This document shows positions 1-36,739 of a stretch of 36,739 nt of DNA, piece by piece. Each line of letters begins with the position of its first letter. The first letter of the stretch is position 1. Made by a program: the position numbers and the translations under genes. Under the pieces are notes generated by a model. It did no database searches, was not told the DNA's origin, and saw nothing but the letters and a program-made list of their open reading frames with translations. The stretch is taken from IMG/VR virus record IMGVR_UViG_3300032296_001095, positions 1 through 36,739 of that record, one strand, 5' to 3'. The stretch comes from a virus.

Positions 1-40
1 CATTGGTGATAAGGGTTGATTTAACTGCTACAACTGCCAT
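1..40 (-). CDS. Start of decoration-like protein (partial, duplicate of right end)
   Basis: The first 13 codons of the 165-aa protein annotated at 36159-36656 are repeated here because of the terminal overlap. Only the start codon (38-40) and the following codons up to the window edge are present. It lies directly downstream of the capsid gene stop (55-57), with a GGGAG ribosome site between them. It should be counted once with the full copy. Confidence 0.9.
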   Translation of the reverse strand, partial: MAVVAVKSTLITN

Positions 41-123
41 TTTCGTTTACTCCCTTATTCCGCGCAGAGGATGTCAACGACCTTCTTCTCTTCCGTGCGC
101 GTGGCACCGAAAGTACCCATCAG
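1..123. repeat. Terminal direct repeat, left copy
   Basis: The first 123 bases are identical to the last 123 bases of the window. This is what a circular or circularly permuted molecule looks like when an assembler opens it at an arbitrary point. It cuts through the start of the decoration-like gene and the 3' end of the capsid gene, so it is not positioned like a biological end. A genuine short terminal repeat cannot be ruled out, but a packaging repeat inside two head genes would be surprising. Confidence 0.95.
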
Positions 124-942
124 GTAAACCTGATACGGATGCGAAGAAAGATCACGACGCTGCGTGACGTTGGACATGATGTCGTTCCACATACCCAGGT
201 GAACGCCCGACGGCACCCACACGGGGCAACGACGGTGGTTCGACGAGGTCGGAAGACGCTCGGTGTGGATGAAGTTGATGCCGAGGAATCGGGTCACCTT
301 GCCATCCTGCAGCACCGGCATACCGGGGCTGAAGTCTTCGCTGGTAACCTGAATCTGACCGAGAAGGTCATCGTGCTGCTCGGCCGAGATGGCGCAGTAC
401 ACCGGCTCGGCGTCGAGATCGACTTCATTCTCCATCAGGATTCGGCGCGCTTCACGCAGCTTGTCCACCGTGAGACCCACGTTGCCCGAGGCGGCGTAGT
501 TCACAGCGACCTGCTGGTTGGAGGTGTCGAAGCTGGTGCTCGTGCCGCCGGCCTCGCCCGTCTTGTTCGTGCCAAAGATGCCCGAAATGATGACATCGTC
601 GATCGCGCGGCCCATCGCGTAAAGACCGTTCTGCGAATAGGCAGACTGCGGGTCAGCGAGGAGACGAAGCTTGTCGAAGTTGTCGATCAGGTCGGCCCAG
701 TCGAAGTCCTCAGGAAACACCCAACGACGGTTGTTCGGGGTGTTGACCGGGACGATCGGCTGATAGCGGGTCGAAACGGCACGCGCCGAGGTGGCACCGT
801 ACTGCGTCACGACTTCCGATTGTTTGCCCTTGTAAGAACCAGTCTGCACCGCAGAGCGCAGCTTGGAGCCTTTCTGCTGCAGAAGCAGCGAGATGTTAGT
901 GCCGTATTGGACGGCATAAACGCTTGCAATATTGTCGGCCAT
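55..942 (-). CDS. Major capsid protein
   Basis: This 295-aa protein is assigned as the major head subunit. It lies between the scaffold-like gene and a decoration-like gene, and its composition resembles the HK97-fold phage capsid families of podoviruses (Phage_capsid_2-like, from memory). Visible features include an N-terminal helix, a segment around residues 60-75 leading into acidic and aromatic FPEDFDWADL, and a long C-terminal beta-rich region. The start is supported by GGAGG seven bases upstream of ATG. A hairpin terminator and a possible promoter lie between it and the scaffold gene, so it may be transcribed partly independently, as expected for the most abundant virion protein. The family assignment is inferred from context and composition. 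Confidence 0.85.
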   Translation of the reverse strand: MADNIASVYAVQYGTNISLLLQQKGSKLRSAVQTGSYKGKQSEVVTQYGATSARAVSTRYQPIVPVNTPNNRRWVFPEDFDWADLIDNFDKLRLLADPQSAYSQNGLYAMGRAIDDVIISGIFGTNKTGEAGGTSTSFDTSNQQVAVNYAASGNVGLTVDKLREARRILMENEVDLDAEPVYCAISAEQHDDLLGQIQVTSEDFSPGMPVLQDGKVTRFLGINFIHTERLPTSSNHRRCPVWVPSGVHLGMWNDIMSNVTQRRDLSSHPYQVYLMGTFGATRTEEKKVVDILCAE

Positions 943-1085
943 GATAGCCCTCCAAAAACAAAATTAGTTGATGTTCTCGGATGGCTTGTCCGTTACCGGG
1001 GCCAGAATCCTTGCCAGATACGCTCCGACCGGGCGGCCGTCTTTCCGGCTGTCAGCGGGGTCTTACGACTTGCCCGGTCTTCAGG

Positions 1086-1113
1086 AAAAGGCCGGGAGGA
1101 AAACCCTCCCGGC
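1086..1113 (-). terminator. Hairpin terminator or 5'-leader hairpin before capsid gene
   Basis: On the minus strand a perfect 9-bp GC-rich stem (GCCGGGAGG with CCTCCCGGC) and a 5-nt loop is followed by CTTTTCC. It lies downstream of the scaffold gene and upstream of the capsid gene. The U-run is short (four), so it may be a partial terminator or a stabilising 5' hairpin for capsid mRNA made by the candidate promoter just upstream. Confidence 0.6.
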
Positions 1114-1145
1114 AACTAGTCACATGAAGAAAACACTCATATCGG

Positions 1146-1174
1146 ATGGTACTGATACACAGTCACGCTTGCAA
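1146..1174 (-). promoter_or_regulatory. Candidate sigma-70 promoter for capsid gene
   Basis: Reading leftward, TTGCAA (1174-1169), a 17-base spacer and TACCAT (1151-1146) match four of six bases in each consensus hexamer. It begins directly after the scaffold stop codon. Transcription would start near 1139 and pass through the 1086-1113 hairpin before the capsid gene. This is a by-eye match without statistical support. Confidence 0.3.
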
Positions 1175-2032
1175 CTATTCCTCGCCTGTGTCTGGGTTAG
1201 CCATCCGGTTGAGCCGCATCATCTCCTCAATCGCACCCTGACGCACTCGCTCGTCGGTGTTCAAGTAGCGAGACATAAACTCCTGATCCGCGAACATTCC
1301 AGCGATCTTGTTCTTGGCCTGAGCCGGGGTCATTGCGTTGCCGCTTGGCGCATCGCTTGCCACGAAGTCAGCCTCGGCGAACTGGGAGCCAATCGCGTGA
1401 AAGAGCTTCATCAGTTTATTCGTACCCATCGCACGCTCCATCGCGTCGAAGGTCGACTCGTCGATGCCAGCCTCCTTGCTGAACTTGAGCACGGCGCGCT
1501 TGGCAAGCTCCTCGTTCTGGGCTGCGGCTGCGCCCCACTCACGCTGCAGCTCTTTGTACTCGGCCTCTGACCGACTCGCGAAACTCTCCTGCTCTATCTC
1601 GATGCGCTTGGATGATGCCTCGTTCCACCACTCAGCTAGGCCGCGAGCCTGCTTGGCGGTGAGCCCGAGCTCATGGAGCACCGGAGCGGCCGCCTGGGCG
1701 AACGAGCCGTCGTCCCCTTCCGGCACAGGCAGCTCGTACTTGTCTGGGCTTTCAGGGCGCCCCAAGCGGTTATAGACGGCAGTCCAGCCTTCGACGTCAT
1801 CGTCAGACTTGGGGGCAAGAATCGTCCTGCCGGCCTTGTCTGCGCCAAAGACCTTCTCGAGGTTCTGGTAGGAGAGCAGCGCGTCGGCCGGCCCTTTCCA
1901 TCCCTTCGCCTTGACTAGCTCGCCGAGCTGACTGCTTGTGTTCTGATCGAGCCCTTCCGGCGCGTACCATGCAGGAGCCGCTGCCGGGGCAGTCGGGTTG
2001 CCTGCTTCTGCAGACCCTTGATCGTCACTCAT
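1175..2032 (-). CDS. Scaffolding protein
   Basis: This 285-aa acidic, Ala/Glu/Gln-rich protein is largely helical and lies immediately upstream of the capsid gene, the usual place for a podovirus head scaffold. The N-terminal third is Pro/Ala-rich and probably disordered. Residues 35-60 resemble the start of T7-like scaffolds, residues 120-190 are likely coiled coil, and the C-terminal 40 residues are charged (NTDERVRQGAIEEMMRLNRM), as in the capsid-binding tails of scaffolds. The start overlaps the preceding gene by 8 bases. Scaffold is expected to direct procapsid assembly and then leave or be cleaved. The assignment rests on position and composition because scaffold sequences diverge fast. 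Confidence 0.75.
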   Translation of the reverse strand: MSDDQGSAEAGNPTAPAAAPAWYAPEGLDQNTSSQLGELVKAKGWKGPADALLSYQNLEKVFGADKAGRTILAPKSDDDVEGWTAVYNRLGRPESPDKYELPVPEGDDGSFAQAAAPVLHELGLTAKQARGLAEWWNEASSKRIEIEQESFASRSEAEYKELQREWGAAAAQNEELAKRAVLKFSKEAGIDESTFDAMERAMGTNKLMKLFHAIGSQFAEADFVASDAPSGNAMTPAQAKNKIAGMFADQEFMSRYLNTDERVRQGAIEEMMRLNRMANPDTGEE

Positions 2033-2327
2033 CTCTGAAGTCCTCTTGCAAATTGGTCAAGGTTCGTTCGTCCAAGTGCAGCGCCTCGACAATCATCTGC
2101 ACAGTCTCCTGTCGACCAACCATTCGGCCAACCTGGAACATATCCACCTGAGCGCCCGGTGCTGCCGGCGGCTTGCCGAGCTTTGCGAAACGCTTGAGGT
2201 GGGCGAGCACGGCCTGTCCGTCCTGCGACAGTTGGTTGCTCTGGGGATCGTAGAAAATGCGCTTGTACGCTCGGGTACGGTGTAGAACCTGCTTGATCCG
2301 AGCCAGCATCATCATGCTTCCGTTCAC
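2025..2327 (-). CDS. Bbp19-like small phage protein
   Basis: This 100-aa protein has a core at about residues 21-82 (YKRIFYDPQSNQLSQDGQAV, then a VGRMVGRQETV motif). The core resembles the Bbp19-like family named after a Bordetella phage protein. The family commonly sits among head genes of podoviruses next to scaffold and capsid, and its role is unknown to me. The start is GTG in a GTGA overlap with the upstream gene's stop. An internal ATG at residues 5-7 is an alternative. The C-terminus overlaps the scaffold start by 8 bases, consistent with translational coupling. Confidence 0.7.
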   Translation of the reverse strand: MNGSMMMLARIKQVLHRTRAYKRIFYDPQSNQLSQDGQAVLAHLKRFAKLGKPPAAPGAQVDMFQVGRMVGRQETVQMIVEALHLDERTLTNLQEDFRDE

Positions 2328-2509
2328 GGGATTTCCTCATTGTTCGGCATGGCCCACGGTTGCCACCCCTTAAATCGCTCGCCACCACAGCGCACAACGC
2401 CGCCGAGAAGTCCATGCACCGAGTCGTGAGCGCAGCCATAGCCCTGCCCGTTCCAAGGGCAGAGCCAGACGCAAGAGCGGCAAAGCTCAGGTGCTTGCCA
2501 TACGGTCAT
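2324..2509 (-). CDS. Small Cys-rich protein, putative zinc-binding
   Basis: This 61-aa product has cysteines at about 10, 13, 17, 26 and 41 plus histidines between them. The spacing fits a small metal-binding knuckle. The start ATG overlaps the metallophosphoesterase stop as ATGA, and the 3' end overlaps the next gene as GTGA, so it is embedded in a coupled series. It is tryptophan-rich for its size. No function is recognisable. A regulator or a structural zinc protein of the head operon are both possible. Confidence 0.6.
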   Translation of the reverse strand: MTVWQAPELCRSCVWLCPWNGQGYGCAHDSVHGLLGGVVRCGGERFKGWQPWAMPNNEEIP

Positions 2510-3504
2510 ACGGTCTCCCCTCTGAACCATGCCTGACCATGCTGCACTACGCAGACCTCGGGCTCGAGCAGTCGCCCGCCTCGGAACGTCAGCACAGCGA
2601 AACCTGATGCCCAGTTGAGCGGGCCAGCCTCGGTGTAGTTGAACTGCGAACCGTTCGGCTCCGCGAGCGTCCCTGTATCAACGCCGTATCTACGGCCCCG
2701 GTAGTCGGCCCAAGGCGTTACCTGCAACTTGTGCAGATGCCCGTGGACGTAGTGGACGCCTGATCGCAGAGTCGAGTTATAGGCCGAATGCACGCCTCCT
2801 GACACGGGCCTGTGACGCACCGTCATCCAGCCCTCCGTACTCGGATTGATATGCAGCGCCCAGCCCGCCCGCCAGCGCGGCAGGTAATCGAGCAGGGTCA
2901 TGCCGGTCATTTCCTCAAACTCTCCGGCCCGGCTGGACAGGTAGTTCTCGAATCGTGCGTCGTGGTTGCCGATCGTGCGGATGATCCTCGCGCCGTTACC
3001 GGCTCGCTCAATTTCAGCGCACCGATCCTGCACGGCAGCGATCTCGTCCTTCACCTGCGGCTGCTGCTCCCACATGATGCGTGCGTGACGGCTGATCCGA
3101 GCGCCATCGAATATGTCGCCGTTCAGCACAATCATGGTCGGACTAAGCTTCTTGGCTAACTTGCAGAGCGCCTCATGCGCGACCGTGACGATACCGGGCC
3201 AGTAGTGACAGTCGCTCGCGACGAGTACGACGCCATCGAGCACGGTCTCGACCATGTCCTTTTCGTACTTCTTGGCACGGGTCATGGCGAGCTGGTCTTT
3301 GACAAGCGAGATTTTGTTCAACTCACCAAGCGGGGGTATCCTGTACTCGGACGGCATCGCGATACCGTGCGCGTTCTCGAGCCTACGCCGCCGATTCAGC
3401 ACGGCTCTTGACGATATGCCGATGGCTTTTGCGACTGCGGATGGACTTTTTAGCCGGTTCCAAATGGCTATGAATTCTTCGTCCGAACAGGCTGGGGCTG
3501 GCAT
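2506..3504 (-). CDS. Calcineurin-like metallophosphoesterase with N-terminal HTH
   Basis: This 332-aa protein carries the ordered metal-binding motifs of the calcineurin-like phosphoesterase fold. They are DxH at 98-100, GDIFD at 129-133, GNHD at 179-182, and a C-terminal histidine cluster ending in GHLH at 255-258. These residues normally bind two metals and hydrolyse phosphomono- or diesters. Residues 10-42 (SPSAVAKAIGISSRAVLNRR) look like a helix-turn-helix of the kind found in phage DNA-binding proteins, giving a DNA-targeting plus phosphoesterase architecture. It sits between lysis and scaffold genes, an odd place for a nucleic-acid enzyme. The substrate is unknown. A DNA phosphoesterase acting on phage or host DNA is my inference. 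Confidence 0.85.
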   Translation of the reverse strand: MPAPACSDEEFIAIWNRLKSPSAVAKAIGISSRAVLNRRRRLENAHGIAMPSEYRIPPLGELNKISLVKDQLAMTRAKKYEKDMVETVLDGVVLVASDCHYWPGIVTVAHEALCKLAKKLSPTMIVLNGDIFDGARISRHARIMWEQQPQVKDEIAAVQDRCAEIERAGNGARIIRTIGNHDARFENYLSSRAGEFEEMTGMTLLDYLPRWRAGWALHINPSTEGWMTVRHRPVSGGVHSAYNSTLRSGVHYVHGHLHKLQVTPWADYRGRRYGVDTGTLAEPNGSQFNYTEAGPLNWASGFAVLTFRGGRLLEPEVCVVQHGQAWFRGETV

Positions 3505-3770
3505 TGATCACCTTTGGTTATCTTGATGCCGAGTTCCTTTCGGCGCTTATTAGTTTGTTTGTCATCGCGTAATGCCCGCCATTCTAAATGACCGTCAACT
3601 AGACGCATCTCCTCTTTGTGAACCAGCGCACAGTCGCAGCATTCGGTATGCGTGTATCCCTTTATTCGATACCAGGCGCCCTCGTAGACCTGGACGACAG
3701 GAACATCGCCATTTCGTCGCGCCTTCTTTTTACGAGCCCCGGTAGAACCTTTCCTCCGGCCTTTGTCCAT
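3468..3770 (-). CDS. Small CCDC-motif protein overlapping endolysin gene
   Basis: This 100-aa frame overlaps the last 109 bases of the endolysin gene in a different frame and the metallophosphoesterase start by 37 bases. The recognisable core, residues 38-82, begins just after the endolysin stop. It holds a CCDC motif at 44-47 followed by H51 and a polar tail (ALRDDKQTNKRRKE). Similar short cysteine proteins are familiar from phage genomes, but I know no function. ATG at 3770 has AGGAG eight bases upstream, although those bases also encode part of the endolysin. The basic N-terminal 36 residues may be untranslated if a non-ATG start nearer the core is used. Confidence 0.6.
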   Translation of the reverse strand: MDKGRRKGSTGARKKKARRNGDVPVVQVYEGAWYRIKGYTHTECCDCALVHKEEMRLVDGHLEWRALRDDKQTNKRRKELGIKITKGDQCQPQPVRTKNS

Positions 3771-4171
3771 TTCAGGAACTCCTGCGCTGCTTCCTCAAAC
3801 TCGCCGCGATTGGTTTTCATCCGCAACCCAGAGCGTTGCAAATTCCCAAGACCCACGTTGAAGGAAAAAGATACGAGGCTATCAAAGATCCCTTGATTAC
3901 TAACAGCAACAGGGCAATATCGGGCCACGCCGCGCTCAAACCTGCCAAGGTCTTGAGCAAGGATAGCGTCCACCTCGTCCATCGTGAGTGTGCGATCCCA
4001 GCCTGCGGGTATCTGTAGGTTGCGCCGTTCCTCATATTTCACCGCTATATGGGCTGGATCAATGACATGGCCCACACCCACACTCCACAGCAAAGCCGGA
4101 CACCGATAAGGGCGCGTGCGGACGCCCTCATGGTGTTTAATCATCGCCTTGGCGGCGTCCGATACCTTCAT
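3662..4171 (-). CDS. Endolysin, GH24 lysozyme
   Basis: This 169-aa phage lysozyme of glycoside hydrolase family 24 should cleave the MurNAc-GlcNAc bonds of peptidoglycan at the end of infection. The N-terminus shows the family signature: E15 in HHEG (acid catalyst), YRCP at 22-25, and WSVGVGH ending at residue 35. The position equivalent to the T4 lysozyme Asp is Cys24 and the Thr is Ser30. Cys at the first position is seen in other phage members. There is no signal peptide or SAR-type N-terminal membrane segment, so release depends on a holin. It overlaps the upstream membrane-protein gene as ATGA, giving a holin-endolysin pair. Confidence 0.92.
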   Translation of the reverse strand: MKVSDAAKAMIKHHEGVRTRPYRCPALLWSVGVGHVIDPAHIAVKYEERRNLQIPAGWDRTLTMDEVDAILAQDLGRFERGVARYCPVAVSNQGIFDSLVSFSFNVGLGNLQRSGLRMKTNRGEFEEAAQEFLKWTKAGGKVLPGLVKRRRDEMAMFLSSRSTRAPGIE

Positions 4172-4653
4172 TTTTGACTGAAAGCGCGTCCACCAAAATG
4201 AAAGGCAATGATGCTGGCAAGGATTGCCATTTCATCGTCGCTGAACACGTTTTCCATCGCAATGGCAAACGGTATGCCGGTCGTGTAGGCATACCAAACG
4301 CCAGCCACGTTGAGCGCGACAAGTTCCAGCACAAAAATGTACGTCACGACCGGACGCACGCTTGCGCGAAGGTTAATCATCCACTGACTAGCACCCTTGC
4401 CGATCTCGATGTCGTGCTGGTACAGGGCTTGCCGCTCTTCGCTAGCGGTCTCGGTCTGGATTTGTTCCAGTTTGATTTCCTCGACCCGCGCTTGTGCAAT
4501 CAGCCCGCGCTCAGCCAGCGCCAACTCGCGCTCCTTTTGCGCTGCAACGAGAGCAAGTTCGTGTTTCTTGTCTTGCTTGTCCTGCATCATCCCGAGGATT
4601 TTGGGCAGACCGCCCGCGAGGAATGACAGAAAGGTGCTAATCATCGTCATCAT
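4168..4653 (-). CDS. Three-TM holin-like protein
   Basis: This 161-aa membrane protein has hydrophobic stretches at about residues 5-22, 98-124 and 140-155. A long charged helical or coiled segment lies between the first two (25-85, rich in Glu, Lys and Gln). This matches the layout of the three-TM holins found beside phage and gene-transfer-agent endolysins (Holin_3TM-like, from memory). It is coupled as ATGA to the preceding membrane protein and ATGA to the endolysin, so a role in timing lysis is likely. The central coil could instead span the periplasm and serve a spanin-like role. No lipoprotein spanin partner is evident. Confidence 0.75.
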   Translation of the reverse strand: MMTMISTFLSFLAGGLPKILGMMQDKQDKKHELALVAAQKERELALAERGLIAQARVEEIKLEQIQTETASEERQALYQHDIEIGKGASQWMINLRASVRPVVTYIFVLELVALNVAGVWYAYTTGIPFAIAMENVFSDDEMAILASIIAFHFGGRAFSQK

Positions 4654-5057
4654 TTGCTGGCCCTCACAACGTCATCGCCTTTTGTTACCGTAACGTGATC
4701 GCCTTCTACGTCGACGCGCATCGGCATCTCCTTGCGATCAAGTTTGTCTAGCTTGGCGATCAGTTCCTTGATCACGGCGAACTCTGGTTTCTCCTCTTTC
4801 TCGTTTGCCCCTGCGATACCGTTTAGCATCGAGATCAGCGCGGTCAATGACGCGCCGAGCAAGCCCATGACGGCGGCGATCTTGTCGCTGTCGAGCGCAA
4901 GGCTGGACAGAACGCCGATCACAACAATGATGGTGATATAGGCGAGTCCATGCTTGCCAATTGCCTTCCCTGCAACATCCTTTGCTGAAGAATTGGCTTC
5001 CAGCCTTTGCAGTTCAGCGCGAGCTTGTTCGCGCAATAGTTCAATATCTTCGCTCAT
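4650..5057 (-). CDS. Two-TM holin-like membrane protein
   Basis: This 135-aa protein has a charged N-terminal helix (1-30) and two hydrophobic segments at about 37-55 and 60-83. They are separated by a short acidic turn (LDSDK). The C-terminal 50 residues are charged and soluble. It lies in the lysis cassette and overlaps the next gene by ATGA. The topology suits a class II-like holin or an antiholin partner of the three-TM protein downstream. It could also be a superinfection or membrane-tethering protein. No family could be named with confidence. Confidence 0.65.
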   Translation of the reverse strand: MSEDIELLREQARAELQRLEANSSAKDVAGKAIGKHGLAYITIIVVIGVLSSLALDSDKIAAVMGLLGASLTALISMLNGIAGANEKEEKPEFAVIKELIAKLDKLDRKEMPMRVDVEGDHVTVTKGDDVVRASK

Positions 5058-5064
5058 GCTTTGC

Positions 5065-5211
5065 CTATTTCTTGTTCACCAAATCGAACAACGCCTTGAT
5101 CTTTTCCTCAAGCACCGCGACTCGTAGGTCGAGCTTTGACAGCACGATGATGAGCGTGATGAGTGCAAGTATTACCGGCCACGCTCGAGTAAATATTTCA
5201 AAAATGTCCAT
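5065..5211 (-). CDS. Small single-TM protein of lysis cassette (48 aa)
   Basis: This 48-aa frame starts at an ATG that overlaps the upstream stop as TGATG (5209-5213). It has one hydrophobic segment at about residues 8-25 followed by an amphipathic, charged helix (LRVAVLEEKIKALFDLVNKK). The single TM plus short cytoplasmic or periplasmic helix matches small holin or holin-regulator proteins. Its position between two other lysis-cassette membrane genes supports this. It is below the usual gene-calling length, but coupling and hydrophobicity make it convincing. Confidence 0.7.
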   Translation of the reverse strand: MDIFEIFTRAWPVILALITLIIVLSKLDLRVAVLEEKIKALFDLVNKK

Positions 5212-5522
5212 CAACCAATGCCTAAAAACTTAGCGGCAATCACAGCGCCGATCGTGATCAATGCGACGATTCCGCGGTCGATCCACTTAGCAGATTCGCT
5301 GCTTTCCCAGCTCGACTGCTCAAGCTTTTCTAGTCTGCGCTCGACACGCTCGATCGCCTTGAATGCGCGCTCCATCGCGTCTGCGGTTTGTGCCTGACTC
5401 TGCTCCACCAGCGCGAGCTTGGTAATGGCGTCGGAGAGTTTGCCGAGTGCGGTCTTGATCTCGCCCACATCCTCATGTAGGAGGTTTAGCCGTACCGCTA
5501 AAATTTCCGCATCGTTCGCCAT
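5211..5522 (-). CDS. Coiled-coil protein with C-terminal TM anchor (XhlA-like)
   Basis: This 103-aa protein consists of a heptad-rich coiled coil (about residues 10-75) and a single hydrophobic C-terminal segment at 84-101. That arrangement resembles haemolysin XhlA-type proteins, which assist holins in phage lysis cassettes. It begins three bases after the portal stop with AGGA upstream, and its stop overlaps the next small membrane gene as TGATG. It probably starts the lysis cassette. A tail-anchored membrane protein unrelated to lysis is the alternative. Confidence 0.65.
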   Translation of the reverse strand: MANDAEILAVRLNLLHEDVGEIKTALGKLSDAITKLALVEQSQAQTADAMERAFKAIERVERRLEKLEQSSWESSESAKWIDRGIVALITIGAVIAAKFLGIG

Positions 5523-5525
5523 CGA

Positions 5526-7193
5526 TTAAATTCCTAGCACTTCGCGTCTTGGGGACGATGCGGCGATCTGCTCGGCCCTGGCGAATCTCTCAGCGGCTTG
5601 GCCCGCGATCGGCGCTGCGGCTAGGAGCTGCTGCATCTGTGTAGCCTCTGCCTGGGCGGCATCCATTGCCTCAAGCTCTTCGTCGGTGCGGAGCGCCTTG
5701 GCCGGTACGTTGTTGGCCTCGGCAATGACCTTGACCGCCTGATCCGCATTGATGCGGCGCAGGACAGACATATCGCCGGATGCCTGCGCGACAGGCAGGA
5801 TCGCCTCGATCGTTCGCAGGATGCCGGCAGCCTCTTCGGCCTTCATCAATCTGGCGAGCGGGCCGGTGTACTTCGGCAGAATCTCGCCGCCACCCATGAC
5901 GTATTCCATGAGCTGCGGGGGCGGGGCCGGCAACGCGCCGGACGCCGAGAGCAGATCGAGCTCGCGTTCAATGATCGGGCCAAGGAACTCAGACTGCTGG
6001 CGCCCCATCGTCGGGCCAAGTAGAGCGCCCTTCTCCTGGGCGCGCTGCAGAACTTCGGTCGCGGTCATCACCCGCGGGTTCTCGATCAGAATCTGGAACA
6101 GCGTGACAAGGAACGAATCGTTCACCGCCTTGCGCTTTTGATCGGACATCTCAATGCCAATCGGCAGATTGCCTCCGGTCTGCAGCGGCTGGACTAGAGG
6201 TGTGCCGTCCTCGCGCAGATAGCCGTAGTTCAAAGCGTTAGGGCGCACCGAGAACGCATTAAGGGCGCCCTCTTCCGTTAGGATGAGCGGTGGATCAACC
6301 ATGCGGTGCGCCATACGGAGCATGGTCTTTTCCATTTCCTGCAGGGACTTGATGTCGGCCAGAGCCTCCATCGCAGGTGATCGCCCATAAATCTCACGCG
6401 GGCCTGTGACGTAGCGCCCAACCGCATACGGCATCACTCGGTAGCCACCGTCTGCGAGGAGCATATTGCCCTCGCGAGAGACATAACGAGACTGATACGT
6501 CATGCCCTCGGGGCCAGCTCGACCGGCCCGGTAATCATCGTTCGGTCGCACACAATGCACGAACTCGAACATATCGCTGCCGCGAGACTCGGCCGCAGAC
6601 TTGATCCCACGCGGGAGCTTGTCAGCCCAGCCTGGCACCTGCATCGCCTGTCGTGCGGTTAACTGGAAACAGCGATAGACCGTATCGACCCGGCCTGTGT
6701 GGTCGAGGTCGATCACGATCTCTGAGAGCGGTATCGCACGGTAGCGCAGCGTGACGCCGGGGATTTCGTCGATGAAGATAGCCGAGGTGCCGAATGCGCC
6801 GAGGCTCATGTAGCACTCGAATGCTTGGCTCGCAAAGTTAGCGGTTGGGGCGTATCGCTGACGGAACAGGATGTCGCGGAGCGAATCGCACCAGCGCTGC
6901 ACGGCGACGTTATCATCGAGCTCTGGGATGCCGGTGCGGAGTCCGTGCCAGACTTGAGTGACCGGCGTCAGCATCGAGTCCATCGCAGCGGCAAAGCGCG
7001 GCAACGCACGTTGGGCGGTCGAGTCGAATATCTTTTCGGATCGCTTCTCGCCTGGTGTACGCCAGCCGGTCATCTCGGCCATCGACGGCCAGACTCGCTC
7101 GGCTACTTCCTGCCAATGCTGCTCCCAAGTGCCACGCGCGCCTTTTAAGCGGTCGTAGCCCTCCAGAACTTCGTTTGCGCGTGAGTCAGCCAT
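5526..7193 (-). CDS. Portal protein (T7-like head-tail connector)
   Basis: This 555-aa protein has the length and character of T7-type portals (T7 gp8 is about 536 aa). It begins with a helical segment with the typical ERVWPSMAEM stretch, followed by the head-tail connector core. Residues 270-400 contain PAMEALADIKSLQEMEKTML and the region up to MTATEVLQRAQEKG, both typical of the clip and stem portion. The C-terminal 90 residues are Ala/Glu-rich helices. It would form the dodecameric ring through which DNA enters and leaves, binding TerL during packaging and tail tube A later. The start has a purine-rich leader and lies four bases after the stop of the small gene upstream. Confidence 0.93.
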   Translation of the reverse strand: MADSRANEVLEGYDRLKGARGTWEQHWQEVAERVWPSMAEMTGWRTPGEKRSEKIFDSTAQRALPRFAAAMDSMLTPVTQVWHGLRTGIPELDDNVAVQRWCDSLRDILFRQRYAPTANFASQAFECYMSLGAFGTSAIFIDEIPGVTLRYRAIPLSEIVIDLDHTGRVDTVYRCFQLTARQAMQVPGWADKLPRGIKSAAESRGSDMFEFVHCVRPNDDYRAGRAGPEGMTYQSRYVSREGNMLLADGGYRVMPYAVGRYVTGPREIYGRSPAMEALADIKSLQEMEKTMLRMAHRMVDPPLILTEEGALNAFSVRPNALNYGYLREDGTPLVQPLQTGGNLPIGIEMSDQKRKAVNDSFLVTLFQILIENPRVMTATEVLQRAQEKGALLGPTMGRQQSEFLGPIIERELDLLSASGALPAPPPQLMEYVMGGGEILPKYTGPLARLMKAEEAAGILRTIEAILPVAQASGDMSVLRRINADQAVKVIAEANNVPAKALRTDEELEAMDAAQAEATQMQQLLAAAPIAGQAAERFARAEQIAASSPRREVLGI

Positions 7194-7196
7194 TCA

Positions 7197-7340
7197 CTAC
7201 TCCCACAGGAGGAACGAACCGTCTTCCAACAGAATGTCGAATCCGTCCTCGAGCAAGAGGTTGCCATCGCCACCTCGCGAGAACGTGCGAGGGTCTGTAC
7301 GCCCTCGAGCGCGTGATTCGGTTCGTGCTCCGGTACGCAT
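7197..7340 (-). CDS. Small acidic-tailed protein (47 aa)
   Basis: The start ATG overlaps the stop of the preceding gene as TAATG (7338-7342), and the stop lies just before the portal start. The N-terminal half is Arg-rich. The C-terminal half is a repeated LLEDGF/LLEDGS pattern ending in LLWE. Short proteins with such LLEDG tandem motifs recur between structural genes of podophages, but I know no function. The other frame across this interval, which would yield an Arg/Pro-rich product, is judged a shadow because it lacks this coupling. Confidence 0.65.
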   Translation of the reverse strand: MRTGARTESRARGRTDPRTFSRGGDGNLLLEDGFDILLEDGSFLLWE

Positions 7341-7624
7341 TAGAAACCGGCGTCAGGTACGCGCAGCGCCATCGCATAGACGGCGGTGGCCGTCGCGATA
7401 TTGCAGCGAATCTCACCAGCACCGAGGTAGAAAATGCCGCCGCCAGAATCGGTCAGCGTGGTGTCGGGGCCGACATCCTGCGCCGTTCCGTTTGGGCCTT
7501 TGCACTCAAGCTTCACGGTTCCAGGGAACGAGCCTTCGACGCGAAATTCACCTGCGCCACCCGGCCATGCAAACCATGAGCCAGTCGCGCTGGCGTTAGA
7601 TGCGAGAGTAATTGCCGTAGCCAT
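7340..7624 (-). CDS. Small beta-rich virion-associated protein
   Basis: This 94-aa product is rich in Gly, Ala, Thr and Ser with alternating hydrophobic residues. It is consistent with a small beta-sandwich such as a head fibre, decoration or fibre-associated protein. It lies between a fibre-like gene and the portal and is coupled to the next gene by TAATG. It has no cysteine pair, signal peptide or TM segment. The function is unknown and a structural role is inferred from position and composition. Confidence 0.65.
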   Translation of the reverse strand: MATAITLASNASATGSWFAWPGGAGEFRVEGSFPGTVKLECKGPNGTAQDVGPDTTLTDSGGGIFYLGAGEIRCNIATATAVYAMALRVPDAGF

Positions 7625-7638
7625 ATCTTCAGTCTCCG

Positions 7639-8421
7639 TTAGGCCGCCACGGCCTTGATCACAGCAAATGAGAGTACCGGCGTATCGGTGCCGGATGCAG
7701 GAATAGTTGCGTTGTCAATATTGCCGACAGAAATCGTGCATTGGCCGGTGTTAACCGCTGTCACTCCGACCCGGTAATACTTGGCCGTGCCGGCAGCGAG
7801 GCCGGATTTGATGTTCACAACAACCAAATCGTTGGCCGTAATTGCTGAGTTGGTTAACACAAACTCGTCAGCCTCATGTCCAGTGATCGTGCCGGCCACC
7901 AAAACGATTTCGCCGCAAATCTTGTTGAGCGTGACGCCGGTCGTGCGCGAGGTAAGCTGCGTGACCGTGCCGCCAGCGCCTGTCGCATAACCAATGCCGG
8001 CCGTCGCAGAGTCAGACTTTGCAGCGTTCTTGAACGTAACCGCGCCCGTCATGGTCGAGGTGCTAGTCACCGATAAGGTCGATCCGAGCACCGTTGCGCC
8101 AGTTGCATCAAGCGTACCGGCGATAGTGGTATTGCCGGCCTTTGTGACGTTGAACTTGGTGACGCCCCCGACCTGGAGGTCGATCAACTTCGACGCGGCA
8201 GCAGATGCCGTGTCCGTGACATTGAGCTTGATGCCGTTGAAGGTCGTTGCGACGTTGTTCCAGGTCGCAACCATGTCCGACACCGAGCCACCAACCAACG
8301 CATTGGCAGTAATCTTTTTGGTCTCGGGCAGACTGACGTCAACGATCGGCAGAACGTCAGTCGCCGACGCCAGGTCAGTCTGCGCCAGCGAATTGAACTG
8401 CGTGATCTTCTTGGTTGCCAT
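7639..8421 (-). CDS. Fibre-like structural protein, copy 1
   Basis: This 260-aa beta-rich protein starts with a short conserved module of about 40 residues (MATKKITQFNSL, then ATDVLPIVDV) shared with the second fibre-like protein at 19253-20023. Residues 60-150 are Ala/Thr/Ser/Val repeats resembling fibre shafts. The last 120 residues (around GYATGAGGTVTQLTSRTTGV) match a C-terminal module common in phage fibre and virion proteins. It probably attaches through its N-terminus to a virion component. Its place beside terminase and portal rather than the tail genes is unusual and may indicate a head fibre. Confidence 0.72.
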   Translation of the reverse strand: MATKKITQFNSLAQTDLASATDVLPIVDVSLPETKKITANALVGGSVSDMVATWNNVATTFNGIKLNVTDTASAAASKLIDLQVGGVTKFNVTKAGNTTIAGTLDATGATVLGSTLSVTSTSTMTGAVTFKNAAKSDSATAGIGYATGAGGTVTQLTSRTTGVTLNKICGEIVLVAGTITGHEADEFVLTNSAITANDLVVVNIKSGLAAGTAKYYRVGVTAVNTGQCTISVGNIDNATIPASGTDTPVLSFAVIKAVAA

Positions 8422-8618
8422 CAGCCGCCACCAAGCAGCCTAGTCGTTCCGAGGCCGCCTGCTCCGCGTGACTCAGCGGTCGACATGATGTTGGCGGCTC
8501 GGCCTCGACGACGGGCTAGTCGCTTCGACTCGATCTCACGCATCTTCGCCTCGTCAACAGTCGGCGGCGGCGGTGGAGCTTCGATCTTCGGCATCTTGGG
8601 TTTGAATAATCCAGACAT
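8421..8618 (-). CDS. Small Pro-rich conserved podophage protein
   Basis: This 65-aa basic protein has an N-terminal FKPKMPKIE segment and a run of five prolines (APPPPPT). A basic patch follows (KRLARRRGRAANIM), then a Gly-rich tail with TTRLLGGG. Proteins of this pattern are familiar next to terminase or portal genes of short-tailed phages, and some have been found in virions. The exact role is unknown to me. GAGG precedes the ATG, and the stop overlaps the fibre gene as TGATG. Confidence 0.72.
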   Translation of the reverse strand: MSGLFKPKMPKIEAPPPPPTVDEAKMREIESKRLARRRGRAANIMSTAESRGAGGLGTTRLLGGG

Positions 8619-8652
8619 CGCACACCTCGCGCGAATACACCTAGACGCGAGT

Positions 8653-10023
8653 CTAGCCTAAGACATTGTAGTCTGCTATAGCCGCGCCCGACCTTGCTCT
8701 GCCGGCCGTGCCTCTGAACGGACGCCGACCCTTAGCGAGATACCGTAGCGCGTCAGCGTAGTGTGACGTCCAGTCGTGCAGCGGCCTGTCTTTGAACTTC
8801 TGCAGTCGATCGTCGTATTCGCGCCGGTACTGCCTGATCGCATCGAGCGCACGAACCATGCGAGCTCGAGCATCATCGCGTGTCTCGCCTGGGAATGGGT
8901 CAGGCGAATAGTTCCACTCGACCACCGGCAACATCTGGCGCACGGCCTGGATGCCGTCATCGACCGAGTCAGCCTCAAGGATGCGCGGCCTGAGACCGTA
9001 GCCAGCCGCGGTCTCCATGCGTGACTTGCCGCTGCCCCACTCCTTGACCGCTCCGTCGTGAGGCCAGATGTGATCGCCGTAGACATAATCGATCGCCAGC
9101 AGCTTCTTGGCATACCACTCGAGGCCGACGCCGCTGCCCTCGAGCACGTTGATGATCCTGATCTTGTGGCCGACGAATTGGTAAAACCAGATGACCGTTG
9201 AGTCGCCCACGCCAATGTCCCACGCGGTGCCGACAGGCTGGCCGACAACGTGCGGGAAGCTTGCGACCCGGCCTTCCTGCTCTGCTCGAGAGATGGCATC
9301 GCCAAAGTACGCGCCAGGGATGTCGGCATCGAAGTCGCAGTAGTATTCCTGCCGGATGATGGCTTCGGCTTCCTTGTCGCCGCGCTCCATGCGGAGCTCT
9401 TTGCGCTCGCGCTGGATGATGTCTTTTGAGATGGCCTTAGTGTCCTCGACCGTCAGCACCTGCCCGAACCATTGTGGGTCATCCTTGGCGTACTCAACGA
9501 GGCGGGCAAAGTGATTGCGGCCGCGGGGCGTCGAGATGAAGATCGCCCAGCCGTTGTTCTCAGCGAGGATCGGTCGCAGGAACGCCCACGCATTCGGGTC
9601 GGCCATCGCGTACTCGGAGAAGACAACCCCGGTCGGAGGTGAGCCGACTAGGCTGTCGTAGTTGTCTGAGCCCACCACCTGCCAGGTCGATCCGTTCTTG
9701 AAACGGATGAACATATCCTGCTCGCGGGTCGATTCTCTCAGCTCGAGCGGGAATGCGTCATCGATGCGGCGCTTGCCGGTGTGTGGGTTCACGGCGTCCC
9801 ACAGGGCTTTGCGCGACTGGTTGGCTTGCGGGAGCATATGCCAGTAAGAGCCTGGCCGCATCATCGCGGAAACCGCGGCCCAATGCAGGGCGAGCTCGTC
9901 CTTGCCCGATCGACGGTGCCACGCCAGGGCCAGACGTTTAGCGCCACCCTCGAGGGCAGCCCACGCCGGCATCTGGTAGTGACGCGGTCGCCAGCCGTTA
10001 GCCGGTATCGTTATTTCCGGCAT
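8653..10023 (-). CDS. terL: Terminase large subunit
   Basis: This 456-aa packaging motor has ATPase and nuclease halves. Walker A is HRRSGKDE at residues 36-43. Walker B is VVFSEYA at 133-139, with catalytic Glu137 (Ser replaces the preceding Asp, as in related podophage terminases). The coupling motif is STPRGRN near 164-170. The C-terminal RNase H-like nuclease is marked by WDIGVGD at 268-274 and a late HDWTSHYADALRYL segment, supplying acidic metal ligands. It should translocate DNA through the portal and cut concatemers. Its start overlaps the end of terS by 26 bases. The length is typical of T7-group and related podophage large terminases, short for the SPP1 group. Confidence 0.95.
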   Translation of the reverse strand: MPEITIPANGWRPRHYQMPAWAALEGGAKRLALAWHRRSGKDELALHWAAVSAMMRPGSYWHMLPQANQSRKALWDAVNPHTGKRRIDDAFPLELRESTREQDMFIRFKNGSTWQVVGSDNYDSLVGSPPTGVVFSEYAMADPNAWAFLRPILAENNGWAIFISTPRGRNHFARLVEYAKDDPQWFGQVLTVEDTKAISKDIIQRERKELRMERGDKEAEAIIRQEYYCDFDADIPGAYFGDAISRAEQEGRVASFPHVVGQPVGTAWDIGVGDSTVIWFYQFVGHKIRIINVLEGSGVGLEWYAKKLLAIDYVYGDHIWPHDGAVKEWGSGKSRMETAAGYGLRPRILEADSVDDGIQAVRQMLPVVEWNYSPDPFPGETRDDARARMVRALDAIRQYRREYDDRLQKFKDRPLHDWTSHYADALRYLAKGRRPFRGTAGRARSGAAIADYNVLG

Positions 10024-10402
10024 CCGTCATCCGCATGACGTTGATGGTCAGGCCGACATTGCCCGAGTGCTCGAGCTCTGCCTTGTCGCCGTACCGCTTG
10101 GGCTTGAGTTTGGACGCTACCCACTTGCGGGCATCGACCATGATCCGCTTGTGATTGGGGTCGATCGTGTCGTCATCCGCAATCTCGACGATCCGATCAG
10201 CGTGCGCCTCGCCTTGCTCTTCGCGTGCGCGTGCGTATTGCTCAGAGAACTCTTTATGCTTTCCCAACCACAGGAAGATGCTAGCCATTGACGGCATATC
10301 GTCATCGCGGCATATCGACCGCAACGACTCTCCCGTCGCCAGACGCTCACAGATGCGAGACGTCAGCTCTGGGCTGTAGTCTGTAGGTCTGCCTCCCGGC
10401 AT
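9998..10402 (-). CDS. terS: Terminase small subunit
   Basis: This 134-aa protein has an N-terminal helix-turn-helix (about residues 10-55, ICERLATGESLRSICRDDDM). A helical oligomerisation region follows, with the EARHADRIVEIADD-type motif seen in terminase small subunits (here GEAHADRIVEIADDD). A C-terminal segment contacts TerL. It recognises the packaging site and stimulates TerL. It overlaps terL by 26 bases. The start ATG overlaps the stop of the preceding small gene as TAATG, supporting this start. Confidence 0.88.
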   Translation of the reverse strand: MPGGRPTDYSPELTSRICERLATGESLRSICRDDDMPSMASIFLWLGKHKEFSEQYARAREEQGEAHADRIVEIADDDTIDPNHKRIMVDARKWVASKLKPKRYGDKAELEHSGNVGLTINVMRMTDAGNNDTG

Positions 10403-10563
10403 TACTTCGGCATCAGTCTGCGAGCGGCCGCGCCCTTACCCGCAGCCTTACGGGCTACGCTCATGGCAATGGCGACGGCTTGCTTTTGGGGTCGACCGGC
10501 CTTCATCTCGGTTGAGATGTTCTTGCTGATCGTGGCTTTGCTGTAACCTTTCTTGAGTGGCAT
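10402..10563 (-). CDS. Small basic protein, DUF6496-like (53 aa)
   Basis: Reading leftward from ATG at 10563, this encodes a 53-aa Lys/Arg-rich protein beginning [17 protein letters not shown] central [13 protein letters not shown] motif is characteristic of small proteins I recall as DUF6496, frequent in phages and environmental viruses. The stop overlaps terS as TAATG. Strong positive charge suggests nucleic-acid binding, but no function is established to my knowledge. It is too short for routine calls yet matches the family over its full length. Confidence 0.75.
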
Positions 10564-10593
10564 GGCTATTTAACCTTTGCTTTGTTTCGTTGA

Positions 10594-11016
10594 TTAACGC
10601 GGCGTCATTCGTTTGCCGGCGGCTCCCTTGGCTCGCCAGCTCTTCAACCATTCTTCGCCTTGCTTCTGATCCTTTAGCCCGATCTCGTCAGGATTGATTC
10701 CGGTCTCTTCCATCAATCGGCTTTTCCATGCTGTCTTGTGTCCGGCCTTCTTCAACGGAATTTTACGCCCAAACTCGTTCTCAGCATACGAGCCCCAATG
10801 GAACTTGTTTTCGTCGTGAGGATCGCGCTCCGGTCGAACGCCCATCTTCCATGCCGTGAAGTAATCGTAGTCTGCGCTCTCAGACAGGTTGGGCTCTTCG
10901 CCGTACTGTGCGACAAACTCCTTGAACCAGGGAGTCTTCCTGATTTCCGCTTCTACCTTCTGGCGTTCACCGGATTTAGAGCGAACCGCAGATTTAATTT
11001 TTTCAGCAAACGGCAT
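10594..11016 (-). CDS. Conserved phage protein of unknown function (140 aa)
   Basis: This 140-aa soluble, highly charged, mostly helical protein contains a WFKEFVAQYGEEPNL segment and a DYFTAWKMGVRPERDP segment. The latter recalls a family of phage proteins usually encoded near terminase genes. There is no TM segment, cysteine cluster or known catalytic motif. It is the largest member of a run of small genes upstream of terS. It begins four bases after the preceding stop with AGGA upstream. Packaging-associated or virion-associated roles are possible but unproven. Confidence 0.7.
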   Translation of the reverse strand: MPFAEKIKSAVRSKSGERQKVEAEIRKTPWFKEFVAQYGEEPNLSESADYDYFTAWKMGVRPERDPHDENKFHWGSYAENEFGRKIPLKKAGHKTAWKSRLMEETGINPDEIGLKDQKQGEEWLKSWRAKGAAGKRMTPR

Positions 11017-11019
11017 GGC

Positions 11020-11325
11020 TTAGTTTCCTTTTGCCTTGTTGCGTTTACTTATCGCCGCGGCTTTCGCTTTGGCGTCTTCTTTTGAGCTGGCGCCCCACGC
11101 TTTGAGGGCGAGGGCGAGTCGGGTCGGTCGTCCTTTGTCATCGACCATCGGCCCAGGAGCATTCCCCATGCGCGCCAGAAAGCTTGCTCTGCGCGGATTA
11201 TCGCCAGACTTGACCGGAGCTTTAAGTTTTCCACCTGTTTCGCGAGCATAGCTGGCCCTCCCTTTCTCGTTGAGGCCGCCCTTTGGGTTCTGTCCTTCTT
11301 TACGTTGCCACGCCGCTGTTTTCAT
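11020..11325 (-). CDS. Small basic conserved protein (DUF6321-like)
   Basis: This 101-aa Lys/Arg/Gly-rich protein has the pattern WQRKEGQNPKGGLNEKGRAS, then SGDNPRRASFLARMGNAPGP, then RLALALKAWGASS. I recognise it as a widespread family in phages and aquatic virus genomes (DUF6321, from memory). No activity is known to me, and the charge and Gly-rich loops suggest nucleic-acid or capsid-DNA interaction. The start ATG overlaps the upstream stop as ATGA. Confidence 0.75.
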   Translation of the reverse strand: MKTAAWQRKEGQNPKGGLNEKGRASYARETGGKLKAPVKSGDNPRRASFLARMGNAPGPMVDDKGRPTRLALALKAWGASSKEDAKAKAAAISKRNKAKGN

Positions 11326-11582
11326 TGCTCGGCCACTTCCCTCATTTCGCTGGGACGACCGCCGCCGCCACCGCCACCGCCACCCCCGCCGCCATACACC
11401 GGGGTCACGGGCCTTGGGCCGCCGAGGCCGGCGATCGCTATGCCCACCGCAGCGCGTGGGCCAGGTCTTGCGATACGCCCAACGGCGTTACCGAGGCTGC
11501 TTCGACCGCCCGTTCTGCGAAACGGATCATAGCCGCCACCTTCCTCGAGGTCTCCGTTGTCTCCAAGTACCGCGGCCTTCAT
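11322..11582 (-). CDS. Small protein with 12-glycine run
   Basis: This 86-aa product has an acidic N-terminus (LGDNGDLEEGGGYDPF), an Arg/Gly/Pro/Ala middle and an uninterrupted run of twelve glycines (encoded by 11358-11393) before a short polar C-terminus. Both ends are ATGA-coupled to neighbours, which supports translation despite the low complexity. Length polymorphism of the glycine run would be expected from the trinucleotide repeat. No family is recognised. Confidence 0.55.
   Translation of the reverse strand: MKAAVLGDNGDLEEGGGYDPFRRTGGRSSLGNAVGRIARPGPRAAVGIAIAGLGGPRPVTPVYGGGGGGGGGGGGRPSEMREVAEQ
11358..11393. repeat. GGN trinucleotide run encoding polyglycine
   Basis: These 36 bases are an almost pure alternation of GCC and ACC triplets on the plus strand (GGC, GGT and GGG codons on the minus strand), encoding twelve consecutive glycines. 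The mixed codons suggest selection on the peptide or an old expansion rather than a fresh slippage product. Confidence 0.9.
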
Positions 11583-11812
11583 CGATAGCGCCTCGTCTTC
11601 TCTGCGATCTTCTTCGGCTGGGCCACAAACTGCTGGCCCTTCGCCTTGCCTTCCCGCTTCGCTCTCGTCGTCGCCGCGTATTCCTGCGCGCTCAAAGCCT
11701 TAATCGCGGCCTCTGGCAAGTAACGCTCGCCGGTCTGGCTCGAGGGTTTGCCGGACTTGGTGCGCCATTTCTGCTCGCCCCAAACCTTCAGCGAGAACTG
11801 AGGGGCTTTCAC
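11579..11812 (-). CDS. Small basic conserved protein (KAPQFSLK family)
   Basis: The likely start is GTG at 11812, overlapping the preceding stop as GTGA. This gives a 77-aa Lys/Arg-rich protein that begins KAPQFSLKVWGEQKWRTK and continues with RYLPEAAIKALSAQEYAAT and a QFVAQPKKIAEKT tail. I recall closely similar proteins in phages and in large aquatic viruses (DUF5872-like, uncertain). An upstream in-frame extension to 11875 lies inside the neighbouring gene and is unlikely. Function unknown; nucleic-acid association is inferred from charge. Confidence 0.72.
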   Translation of the reverse strand: MKAPQFSLKVWGEQKWRTKSGKPSSQTGERYLPEAAIKALSAQEYAATTRAKREGKAKGQQFVAQPKKIAEKTRRYR

Positions 11813-11985
11813 TTGTAGCCGCCTCCGCGCTCTTTGTACAGTTTGGCGAGGAGCTGCGCCTTTCGGGCAGACCACTCGCCAGCGCCAGTTCCGTGCGTTG
11901 CTTTGCCCTTTATCGACTCAAACAACTTCTTCCGCATTCCAGGCTTCGTGTAGTTGCCCGCGGCGTTAACTGTGCTCTTCGCCAT
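11809..11985 (-). CDS. Small basic conserved protein (58 aa)
   Basis: This 58-aa frame reads MAKSTVNAAGNYTKPGMRKK at its start and ends in a WSARKAQLLAKLYKERGGGY motif. The two-part pattern is shared by many tiny phage and aquatic-virus proteins I have seen, often adjacent to the KAPQFSLK-type protein, as here. Its stop overlaps that gene's GTG as GTGA, so the pair is translationally coupled. Function unknown. Confidence 0.72.
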   Translation of the reverse strand: MAKSTVNAAGNYTKPGMRKKLFESIKGKATHGTGAGEWSARKAQLLAKLYKERGGGYK

Positions 11986-11991
11986 ACATCC

Positions 11992-12195
11992 TCACGCTGC
12001 CGGTGGCAGGTCGTTGTCAACTGCAGCCCTGCGTTTAACCTTCGCCCCTCGAGCGAATGTCAACACATCGGCCTTCGGCCTTGGGGGCGGCTCTGGGTTG
12101 CACTCCCAGCATCGAATCCAATCGCCCATGTCGTCAGCGATCCAAGCCTTGTTCTCACAGTTGAGACAGGGCGCAAGTCGAATGCCGTCAGTCAT
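11992..12195 (-). CDS. Small zinc-ribbon protein (67 aa)
   Basis: This 67-aa protein has two CxxC knuckles (C10-C13 and C29-C32) separated by a tryptophan-containing beta hairpin, the signature of a small zinc ribbon. A Pro-rich linker and a basic tail (FARGAKVKRRA) follow. ATG at 12195 overlaps the stop of the upstream membrane-protein gene as ATGA, so the longer frame starting at 12216 is rejected. A nucleic-acid-binding regulator is plausible but untested. Confidence 0.7.
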   Translation of the reverse strand: MTDGIRLAPCLNCENKAWIADDMGDWIRCWECNPEPPPRPKADVLTFARGAKVKRRAAVDNDLPPAA

Positions 12196-12338
12196 GTCAG
12201 AAGCCGCACCACCCAAATCGCCACGGACAGAAACACGCCGAGCAGTATCCCGAGGGATACGGTGGCATAGGCAAACCAGACGACGTCACTCAGGAATCCA
12301 GTCGCCGTTGGTTCGCTTGCAGTATCTCTCTCGCCCAT
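12192..12338 (-). CDS. Small single-TM protein (48 aa), short unlisted gene
   Basis: Reading leftward from ATG at 12338 gives 48 aa: a polar N-terminus (MGERDTASEPTATG), then a continuous hydrophobic segment at about residues 19-44, ending RLLT. The stop TGA overlaps the zinc-ribbon gene's ATG as ATGA (12192-12195), which strongly suggests it is real. It overlaps the previous gene by 49 bases, and its ribosome site is weak, so expression may rely on coupling. It could be a membrane modifier made early or a small holin-like protein. Confidence 0.6.
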   Translation of the reverse strand: MGERDTASEPTATGFLSDVVWFAYATVSLGILLGVFLSVAIWVVRLLT

Positions 12339-12475
12339 ATGCTTGGATCGTGATCTCTGCCCCAATTTCCGATTTTACGCAAGACCCGCTCATACGCAAG
12401 CACCGTCACCACCAATTCTGCAATGGTCGCGACGTTCTCGAGCTCGTCAATCTTGATGTCGAATTCCTTCCTCAT
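12290..12475 (-). CDS. Small hypothetical protein (61 aa)
   Basis: This 61-aa mostly helical protein (FDIKIDELENVATIAELVVT) has a GGAGG ribosome site four bases before the ATG. It overlaps the preceding gene by 29 bases and the small TM gene by 49. No motif or family is recognised. The strong ribosome site and amphipathic helices make it a likely real gene. Confidence 0.6.
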   Translation of the reverse strand: MRKEFDIKIDELENVATIAELVVTVLAYERVLRKIGNWGRDHDPSIWAREILQANQRRLDS

Positions 12476-12689
12476 CCTTCCTCCGTAACCAATCGGGTAC
12501 GTCGTTCCCGATCTTATACGGCTCTGGTAGCCCTAAATCGACCCGAGCCAACTCCCGCTCGACTGAAACGAGTTCGGCGCGCATAACCTTTATGCGGTGC
12601 AGGAGCTGTCGCTTCCGCTCGCCCTTCGTCAACGGCTTCACAGAGTTGTCGAGTAAGGTGTCGAGCTCTAAGGTCAACAATGTGCTCAT
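12447..12689 (-). CDS. Small helical protein (80 aa)
   Basis: ATG at 12689 has AGGAG seven bases upstream and yields an 80-aa charged helical protein. A basic helix runs at about residues 15-30 (KPLTKGERKRQLLHRI), with a leucine-rich heptad pattern after it, so it may form a coiled coil. An in-frame extension upstream to 12737 has no ribosome site. Function unknown. Confidence 0.65.
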   Translation of the reverse strand: MSTLLTLELDTLLDNSVKPLTKGERKRQLLHRIKVMRAELVSVERELARVDLGLPEPYKIGNDVPDWLRRKDEEGIRHQD

Positions 12690-12755
12690 GCCATTTCTCC
12701 TGTCTGCAAAAAGTGTAGTACCGAGTGCCACAGACATTGCAGGTCTGCAACCTTT

Positions 12756-13079
12756 TTACCGTTGTGGAAGTTCGTTTCGGATCAGCGGGAGGGCGTCCTC
12801 CAGCCTCATCAATACTAGCCATTTCTTTCCGTCTCCGCGCATTGCAACAATCGGAACATCGTTCGGCCCACAAGTGGCCTCAACTTGTTCGACAAACTCG
12901 TAGACCGAGATGCGTTTTCTACGCTTGACCTCGACCCTGAATTTGCCGATCGTCAGGTCATCGCCGCCGTCTCTGGCCTGTCCCAGGTTGCGGCTCACGA
13001 CCCAGCCGAGCTCTTCGGATAACGTGGCTGCTAACTCGCGTTCGCCCGCGGCTCCCTTCCTCCGTTGGCTGGCGCTCAT
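12756..13079 (-). CDS. PD-(D/E)XK nuclease, Holliday-junction-resolvase-like
   Basis: This 107-aa protein has the order of an Hjc-type PD-(D/E)XK fold: an N-terminal basic region with E13 (GAAGERELAATL), D40/D41 after a DGG turn, and E50-V-K52 within FRVEVKRR. A helical region (YEFVEQVEATCG) and a last beta strand (WLVLMRLED) follow. Such enzymes cut four-way junctions to resolve replication and recombination intermediates before packaging, and would complement the Erf/exonuclease module on the other strand. It is ATGA-coupled to the preceding gene. An alternative is a nicking or VRR-like nuclease of unknown substrate. Confidence 0.8.
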   Translation of the reverse strand: MSASQRRKGAAGERELAATLSEELGWVVSRNLGQARDGGDDLTIGKFRVEVKRRKRISVYEFVEQVEATCGPNDVPIVAMRGDGKKWLVLMRLEDALPLIRNELPQR

Positions 13080-13291
13080 GTCTCACCCCTCGCCCGAATC
13101 GCGTCGGCATACCGTTGCCCCCACAACAGGCCGTCCTCCTGACACACCTCCGCACACGCCTCCCGCTCGGCGGCGGCAACGAGGGTCGCGAATCGTTCAA
13201 GTTCAGACCATGTGATAACACCGGATTCTTTTATCCACGCCATCGGCAACTTCGCATCTTTCGCCAGCCGGATGGTGTCATCGCGGGTCAT
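13076..13291 (-). CDS. Small conserved protein with EACAEVC motif
   Basis: This 71-aa protein carries a central EREACAEVCQEDGLLW segment and ends in YADAIRARGE. The same two-part motif recurs in small proteins of many proteobacterial phages and prophages, which supports a proteobacterial host. The function is unknown to me. Both ends are ATGA-coupled. Confidence 0.7.
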   Translation of the reverse strand: MTRDDTIRLAKDAKLPMAWIKESGVITWSELERFATLVAAAEREACAEVCQEDGLLWGQRYADAIRARGET

Positions 13292-13491
13292 TTGACCGCC
13301 CTCTCAATCTCAGCCTCGAGCGAATCAATGCGCTGCTCAAGCAATGCCGCCTCATGCCAGAGACCGGACTGCCGTATCTTCGCCAGAGCATTCCTCACGC
13401 TCGTGTCCCCGCGTTGTCCGTATGCCCACGGTGCTGCGGCGAGTTCGTCTTTCCACGCGCCGGCTGGGCTTTCGTTATCGATGTTCTTCAT
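13288..13491 (-). CDS. Small hypothetical protein (67 aa)
   Basis: ATG at 13491 overlaps the stop of the preceding gene as ATGA, so 67 aa is preferred over the longer frame starting at 13542. The sequence has a WAYGQRGDTSVRNALAKIRQ segment and a C-terminal coiled-coil helix (LLEQRIDSLEAEIERAV). No family is recognised. A small oligomeric regulator or adaptor is possible. Confidence 0.62.
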   Translation of the reverse strand: MKNIDNESPAGAWKDELAAAPWAYGQRGDTSVRNALAKIRQSGLWHEAALLEQRIDSLEAEIERAVK

Positions 13492-14039
13492 GCGTCCTCC
13501 GAGCTGAACCAGTCTGTTTGTCGCCTCAAGAACTTCGGCCACTCGAGCTCTTCCGTGAACGATCGATCCTCGACTAACACATGGTTGGTCGGTTGCGCTG
13601 TGATGCGGCCGTTATCCAGCGCACAGAAATAAAACTCTTTCGATTGCTCGGGTGCCGCGCTGAATGCGTCTGCGACCGGCACCACCGTGAATAGGTACTC
13701 ACCGCGCAGCTCACGCTTGTCTCGCAGCTTCACCCGCACATTGTTCGACATCAGGTAGGGATATTCGATGGTCGAGAACTGCCAGCCATACGCATCCCAA
13801 GTCTGTGCGTCGGCAGGGCTCCAAGGTTTATCGGTCGGCTTCGATGCAACCTTGTGCAACGGTACGTTACGGTAGACCGCGCCACCCTCGAGTAGGCAAT
13901 GGCATCCCCACGATCGACCTGGGTAACTCGTTACGCCAAACCATATCGCTCTCAACCAGTCATGCTCACCGATCGCGTTCGGTTCGATCCAAATGTAGTG
14001 ATGCCGAGGCAGCGCACCAGCGTGCGTGTAAAGTGTCAC
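13488..14039 (-). CDS. Conserved hypothetical phage protein (183 aa)
   Basis: This 183-aa soluble protein is rich in aromatic residues and begins at a GTG in a GTGA overlap. Notable segments are HHYIWIEPNAIGEHDWLRAI, a WGCHCLLEGGAVYRNVPLHK stretch and a DAYGWQFSTIEYPYL stretch. The pattern looks like a phage-specific globular domain of mixed alpha/beta type, but I cannot name it. It sits in the replication-proximal leftward cluster and is likely expressed early or middle. Confidence 0.68.
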   Translation of the reverse strand: MTLYTHAGALPRHHYIWIEPNAIGEHDWLRAIWFGVTSYPGRSWGCHCLLEGGAVYRNVPLHKVASKPTDKPWSPADAQTWDAYGWQFSTIEYPYLMSNNVRVKLRDKRELRGEYLFTVVPVADAFSAAPEQSKEFYFCALDNGRITAQPTNHVLVEDRSFTEELEWPKFLRRQTDWFSSEDA

Positions 14040-14353
14040 TTTGCTCTGTCCTTCAATCGTTGCAACCCGCGTTCACCCCATAGCGATCGCACCAACCCGA
14101 CAAGGTGCGGATCACCGAGCACCAACTTCGGGTCGGCTGATCGGATCGCCTCGCCCACCTCGCCCTTGAAGAATTCCAAATTGCCGGGGTCGAGTCTGGC
14201 ATAGCGCGCATCGAGCAGTCGCAGTTTGCCGAGCGGAGTCGCTGCCGCCTCACGCCAATGCTCTGCTGCCGATCGTGTTGCCCAGGCTGTGCGGTCAGGC
14301 GCTGGGGCTGGTTCCGGCTTCGATGCCGGCCATCGAGACATCTCATCGCCCAT
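14036..14353 (-). CDS. Hypothetical protein downstream of replication gene (105 aa)
   Basis: This 105-aa protein has a Pro/Ala-rich N-terminus (residues 8-25) and a helical C-terminal domain. It overlaps the DUF1376 gene by 11 bases and has a G-rich ribosome site. Its position directly after the replication-initiation-like gene is where lambda-type phages carry a helicase loader. It shows no P-loop, so a loader role is only positional speculation. Confidence 0.6.
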   Translation of the reverse strand: MGDEMSRWPASKPEPAPAPDRTAWATRSAAEHWREAAATPLGKLRLLDARYARLDPGNLEFFKGEVGEAIRSADPKLVLGDPHLVGLVRSLWGERGLQRLKDRAK

Positions 14354-14834
14354 CTCTTACCCCCTTTCCCAACATCTCCGATACTGACGTCGGCCCCCTT
14401 CTGCCACCCCTAGAGGTATTGGAAAAGGGTTGCAAAAACTCAGTTTGGTTATTGGTTATTGGATATTGGTTATTGGAGAGCATTGCCTTCGCATTGCCAT
14501 CGCTATGCGTTCGCATTGCGCTCGCATCCCATCGACGCTTGGCAGAGTCGGCTGCCTTCTTGCTTTTTTCCAGCATCTTGGCGATCTCTTCCTCGACTCG
14601 CTTGTGTTGCCAGCCGTCATCAGTCAGCAAGAAGAACTCGCGCAGCACGGAATCGACCGCGGCCTTTTCCTGCCTGGTCGCAGCTCTGACGATGCGGTAA
14701 GTCTCGTTCGCCGGGATCGGTTTTTCGGTTGCGTAGTATCGATCGAGCAGCAGGGTGTAAACGCCGTGCTCGAGGATCGACAAATGATTAGCGTCTCGGG
14801 AGTAATCCCCGATATGCCTTGGATAAAAATTCAT
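14343..14834 (-). CDS. DUF1376-type replication initiation protein
   Basis: This 163-aa protein starts NFYPRHIGDYSRDANHLSIL. Its first 80 residues match the DUF1376 domain of phage and prophage replication proteins, likely a winged-helix DNA-binding domain. A charged helix follows (VEEEIAKMLEKSKKAADSAK). The tail is low-complexity (SNNQYPITNNQ) and is encoded by tandem DNA repeats that look like origin iterons. ATG at 14834 has GAGG upstream and overlaps a preceding frame's stop as TAATG, so the longer start at 14879 is rejected. It probably binds its own coding sequence to start replication with host enzymes, as lambda O does; this is inferred. Confidence 0.8.
   Translation of the reverse strand: MNFYPRHIGDYSRDANHLSILEHGVYTLLLDRYYATEKPIPANETYRIVRAATRQEKAAVDSVLREFFLLTDDGWQHKRVEEEIAKMLEKSKKAADSAKRRWDASAMRTHSDGNAKAMLSNNQYPITNNQTEFLQPFSNTSRGGRRGPTSVSEMLGKGVRDGR
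14447..14531. other. Candidate replication origin: iteron-like repeats and AT-rich tract
   Basis: On the plus strand, four tandem heptamers (GGTTATT, GGTTATT, GGATATT, GGTTATT at 14447-14474) are followed by five imperfect 11-bp units: AGAGCATTGCC, TTCGCATTGCC, ATCGCTATGCG, TTCGCATTGCG, CTCGCATCCCA (14477-14531). Neither unit length is a multiple of three, although the DNA is coding, so the repetition is at DNA level. Iterons of about one helical turn beside an AT-rich tract inside an initiator gene are the layout of the lambda-type origin. Origin function is inferred. Confidence 0.55.
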
Positions 14835-15028
14835 TATTTCCTCGCATGGGTAAGCCCAAACCATGCGTGGCATTGACAAGTCAGATTCCCCCTGACTAAC
14901 CTATCGCCACGCTTCAGTACATTTCCGAGCGTATGACCATCCCCCGGTCGCGTCAAGGCCCCTTCACCGGGGTCTTGTCGTTTTTGGCGGTAACGGATCA
15001 CCGGCTGCATTACAGCCGACGAGGACAT
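14834..15028 (-). CDS. Possible small ORF between regulator and replication gene
   Basis: This 64-aa frame lies where lambda carries cII: after the Cro-sized regulator and before the replication gene. It is Arg/Gly-rich with no recognised domain. Its stop overlaps the DUF1376 start as TAATG, which favours reality, but the ribosome site (AGGA, nine bases from ATG) is weak. A strong terminator for the opposite strand lies inside it. It may be a real regulator or a non-coding leader whose frame is open by chance. Confidence 0.4.
   Translation of the reverse strand: MSSSAVMQPVIRYRQKRQDPGEGALTRPGDGHTLGNVLKRGDRLVRGNLTCQCHAWFGLTHARK
14873..14902 (+). promoter_or_regulatory. Candidate promoter for short antisense RNA
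   Basis: A perfect TTGACA (14873-14878) is followed, after 18 bases, by TAACCT (14897-14902), which keeps the most conserved -10 positions (T, A and final T). It points rightward, against the leftward replication operon, and transcription would start near 14909. A strong intrinsic terminator lies about 50-75 bases downstream with no open gene between, so the product would be a short RNA. Confidence 0.45.
14909..14985 (+). ncRNA. Predicted OOP-like antisense RNA (about 77 nt)
   Basis: A rightward promoter-like sequence and a strong terminator bracket about 77 bases that are wholly antisense to the small ORF at 14834-15028. In phage lambda, OOP RNA is a short transcript antisense to the end of cII, sited between cII and the replication gene O. 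The arrangement here (regulator, small ORF, replication gene with the antisense RNA opposite the small ORF) is the same. The predicted ends are by eye. Transcription and function are unproven. Confidence 0.45.
14951..14985 (+). terminator. Rho-independent terminator, rightward
   Basis: A 9-bp stem (CAAGGCCCC with GGGGTCTTG, one G-U pair) and a 6-nt loop extends past one T-T mismatch by two further pairs and runs directly into TTTTT (14981-14985). It terminates the plus strand only, since the minus-strand copy has no U-run. No rightward gene ends here, which is why a short antisense RNA is proposed. Confidence 0.8.
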
Positions 15029-15065
15029 ACCCGCTATCCTGCCATTGCCTTGACGTTAAATCGGC

Positions 15066-15314
15066 TCATAAGCCTTCTGTGTCCGGTTGAGGGCGCAGTC
15101 CGTCCTTGATCTTACGGATTAGGCGCTGGGTGCTGCGGTTCTGTTCGCCAGACTCCAGCTCCTGCACGACCTCGCCAGCCAGCTCACGCAGGGCGAACCG
15201 CTCCGGCACCTTCCCAGACTTGACCCACCTGGAAACGTAAGCGCGGGTCACACCAAAGTGGCGGGCCACCTCGCTCTGGTTGCCGTATTTCTTGATCAAT
15301 TCATCGATGTCCAT
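15066..15314 (-). CDS. Cro-sized helix-turn-helix regulator
   Basis: This 82-aa protein has a helix-turn-helix at about residues 12-33 (QSEVARHFGVTRAYVSRWVK) near the N-terminus, as in Cro/C1-family proteins, and a charged helical tail. ATG at 15314 has AGGAGG just upstream. The in-frame region further upstream crosses the control region and is not coding. It is the first leftward gene and faces the rightward operon across about 130 bases holding TTGACA-containing repeats. It is the only evident transcription regulator, so it probably controls the early switch by binding there. No full-length CI-like repressor was found. Confidence 0.82.
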   Translation of the reverse strand: MDIDELIKKYGNQSEVARHFGVTRAYVSRWVKSGKVPERFALRELAGEVVQELESGEQNRSTQRLIRKIKDGLRPQPDTEGL

Positions 15315-15362
15315 GAAGCCTCCTGTAAACGATTGACATCGTGCCTTAAATCTTTTTTTGTT

Positions 15363-15412
15363 ACAAGTGTTGACATGGCTTTTGCACGGGTCTAAGATCA
15401 CAACTGTTGACA
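15363..15412. promoter_or_regulatory. Repeated operator-like sites in divergent control region
   Basis: Two direct copies of ACAA[G/C]TGTTGACA (15363-15375 and 15400-15412) match at 12 of 13 positions and are 37 bp apart. The first covers the -35 box of the rightward promoter and the second covers its predicted start point. A third TTGACA lies at 15333-15338 near the regulator's start. Binding by the HTH protein at 15066-15314 would repress the rightward operon. The assignment to that protein is inferred. Confidence 0.45.
15370..15398 (+). promoter_or_regulatory. Rightward early promoter (sigma-70)
   Basis: TTGACA (15370-15375), a 17-base spacer and TAAGAT (15393-15398) form a near-consensus sigma-70 promoter, with a predicted start near 15405. 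It would drive the rightward operon from the 89-aa gene through the recombination cassette. It is the best promoter match I found in the window and implies use of host RNA polymerase. Confidence 0.75.
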
Positions 15413-15423
15413 GACACAACGCA

Positions 15424-15440
15424 TCCACAGACAGGAGCAA
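15424..15440 (+). repeat. Repeated translation leader, copy 1
   Basis: TCCACAGACAGGAGCAA, containing the AGGAG ribosome site of the 89-aa gene, recurs with one mismatch at 15727-15743 before the next gene. Identity extends upstream of the core ribosome site, beyond what a Shine-Dalgarno motif needs. Confidence 0.7.
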
Positions 15441-15444
15441 TGAC

Positions 15445-15714
15445 ATGACCAAAATCATCAAGGTGAGCAGCGGCGGTTTGGCCCCCACGATGCGTAGCGG
15501 CGCCCATGAGCGCGTACCGGCAACATGGGGCATCGAAGTCAACGGCCAATTGGTCGCCCGCATCTTTACGGTTAGCGGCGACAGCATGGTCGTCGATGCC
15601 GCGTCTGGTCGTCAGTTGTTCACGACGATGATGGCCCCGCGCAAGCGCCGCCAAAACCGCGTTGCAATCGCAAAAGATTGGGCCATCAAACACTTCAACG
15701 AGGTGGCGGCGTAA
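15445..15714 (+). CDS. First early gene, unknown function (89 aa)
   Basis: This 89-aa basic protein is translated from ATG 15445 with AGGAG seven bases upstream. It is the first gene of the rightward operon and lies directly behind the near-consensus promoter, so it should be made at once after infection. Segments include RVPATWGIEVNGQLVARIF and a basic MMAPRKRRQNRVAIAKDW tail. No family is recognised. Leading early genes of this type often counter host functions, but that is only positional reasoning. Confidence 0.72.
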   Translation: MTKIIKVSSGGLAPTMRSGAHERVPATWGIEVNGQLVARIFTVSGDSMVVDAASGRQLFTTMMAPRKRRQNRVAIAKDWAIKHFNEVAA

Positions 15715-15726
15715 GCCGCCCCTCAC

Positions 15727-15743
15727 TCCACAGATAGGAGCAA
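15727..15743 (+). repeat. Repeated translation leader, copy 2
   Basis: TCCACAGATAGGAGCAA differs at one position from the leader at 15424-15440 and holds the ribosome site of the cysteine-rich gene. Either the leader was duplicated with an ancestral gene, or both messages bind the same factor. Confidence 0.7.
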
Positions 15744-15745
15744 CC

Positions 15746-16081
15746 ATGAGCCGCATCGCAAAAACATACCAGTACGAAGACCGCGTCCGCGTAGACGGAC
15801 TCGCCCATTGCAGCACCTGCAACAAATTTGGCGAGATCGCTGAAGAAGGATTCACGGCGAACTGGTGGGGCGACGAAATTCCTTGTTTCGTTTGCAAGCA
15901 TTGCACCGGTTACATCCTTACCTGCAATTCATGCGATTCCAAACCAGCCGCCTGTGACGATTGGTGCATGGATTGTTTTGTCCAGCAACTCATCTCCGAA
16001 CCCGACCGGATCGATGACGAAGCTACCAGCGAGTATGTCCAGTTTCGTGAAGCTGCGCGCATTGCGCGGGAGGCCGTATGA
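15746..16081 (+). CDS. Cysteine-rich zinc-finger-like early protein (111 aa)
   Basis: This 111-aa protein has cysteine pairs at about C22/C25, C47/C50/C53, C60/C63 and C70/C74/C77, enough for two or three zinc sites. A helical acidic tail follows. The density of CxxC knuckles suggests a compact zinc-ribbon or treble-clef protein, probably binding nucleic acid or another protein. ATG 15746 follows an AGGAG site. The longer frame beginning at 15662 lies inside the previous gene and is rejected. No family name can be given. Confidence 0.72.
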   Translation: MSRIAKTYQYEDRVRVDGLAHCSTCNKFGEIAEEGFTANWWGDEIPCFVCKHCTGYILTCNSCDSKPAACDDWCMDCFVQQLISEPDRIDDEATSEYVQFREAARIAREAV

Positions 16082-16263
16082 AGGTGAAGAACATCGAGCT
16101 CGAGCGAGTCATCGAAGACTGCCGCACAGGCAAGTCGATCGTGACCCCCGAGAACGTCGAGGCGCTGCTGCGCTATATCTATCAGCTCGGCAGCATGGAC
16201 GGATACATCGAGGGCGTCCGATACGCAACGACGCCGTTTTCAGAAGAAGGAGAGCAACTGTGA
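16078..16263 (+). CDS. Small early protein (61 aa)
   Basis: This 61-aa helical protein overlaps the cysteine-rich gene as ATGA and is followed by a GTGA overlap. It contains IELERVIEDCRTGKSIVTP and a LLRYIYQLGSMDGYIEG helix. The overall look is of a small soluble phage accessory protein. No family or function is recognised. Confidence 0.65.
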   Translation: MKVKNIELERVIEDCRTGKSIVTPENVEALLRYIYQLGSMDGYIEGVRYATTPFSEEGEQL

Positions 16264-16388
16264 AGAAGTACTCAGCGTGGCCCCAGGTCACCATCATCGT
16301 CCTGCTTTATCTGCTCGTTGCCGCACTTGACCCGTGCGGCGACGGCGGCTGCACACCGGAAGAGGAGGCAGCCAGCTATGCACGATGA
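16260..16388 (+). CDS. Small single-TM early protein (42 aa)
   Basis: The start is GTG in a GTGA overlap (16260-16263). The 42-aa product has a basic N-terminus (KKYSAW), a hydrophobic segment at about residues 8-24, and an acidic tail with two cysteines (DPCGDGGC). It could be a small inner-membrane protein with the tail in the periplasm, where the cysteines might pair. Early membrane peptides can affect superinfection or membrane potential, which is untested here. It is too short for routine calling, but the coupling supports it. Confidence 0.6.
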   Translation: MKKYSAWPQVTIIVLLYLLVAALDPCGDGGCTPEEEAASYAR

Positions 16389-16527
16389 TCCTTGGAACGA
16401 TGACGATACCTGGTGGCAGCAGTTAGACGCCGAGATGCAGGAACGAGAAGAGGAAGAGCGCATCGAGGCTTGCAACAACGCAATCGAAAATTACATGGCA
16501 GAACAGGAGAACACTCATGCAGTCTGA
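16378..16527 (+). CDS. Small acidic early protein (49 aa)
   Basis: This 49-aa acidic protein starts at ATG 16378 with AGGAGG nine bases upstream. It consists of a Trp/Asp-rich N-terminus (DDPWNDDDTWWQQL) and a glutamate-rich helix (EMQEREEEERIEACNNAIEN). The high negative charge suggests a DNA mimic or an inhibitor of a basic protein, a common early-phage strategy, but this is speculation. It overlaps the erf start by 11 bases. The longer frame beginning at 16318 is rejected because it lies in the previous gene. Confidence 0.6.
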   Translation: MHDDPWNDDDTWWQQLDAEMQEREEEERIEACNNAIENYMAEQENTHAV

Positions 16528-17056
16528 TTCAATCGCCGCACTCGCGGCCGCACTCTCAAAGGCGCAGGGCGACATCACCGGCGCGCTCAAGGATTCAAGT
16601 AATCCTTTTTTCAAGTCCAAGTACGCCGACCTCGCGTCCTGCTGGGACGCTTGCCGGCAGCAGCTCTCGGCCAATGGCCTCGCCGTGATCCAGACGACCG
16701 ACATCATTGCCGACAAGCCGGTGCTGATTACGACCCTCGCTCACTCGAGTGGGGAGTGGATCAAGTCCATCACACCGATTCTCACCAAGGACGACAGCCC
16801 CCAGGCACAGGGCTCCGGAATTACCTACGCTCGTCGCTACGCGCTCGCCGCGATCGTCGGCCTCGCCCAGATCGATGACGATGCCGAGGCAGCACAGGGC
16901 CGCGGCAAGAAGGAAGGATTCGACATCGCGCTCGCTGAGAAGATCAGCAACTGCAAGACGATCGATGAGCTGACCAAGTTATTCCAATCGCTCCCAGAGG
17001 CGGCCCGGGCCTCCGCGAGTTCCGCATTCTCGGCCCGCAAGAGAGAACTGCAATGA
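16517..17056 (+). CDS. erf: Erf-family single-strand annealing protein
   Basis: This 179-aa protein matches the Erf family of phage recombinases. It has an N-terminal ALAAALSKAQGDITGALKDS segment, a core with KSKYADLASCWDACR, and the family signature QAQGSGITYARRYALAAIVG followed by an acidic DDDAEAAQG stretch. Erf forms rings that anneal complementary single strands made by an exonuclease, allowing circularisation and recombination after infection. AGGAG lies seven bases before ATG, and the stop overlaps the exonuclease start as ATGA, so the partners are co-translated. Confidence 0.9.
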   Translation: MQSDSIAALAAALSKAQGDITGALKDSSNPFFKSKYADLASCWDACRQQLSANGLAVIQTTDIIADKPVLITTLAHSSGEWIKSITPILTKDDSPQAQGSGITYARRYALAAIVGLAQIDDDAEAAQGRGKKEGFDIALAEKISNCKTIDELTKLFQSLPEAARASASSAFSARKRELQ

Positions 17057-17664
17057 TTGCCCAAGGCACTCTCGAGTGGAAACTGCAGCGGCTGGGGCTC
17101 GTCACCGCGAGCCGTATCGCAGATGTCATGGCCCGTACCCGCGGCGGGTTCTCGGCAACTAGGCAAAGCTACATGATGGCGCTCATCACCGAGCGCCTGA
17201 CCGGCGAGCCGATGCAGACCTATTCCAACTCTGCAATGGACTGGGGCCGCGAGAAGGAAGGCGAGGCGAGAGCAGCCTACGCCGCGCGCACCGGCACCAT
17301 CGTCGAGGAGATCGGATTCATCCGGCACCCAACGCTTGAGGCCGGCGCTAGTCCTGACGGGCTTGTCGGCACCGATACGATCATCGAGATCAAATGCCCG
17401 AACAGCCAGACGATGGTGGAGTGGATCGAGAGCCGCGAGATACCGACCCGCTACCGATTACAGATTCAATGGCAATTAGCGGTCACCGGCCGCGACATGG
17501 CTCACTTCGTAGGTTACGACCCGCGACTGCCCGAGCACCTGCGACTGCTCATCATCGAGGAGCCGCGCAACCAGCAGATGATCCTCGAGATCACCGGCGA
17601 GGTCGAACGATTCCTGGGCGAATTAAACGAGAAGCTCAAAAAGCTGAAGGAGATGAGACTGTGA
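17053..17664 (+). CDS. YqaJ-type recombination exonuclease
   Basis: This 203-aa nuclease has the YqaJ/lambda-Exo motifs: TASRIADVM at 18-26, GREKEGEARAAY near 65-76, SPDG at 100-103 with D102, EIK at 112-114 (the ExK of PD-(D/E)XK), and QIQWQLAVTG at 137-146. It would resect double-stranded ends 5' to 3', exposing single strands for Erf next door. ATGA coupling to erf and GTGA coupling to the SSB-like gene mark a recombination operon. Length and motifs are complete with no missing catalytic residue. Confidence 0.92.
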   Translation: MIAQGTLEWKLQRLGLVTASRIADVMARTRGGFSATRQSYMMALITERLTGEPMQTYSNSAMDWGREKEGEARAAYAARTGTIVEEIGFIRHPTLEAGASPDGLVGTDTIIEIKCPNSQTMVEWIESREIPTRYRLQIQWQLAVTGRDMAHFVGYDPRLPEHLRLLIIEEPRNQQMILEITGEVERFLGELNEKLKKLKEMRL

Positions 17665-17957
17665 CTGTGCAATACGATCCGAATATGAAAGGCGTCCTCT
17701 TCCCGAACGACAAGCAAGGTAACGATCGCAGACCCGACTACCGCGGCAGCGCCGTGATCGAGAGCGTTGATTACAACATCAGCGTCTGGGTCAAGAAGAG
17801 CAAGAAGTCAGGCGACGAATACCTGAGCCTTTCGTTTGAGAAGAAGGGGGAGGGCAGACTGAGCCGCGCTGGGCAGCCGACCAGACAACAGCAGCCGCAA
17901 GTGACCGAGGACAACTGGGCGACGGCCGACTTCAAAGACGATGCCGTGCCGTTTTGA
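17661..17957 (+). CDS. SSB-like single-strand DNA-binding protein
   Basis: This 98-aa protein starts at GTG in a GTGA overlap with the exonuclease. Residues 8-60 (MKGVLFPNDKQGNDRRPDYR, then YNISVWVKKSKKSGDEYLSL) form a beta-rich domain resembling DUF736-type proteins. A disordered Gln/Arg linker and the acidic tip DFKDDAVPF follow. Bacterial SSB proteins end in an acidic DDDIPF-type tip that recruits partners, and the likeness here is striking. With Erf and exonuclease adjacent, a single-strand-binding role is likely. The oligonucleotide-binding fold itself is inferred. Confidence 0.78.
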   Translation: MTVQYDPNMKGVLFPNDKQGNDRRPDYRGSAVIESVDYNISVWVKKSKKSGDEYLSLSFEKKGEGRLSRAGQPTRQQQPQVTEDNWATADFKDDAVPF

Positions 17958-18361
17958 TGAACCGCATATTTCCCAAAGGCACACCACCAGACCAGATCGC
18001 GCAAGCGGTCTCGGTCTTGGTGCGCGGCCTCGACTTCAAGAAGAGCTGGAAGGTCAGCGTCGAGGAGTTCAAACCCAAGCGCAGCAACCAGGCTAACGCT
18101 TACCTCTGGGGCGTTGTGTATCCCTGCTTCCTCGAGGGCTCGAACGGGATGCTGGACGGATGGGAGAGGGAAGACCTACACCAGTTTTTCTTGATGCAAC
18201 ACTTCGGAGAGGAAACGCTCGAGGTTGGCGGCCGTACCTACTGCCGGCCGTTCCGAGGATCGAGCGGTCTCAGCCGAGAGGAGTTCACCGAGTATCTTGA
18301 GTTTCTGTCGCGCAAGGCGGCAGAGCTCGGGATCGTGATACCGGAGCCATCATATGAATAG
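17957..18361 (+). CDS. ninB: NinB-like recombination protein
   Basis: ATG 17957 overlaps the SSB-like stop as TGATG and gives 134 aa resembling NinB (Orf) of lambdoid phages. Matching features are a SWKVSVEEFKPKRSNQANAY region and a long C-terminal half ending in a LEFLSRKAAELGIVIPEP helix. NinB binds single-stranded DNA and SSB and helps load annealing proteins. Its place behind the SSB-like gene fits that role. The assignment is by pattern and context. Confidence 0.78.
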   Translation: MNRIFPKGTPPDQIAQAVSVLVRGLDFKKSWKVSVEEFKPKRSNQANAYLWGVVYPCFLEGSNGMLDGWEREDLHQFFLMQHFGEETLEVGGRTYCRPFRGSSGLSREEFTEYLEFLSRKAAELGIVIPEPSYE

Positions 18362-18695
18362 ACAGGAAGAGATGCGCCAGCAGGTGACCGACTTCCACAA
18401 GCGGCACCCCGAGGTCTGGCAGTTGTTCGTTAAGTTCACATTCCAGATGATCGATCGTGGTTACCGGAACTATTCCGCAAAGGCGATCTTCGAGCGCATC
18501 CGATGGGAGAAGGATAGCGTCGGCGGCGACGGCATCACCTCGTTCAAACTGAACAACAACTACACGGCCTTTTACGCTCGTCGCTTTGCCAAGGCATACC
18601 CCGAGCACGGCGACTTCTTCCGCACCCGGCAGCAGACATCCGTTGAGGGATTCGCTACGCACCGGCCAGAGCTGACGCCGGCCTGCTACGCATGA
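18354..18695 (+). CDS. Hypothetical early protein (113 aa)
   Basis: This 113-aa soluble, aromatic- and Arg-rich protein overlaps ninB by 8 bases. Residues 15-60 are helical (HKRHPEVWQLFVKFTFQM), followed by a WEKDSVGGDGITSFKLNNNY region reminiscent of phage proteins encoded near nin-type genes. A DNA-associated role is possible from its position between recombination genes, but no family can be named. Confidence 0.65.
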   Translation: MNRQEEMRQQVTDFHKRHPEVWQLFVKFTFQMIDRGYRNYSAKAIFERIRWEKDSVGGDGITSFKLNNNYTAFYARRFAKAYPEHGDFFRTRQQTSVEGFATHRPELTPACYA

Positions 18696-18979
18696 ACCTA
18701 CGCAAGGCGGCCAAGGGGCGAGGCTGCATGATCCGCATCCCAGGAGTCTGCAACCATAACAGCGAGACGGTCGTGCTCTGCCACGTTCGCCTAGCCGGGG
18801 TCAGCGGCATGGGCATGAAGTCTGACGATCTGCTAGGCGCCTGGGGCTGCAGCTCATGCCACGCCCATGTAGACGGTCAGGCCACAGGCTCAGGCTTTTC
18901 AAAAGAAGAGCTGCGAATCATGCACCTCGAGGGCATGGTCAGGACGATCGCCCAGCTCAGGAAGGAAGACCTGGCTTAG
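18692..18979 (+). CDS. YbcO-like (DUF1364) HNH-type nuclease
   Basis: This 95-aa protein matches DUF1364/YbcO in pattern: cysteines and histidines at C12, C20, C30-H31, C53, C56 and H57, with RGCMIRIPGVC and LGAWGCSSCHAHVDG segments. YbcO-type proteins are small phage- and prophage-encoded nucleases with a zinc-stabilised HNH-like core, found in the nin regions of lambdoid phages. ATGA coupling puts it last in the rightward operon. Its end overlaps the oppositely oriented gene at 18957 by 23 bases. Confidence 0.82.
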   Translation: MNLRKAAKGRGCMIRIPGVCNHNSETVVLCHVRLAGVSGMGMKSDDLLGAWGCSSCHAHVDGQATGSGFSKEELRIMHLEGMVRTIAQLRKEDLA

Positions 18980-19202
18980 GCGAAAGCGAGTCCCATGCGT
19001 TTTTTGCAAGGCCAAGGTAGTACGGCTCTGCGCCAAGCACTTCATCAGCTTTTGGATCATTCGGGTCAAGCACGCAGCGCCAATAATTCTGCGAAATGAC
19101 TGCGCCGTCCTTGAGAACTTCGGTGGTTTTGCGAACCCCAATTTTCCCGTCGGAGTGAATGTTAAACTCACTCACAAAAACTCGTTCTTGAAAACTAGCC
19201 AT
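18957..19202 (-). CDS. Small protein at end of tail operon (81 aa)
   Basis: This 81-aa protein is encoded after the second fibre-like gene, with AGGAG six bases before the ATG. It starts MASFQERVFVSEFNIHSDGK and has mixed charged and aromatic residues. Its place beside fibre genes suggests a virion or fibre-assembly role, but I recognise no family. It is the last leftward gene and converges on the rightward operon with overlapping 3' ends. Confidence 0.68.
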   Translation of the reverse strand: MASFQERVFVSEFNIHSDGKIGVRKTTEVLKDGAVISQNYWRCVLDPNDPKADEVLGAEPYYLGLAKNAWDSLSPKPGLPS

Positions 19203-19252
19203 GTTTATCTCCTATGGTAGGACTGTCCGTCTGCACCGTCTGATGCAGATAA

Positions 19253-20023
19253 TTAAATAAAATATGTTAGGGTAAATCGCATGAAGCTATCGTTTGCAAA
19301 ATCTGCATTGGTAATGTTGCTGTCTACTCCAGCATTTGTTACTTCTGCAAGAGCTATCGATGTTGCTCCTGCCACCGTTCTGCCCATCATAAAATCCGCA
19401 AAGGTAATGTTTGAAAAGTAAGCTATGGCAATACCGCCAAAATTAGGTTCGTCTGCCGCAACTGTAAACGGCAGTCCAGTAATTGTTGCGGTGCCCGTTG
19501 ATGAACCTTTGCTCGTTAGTGCAACATAACCAACACACGTTACTTGTCGTCCAATTCTGACGTATTTGCTTTGGTCTGTTGTATTTGAATAAGTAATTCC
19601 AGTCGACGCGCCTCCGAACGCAATTCCGACTGTCCAACTCCCTTCTTCGTAATCATCCAGCGTATTCGCATTTGTGCTGGCCGACTGCGTGGCGGGAAAG
19701 GTGACGCCCGCGCCAGATGCGGATGGCGTGGCGTTGCCGACGCTGATTGTTGAAGCAAAAGTCTGTGCGCCCGTAAACGATTGGGCAGCGTCGGTTCTCG
19801 CCGCCGTAAAGTTGGCATCAGGAACTGTCATTACGCGGGTAGCCGCTGCTGCAGGCCCAGCAACTTGAAGCACTCCGCTAGTTGCATTTGACTGAATTTG
19901 TTTTGGTCTCAAATCATTATTTGCAACCTTTACCGTTGCGCCGCTTTGAACAATTGGCAGCACTTCAGTACCCGCAAGCGGGGTGCTGGCGCCAGTAAGT
20001 TGTGAAATCTTTTTATCGGCCAT
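19253..20023 (-). CDS. Fibre-like structural protein, copy 2
   Basis: This 256-aa beta-rich protein shares its N-terminal 40-residue module (MADKKISQLTGAS, then TEVLPIVQSG) with the fibre-like protein at 7639-8421. The middle is Ala/Thr-rich shaft-like sequence. From about residue 120 it carries the LDDYEEGSWTV motif that opens a widespread C-terminal domain of phage fibres. The codon usage is more AT-rich than that of the head genes. It follows the tailspike and a chaperone-like gene, so it is probably an exposed receptor-binding or accessory fibre. Confidence 0.75.
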   Translation of the reverse strand: MADKKISQLTGASTPLAGTEVLPIVQSGATVKVANNDLRPKQIQSNATSGVLQVAGPAAAATRVMTVPDANFTAARTDAAQSFTGAQTFASTISVGNATPSASGAGVTFPATQSASTNANTLDDYEEGSWTVGIAFGGASTGITYSNTTDQSKYVRIGRQVTCVGYVALTSKGSSTGTATITGLPFTVAADEPNFGGIAIAYFSNITFADFMMGRTVAGATSIALAEVTNAGVDSNITNADFANDSFMRFTLTYFI

Positions 20024-20039
20024 GATTCAATTTCCTGTT

Positions 20040-20246
20040 TTAGGGGTTAGCCGGAAATACAACGTCAAACCAATGCTCTACATTAGCCGGAATGTTATGC
20101 GGCAGATCGCGCAATTTTTGCCGATATGCAGCCCAAGCCGCTTTGCTTTCAGCAGACAACGGGCTATCCGCGATTTGCGTCCAATCGCTTTGCAAAAGCA
20201 ACTGGTTTCGTTGATGTCTAACTTCTAACAAGTTCGATGCGTCCAC
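20040..20246 (-). CDS. Tail assembly chaperone-like protein
   Basis: This 68-aa protein starts at GTG and contains LLQSDWTQIADSPLSAESK followed by WAAYRQKLRDLP. That is the pattern of the small phage tail (fibre) assembly chaperones next to fibre genes of many proteobacterial phages. It lies between the tailspike and the second fibre, as expected for a protein helping one of them fold or attach. AGGA lies seven bases upstream. Confidence 0.75.
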   Translation of the reverse strand: MDASNLLEVRHQRNQLLLQSDWTQIADSPLSAESKAAWAAYRQKLRDLPHNIPANVEHWFDVVFPANP

Positions 20247-20258
20247 GATTTATTCCTA

Positions 20259-22478
20259 TCATTGACCCATGCGGATATCACAACCGAATATGCCAACGCG
20301 CTGTTGCGCCGTGTCGGCGTTATTAGCAACGGCTAGAGCTAAACCAACTTCGGTCTGACCAGACACAACCAGAAATGCAGAGCCCACCAGCGTTCCGTCA
20401 TAATACCAATCCCAGTTGGTTCCGTTAGTGCTAGTAACTCGCAATAAGTGAAGGATCGTGCTGCTGATGGTAGTGTTTAAGTTAACGACAACAGGGGTTC
20501 CAAAGCTGTTGCAAACAATTCCCTTGAGGGCGTTTCCATCGATTCTGAACCCGACGGCATTGTCAGTCGGATCGCCGACCGCTCCAACTTTGGACATTAA
20601 AATCCAAGTCTTGCCGTTTGCAGTTCCGGTGTTGATATTGCTGATGTAAAAATCGGCAACAAAAGTCTTCGTCCAATCCATAAAGGTTTGGCCGTTGCCA
20701 ATGCTTAAAGCCATGCTGGCCGTTGATGCAAATGCGGTGCTGCTTGCGGTAGCGCCGGTGTTCAACAGCGTGCCGATGCCTTGAGCGGTAACTGACCCGG
20801 TTCCAGCAACAGAGGTGGTAAACACTCCCAACGATACGGGGACATTGACTGATCGAACTATCGTCGGCTGAAAGTTGATAATTTGATTGAAAATGTTTGT
20901 GTTGGCGCCAGACAGATAAAAATTGGTCGGCTTATTGGCAAAGGTGTCTGTTTCGCTATAACCGCCTAAATTAAATCCAATTGATCCTAAATAAACTTGC
21001 GAAACATTTGCGCTGTTATCAAATTTAAGAAGCTGGCCGGTTGGCGATGCGTTCAAATTATTTGCATCAATCGTCAAGCCATAAGCATACTTGACGCGAA
21101 TCGGCACATAGTCTTCAGTCGCTCCTGCGGTCTTTCCGTTAAAGTAATTTCCTCGAATGTCTACGCCTTTAATGTAGGAGCTTGATCCAATATAAATATC
21201 GTAATATGTTCCGGCGCCGCCGGCAGTCGTGTTTTCTTCAAAATAGTTTCCATGAATGGCTAACGCACCGCCGCCAATGTTTACTCGAATGCCGCCCGCG
21301 TAGCACGACTCTATCGTGTTGCCGACAAATGACAAACCATTTAGATAGTTGCCTTCTATGGCAGGGGCAAACAACACTTCAAAAGTGCAGCCAAAGCAAC
21401 CACCGCCGTTCCAATTGGTGATGATGGTCTCTTCGTTGTAGATGCCGTAATTCGAGGCATTGAATACGCAATTCGTAAATACAACAATGATGGAAGCGCG
21501 GATGCGCACACAGCCTTTAGTTTTGCTGCTAAAGCCCCAGCCTTCAAACACCACGTTGATGTAGTTGGCGCGGCTCATGCCGTTCATGTCAAAGCCCCAG
21601 CCATCTCCGTTGTTGCCGAGGATTGCCATATCCCTAATTTGGCACCAATTCGCAGAAGTGGTCGGTGGGTTGTTGGCAGATACGAAGCCGCTTTGTCCCG
21701 GCGTAACCTGATACACGTTACTCGCGCGCGATCCGTCGCCATAAAAACTGAACGCCAGGCCGGCAGGGATCGTGATTGCGCTGGTAATTCTGTACGATCC
21801 TTTCGGGAAGTACAGCGATTGACCATAGGCCAATTGGTTAACAGCAGCCTGAATCGCGGCAGTATCATCCGCTATAAAATCGCCAACTGCGCCGAAATCT
21901 TTAACGCTCACCACATCGCGCAACTTCGAGGTCACGCTGCGAGGCACGGCGCCGGCACCTGCCTGGATGAACACATCAAGCGAGGAATCTACCCCAACCG
22001 TCGTAGTCGGCTGACCGTTCGCGTCAAACGACAGGAACTTGTTTGCTCGAGTAGAGACGGTCGGAATCTGCGACAAGACAGAGGCGTCTGTAGCCGGATA
22101 CTTCAGCGATCGACCCGCCTCTTCCTCGAGCTGCTGTATCAGCATCGTTGCCTTGTCGAGTGCGTTCTCAAGCGACTCGGCTGGGAGCCGATCATTCGGC
22201 AGCAGGTCGGTTACTTGGGTCGCCGGCGCGTTACGCAGGATGGTCAGGGTCGTGCCGGCCGGTGGGGCCACAATCATCGTGACCGAACCGCCAGCCTCGT
22301 TCCCCGCCCCGGTCACCGTGTAGTTGGTGCCGAGGAGCTGGGTCGTCTCAACCCCACCCGACGAGCGCAGGATGACCAAGAGATCGGCGTTCAGCAGGAA
22401 ATAGAAAGGTACGGCAAAGACGGTGGTCACACCGTTGCCGCTGTACTGGGCCTTGGTTGTGGTCGATGAAACTGTCAT
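20259..22478 (-). CDS. Beta-helix tailspike with T7-fibre-like N-terminus
   Basis: This 739-aa protein has three parts. Residues 1-150 form a T7 tail-fibre-like attachment domain (FAVPFYFLLNADLLVIL, LPNDRLPAESLENALDKA). From about 185 there is a pectate-lyase-type beta-helix entered by SVKDFGAVGDFIADDTAAIQ, with Asn/Gly-rich turns to about 490. The C-terminal 180 residues are beta-rich and lectin- or LamG-like (KTWILMSKVG). This matches podophage tailspikes that bind and often cleave capsular or O-antigen polysaccharide. The catalytic residues cannot be identified by eye. It is separated from the giant protein gene by about 60 bases with GAGG upstream. Confidence 0.88.
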   Translation of the reverse strand: MTVSSTTTKAQYSGNGVTTVFAVPFYFLLNADLLVILRSSGGVETTQLLGTNYTVTGAGNEAGGSVTMIVAPPAGTTLTILRNAPATQVTDLLPNDRLPAESLENALDKATMLIQQLEEEAGRSLKYPATDASVLSQIPTVSTRANKFLSFDANGQPTTTVGVDSSLDVFIQAGAGAVPRSVTSKLRDVVSVKDFGAVGDFIADDTAAIQAAVNQLAYGQSLYFPKGSYRITSAITIPAGLAFSFYGDGSRASNVYQVTPGQSGFVSANNPPTTSANWCQIRDMAILGNNGDGWGFDMNGMSRANYINVVFEGWGFSSKTKGCVRIRASIIVVFTNCVFNASNYGIYNEETIITNWNGGGCFGCTFEVLFAPAIEGNYLNGLSFVGNTIESCYAGGIRVNIGGGALAIHGNYFEENTTAGGAGTYYDIYIGSSSYIKGVDIRGNYFNGKTAGATEDYVPIRVKYAYGLTIDANNLNASPTGQLLKFDNSANVSQVYLGSIGFNLGGYSETDTFANKPTNFYLSGANTNIFNQIINFQPTIVRSVNVPVSLGVFTTSVAGTGSVTAQGIGTLLNTGATASSTAFASTASMALSIGNGQTFMDWTKTFVADFYISNINTGTANGKTWILMSKVGAVGDPTDNAVGFRIDGNALKGIVCNSFGTPVVVNLNTTISSTILHLLRVTSTNGTNWDWYYDGTLVGSAFLVVSGQTEVGLALAVANNADTAQQRVGIFGCDIRMGQ

Positions 22479-22540
22479 ATGTCAATCCTCATTCTACAGT
22501 TTCTGACGGCGAGCGCAAAACGTATCCCAGCCACGGCCTA

Positions 22541-25500
22541 TTACTCTTTCGGGGAGCCATAAAGCAGCTCATACATGGCCTGTTGCGGGGACTCTGGGTT
22601 GGCCTCGTCGTTCAAAACGTCCATTGTGTATTCGCCACTAATCCTAATCTGCCGTGTCGGAAGGCCGAAAATGTAACCGCTGGCATCCAGCAAATCCCAC
22701 GCGACATCGTTGAACTCTTTGTTCCCGGTAACAACGTCTGGAACCGCAACGAACGTCGTCCGCGCAACTTGCTCTATTGCTCCAGCCACCGGAGACAGTC
22801 TCCAGTTTGGCTGGTACTTCATCTCACCCTCACCACTTAATTTTATCATAGAGGCTTCGATCATCCCGGCACCCTCCTTCAGGATCGGGATTGTCGCGAG
22901 CGGATAGAGCAACATCTTTCTAATCGCCCACCAAACTTCATCCTCATCTTCCTCCGGCCCTCGGCCCGCCAGGATTTCGCCCATTACCGCTGGCATGATG
23001 ACAAGCGCCAGCATACGGGCGACCGCCCTAGGCATATCCTTCACCTTTCGGGTCGTACCGGCCACATCCCGCAGACGCGCATAAAGTACTGAGAATGGGG
23101 TGTAGTACATCGTGAGCAATTTCATCAACTCGTTATCGCGCTGCACCGCGGCGAGGTCTTTAGTACCAGCCGCGCCCTGCGACAGACGCACCGCCCGGTC
23201 GCCGGCACGGATTGCGTCTTCCTCATTCAGCCCTTCGGCAAGAGCCTGACGGTATGCCCCAAGCCAGGTCGGGATTGTGACCTGCCGATCAGCCATCGCG
23301 GTAAGGAAGAACGCAGACTTTCGGATCGTCGCAAGGGGGCCGTTTTCGCCACGCAACTTCCGCAGGTTGTCTCGCACATCGCGATCAATCGTGTCGGTAC
23401 GGAACCTCATCTCACCGGATCGCTCGTAAACGAACTGCTCAAGCGTTTCACGGTGAGTTGAGAACGGCCCGAATCTGTTGTAATCAATCAATGCCTGGGT
23501 AAAGAACCGTGGCTTCACCAAATCGAGCGCAGGGCCGATGCCGGCGAACTGGGCCATCATGGTCGTAATCTTCCAGCCCATCGTCACAATCGCCATGTTT
23601 GTGCGGAACTGCATGATCGCTCGAGAAATCACATTGCCAGAATGGAGCGTATCGGCACGGTCAGAAACCAGCACCTGCATCCATTTGTTGAACTCCCGAT
23701 AACGCGCCTCGCCCAACTTGTCGATCATTACTTCCTTGATCTCCTCATCCTTGAGAAGCTTGTTGAGCGAGAAGATAGCCTCGCGGTGCGAAATGTCTTT
23801 AATGACCTTCGAGAGGTGGCTGGTCAGTACCTGCTCGTAGTCAAGGCGCACAGCCGCCTTCAGATTTTCGACACGCTGCTTGGTGTAGCCGCGATCTGTC
23901 CGTGCGCGACCATATGCATTTGCCATGAACTGCCCGACAGATTCGACCGCCTCAACCTGTTTATCGCCAACGGCCGAAAGCTTCGGGTCATACGCTAGCG
24001 GGAAGTAGCCGCCGGCATAGTCGCCAAACGCCGTCTGCACCACACGCGCCTCAACCTTCGGAGGAGCCACGCCAGAGGTACGCTCCTCGAGCGCCTTGAT
24101 TTCAGGCCAAAGGGAATTAACCGTATCCCAGATGCCCTGCACATAATCCCAATCGGCCTTCGTCAGGTTTTGCAACGCAGCATTGATTGTCGCGTCGCTC
24201 CAACCGTAACCGTCTAATAGGCGTTGATAGTTGCTGTTATTGCCGACATTGAGCGCCATCGAGATCAACGTGTATCGCGTGACCGGCCCATCAACACCAA
24301 GCAGCGTCACATCGAACCGATCCTCAAGCGTGTTCTTCCAATCAGCCGGCAACGCTTCGGTAAGGTCTTGAATTTTCTTCGTGACCATCGCGTGGAGCTC
24401 GTACTCTTTCGTCTGCGCGTCGTTAGCCAGGTCGAATATGTATCGAGCCCACGGGCCTTCGATCTTGCCGCCATCGAGCCATTCGATCATCTGCTCGACC
24501 TTGATCAGCGCAGCATCAAAATTACGCCACGCGCGGGCTCCTCGTGCCTTCAGCGGCTCACCGACTGTATTCGGAATACCGAGCTCGCCGGTAGACCTCA
24601 ATCGATCAGAAGAATTCGCCGCCGCAATGAGCTCATCCTTAACTGACTGGAACTCAATTGCAGCAGCCTTCCGCAGAAGCTTGTCCTTCATCCGAGCAAG
24701 GTGCTCAATGTTACGCACGGTGTCGTAGACCGCCCGCAATTCATCGACTGAGGCATTCTTGTAATTGACTAACTTAGCGTCGTCGAGCAGCTGATCCGGT
24801 ACGTTGACGATCAGGCCGAGCTGGGCTTGCTGCTCGGCAAAATCCAATAGCGACTGACGGCGAGTCAGGATTGCGCGTGGAACCTTGCGGAACTCGTACT
24901 TCTCCAGAATGGAATCAATCTGGTCGAGATAGCCGCCGCCGACCTTGGCGAGGCGTTCGCGGGTAGATTTCTTATCAAACTTGTTCGCGTAGTTGTAGAT
25001 CGTGTCGAGCTCTTTCGATGCCTGACGCGCCTCCAAATACATATAGTGATTCAGTAGTTCGCGCTGCTTTTCAATAGCGGCCCGCTGGTAATCCTTGCGA
25101 CGGATTGCGTCAAACGCAGCCTTCGATGCGCGGCGCTCTGCGAGCAAGTATTGATTCGGCCGAATGTCTCGGGCTTGCATCTGACCAATACGGCCAGCCG
25201 CCACTCGACGGAATGAGCCAGGATCGGCAATCGCCGCCGAGATCATCTCCATCCCCATTTGCGCTTCCATGCGCTCGCCGCGACGCTCTGCCGCACGGAT
25301 CATGCCAACCTGTCGCTGCAGCCTACGGATTGCCAGCAGTTCCGTCTCAATAACTTTGGCCCGCTGACTGTTATGCACAGCCGCCATCGCCTCATCAGCG
25401 ATCGAACCATCTATCCGCATATCACCGTACTGCGCCGACATCCGGCTTGCAGTCTCGGCCTCGATAAATTCCTTGCGAGGTCGGAGGTTGATCAGCGCCG

Positions 25501-28500
25501 TCATCAGTTCGGTGCCGCTCTCAAAGCCGAGCATCTCTGCCGCAACCTCAAGACTGGTGCCTTCATCCTTTGAGAAAATTTTGCGGAGCCCACGCGGCAT
25601 CCGCTTCAAGTACTCAGCGCCAAAACGGTTTTCCACCAGCTTGCGCGAAAGCTTGATCGGAACGCCATTCGGCATTTTGCCTTCGATTAGGATTGCTGCA
25701 GCACGGTACGGAAGCGAGGCATCGACCTCTGCGGTCACCTCGGCCATTACTTCCTTGCGGCGCTCCTTCCACCACTTCTCACGCTCGCGTTGGTACTCGC
25801 GCATGAGCTGGTTCTGCACCGTCTCTTTCGCTTTCCCTACCGCAGCCTCTGCCGCTCGCTTGTACGCTTCAAACTCGGCCTCTGTCATGCCGGCATCTTC
25901 TGCCGTGGCAAAGACAGACTGCACATCGAGCTCGGCGTTAGCAGCCTCAATCTCAGCGTCCGTTGCATAGATGCGGTCAAACACGCCACGAACATCGTCA
26001 TTCATTCTGACGTTGAGATTGGTCAGGGTGTTATAGACCAGCGTCATCCATGCGCGAACACGCTGGAAAATGGAGCGCAGCGCCGTGCTCGGCGCCTTGC
26101 CTTCCATCAGGTAGGCTTCGTTCGCCCGAGCAAACTGCTCATGCTGTTTGACGCCGATCTCTGCGCGAGACTTGACGCCAAACCACTTCATCAAGGTTTC
26201 AGCGTCTGCCTTAATCTGCGGGCTAGCGTCCGGCCTGTCGGCCAAATCCAGCAACACTTCAAGATAGAAGTGGCCGGTTTCGTGGATAAAGGTAGAAAGG
26301 TCAGCCTTCTCTAAAAGACCAATCTTTACGCGACGGTCTGCGCCGAACTGGATGTAGCCGCGCTTTTCATCTGGGGCGACTGCCTGGAAGAAAGTTCCCG
26401 GCGCTCCTTCAGCACCGACGCCAGCCGCCGGTACGCCTCCTGCTCCTGCGAAACGACGGGCTCCATCGCTGAATCCATAGCTTTGCGTTCCGGTGCCGAG
26501 GTGGTTGAAGAGTTGTTGCTCAAAGAACCAGATGACGGACTGGGCTTGGTACGGCTTAATCCCGACTTGTTCTGCTGCCGCATTGAATATCTCCTTAATC
26601 ACCCGACGCTGTGGCTCTGTCGGAGCGTCAACAATAGTACCACCCTCATCGAGCATTTGTCCAAAGTACCGATTAAAGGTACGGGTGGCCCACATATCGA
26701 TCGTCAGCTCGTAGATGCCGTTAATGTTTGCGACAAACGGGCCAACCTTCGGGCCGAACGCAAACAGGCCGAGCTTCATATCGTCGGCCTTGCCATCTAC
26801 GCCGGGGCCAAGATTGCCCCACTTCTTTCGAGCTTCGTTTAGCTCTTTAACGGTATGCTCGGAGAAAAGCCATTCGACGGTCTTTTCTTCTCCGATGTCT
26901 TTGACCATTGCATTGAGCATATCGAGCTGCTTTTTCTTGTTTGCAGATCGAAGACCGCCAGCCCACAGTTTCCCGTTTTTCGGGTTTTTCCCTGGGATGG
27001 TTCCAGTCTTTTCGTAGTGCTCAAATGCCTCGGCCGTAATTTGCCAGTTCAAATTGGCAAGTGTGCCGGGGGACAAGATCGCGGCCATGACCGAAAACAG
27101 TTGCCGCTTTGTTTCGCTTTCAAGTGAAGGAATAATCCGCTGCGTAATTGAGAATGCAGACTGGATGTCTTCCTCGTACCAATCCAAACCAGATTTCGCC
27201 TGACCCATCTGGTATCGGAGTTCTGCCACCAACTGAGCAATCGCCCGCTGCTGTTCTGCCGGATCGCTCCAGTCACGCTTGCCGGTGATGCGGTCGAAAA
27301 ACGCCCCGACCTGCCGGATGTCCATCCGTTGATTGCCGGTGAGTTGCGGCCCATTGCGAATATCTATCGCAGTCGTTTCCGTAGCGGCGTCTGGAAGCTG
27401 AACATTTGAATCCGGCTCTTTCGCCTTGCGTTGCTCAAACTGCATCGCCGGCGTTTCCATGCCTTCCGAGGCTTTTCTAATCAGCGCCTTGATCGTTGCG
27501 TTGTCGGTTGTCTGAATGTCGATGCCCTGCTGCCCGAGGAACTCCTCGAGCCCCATCAGCGCATCAGCCAACTCCTGCAGACTGCCGCGCTCTTTCCCAG
27601 GCTGATACACCGGCTGCCCACGGAACTCGAGATCGAGCGCCTCCAAAAAGGTGACCTCGGTATCGCCAACGTCGTAGCCGGCCTCAAGCGCAATCTCTCG
27701 GGCCTGGTCATAAGTCATGCCATTGTCAGATACCAGCGCCCTCTCGCCCGGCTTGCGGTTGTCGCGATCCCAGAGCTTTGCGTCACGCGCCGAGAGCTCG
27801 CCCCCCAAATCCTGCAACCCACCGCGCTCCCGCAGAAACTGGGTCAGCGACTTGCCGAACATCTCTTTAGCGGTTGGAATTTCCCCAGCCCGCAGACGGT
27901 CGATCAGCGGGTCAAGGACGGTATCTATCCCCGCCTTGGCTTGCAGAACATCCGGCAACGGGATAACGACCTGCAGTCCGTACTGCTCATGCAACTGCAT
28001 GGGATCAAGCCCAGCGCGCTGCGCCAGACTGTTTATAGCCCGCGAGTATAGGGTGGCGTAGTTGTCAGCAGTCTGCCTGTCAAACCGCCCCATAAGCTGT
28101 CCTAGGACGTCCTGCTTGATTTGCTCAATGGTCGGAGCCTCGGCGGGCGGGCCTTCCGTTTCCATGAGCTGCTGAATCTCGGCCTCGATCTCCTTGCGAC
28201 GGCTCTCAAGCGCCTCAACCTCACGCATCGTCAGGTCGCCCTGGAAAAGGCGCACATCCCTCGTCAGCGCCACATGGTGCTCAGTCGGAGCCAGCCGGGT
28301 CGCGTAGTTCTCAATCGGGATGATGACGTCGGTGCCAGTCGCTACAGCCTCGGCATAGTTGGTCGCGCCAACCTCTGCCGCTACCTGCGCGGCATCCGCA
28401 TTCTGGCTTTGCCAGTATTGAGTAAACTGATCGGCCGGAATATAGACATTCTCGACCGGCCCCTGCTCACGGGCGCGGGCCACAAAGTCTTGGAACACTT

Positions 28501-29800
28501 CCGGTAACCGCTCGCGCAGTTTTGAGGATCGCGCCGTATCACCGAGCGATTCCATGAACTCAGCGGTCTGATTGGCCTTGCGTACCTCACGGATATTGCT
28601 AACCGTTGAGATCGCCGCACCCGGTATACCGACACCGGCCCCGCCGGCAAAGCCCGCTACACCAGACTCAATGATGCGCTCAACGTCAGTTCCCGCCTCA
28701 TCCGGTGCAAACTCCTGTCCGCTCACGCCCTGCGCGAGTTCGCGACCAATGATGACGCCGAGCTCTTGCAACGACTCGGTGACGCCCTCAATCGTCGCAG
28801 ACTGCAACCACTTCTTCCCGGCCTGTGCGATTGCATTGCGGAATGTCGGTCGCGCTAACAGAGTCTTGACCGCCTCGCGCGATCCAGCACCAAGAATCTT
28901 GTCAAGGCCGGGAATAAGCTTGGCAAGCGCAAGATCACCAACCGTCTCAAGGCCGGCATTAAGCAAGCCCGCTGCCGCGGCAGCACCTCGAGCAACGGCA
29001 GGGTCAAGAGGCTGACCGTTAACGTCGCGGATATTCTCGTACTCAGCAAACGCAAAACCGGCCTCTTCCTTGTAGTTGTAGACCGTCGTTGCCGTGATAT
29101 AGCCAGCGCGCGCACCAAAGAAGAAAGCACCGGGAACGGTCACCGCCTCTTCCGGCAACACCGGGGCCAACACCGTACCGGCAACCGCCGCAGCAGTCGC
29201 AGCTCCAGCACCACCAACCACCGCGCCCTTTCCACCCTCTCGGATGGAACTCACAAGCTGGCGGCCCGTGTACCCGGTCTGCCCAAGGAACCACGCGAAC
29301 GGATTGTCTTGCCGCTCTTCCATATTGGCGAGCGCGCCTAGCTCATTCAAAAGTTTTTGCCGTTCGGCCTGTTCTGACGGGCTAATGACGCCGGTAATAG
29401 CTTTCCAGTTGTACGGGCTAACCTGATCTTGAATTGAGCCCTGCTTCCAACCCTGCGCGCCAGCAGTAAAGGTTTTCTCAATACGCTCAAGCACGCTGAC
29501 ATCGTCTCGAGCAACGTCTGCCTGTGCCGCAAGGAAGTTAGAAGTAACCGGGCTATTTTTGATTAGGTTGTCGTAATCAATACTGCCAATAGTGGTCTGC
29601 CGCTCAATCTCTTTGCGGTCAGCCCTAACAGTTTCGATTGGGACATTTGCGCGCTGGGCAAGTTTGCGGAATTCGGCCTCGACATCTGGCTCAGTGGACG
29701 CGGCACCATACATAGAATTGCGGAGCTGTAACTTTTGCTCCTGCCGCAAAATATCGAGGTAAGGATTCTCATCCTCGACGAGCTGCCGATAGTCGGTCAC
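22541..29800 (-). CDS. Giant polyvalent ejection protein with HExxH motif
   Basis: This 2,419-aa protein sits where T7 carries gp16, the largest ejected core protein, and starts at GTG in a GTGA overlap. Residues 180-400 are Gly/Ala-rich with hydrophobic stretches suited to membrane insertion. A zincin-like motif HETGH lies at 1173-1177, and E1228 in a FARANEAYLMEG context is a candidate third metal ligand. Coiled-coil regions fill 1330-1900. Residues 2050-2419 resemble large polyvalent-protein C-terminal domains (SQGAAGTKDLAAVQRDNELM, hydrophobic LPD38-like end). T7 gp16 has an N-terminal transglycosylase, and none is visible here. It is likely ejected with DNA. Protease activity is inferred. 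Confidence 0.85.
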   Translation of the reverse strand: MTDYRQLVEDENPYLDILRQEQKLQLRNSMYGAASTEPDVEAEFRKLAQRANVPIETVRADRKEIERQTTIGSIDYDNLIKNSPVTSNFLAAQADVARDDVSVLERIEKTFTAGAQGWKQGSIQDQVSPYNWKAITGVISPSEQAERQKLLNELGALANMEERQDNPFAWFLGQTGYTGRQLVSSIREGGKGAVVGGAGAATAAAVAGTVLAPVLPEEAVTVPGAFFFGARAGYITATTVYNYKEEAGFAFAEYENIRDVNGQPLDPAVARGAAAAAGLLNAGLETVGDLALAKLIPGLDKILGAGSREAVKTLLARPTFRNAIAQAGKKWLQSATIEGVTESLQELGVIIGRELAQGVSGQEFAPDEAGTDVERIIESGVAGFAGGAGVGIPGAAISTVSNIREVRKANQTAEFMESLGDTARSSKLRERLPEVFQDFVARAREQGPVENVYIPADQFTQYWQSQNADAAQVAAEVGATNYAEAVATGTDVIIPIENYATRLAPTEHHVALTRDVRLFQGDLTMREVEALESRRKEIEAEIQQLMETEGPPAEAPTIEQIKQDVLGQLMGRFDRQTADNYATLYSRAINSLAQRAGLDPMQLHEQYGLQVVIPLPDVLQAKAGIDTVLDPLIDRLRAGEIPTAKEMFGKSLTQFLRERGGLQDLGGELSARDAKLWDRDNRKPGERALVSDNGMTYDQAREIALEAGYDVGDTEVTFLEALDLEFRGQPVYQPGKERGSLQELADALMGLEEFLGQQGIDIQTTDNATIKALIRKASEGMETPAMQFEQRKAKEPDSNVQLPDAATETTAIDIRNGPQLTGNQRMDIRQVGAFFDRITGKRDWSDPAEQQRAIAQLVAELRYQMGQAKSGLDWYEEDIQSAFSITQRIIPSLESETKRQLFSVMAAILSPGTLANLNWQITAEAFEHYEKTGTIPGKNPKNGKLWAGGLRSANKKKQLDMLNAMVKDIGEEKTVEWLFSEHTVKELNEARKKWGNLGPGVDGKADDMKLGLFAFGPKVGPFVANINGIYELTIDMWATRTFNRYFGQMLDEGGTIVDAPTEPQRRVIKEIFNAAAEQVGIKPYQAQSVIWFFEQQLFNHLGTGTQSYGFSDGARRFAGAGGVPAAGVGAEGAPGTFFQAVAPDEKRGYIQFGADRRVKIGLLEKADLSTFIHETGHFYLEVLLDLADRPDASPQIKADAETLMKWFGVKSRAEIGVKQHEQFARANEAYLMEGKAPSTALRSIFQRVRAWMTLVYNTLTNLNVRMNDDVRGVFDRIYATDAEIEAANAELDVQSVFATAEDAGMTEAEFEAYKRAAEAAVGKAKETVQNQLMREYQREREKWWKERRKEVMAEVTAEVDASLPYRAAAILIEGKMPNGVPIKLSRKLVENRFGAEYLKRMPRGLRKIFSKDEGTSLEVAAEMLGFESGTELMTALINLRPRKEFIEAETASRMSAQYGDMRIDGSIADEAMAAVHNSQRAKVIETELLAIRRLQRQVGMIRAAERRGERMEAQMGMEMISAAIADPGSFRRVAAGRIGQMQARDIRPNQYLLAERRASKAAFDAIRRKDYQRAAIEKQRELLNHYMYLEARQASKELDTIYNYANKFDKKSTRERLAKVGGGYLDQIDSILEKYEFRKVPRAILTRRQSLLDFAEQQAQLGLIVNVPDQLLDDAKLVNYKNASVDELRAVYDTVRNIEHLARMKDKLLRKAAAIEFQSVKDELIAAANSSDRLRSTGELGIPNTVGEPLKARGARAWRNFDAALIKVEQMIEWLDGGKIEGPWARYIFDLANDAQTKEYELHAMVTKKIQDLTEALPADWKNTLEDRFDVTLLGVDGPVTRYTLISMALNVGNNSNYQRLLDGYGWSDATINAALQNLTKADWDYVQGIWDTVNSLWPEIKALEERTSGVAPPKVEARVVQTAFGDYAGGYFPLAYDPKLSAVGDKQVEAVESVGQFMANAYGRARTDRGYTKQRVENLKAAVRLDYEQVLTSHLSKVIKDISHREAIFSLNKLLKDEEIKEVMIDKLGEARYREFNKWMQVLVSDRADTLHSGNVISRAIMQFRTNMAIVTMGWKITTMMAQFAGIGPALDLVKPRFFTQALIDYNRFGPFSTHRETLEQFVYERSGEMRFRTDTIDRDVRDNLRKLRGENGPLATIRKSAFFLTAMADRQVTIPTWLGAYRQALAEGLNEEDAIRAGDRAVRLSQGAAGTKDLAAVQRDNELMKLLTMYYTPFSVLYARLRDVAGTTRKVKDMPRAVARMLALVIMPAVMGEILAGRGPEEDEDEVWWAIRKMLLYPLATIPILKEGAGMIEASMIKLSGEGEMKYQPNWRLSPVAGAIEQVARTTFVAVPDVVTGNKEFNDVAWDLLDASGYIFGLPTRQIRISGEYTMDVLNDEANPESPQQAMYELLYGSPKE

Positions 29801-31452
29801 TTAATAAGCCCCTGCGCTTTCTTGAAATAGAACTGGATATTCTCTTCAGTTACCGGCTTCCCTGTAGCCCGCAATGCGCGTTCAATTTGACGGCGATCAA
29901 AAGCCGGAATTTCAATAGTCACGATCTCTTCGCCAGGCTCCAACTCAAACAATGCCACCGAGTTTGTACCAAACAACGAACCGCGAACTTCAGTATTAGC
30001 AAACAAACGATCAATTTCTCCACTACGCTCTTCTGGAGTAAGTTTGCGACCTAGAGACGCCTCTCGCGCCACAATGTTTGCGTCAAGCGTTGACCATGCT
30101 TTAGCAACTCGTTTTGCGGATTTTGATCCCTCCTTTGGAGTCGGATCGACCCCAATTTCAGCAAGACGCATATCCATACGTTGCTTGGTCGTTTGCACTT
30201 CAGTTTGTGCAACATCCGGCTGCTCATTCGCCTTTGCCTGTAGAGAGACAAGCTCGCGGAACTCCGGCTCATCAAGCACGGGCTTTAGCGCAATCAAATT
30301 AGTTTTCCCAAGAATCTGTGGGTTTGTGCGGAGCTTGTAATAGGTATCCCAGTCAGTCTCAACACGCTTGCCACTTCTAAGGCTATCCGCAAAGTTACGA
30401 ACCGTGCCAATCTTTTCGCCAGGGATCGCGGCCCGCAAAGACGCTGGCAGCGCATTGTAGTTACCACCGTTCGCTTCAAGCTGACGATAAACATTGCCAA
30501 GCAAGTCATCTTCTCGGCGTTGCTGATCGCGTTGCATCGACCCAAGCTGCTGCAAAGCTTCTGATGTCGCGTCATCGCGCACAGCGACGTTGTCTCCGGC
30601 CCTGTCGCGCACCGCTTGACGTACTTCAGTTTCGGTCGGAATACGCCCACGGAATGAGGCAATTACATCGTCAGCAATACGGGCTGAAGCACGGACATCT
30701 GTTTCCGTGGTGACTTTTCCCTCAAGCTCAACAAGCTTATCGGCACGAATCGTTTTCCTGTTTGCATCTAAATACTGCGCGGCATATCTGACATCTCCGT
30801 TGTCAAGTGCCGAATTGACCACGGCAGAATGGATAGCAGCCACATTGTCCATCTGCGCCGCTATTAACGCATCGCCGGTTATTCCATTCCGATCTGCCCA
30901 CATGGCTGTATTAGCAGCGACTCTGGCGATCGAGTCATTGACCTTTACCTGGTCGCGCCAATTAAGCGCGGCCGTGTTGGTTTCCGTAGCTACAGCGCCT
31001 CTGTATACGTTGTCGCGATACTGATCCGTCTCGCGCAATACATGGCGCATCAACGAGTCATCATATTCTGCTTTTGCCATCTGCGCGCGGCGACGAAATA
31101 TATCTTTTTGCCGGTCATTAGGAAGGCCGCCAGCGACCTGCTCGATAGCCTTTTCAAAGTCGCTTGAGTATTTCGATATGAAGTCTGGAGCAACAGCATC
31201 AGCGGCTTTTTTAGATGAAAAGCCAGTCTCTGGATTCATCATCAAATCTGTTTGCAAATCGCGGAGCTGATTGTAAGCATCTTCAACGCGAAGCTGATCG
31301 AGATCAGCAGTCAACCTTCCGAGTGCTGTAGCGCCACGCGCCACAGCTTCCGCGGTTTCCGCTGCCTGAGCGCCGACAGCAGCAAGTCCGCGCGTACTTG
31401 GAGTCGCTATACGCGGAACAACTTGCTGACGGTAAAACTCAAGCTTTGCCAT
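29797..31452 (-). CDS. Internal virion protein, gp15-like
   Basis: This 551-aa helical, Ala/Arg/Asp-rich protein occupies the T7 gp15 position, before the giant ejection protein and after a gp14-like gene. It is mostly predicted helix (AADAVAPDFISKYSSDFEKA and similar), with no cysteine pairs, signal or TM segments. T7 gp15 forms part of the ejected channel in the periplasm, and T7 gp15 is somewhat longer (747 aa). The assignment is by gene order and composition. GAGG precedes its ATG, and the end couples to the next gene by GTGA. Confidence 0.72.
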   Translation of the reverse strand: MAKLEFYRQQVVPRIATPSTRGLAAVGAQAAETAEAVARGATALGRLTADLDQLRVEDAYNQLRDLQTDLMMNPETGFSSKKAADAVAPDFISKYSSDFEKAIEQVAGGLPNDRQKDIFRRRAQMAKAEYDDSLMRHVLRETDQYRDNVYRGAVATETNTAALNWRDQVKVNDSIARVAANTAMWADRNGITGDALIAAQMDNVAAIHSAVVNSALDNGDVRYAAQYLDANRKTIRADKLVELEGKVTTETDVRASARIADDVIASFRGRIPTETEVRQAVRDRAGDNVAVRDDATSEALQQLGSMQRDQQRREDDLLGNVYRQLEANGGNYNALPASLRAAIPGEKIGTVRNFADSLRSGKRVETDWDTYYKLRTNPQILGKTNLIALKPVLDEPEFRELVSLQAKANEQPDVAQTEVQTTKQRMDMRLAEIGVDPTPKEGSKSAKRVAKAWSTLDANIVAREASLGRKLTPEERSGEIDRLFANTEVRGSLFGTNSVALFELEPGEEIVTIEIPAFDRRQIERALRATGKPVTEENIQFYFKKAQGLIK

Positions 31453-31455
31453 ATA

Positions 31456-32001
31456 TCACCTCGGAATCAGACCTGCTCGACGCGGAGAGACTGTAGTCAT
31501 CGTCGATGGCACGCGCTTCGGAGCTGGCGCGCTAGCAGTTGGTGTTCGCGTTTTCGGCGCGGGAAATGTGCCGCCGGCGCCGGCATAACCACCAAGCCCT
31601 GCAGCACCAGCCTGGAGGATTCCCTGAGCCCAAGATGGGCGAGCGGCTCGAGTGATGCGAGCTTCTGTAAGAAGCCCTTGCGCCTGAGTCTCGCCTTGGT
31701 ATGCCAATGACAAGGCATCAAGTTCTGCGGCTGTTGCAGCCTGTTTATAAACATCGCCAAACGTAACGGACTCCGTTAAACCAGCCTGTGCGCCCGCCGC
31801 TCGCAATTCGCCAAACTGACGGCGCTGTTCGCGAGCAAGCGCCTCAGATTCCAAGCCTGCTTGGGTACGCGCTACGCCAGCCTCAACTTCTTTGACTCTA
31901 GCCTCTGCGCCCATTACGGCGCGCTGCTGACCTGTCGCCATAAGAGACGATGCTGCGGAAGCGGCGCCGGCAATAATCGCAATCGTTACTGGGTCTGCCA
32001 T
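31456..32001 (-). CDS. Internal virion protein, gp14-like
   Basis: This 181-aa protein starts with a hydrophobic Ala-rich segment (VTIAIIAGAASAASSLMATG). A helical coil rich in Ala, Glu and Arg follows, then a Gly/Pro-rich tail. That matches T7 gp14 (196 aa), which enters the outer membrane during ejection. The start overlaps the preceding stop as TAATG. It lies between the gp13-like and gp15-like genes, in the T7 order. Confidence 0.78.
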   Translation of the reverse strand: MADPVTIAIIAGAASAASSLMATGQQRAVMGAEARVKEVEAGVARTQAGLESEALAREQRRQFGELRAAGAQAGLTESVTFGDVYKQAATAAELDALSLAYQGETQAQGLLTEARITRAARPSWAQGILQAGAAGLGGYAGAGGTFPAPKTRTPTASAPAPKRVPSTMTTVSPRRAGLIPR

Positions 32002-32426
32002 TATCGAATCCTCGAGTACATATACATATCAGCGCCACGCTGAAATGCTCTCATCAGTCCTTCTCGCTCAAACCCCAGCATTCTCGCCCATCTGTGACCG
32101 GGCTCAAAGTCTGGGTGCACATAAGCCTCAACTCTGCGAATCCCGCAGCCATCCAAAAACCTCTCGACCTCTCGGTGTATCTGCCTCATGCACTTGCCGG
32201 CGTCTCCCGCCAGCAGCGCCCAAGCAGAGCCACGCCCCTGCCACAAATTCACCACCCCGGCGCATATCACGATCTTCCCGTGATACCGCCCGGTGTAGCA
32301 GGGGCCGGCATCAACCAGCTCCTGCCCGTATCCCGGCCGTTCTACAAACGCCGCCAGATACTCTTGTGCCGGCTGCAGTCTCAGTTCGTCGAGATCGGCC
32401 GGTTTGAACTTTGCCACCTCGAGCAT
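32001..32426 (-). CDS. GNAT-like protein, gp13 position
   Basis: This 141-aa protein has the topology of a GNAT acetyltransferase: a beta-alpha N-terminus, a central GRGSAWALLAGDAG segment at the acetyl-CoA site position, and RRVEAYVHPDFEPGHRWARM then LGFEREGLMR near the end. T7-like phages encode an acetyltransferase-like protein (gp13 type, DUF2833, from memory) at this point between tail tube B and the internal proteins. Catalysis is not certain, since some members only help assemble the core. Both ends couple by TAATG. Confidence 0.75.
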   Translation of the reverse strand: MLEVAKFKPADLDELRLQPAQEYLAAFVERPGYGQELVDAGPCYTGRYHGKIVICAGVVNLWQGRGSAWALLAGDAGKCMRQIHREVERFLDGCGIRRVEAYVHPDFEPGHRWARMLGFEREGLMRAFQRGADMYMYSRIR

Positions 32427-35290
32427 TAGCCCGCGGTCTCAAGCTCTGGATACAGCGCCACCACAGTCATTGGGAGCGGCTGATCCGCAACCACCCAAAT
32501 CCTGCCATCCGTCTCATAGCCGCTCGGGAACGCAAAAACGTCGGTATCGCCAGTAAGTAGCGGCGGCACCTCGTTCATGTAATCACTTAGGGTACGGTAC
32601 TGGATGTAGTCTAAATTGTTTGCGGTCGGCCCAACCTTTCCTCCAAGCGTTGCATAAAGCCTAAGTCCAAGCTTGTGTACTCGCTTGATCTTGGCCTGCG
32701 CTGTGCCGATCGATGCACCCGCCTCAAGACGCTGGGTCGCCAGAGTCGAGGTGTATGGATAGCCGATGATTGCACGGGAGGCCGCGAACGGCAGAGTTAC
32801 GGTGCCGTCCGTGACCGTGAGATCAAGAACTTCCTGGCCGTCGACAAGTCCGACCACCGTCTCGCCCTCGAGGTGGTAGAGACCGCGCAGCGAGGTCGCA
32901 GTCATTCGCCAGGTATCGAATGCAATGTCATCGTTAGGGAACGCGGAGATGATTGTCGTCAACACCGACTCTTGATCCACAAACGATGTAATGCGAGCCC
33001 TTGCCGTGCGCCAGAGTTCCTGAGTCGTGTCATAGTAGCGGTGGGCAATCTCTCGGTTGACGTCGCTCGCAACGAATATTGGGTCATTTACCACGATCAA
33101 GAAATCGTCTTCAGTCTCAATGAACTCGTCTGCCTCGCTCGCCATTTCAATCGACGACGTCACAGTAAAGGCCACATTGGTCGACCCTGCCGTTTCGTAT
33201 CCCTGGCTTAAAAACAGATCAGCCGCGACAAGCGGGTTAAACTCGAGCGATGCGTCAAGATAGACCGCACCCTGAACGTCGTCGCCCTCTTCAATCGACT
33301 GGGCGAAGTATTCAATAAATCGCTGGGTCTTGTTGACATCAATCTCAAGAGCAAGCTGATCGCTACCCTCGGTCAATAGGCCGCCGCCAGACTCAAGTGC
33401 GAGCTCGTAAGGAACGTCGCCCTCAATAGTGCGCGAAACCACGATCCAGATGTCGTCAACGTCGCCAGCGGGGCCGGGGATAATCTGAACGGCCTCGACC
33501 TTGGCGTCCGTGCCAGCAATCGGATGCTGGTGCCAAGCATAGATATTCTGCTCGCGGTCGTAGGTCAGGCCGATCAAACGGCCGTCACCAAGTACGCACC
33601 AGATGATGTCGTCCGGTTCCTTCTGGTACTCCATGTCGATGATTCCCGAGCGCGTGACTTCGGGATAAAGGACGTTCATGTCTCGAGGCACCCATGCGTC
33701 AGCCTGGATGTCGAACCGCAATTCCATGATGCGACGGCCACCGACACGGGCGAAGAGCACGGCATCTTCAACCAGGACAGGCTCGAGCTCCATCGACCCC
33801 TCGGCAGACTGCAGGTCAAACTTGACGTTCTCGGGGCCGAGCGGTGCGGTCGTGACGTTCTCGCGGATCGCAATCTCAGCGCCAGCGGTGCCGACGATGA
33901 GCGCGTTACCCGGTCGCATCCAGCGCACCTTGTCCACGTTACCGACCGCAAGGGTCAAATTCAGGGCATTGTCAGCAAGAATCTCGCCCAACGTGTCCGG
34001 TGCTTGTGAGCCATAGTCCCCTGCGACCGACGCATAGACATTCTGGCCGCCTCCCCACCACAAACGATCACGCCAGAACGCGACCTTGTAGGGGAACGAG
34101 CCGCCCATGCCAAAGCCCCAAGCGCCGACTCGGTAGTTACAGGTGGCGCCTGAGAGGAGCTCTGCCGGCGCATATTCGCCGGGGCCAATGACGTCTGCGG
34201 TCGCAAGCTGGGTCGAGGTAACTGCGGTGATCTTGAGCACGACGTAGCCGGGATGCAGAAACTGCCAGAGTACGCCCGTGTTGCCGTCGTATTCCTGTCC
34301 CTCTTCGTGGATCGGTCGGATGGCGCCCGTGGTGGCCGTGTTTGCGGCTTCGTAATACTTGCCGCTCGACTTACGCACATCGGTTGCCGTAATAGACTTG
34401 GCCGGCTCCCATTGCGTCGTCGTAATGTTGATGGGCTGCAGACGGATCAGCATACCGACAGAGTCGTTGTCAAATAGCGGCGCGCTGGTGCTGACCGATA
34501 CAGAGCCCGTTTGGGCAGACAATGTGAAGTCCATCGTCGTCGCGGCTTGCGCCTGGAACGGGCCATCTGTCGGCGCATAGGTCGCGAACGACCAGCTAGT
34601 GTTCCCTGCTCGAGTCAGCGTGCGCGGCGCGTAACCCTCGCATCCGATGTAGAGAATGTCGCCAGACTGGGTAATCGATAGCGCGGATGTCCCTTCCGGC
34701 GTAAACAAGTCTGTGACGTCGTAAGGCGAGGCGATCGTGTAAACACGGGCCGCATCACCATTGCCGCCATAAGTGCCGTAGTTGATCGTGTCGATGACGC
34801 CGCCGTCGATGTCGTAGAGCTCGAAGGTCTTTGCTCCGACGTTGACGTTGGTCACCTTGACGTATCGGCCGTTGACTTCCGGCATCCCGGCGACTGCGGT
34901 GATATACATCCAGTCGCCATTCGACGGGTCGGCCCCAACGTAGGTCAGAACGCCAGGGTTCGCATTCGTGATATTCGAGATGTCGAGCGGGTCTTCTAAG
35001 ACGACGCCACGATCGGTGTAGAAGCGGCAATACTGGTCACCGAACTCGATGACGTATGCCTGATCAAAAGCAAACTCAAACTTCTGCAACCATACCCGTT
35101 TGTCGGGATAGCGCGCTTGAAGAACGTACTTGGTGCCGGGGCAACGCTTGGCCGGCCCCTGCGCGGTCGGTATGAACCGCCGCATACGATGGGCACTCGA
35201 TGCGTACTTCTCGAAGTCTGTGCGCCCGCTCATCAGCGAGCCAACTTCGCCACCGTTGAAATTGACGACGGCCGGATTTGCGTTTGGCAT
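32426..35290 (-). CDS. Tail tubular protein B
   Basis: This 954-aa protein has the length and beta-rich composition of the podovirus nozzle protein T7 gp12 (794 aa). It starts FNGGEVGSLMSGRTDFEKYA, typical for these proteins, and continues with repeated beta-propeller-like segments (YVGADPSNGDWMYITAV). The late part (after 700) includes AQRLEAGASIGTAQ-like and beta-strand sequence. It forms the hexameric nozzle below tail tube A and binds fibres or spikes. It overlaps its neighbours by TAATG at both ends. Confidence 0.9.
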   Translation of the reverse strand: MPNANPAVVNFNGGEVGSLMSGRTDFEKYASSAHRMRRFIPTAQGPAKRCPGTKYVLQARYPDKRVWLQKFEFAFDQAYVIEFGDQYCRFYTDRGVVLEDPLDISNITNANPGVLTYVGADPSNGDWMYITAVAGMPEVNGRYVKVTNVNVGAKTFELYDIDGGVIDTINYGTYGGNGDAARVYTIASPYDVTDLFTPEGTSALSITQSGDILYIGCEGYAPRTLTRAGNTSWSFATYAPTDGPFQAQAATTMDFTLSAQTGSVSVSTSAPLFDNDSVGMLIRLQPINITTTQWEPAKSITATDVRKSSGKYYEAANTATTGAIRPIHEEGQEYDGNTGVLWQFLHPGYVVLKITAVTSTQLATADVIGPGEYAPAELLSGATCNYRVGAWGFGMGGSFPYKVAFWRDRLWWGGGQNVYASVAGDYGSQAPDTLGEILADNALNLTLAVGNVDKVRWMRPGNALIVGTAGAEIAIRENVTTAPLGPENVKFDLQSAEGSMELEPVLVEDAVLFARVGGRRIMELRFDIQADAWVPRDMNVLYPEVTRSGIIDMEYQKEPDDIIWCVLGDGRLIGLTYDREQNIYAWHQHPIAGTDAKVEAVQIIPGPAGDVDDIWIVVSRTIEGDVPYELALESGGGLLTEGSDQLALEIDVNKTQRFIEYFAQSIEEGDDVQGAVYLDASLEFNPLVAADLFLSQGYETAGSTNVAFTVTSSIEMASEADEFIETEDDFLIVVNDPIFVASDVNREIAHRYYDTTQELWRTARARITSFVDQESVLTTIISAFPNDDIAFDTWRMTATSLRGLYHLEGETVVGLVDGQEVLDLTVTDGTVTLPFAASRAIIGYPYTSTLATQRLEAGASIGTAQAKIKRVHKLGLRLYATLGGKVGPTANNLDYIQYRTLSDYMNEVPPLLTGDTDVFAFPSGYETDGRIWVVADQPLPMTVVALYPELETAG

Positions 35291-35892
35291 TAGAGCCTCA
35301 CAGTAATCCAGGTCTGATCAGCTAAGGACTCCGGTGGGTTTTCGATAGCGTTGGCCCTAACTGCATCCATTAGCGCCATGCGGTAATCGCGGAGCGCGGC
35401 ATTCTTCTTGGCGTCAGACTGGGTCAGCGCCTCGCAGACGTTGTAGGCGATCAGAGATGCAAACGCATCATCGAACGCGGGATCGTATCGGGTCGTGTCT
35501 TCGATTCGAGCAAGGTATCGCAGGTTCAGTACGCCAGAGCCGCGGGTCAGAATCTTGCCGCCCTCGAGCACATATTCCTGGCCGCCGCTGCTAATCAAGT
35601 CAGACAGGTCAGGCGCAGGATAGTAGGCATTAATCTGCAGGATGCGGAGACAATCGCTCGGCACCGTGTACTGATAGGCGTAGTCAAAAACCGGGGTCGC
35701 GACGTCTGCAGCCAGCGCCGCACGCTTAACGCAGAAACGCCAGTTATAGGTACGCTGCAGCTTGTCTCGCAGCATCCCATAGATGGCGTTGATCTCTCGG
35801 GCAGGTTTAGTGTTGTCCGAGAGAGCGGTAATCCTCAAGTCACCAAGTTTGGTGAGCGCGAGGTTGGAAATTGCGACGTCACTCGTAGCCAC
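35290..35892 (-). CDS. Tail tubular protein A
   Basis: This 200-aa helical protein matches the T7 gp11 adaptor (196 aa) in size and pattern: ISNLALTKLGDLRI at the start, IYGMLRDKLQRTYNWRFCVK near residues 40-60, and ADQTWITVRL at the end. It would form the dodecameric adaptor between portal and nozzle. The stop overlaps the nozzle gene as TAATG. Confidence 0.9.
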   Translation of the reverse strand: MATSDVAISNLALTKLGDLRITALSDNTKPAREINAIYGMLRDKLQRTYNWRFCVKRAALAADVATPVFDYAYQYTVPSDCLRILQINAYYPAPDLSDLISSGGQEYVLEGGKILTRGSGVLNLRYLARIEDTTRYDPAFDDAFASLIAYNVCEALTQSDAKKNAALRDYRMALMDAVRANAIENPPESLADQTWITVRL

Positions 35893-35910
35893 GGGCGTCT
35901 CCCGCAGCTA

Positions 35911-36105
35911 TTAAGCCGGCGGCCAAGTATCCTGAAGGATGGCTTCCTTGATCGTATCAAGGGCCAATAGGACTTCCATCTTCTGCATATTTGCAGCGAG
36001 ATCAACACGCACCTCGACGTCAGTCGTTGCCGTAGAGGTTGCGCCTTCCGTTACGTTGCGAACGCCTTGTTCGCCGCGATCAATTCCGTAGAAACGGTCT
36101 GCCAT
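35911..36105 (-). CDS. Small hypothetical protein between decoration and tail genes (64 aa)
   Basis: This 64-aa protein starts MADRFYGIDRGEQGV and ends in an amphipathic helix (MEVLLALDTIKEAIL). Proteins with this opening are found between capsid and tail-tube genes of podophages related to this one, but I know no role. GGAG lies seven bases before the ATG. A strong terminator just upstream means its expression depends on readthrough. Confidence 0.7.
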   Translation of the reverse strand: MADRFYGIDRGEQGVRNVTEGATSTATTDVEVRVDLAANMQKMEVLLALDTIKEAILQDTWPPA

Positions 36106-36117
36106 GTTCTTCTCCGT

Positions 36118-36152
36118 AAAAAGGGAGCGAGCCGGTTATCCGACCCGCCCCC
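36118..36152 (-). terminator. Rho-independent terminator after capsid/decoration genes
   Basis: Reading leftward, a 13-bp stem with three G-U pairs (GGGGGCGGGTCGG with CCGGCTCGCTCCC) and a 4-nt loop ATAA is followed by TTTTT (36122-36118). It lies six bases after the decoration-like gene and before the small gene at 35911-36105. It should cut tail-gene transcription relative to the head genes, giving a high capsid to low tail ratio. Confidence 0.88.
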
Positions 36153-36158
36153 TGTTTA

Positions 36159-36656
36159 TTACGCCGTGTAACGACCGATGAGCTTCACCGTCGCGGTTGC
36201 GTCAGCCGCACCCGTCAGCGTGAGCGTCACATCGTAGAACACCGACGGATCGCTCGTAAGACCGAGGGCGTCCCAGAGCTCCTTGCCGCTGTTCGCGATC
36301 GTGAAGACCGCAGCCTCATGCAGAACATCAACGCCGTTAAGCGCGCCATCCTTGAGGGACAGGGCCGAGGCGAAGAAGTCAGCATCAGCAACCGCGCCGC
36401 CATCAGCCGCATAGAGGCCGATGTCAGAGATGGTCGTGGTGCCGATGTCCGGCGAGTAGATACGCAGGTCGGTCATTACCGCGTTCGAGGGAACACGGAA
36501 CATCCGATAGGTCGAGGCGATGTCATCACCAGAGGTGATGGCAGCCGTCGCAACCTTAACGTGCTCAAAAGCGCCGTCTACACGGGGGCTATTGAGAACG
36601 ACCGGCGTCGCGTCTGCATTGGTGATAAGGGTTGATTTAACTGCTACAACTGCCAT
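36159..36656 (-). CDS. Head decoration-like protein
   Basis: This 165-aa beta-rich, Ala/Thr/Val/Asp-rich protein is encoded directly downstream of the capsid gene (across the circle junction, sixteen bases after the capsid stop). It is bounded by a terminator, as for abundant head proteins. It begins AVVAVKSTLITNADATPVVL and has no cysteines, TM or catalytic motif. Size and position suit a capsid-cementing protein, but the family is not recognised and a virion protein with another role remains possible. GGGAG lies upstream of the ATG at 36656. Confidence 0.75.
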   Translation of the reverse strand: MAVVAVKSTLITNADATPVVLNSPRVDGAFEHVKVATAAITSGDDIASTYRMFRVPSNAVMTDLRIYSPDIGTTTISDIGLYAADGGAVADADFFASALSLKDGALNGVDVLHEAAVFTIANSGKELWDALGLTSDPSVFYDVTLTLTGAADATATVKLIGRYTA

Positions 36657-36739
36657 TTTCGTTTACTCCCTTATTCCGCGCAGAGGATGTCAACGACCTT
36701 CTTCTCTTCCGTGCGCGTGGCACCGAAAGTACCCATCAG
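36617..36739. repeat. Terminal direct repeat, right copy
   Basis: This is the exact copy of bases 1-123. Joining the copies gives an uninterrupted reading order: capsid stop, short spacer with ribosome site, decoration-like start. The window is therefore a full circle with nothing missing. The last 67 bases (36673-36739 region) repeat the 3' end of the capsid gene. Confidence 0.95.

Follow-up and report, generated by a model that had tools for sequence, protein, structure and literature searches.

A probable phage replication origin formed by two short-period repeat arrays inside a DUF1376 gene

The DNA analysed here, hereafter the window, is a linear virus record of 36,739 bases from IMG/VR. 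Its minus strand carries a gene for a protein that matches the Pfam family DUF1376 over residues 2-85, with 105.3 bits against a curated cut-off of 30.1, and whose PHROG matches carry the name "primosomal protein". The function of the DUF1376 domain is listed as unknown, and few papers in the literature searched name it. It was the sole Pfam family found at E 0.001, and the protein has no match to Phage_rep_O, which we take to be the Pfam name of the lambda O protein family. A genome scan using the full window protein as query returned no relative. Along the gene, the DUF1376 domain is followed by a basic peptide, an 11-bp repeat array, a 7-bp repeat array and about 30 further residues, the two arrays occupying codons 103-130. 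The features are as follows.

14343..14834, minus strand: DUF1376 (PF07120) replication-initiator-like gene, 163 aa, host of both arrays (Pfam E 2e-30; PHROG)
14580..14831, minus strand: DUF1376 domain (Pfam and AlphaFold2 model; fold matches weak)
14529..14567, minus strand: basic peptide KSKKAADSAKRRW ("type A"), codons 90-102, ending where the 11-bp array starts (from the sequence; candidate reader of the 11-bp sites)
14480..14527, minus strand: 11-bp array, 4.4 copies, gene-strand consensus GCGAACGCAAT, that is, the dyad TGCGNNCGCA plus one base (Tandem Repeats Finder, period 11)
14506..14515, no strand assigned: perfect dyad TGCGNNCGCA (window sequence)
14517..14526, no strand assigned: second perfect dyad TGCGNNCGCA, one 11-bp turn from the first (window sequence)
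14445..14476, minus strand: 7-bp array, 4.6 copies, CCAATAA on the gene strand, family logo [CA]ACCA[GA][AT] (Tandem Repeats Finder, period 7)
14036..14353, minus strand: next gene, 105 aa, without family match (Pfam, PHROG)

On the plus strand the heptamers read GGTTATT (14447-14453), GGTTATT (14454-14460), GGATATT (14461-14467) and GGTTATT (14468-14474), and the 11-bp units run from 14477 as AGAGCATTGCC / TTCGCATTGCC / ATCGCTATGCG / TTCGCATTGCG / CTCGCATCCCA; the imperfect units are the third of the heptamer array and the first, third and fifth of the 11-bp array. An earlier note on this DNA had described four tandem GGTTATT-type heptamers at 14447-14474 and five imperfect 11-bp units, placed them inside a DUF1376 coding region and pointed out that neither period is a multiple of three. 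Direct reading and Tandem Repeats Finder agree with these positions and copy counts, and the minus-strand open reading frame (ORF) at 14343-14834 bears out the coding context. The units themselves are better read on the gene strand, the longer one as the dyad TGCGNNCGCA plus one base and the shorter one as CCA-based (CCAATAA) instead of GGTTATT. Elsewhere in the window, a single further TGCGNNCGCA dyad at 34196-34205, inside a tail gene, is probably due to chance, and an ACCGCC repeat at 11358-11394 (Tandem Repeats Finder score 60) codes for a glycine run in the minus-strand ORF 11322-11582.

In an AlphaFold2 model of the window protein, residues 1-100 are confident and winged-helix-like, and a long helix (residues 78-119) contains the basic peptide. 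Segments 122-125 and 127-147 fall below pLDDT 50, and the stretch encoded by the heptamers is disordered. The model suggests that the N-terminal domain is likely a winged helix. Kinship to ORC, DnaD or RepA is unproven: Foldseek gave no match to the model at E 0.001, the best VIA-align Z of 6.8 lies inside the range regarded as common arrangement, and a PDB sequence search returned one chain, at E 0.36.

Repeats in coding DNA can reflect repeats in the protein, and we compared the best run of self-matches at each lag with that in synonymous-codon shuffles that preserve the protein. For the window gene, one of 5000 shuffles reached the observed score at lag 7 and none of 5000 at lag 11. The DUF1376 ORF was the only one among 40 window ORFs to show periods 7, 11 and 14 together, and no other had both 7 and 11. 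In lambda gene O, used as positive control, only lags 20 and 23 among lags 4-30 were reached by at most 6 of 300 shuffles (both by 0/300), and these are spacings of its annotated iterons. We then took 185 DUF1376 genes, window gene included, grouped into 131 clusters; one gene whose locus holds no stop (L060) was left out, and one with runs of N (L076) was kept and did not count as positive. All 60 of 60 shuffles were beaten at period 7 in 89 clusters, at period 11 in 41 and at period 14, which is twice 7, in 64, counts that are no independent events since the clusters are related. The remaining periods from 4 to 16 reached only 0-9 of the 131 clusters. In the same test the DUF1376 domain of these clusters gave 0-6 and neighbouring genes 0-3 of about 110; at period 7, downstream genes gave 0/109, upstream genes 1/113 and C-terminal parts 1/108.

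Agreement with the consensus was also compared between sites that can and cannot be changed silently, and was 0.939 versus 0.878 for the 11-mer, 0.888 versus 0.871 for ACCA and 0.968 versus 0.901 for GTTNAAC. Because the shuffles are beaten and the match at silent sites is as high or higher, the arrays are kept as DNA. The arrays of the window are signals at the DNA level, more than chance: direct repeats that lie inside an initiator-like gene, after its N-terminal domain, and that the protein does not explain, with lambda as the positive control.

The earlier note had looked to relatives for repeats at the same gene position, and these are present both in the closest relatives and in the order of arrays across clusters. 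In the closest relatives (L001-L019), whose proteins are 47-58% identical, the DNA of both arrays is nearly unchanged. In each of the 31 genes where both arrays are significant, the 7-bp array comes 3' of the 11-bp array, mostly after a gap of 0-6 nt, so that order and polarity are fixed. The heptamer start phase is spread evenly over the three codon frames (31/32/26). Across relatives the 11-bp logo is TGCGAACGCA plus A or T, a dyad with variable centre, and the heptamer keeps its CCA core and a strict 7-bp phase. The heptamer array of the window is visibly AT-rich, and that of many relatives (CACCAGA) is about half GC. Over the family, heptamer arrays have a mean GC of 0.50, 7.6 points below the gene mean and lower than the gene in 65 of 89, with a make-up of 43% A, 40% C, 9% G and 8% T. 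An AACCAG/AACCAA hexamer array takes the place of the heptamer in the DUF1376 genes of L028, L080, L081, L084, L090, L091, L095, L098 and L106.

We also searched IMG/VR in reverse, without a protein query, for five ACCA heptamers in register, in a pool that includes the loci of the 11-bp search. Among the matches listed, 120 of 130 heptamer loci lay inside a DUF1376 ORF, all on the coding strand, and three of the ten elsewhere resemble DUF1376 genes that are broken or cut. L238 (14 overlapping matches), L276 and L293 have heptamer runs outside DUF1376 genes, which may be ordinary repeats of heptanucleotides that arose in another way. The 11-bp unit was found in two copies at at least 120 loci (71 in DUF1376 ORFs and 49 elsewhere among the matches listed), and three GTTSAAC dyads at 11-bp spacing likewise at at least 120 (82 DUF1376 and 38 other among the matches listed).

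A draw made without any DNA criterion comprised 398 genomes of one phylum, 29 of them with DUF1376. Eight of 32 loci had no domain match to the profile used and were left out, 24 were tested, and two (L545, L546) were already known. In the 22 genes that remain, of which three (L559, L562, L577) resemble each other and one (L557) has its tail masked with N, period 7 was found in 5, period 11 in 6 and either in 10; 12 of the 22 had neither array. With an array in only 10 of 22 genes, arrays are therefore common, not universal. An 11-bp dyad array also lies in apparently intergenic DNA beside structural genes in L411 (~5030-5080), where it adjoins A/T-rich short repeats, and in L405 (~880-915). 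These intergenic arrays are possibly a second, non-coding copy of the origin, as in SPP1.

Sorted by the peptide that follows the domain, the 131 clusters fall into types A (38), B (38), C (23), D (12), E (9) and other (11), classes that were defined after looking. At least two cognate 11-bp sites are present in 34/38 genes of type A, 34/38 of type B, 18/23 of type C and 9/9 of type E. Off-diagonal combinations of peptide and site mostly number 0-3; B sites in type D (7/12) are the most numerous, followed by B sites in type C (5/23) and E sites in type D (5/12); the 12 type D clusters have no clear site of their own. Because the peptide adjoins its site, common descent alone could link the two inside one family. 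Outside DUF1376, among the matches listed, 43 of 47 A-array loci have a type A peptide before the array and none has a type C peptide there, and 27 of 35 C-array loci have a type C peptide before the array and none a type A peptide, by a type C pattern that had been widened after the reverse matches; 2 further A-array and 3 further C-array loci have too little upstream sequence. By the narrower original patterns, applied to the same ORFs among the matches listed, the counts are 43/49 for A, with 0 type C, and 11/36 for C, with a type A match anywhere in the ORF in 1 case.

The second array behaves differently. Heptamers are found alongside all peptide types (A 19, B 21, C 62, none 49; 151 DUF1376 of 161 loci among the matches listed, including those fetched by the C pattern). 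When non-DUF1376 loci of the 11-bp search were scanned, 7 of 9 proved to be Lin1244_N (PF14297), a family distinct from DUF1376 whose genes are named replication initiation or O-like in PHROGs, and for which no naming paper was found in the literature searched. Here the second array is an AAAGK pentamer, with period 5 in 12 of 22 clusters and period 7 in 0 of 22 (ORFs under 120 aa dropped). In L425-L460, AAAGG/AAAGT pentamer arrays come after the 11-bp array, where DUF1376 genes have the heptamers. From the counts of peptide and site, the spread of the heptamers and the Lin1244_N pentamers, it follows that the 11-bp sites track the peptide. The second array tracks the N-terminal family instead, or else the host phylum. 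The earlier note had cast the DUF1376 protein as reader of the repeats beside an AT-rich tract. The basic peptide before the 11-bp array is a better candidate reader of it than the DUF1376 domain, since this peptide and its sites also appear in proteins that lack DUF1376. The heptamer array, with its CCA core, its strict 7-bp phase and a GC content of about half in many relatives, is more than an AT-rich tract.

Modules of these proteins are visibly swapped, the C-terminal part of Rac YdaU recurring joined to other N-terminal parts. In L518 and its relatives a different N-terminal domain sits on this C-terminal part, with a GTCACGA array of its own at 10-11 bp spacing. The candidate peptide/site pairs are SA..RW with TGCGNNCGCA, GKAS..R with GTTSAAC, GGRP with ACCCA/TGGGT and RQRR.RER with GTCACG, and the second short-period arrays, by N-terminal family, are the CCA heptamer and the AAAGK pentamer. 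Phage initiators may carry a portable origin cassette, in which a short basic peptide is followed directly, and in frame, by its cognate 11-bp sites, such pairs moving between unrelated N-terminal domains and the second array following the N-terminal family; we regard this proposal as evenly poised between right and wrong. Since the pairs would move between unrelated N-terminal domains, specificity and target would be inherited as one piece. If so, sequence alone could suffice to recognise origins and to assign them to their initiators.

The neighbourhood of these genes is that of replication genes. The gene after DUF1376 was scanned in 118 of the 128 relatives found and matched, in overlapping PHROG counts, P-like loader (37), DnaB-like helicase (15), primase/helicase (15) and DnaC-like loader (9), and in Pfam DnaB_C (15), IstB (9) and lambda P (6). 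The window's own next gene (14036..14353) has no match to a loader family in Pfam or PHROG. In two relatives the gene after DUF1376 (L007:3522-4055; L010:3495-3962) matches an O-like initiator in the C-terminal half of the latter only, and from these matches the initiator of the window's clade appears to be split right after the arrays.

As the earlier note had it, no polymerase or helicase of the phage is in sight: Pfam families of polymerase, primase and helicase are absent from the 52 window ORFs scanned, a set without the 2419-aa ORF at 22541-29800, and ERF, YqaJ and YbcO are present among the 52. A small minus-strand regulator with weak YdaS/Cro-like matches (15066-15314) lies upstream of the plus-strand ERF/YqaJ recombination genes, a region that resembles an immunity switch. 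The GC-skew minimum predicted near 14490 did not materialize; cumulative skew falls almost steadily to about 33.5 kb and is confounded by gene direction, hence uninformative. Plasmid pSWBY1 carries repM besides a DUF1376 gene and is unfit as a test of a sole replicon. In two phage-like circular records YdaU is listed, and no Rep is annotated, within 50,000 of 52,756 and 48,704 of 60,703 bases, evidence that is weak because the PLSDB tables are incomplete.

Taken together, these results suggest that 14445-14527 is quite probably a phage theta-replication origin inside the gene of its own initiator, lambda-like in principle and with a different initiator family. The lambda-type arrangement proposed earlier stands in so far as DNA-level repeats directly follow the N-terminal domain of an initiator-like gene, as in lambda O; we infer protein binding, opening, loading and origin activity by analogy with lambda and with SPP1 oriL in gene 38. 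In a first step, the DUF1376 protein would bind the 11-bp dyads, which lie one turn of the helix apart, chiefly by way of the basic peptide that follows the winged-helix-like domain, and would stack along one face of the helix. The complex would then open or mark the adjoining A/C-rich heptamer array, the heptamers perhaps being recognised by the DUF1376 domain or by a host factor. Finally, a loader or helicase would be placed at the array, brought by the C-terminal part of the protein or by the product of the next gene.

It is unlikely, in our estimate, that the arrays are instead another DNA or RNA control element, such as an autoregulation operator, a Rho-use site, or a packaging or partition site. 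All DUF1376 heptamer arrays among the matches listed are on the coding strand, as expected of an RNA element, and RNA or regulatory roles therefore keep some weight. A Rho-use site is C-rich, G-poor unstructured RNA, which the base make-up of the heptamer arrays resembles, and the region folds as RNA slightly better than expected by chance (z -1.9, 11/200 shuffles as good). Such an element would explain neither why the 11-bp dyads are tied to the adjoining basic peptide across families nor the replication-gene setting; moreover, the second arrays in Lin1244_N are AAAGK pentamers and not C-rich, and the region has no Rfam match.

A very improbable reading is that the repeats merely encode a flexible Asn/Gln/Pro-rich linker born by replication slippage. 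The linker is indeed disordered in the model, and tandem arrays can grow in this way, long heptamer runs being found in unrelated ORFs (L238, L293). However, a peptide repeat needs no 7- or 11-bp period, and the fixed 11-then-7 order, the dyad symmetry and the family-specific reverse matches also speak against it; the synonymous shuffles and the codon-position test led us to reject it. We give still less credence to a true origin at which host proteins read both 11-bp sites and heptamers and the DUF1376 protein is only a loader, since, although heptamers with DUF1376 whatever the peptide and pentamers with Lin1244_N could reflect host phylum and not protein, the 11-bp sites follow the peptide and not the family, and the same site occurs in DUF1376 and Lin1244_N genes.

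If the in-gene origin reading is true, a large group of phage genes would gain a function, with the corresponding origins placed to within 100 bp. The lambda O principle, an origin inside the initiator gene, would extend to other protein families, and the arrangement would show how in-gene origins could be swapped during phage mosaicism. It would also offer small in-gene origins for plasmid building and pairs of peptide and site that are testable one by one. No prior report of these arrays was found in the literature searched, which did not reach most subscription papers.

The closest parallel is lambda, for which PMC7466680 describes an origin in the middle of gene O, with iterons bound by O and an AT-rich tract needed for unwinding. 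As in lambda and lambdoid O genes, direct repeats lie in the initiator gene directly after the N-terminal domain (codons 117-145 for the lambda iterons) and a second tract adjoins them; lambda has its loader gene P downstream. Unlike in lambda, the protein family is DUF1376, the units are 11 bp long (those of lambda are 18 bp, spaced at 20-24 bp), a strict array of CCA heptamers forms the second tract, and only about 30 residues of the window protein follow the arrays. SPP1 oriL, by description and not by sequence, is likewise a set of repeats inside the gene of an origin-binding protein; PMC6316719 places it in gene 38, with direct repeats, an AT-rich unwinding tract, the loader gp39 and the helicase gp40. 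Rac YdaU shares DUF1376 with the window protein and adds a C-terminal DnaT domain, with YdaV adjoining; its linker has a type C peptide and TGTTCAAACA...TGTTTGAACA dyads and, unlike the window gene, is without a heptamer array. The Rac prophage has an active origin, oriJ (PMC3945230), which we place in Rac and not specifically in ydaU. The phage initiators of the Lin1244_N family (PF14297) have the same type A peptide and the same TGCGNNCGCA array in the same place as the window gene, whereas their N-terminal family is another and their second array is the AAAGK pentamer.

Follow-up and report, generated by a model that had tools for sequence, protein, structure and literature searches.

What occupies the gap that separates a regulator gene from a replication gene, on the strand that codes for neither, in an uncultivated virus of bacteria? 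The question arises in a single virus record from IMG/VR, 36,739 bp long and possibly incomplete, the whole of which is called the window here. An earlier note on this DNA had read in it a short antisense RNA resembling the OOP RNA of phage lambda, directed against a small gene that precedes the replication gene.

The locus and its predicted RNA

The leftward replication operon starts with a DUF1376/primosomal-protein gene at 14343-14834 on the minus strand (Pfam PF07120, 2.2e-30; PHROG 3992, primosomal protein, 7.9e-39). Upstream of it, across a gap of 231 nt, is a gene for a Cro/YdaS-like HTH regulator (15066-15314, minus strand; weak YdaS/Cro-type matches), and the RNA element lies inside this gap on the strand opposite to both flanking genes. 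The lambda-like order that the earlier note had described, with an antisense-oriented RNA between the HTH regulator and the replication gene, is therefore the order found. A divergent recombination operon with ERF, YqaJ, and NinB-type genes runs rightward. The same note held that a lambda-type repressor and integrase are absent, and indeed neither an integrase nor an S24-type repressor was found in this record, which may be incomplete. The region separating the HTH gene from this operon has three copies of TTGACA (15333-15412, plus strand), and two of them sit within the direct repeats ACAAGTGTTGACA / ACAACTGTTGACA, which are likely to be operators of the HTH protein. Below the replication genes, the leftward operon also encodes a protein matching PHROG 3704, auxiliary 'ferredoxin' (13488-14039, minus strand; 1e-20). 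GC skew takes no sharp turn at the RNA locus.

The putative sRNA promoter, P+, occupies 14873-14902 on the plus strand and is composed of TTGACA (14873-14878), an 18-nt spacer containing the inverted repeat AGTCAG..CTGACT, and TAACCT (14897-14902). The pattern TTGACA-N16-18-TANNNT is present twice in the window, against 0.32 copies expected, and the other copy is probably the promoter of the divergent recombination operon at 15370. P+ was not listed by a generic promoter scan because its second hexamer has only 3/6 matches. If transcription starts 7 nt after the -10 box and ends at the U-run, the product is a 77-nt sRNA (14909-14985, plus strand), and sRNA and promoter together span 14873-14985. 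The predicted RNA folds into hairpin A (14909-14932; ACGCUU/GAGCGU, 12-nt loop), hairpin B (14935-14949; GACC-AUCCCCC-GGUC, with a C-rich loop and covarying arms), and a terminator hairpin followed by the U-run (14950-14985), all on the plus strand. The terminator stem (14954-14977, plus strand, TCGTTTTT) has nine pairs, six of them G-C, the most pairs among the 15 terminators listed in 10000-20000. The folding energy of 14909-14985 is -30.5 kcal/mol (z = -4.6), which was not equalled by any of 200 shuffles. Thus the TTGACA, the TAACCT box and the strong plus-strand terminator that had been claimed are present, and conserved in relatives, and the proposed length of about 77 nt agrees with the prediction, both ends of which are predicted ones. 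Overall, there is good support for an RNA gene that is conserved, structured and terminated and has a promoter of its own; that it is transcribed, and from this start, we infer from the letters.

The target named in the earlier note did not hold up. The interval 14834-15028, which it gave for the RNA, is that of a mechanically called 64-aa ORF on the minus strand and of no gene. For this ORF neither Pfam nor PHROG gives a match. Most relatives have the frame broken, with gap lengths that are not frame-keeping, and the weak tblastn matches of the ORF in relatives coincide with the conserved DNA element. With no family match and a broken frame, it was judged non-coding and rejected as a gene. 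That the RNA serves as an antisense silencer of a 64-aa protein, as had been suggested from the overlap of ORF and RNA, is scarcely credible in view of the same unconserved frame, missing family match and placement of the tblastn matches.

Conservation among uncultivated relatives

Searching IMG/VR with the terminator alone returned 101 stretches, and a second terminator pattern returned at least 120, so the total of elements is larger. TTGAC is found upstream in 100/100 distinct terminator-anchored IMG/VR elements (3% in shuffles); its distance to the stem is 82-86 nt in 97 of the 100, and the P+ spacer is 17-18 nt in 93 of them. Among loci found by similarity of the DUF1376 or HTH protein, most of those with an intergenic gap have the same RNA element. 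A comparison of RNA folds in relatives, which the earlier note had proposed as a check, supports the structure: the terminator hairpin is present in 65/65 distinct RNAs inspected, hairpins A and B in nearly all, and the C-rich loop of hairpin B in most members.

In an alignment of 17 sequences, 96% of the cells pair and the covariation is 0.124 compared with 0.053 for shuffled alignments (0/500), the 17 having been picked for matching 5' arms, a choice that favours hairpin A. RNAalifold did not recover hairpins A and B from the full alignment of 39 sequences, as the 5' part had been misaligned by MAFFT. For hairpin B, a 4-bp complement is present in 50/59 distinct elements, compared with 6% when the arm of another element is used, and 14 arm types occur; the changes in this hairpin are compensatory.

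The covariance model R1 was built from the 17 sequences, and its 76-bit match to 14906-14983 in the window is a match to one of its own members. Outside the model, R1 recovers the RNA, with position and strand unchanged, from a divergent subgroup (E 3e-5 to 2e-3), and it finds the RNA upstream of DUF1376, on the opposite strand, in 35/63 further loci. Weak R1 matches on the opposite strand that share the terminator stem (E about 0.005) were seen at L041 3013-3088 (-) and L084 5295-5370 (-), with others at L095 361-436 (-) and L108 7903-7977 (+); these are possibly just the palindromic stem, or else a mirrored RNA.

No family in Rfam 15 reaches its gathering score for the RNA element. The sole sub-threshold match is RF02499 (Atu_C4; E 0.78), at 18 bits far under the gathering score of 80. 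Prophages of cultured species were rejected as carriers, as the terminator pattern is absent from 84,980 cultured or binned genomes, and seven DUF1376 homologues from these genomes are all without the RNA. Named phages gave no DNA match to the element, and five of them with DUF1376 homologues gave no R1 match. Within the DUF1376-homologue set, the RNA is always tied to the HTH/replication junction, and in relatives the element stands at the head of the same operon, its transcription directed away from that operon, including loci in which DUF1376 has been replaced.

Opposing promoter, leader and candidate origin

A second putative promoter, P-, lies inside the sRNA gene and faces P+ (TTGACG-17-TACGCT, 14928-14956, minus strand). 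Its start would be at about 14921 and that of P+ at about 14909, so by consensus the 5' ends of the two RNAs would share about 13 nt. The P- pattern TTGAC-N17-19-TAnnnT occurs at a fixed place in 97/101 elements. Its -10 box varies (TACGCT, TACTCT, TAGGCT, TATTTT, TATCCT, TACGAT), with TA...T always kept. P- is lost in the L012, L028 and L146 groups, and as judged by eye it is kept without hairpin A in L160 and L209. Inverted repeats are present in the spacers of both promoters, and within one phage the two palindromes do not match each other.

The leftward mRNA would carry a leader hairpin (14865-14912, minus strand; GCGTGGC..GCCACGC plus inner arms) that contains P+. Of 85 distinct elements, 53% have outer arms that pair over at least 6 bp, compared with 17% when swapped and 7% when shuffled, so the arms covary. 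A second leader hairpin, CGCAUGG/CCAUGCG (14840-14870, minus strand), adjoins the DUF1376 Shine-Dalgarno and has a CGC in common with the first. With the initial 14 nt of the P- mRNA blocked, predicted Shine-Dalgarno accessibility is lower in 15/19 leaders, slightly in several (from 0.44 to 0.29 in the window), and the second leader hairpin extends in most predictions. Such blocking would mimic a bound sRNA, and the drop is a weak, model-based hint: the 19 leaders are related, the change is modest, and blocking any 5' stretch tends to free 3' pairing.

About 384 nt from the 5' end of the sRNA, inside DUF1376, is a candidate replication origin with repeats and AT-rich CCAATA units (14450-14527, minus strand). 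The near-invariant DNA block GGATGCGAACGCATAGCGAACGCAATGCGAACG..ATGCTATCCAATAACCAATATCCAATAACCAATAACC in this interval is also present in L154, L156, L168 and L230, although the DUF1376 proteins are only about half identical. In L230, which is Acinetobacter phage phiAC-1, this block contains stop codons when translated in the DUF1376 frame. Since the block is near-invariant and is interrupted by stop codons in phiAC-1, it is conserved as DNA and is a candidate for an origin common to many DUF1376 phages of different hosts. The lambda O-gene iterons start at 39034, and lambda oop has its start near 38675 to 38685; the published value is 38685 (PMC5869508). Distance and orientation from oop to iterons are similar to those from the present sRNA to the candidate origin.

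In relatives without DUF1376, the same element is followed by a long structured-looking leader, of type X or Y, and then by genes. Type X, a conserved and highly structured-looking leader of ~240 nt, replaces DUF1376 between the sRNA element and the next gene in L039, L042, L044, L046, L062, L063, L104, L127 and L133. By eye, several of these precede genes resembling the protein of window 14036-14353, and two loci tested against Rfam at E 0.5 gave no match. Type Y is another structured-looking region, of ~200 nt, in the same place in L038, L048, L050, L066, L074, L118 and L138. It has no Rfam match, and a small HNH endonuclease gene comes next in L038, L066, L074 and L118; it is possibly a mobile RNA/HNH element. 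One downstream gene type in the X/Y relatives matches the C-terminal part of 'replication initiation O-like'. A replication-related gene thus comes next wherever DUF1376 is present and, as judged from PHROG matches, in some of the type-X/Y loci.

Relation to known systems and possible function

In lambda, OOP RNA and cII overlap over 52 bases, and the RNA exerts its effect via RNase III (PMC5869508). The present RNA is similar in its predicted length and intrinsic terminator, its position in the gap between an HTH regulator and an initiator gene, its orientation away from the initiator gene, and the presence within that gene, a few hundred bp away, of origin repeats. It differs in that OOP covers the end of cII whereas the present RNA overlaps no coding sequence, stopping 80 nt before it would reach the stop codon of the HTH gene in the window and 10-19 nt before it in many relatives, and in having an opposing promoter inside the sRNA gene. 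With filters off, R1 has no match at the oop position in the lambda oop region, and by eye no LexA-like site was noticed. Therefore, since there is no coding overlap and no model match in lambda, the RNA may be called OOP-like in layout and is not placed as a member of OOP. The likeness claimed in the earlier note stands for place and antisense orientation, and for size and terminator as predicted; it does not extend to an overlap with the regulator or to a match to lambda.

Replication genes of plasmids have countertranscribed RNAs such as RNAI and CopA. These are likewise small hairpin RNAs opposite a replication-gene leader, whereas the present RNA overlaps just the first ~13 nt of the P- mRNA and is found in a phage, beside an HTH gene. 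In the switches of P2 and 186, two promoters face each other and their 5' ends overlap, as consensus and conservation suggest for the two putative promoters here; the difference is that one product here would be a terminated sRNA and not a repressor mRNA.

Among the sequences compared, the promoter pair, the RNA structure, the terminator, the orientation and the position are all conserved. By position and strand alone, the RNA gene lies opposite the leader of the replication gene. We lean, by somewhat more than an even chance, towards a cis-encoded countertranscript which, together with the face-to-face promoters, restrains expression of the replication gene. P+ would yield a 77-nt RNA of three hairpins at the head of the replication operon, pointing away from it. 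Opposite the RNA are P- and the intercistronic stretch of an HTH-to-DUF1376 transcript that may be made. The RNA would be fully complementary to the HTH/replication-gene gap on leftward mRNA reading through from the HTH promoter, and its pairing could mark this mRNA for cleavage. Complementarity would extend to the initial ~13 nt of the P- mRNA as well, where pairing may open the outer stem of the leader hairpin, allow the CGCAUGG/CCAUGCG hairpin beside the Shine-Dalgarno to form, and so lower DUF1376 translation. P+ and P- may moreover be too close for two polymerases to start at once. The net effect would be that replication-gene expression is delayed or limited beside the origin, and with it probably the onset of viral DNA replication, comparable to what OOP does at the replication genes of lambda. 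We infer the mechanism, the pairing and the negative sign of the effect; counting against this reading, P- is missing in some subgroups and the start sites rest on consensus.

Two more specific contacts were considered and set aside. Between the hairpin-A loop and the DUF1376 ribosome-binding site, pairing extends over 9-16 bp in L002, L004, L027, L049 and L136, a strong match in one subgroup only; the match in the window is 6 nt and not significant (p = 0.25). As the downstream gene differs between relatives, a mechanism specific to this site cannot be general. A kiss between loop B and a G-rich leader loop looks possible in the window by eye; it is not general, because CCCCC is missing from the P+ spacer of many relatives.

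It is also conceivable, though unlikely, that the sRNA acts in trans, its C-rich loop B and its loop A binding the G-rich Shine-Dalgarno of other phage or host mRNAs, so that the replication gene next to it is incidental. The C-rich loop in most members, CCUCC in loop A of the L028/L034 group, and an RNA structure that persists where the downstream gene changes would all fit; the constant tie to the HTH/replication junction in the DUF1376-homologue set and the lack of a significant site at the DUF1376 ribosome-binding site of the window, in a local test, do not. We give a similarly low probability to the view that transcription itself regulates, with P+ and P- mutually exclusive as in P2-type switches and the RNA a by-product. 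P+ and P- overlap and are co-conserved, and in lambda the loss of the convergent promoter pO alters replication through its effect on transcription from pR (PMC3985674). However, hairpins A and B are kept in the L028 and L146 groups, which have no P-.

Considerably less probable is an RNA that exists for the origin, with transcription from P+ opening or priming it. The candidate origin is near, at about 384 bp inside DUF1376, and the oop-to-iteron spacing in lambda is about equal, but P+ points away from the candidate and transcription would stop after 77 nt, and OOP is stated in a review not to be a primer (PMC12197685). Just as improbable, or slightly more so, is a DNA element that produces no RNA, in which promoter-like letters form paired palindromes to which a regulator, for instance the HTH protein, binds. 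Inverted repeats do occur in both promoter spacers. Against such an element, the two palindromes within a phage are unlike each other, a conserved terminator would be unneeded, and L012 and L017 share the P+ spacer while differing in their HTH recognition helices; for this last reason the P+ palindrome was rejected as an operator of the HTH protein.

Beyond the preferred countertranscript reading, we put forward a broader and more doubtful proposal. These elements may represent an undescribed RNA family of uncultivated phages, with two facing promoters, each of them embedded in the hairpin of the RNA made from the other, and sRNA and mRNA leader may form a two-state switch that times replication. 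The module would have been kept while the origin region downstream was swapped among three unrelated types, i.e. DUF1376 with repeats, RNA type X, and RNA type Y with HNH.

To our knowledge, few cultivated phages are known to encode sRNAs. The present RNA, missing from Rfam, is found in more than 100 uncultivated viral contigs beside the replication module, in a geometry like that of lambda with a different overlap. The covariance model R1 is now available for testing, and the family offers a testable case that small RNAs beside phage origins may have arisen more than once.
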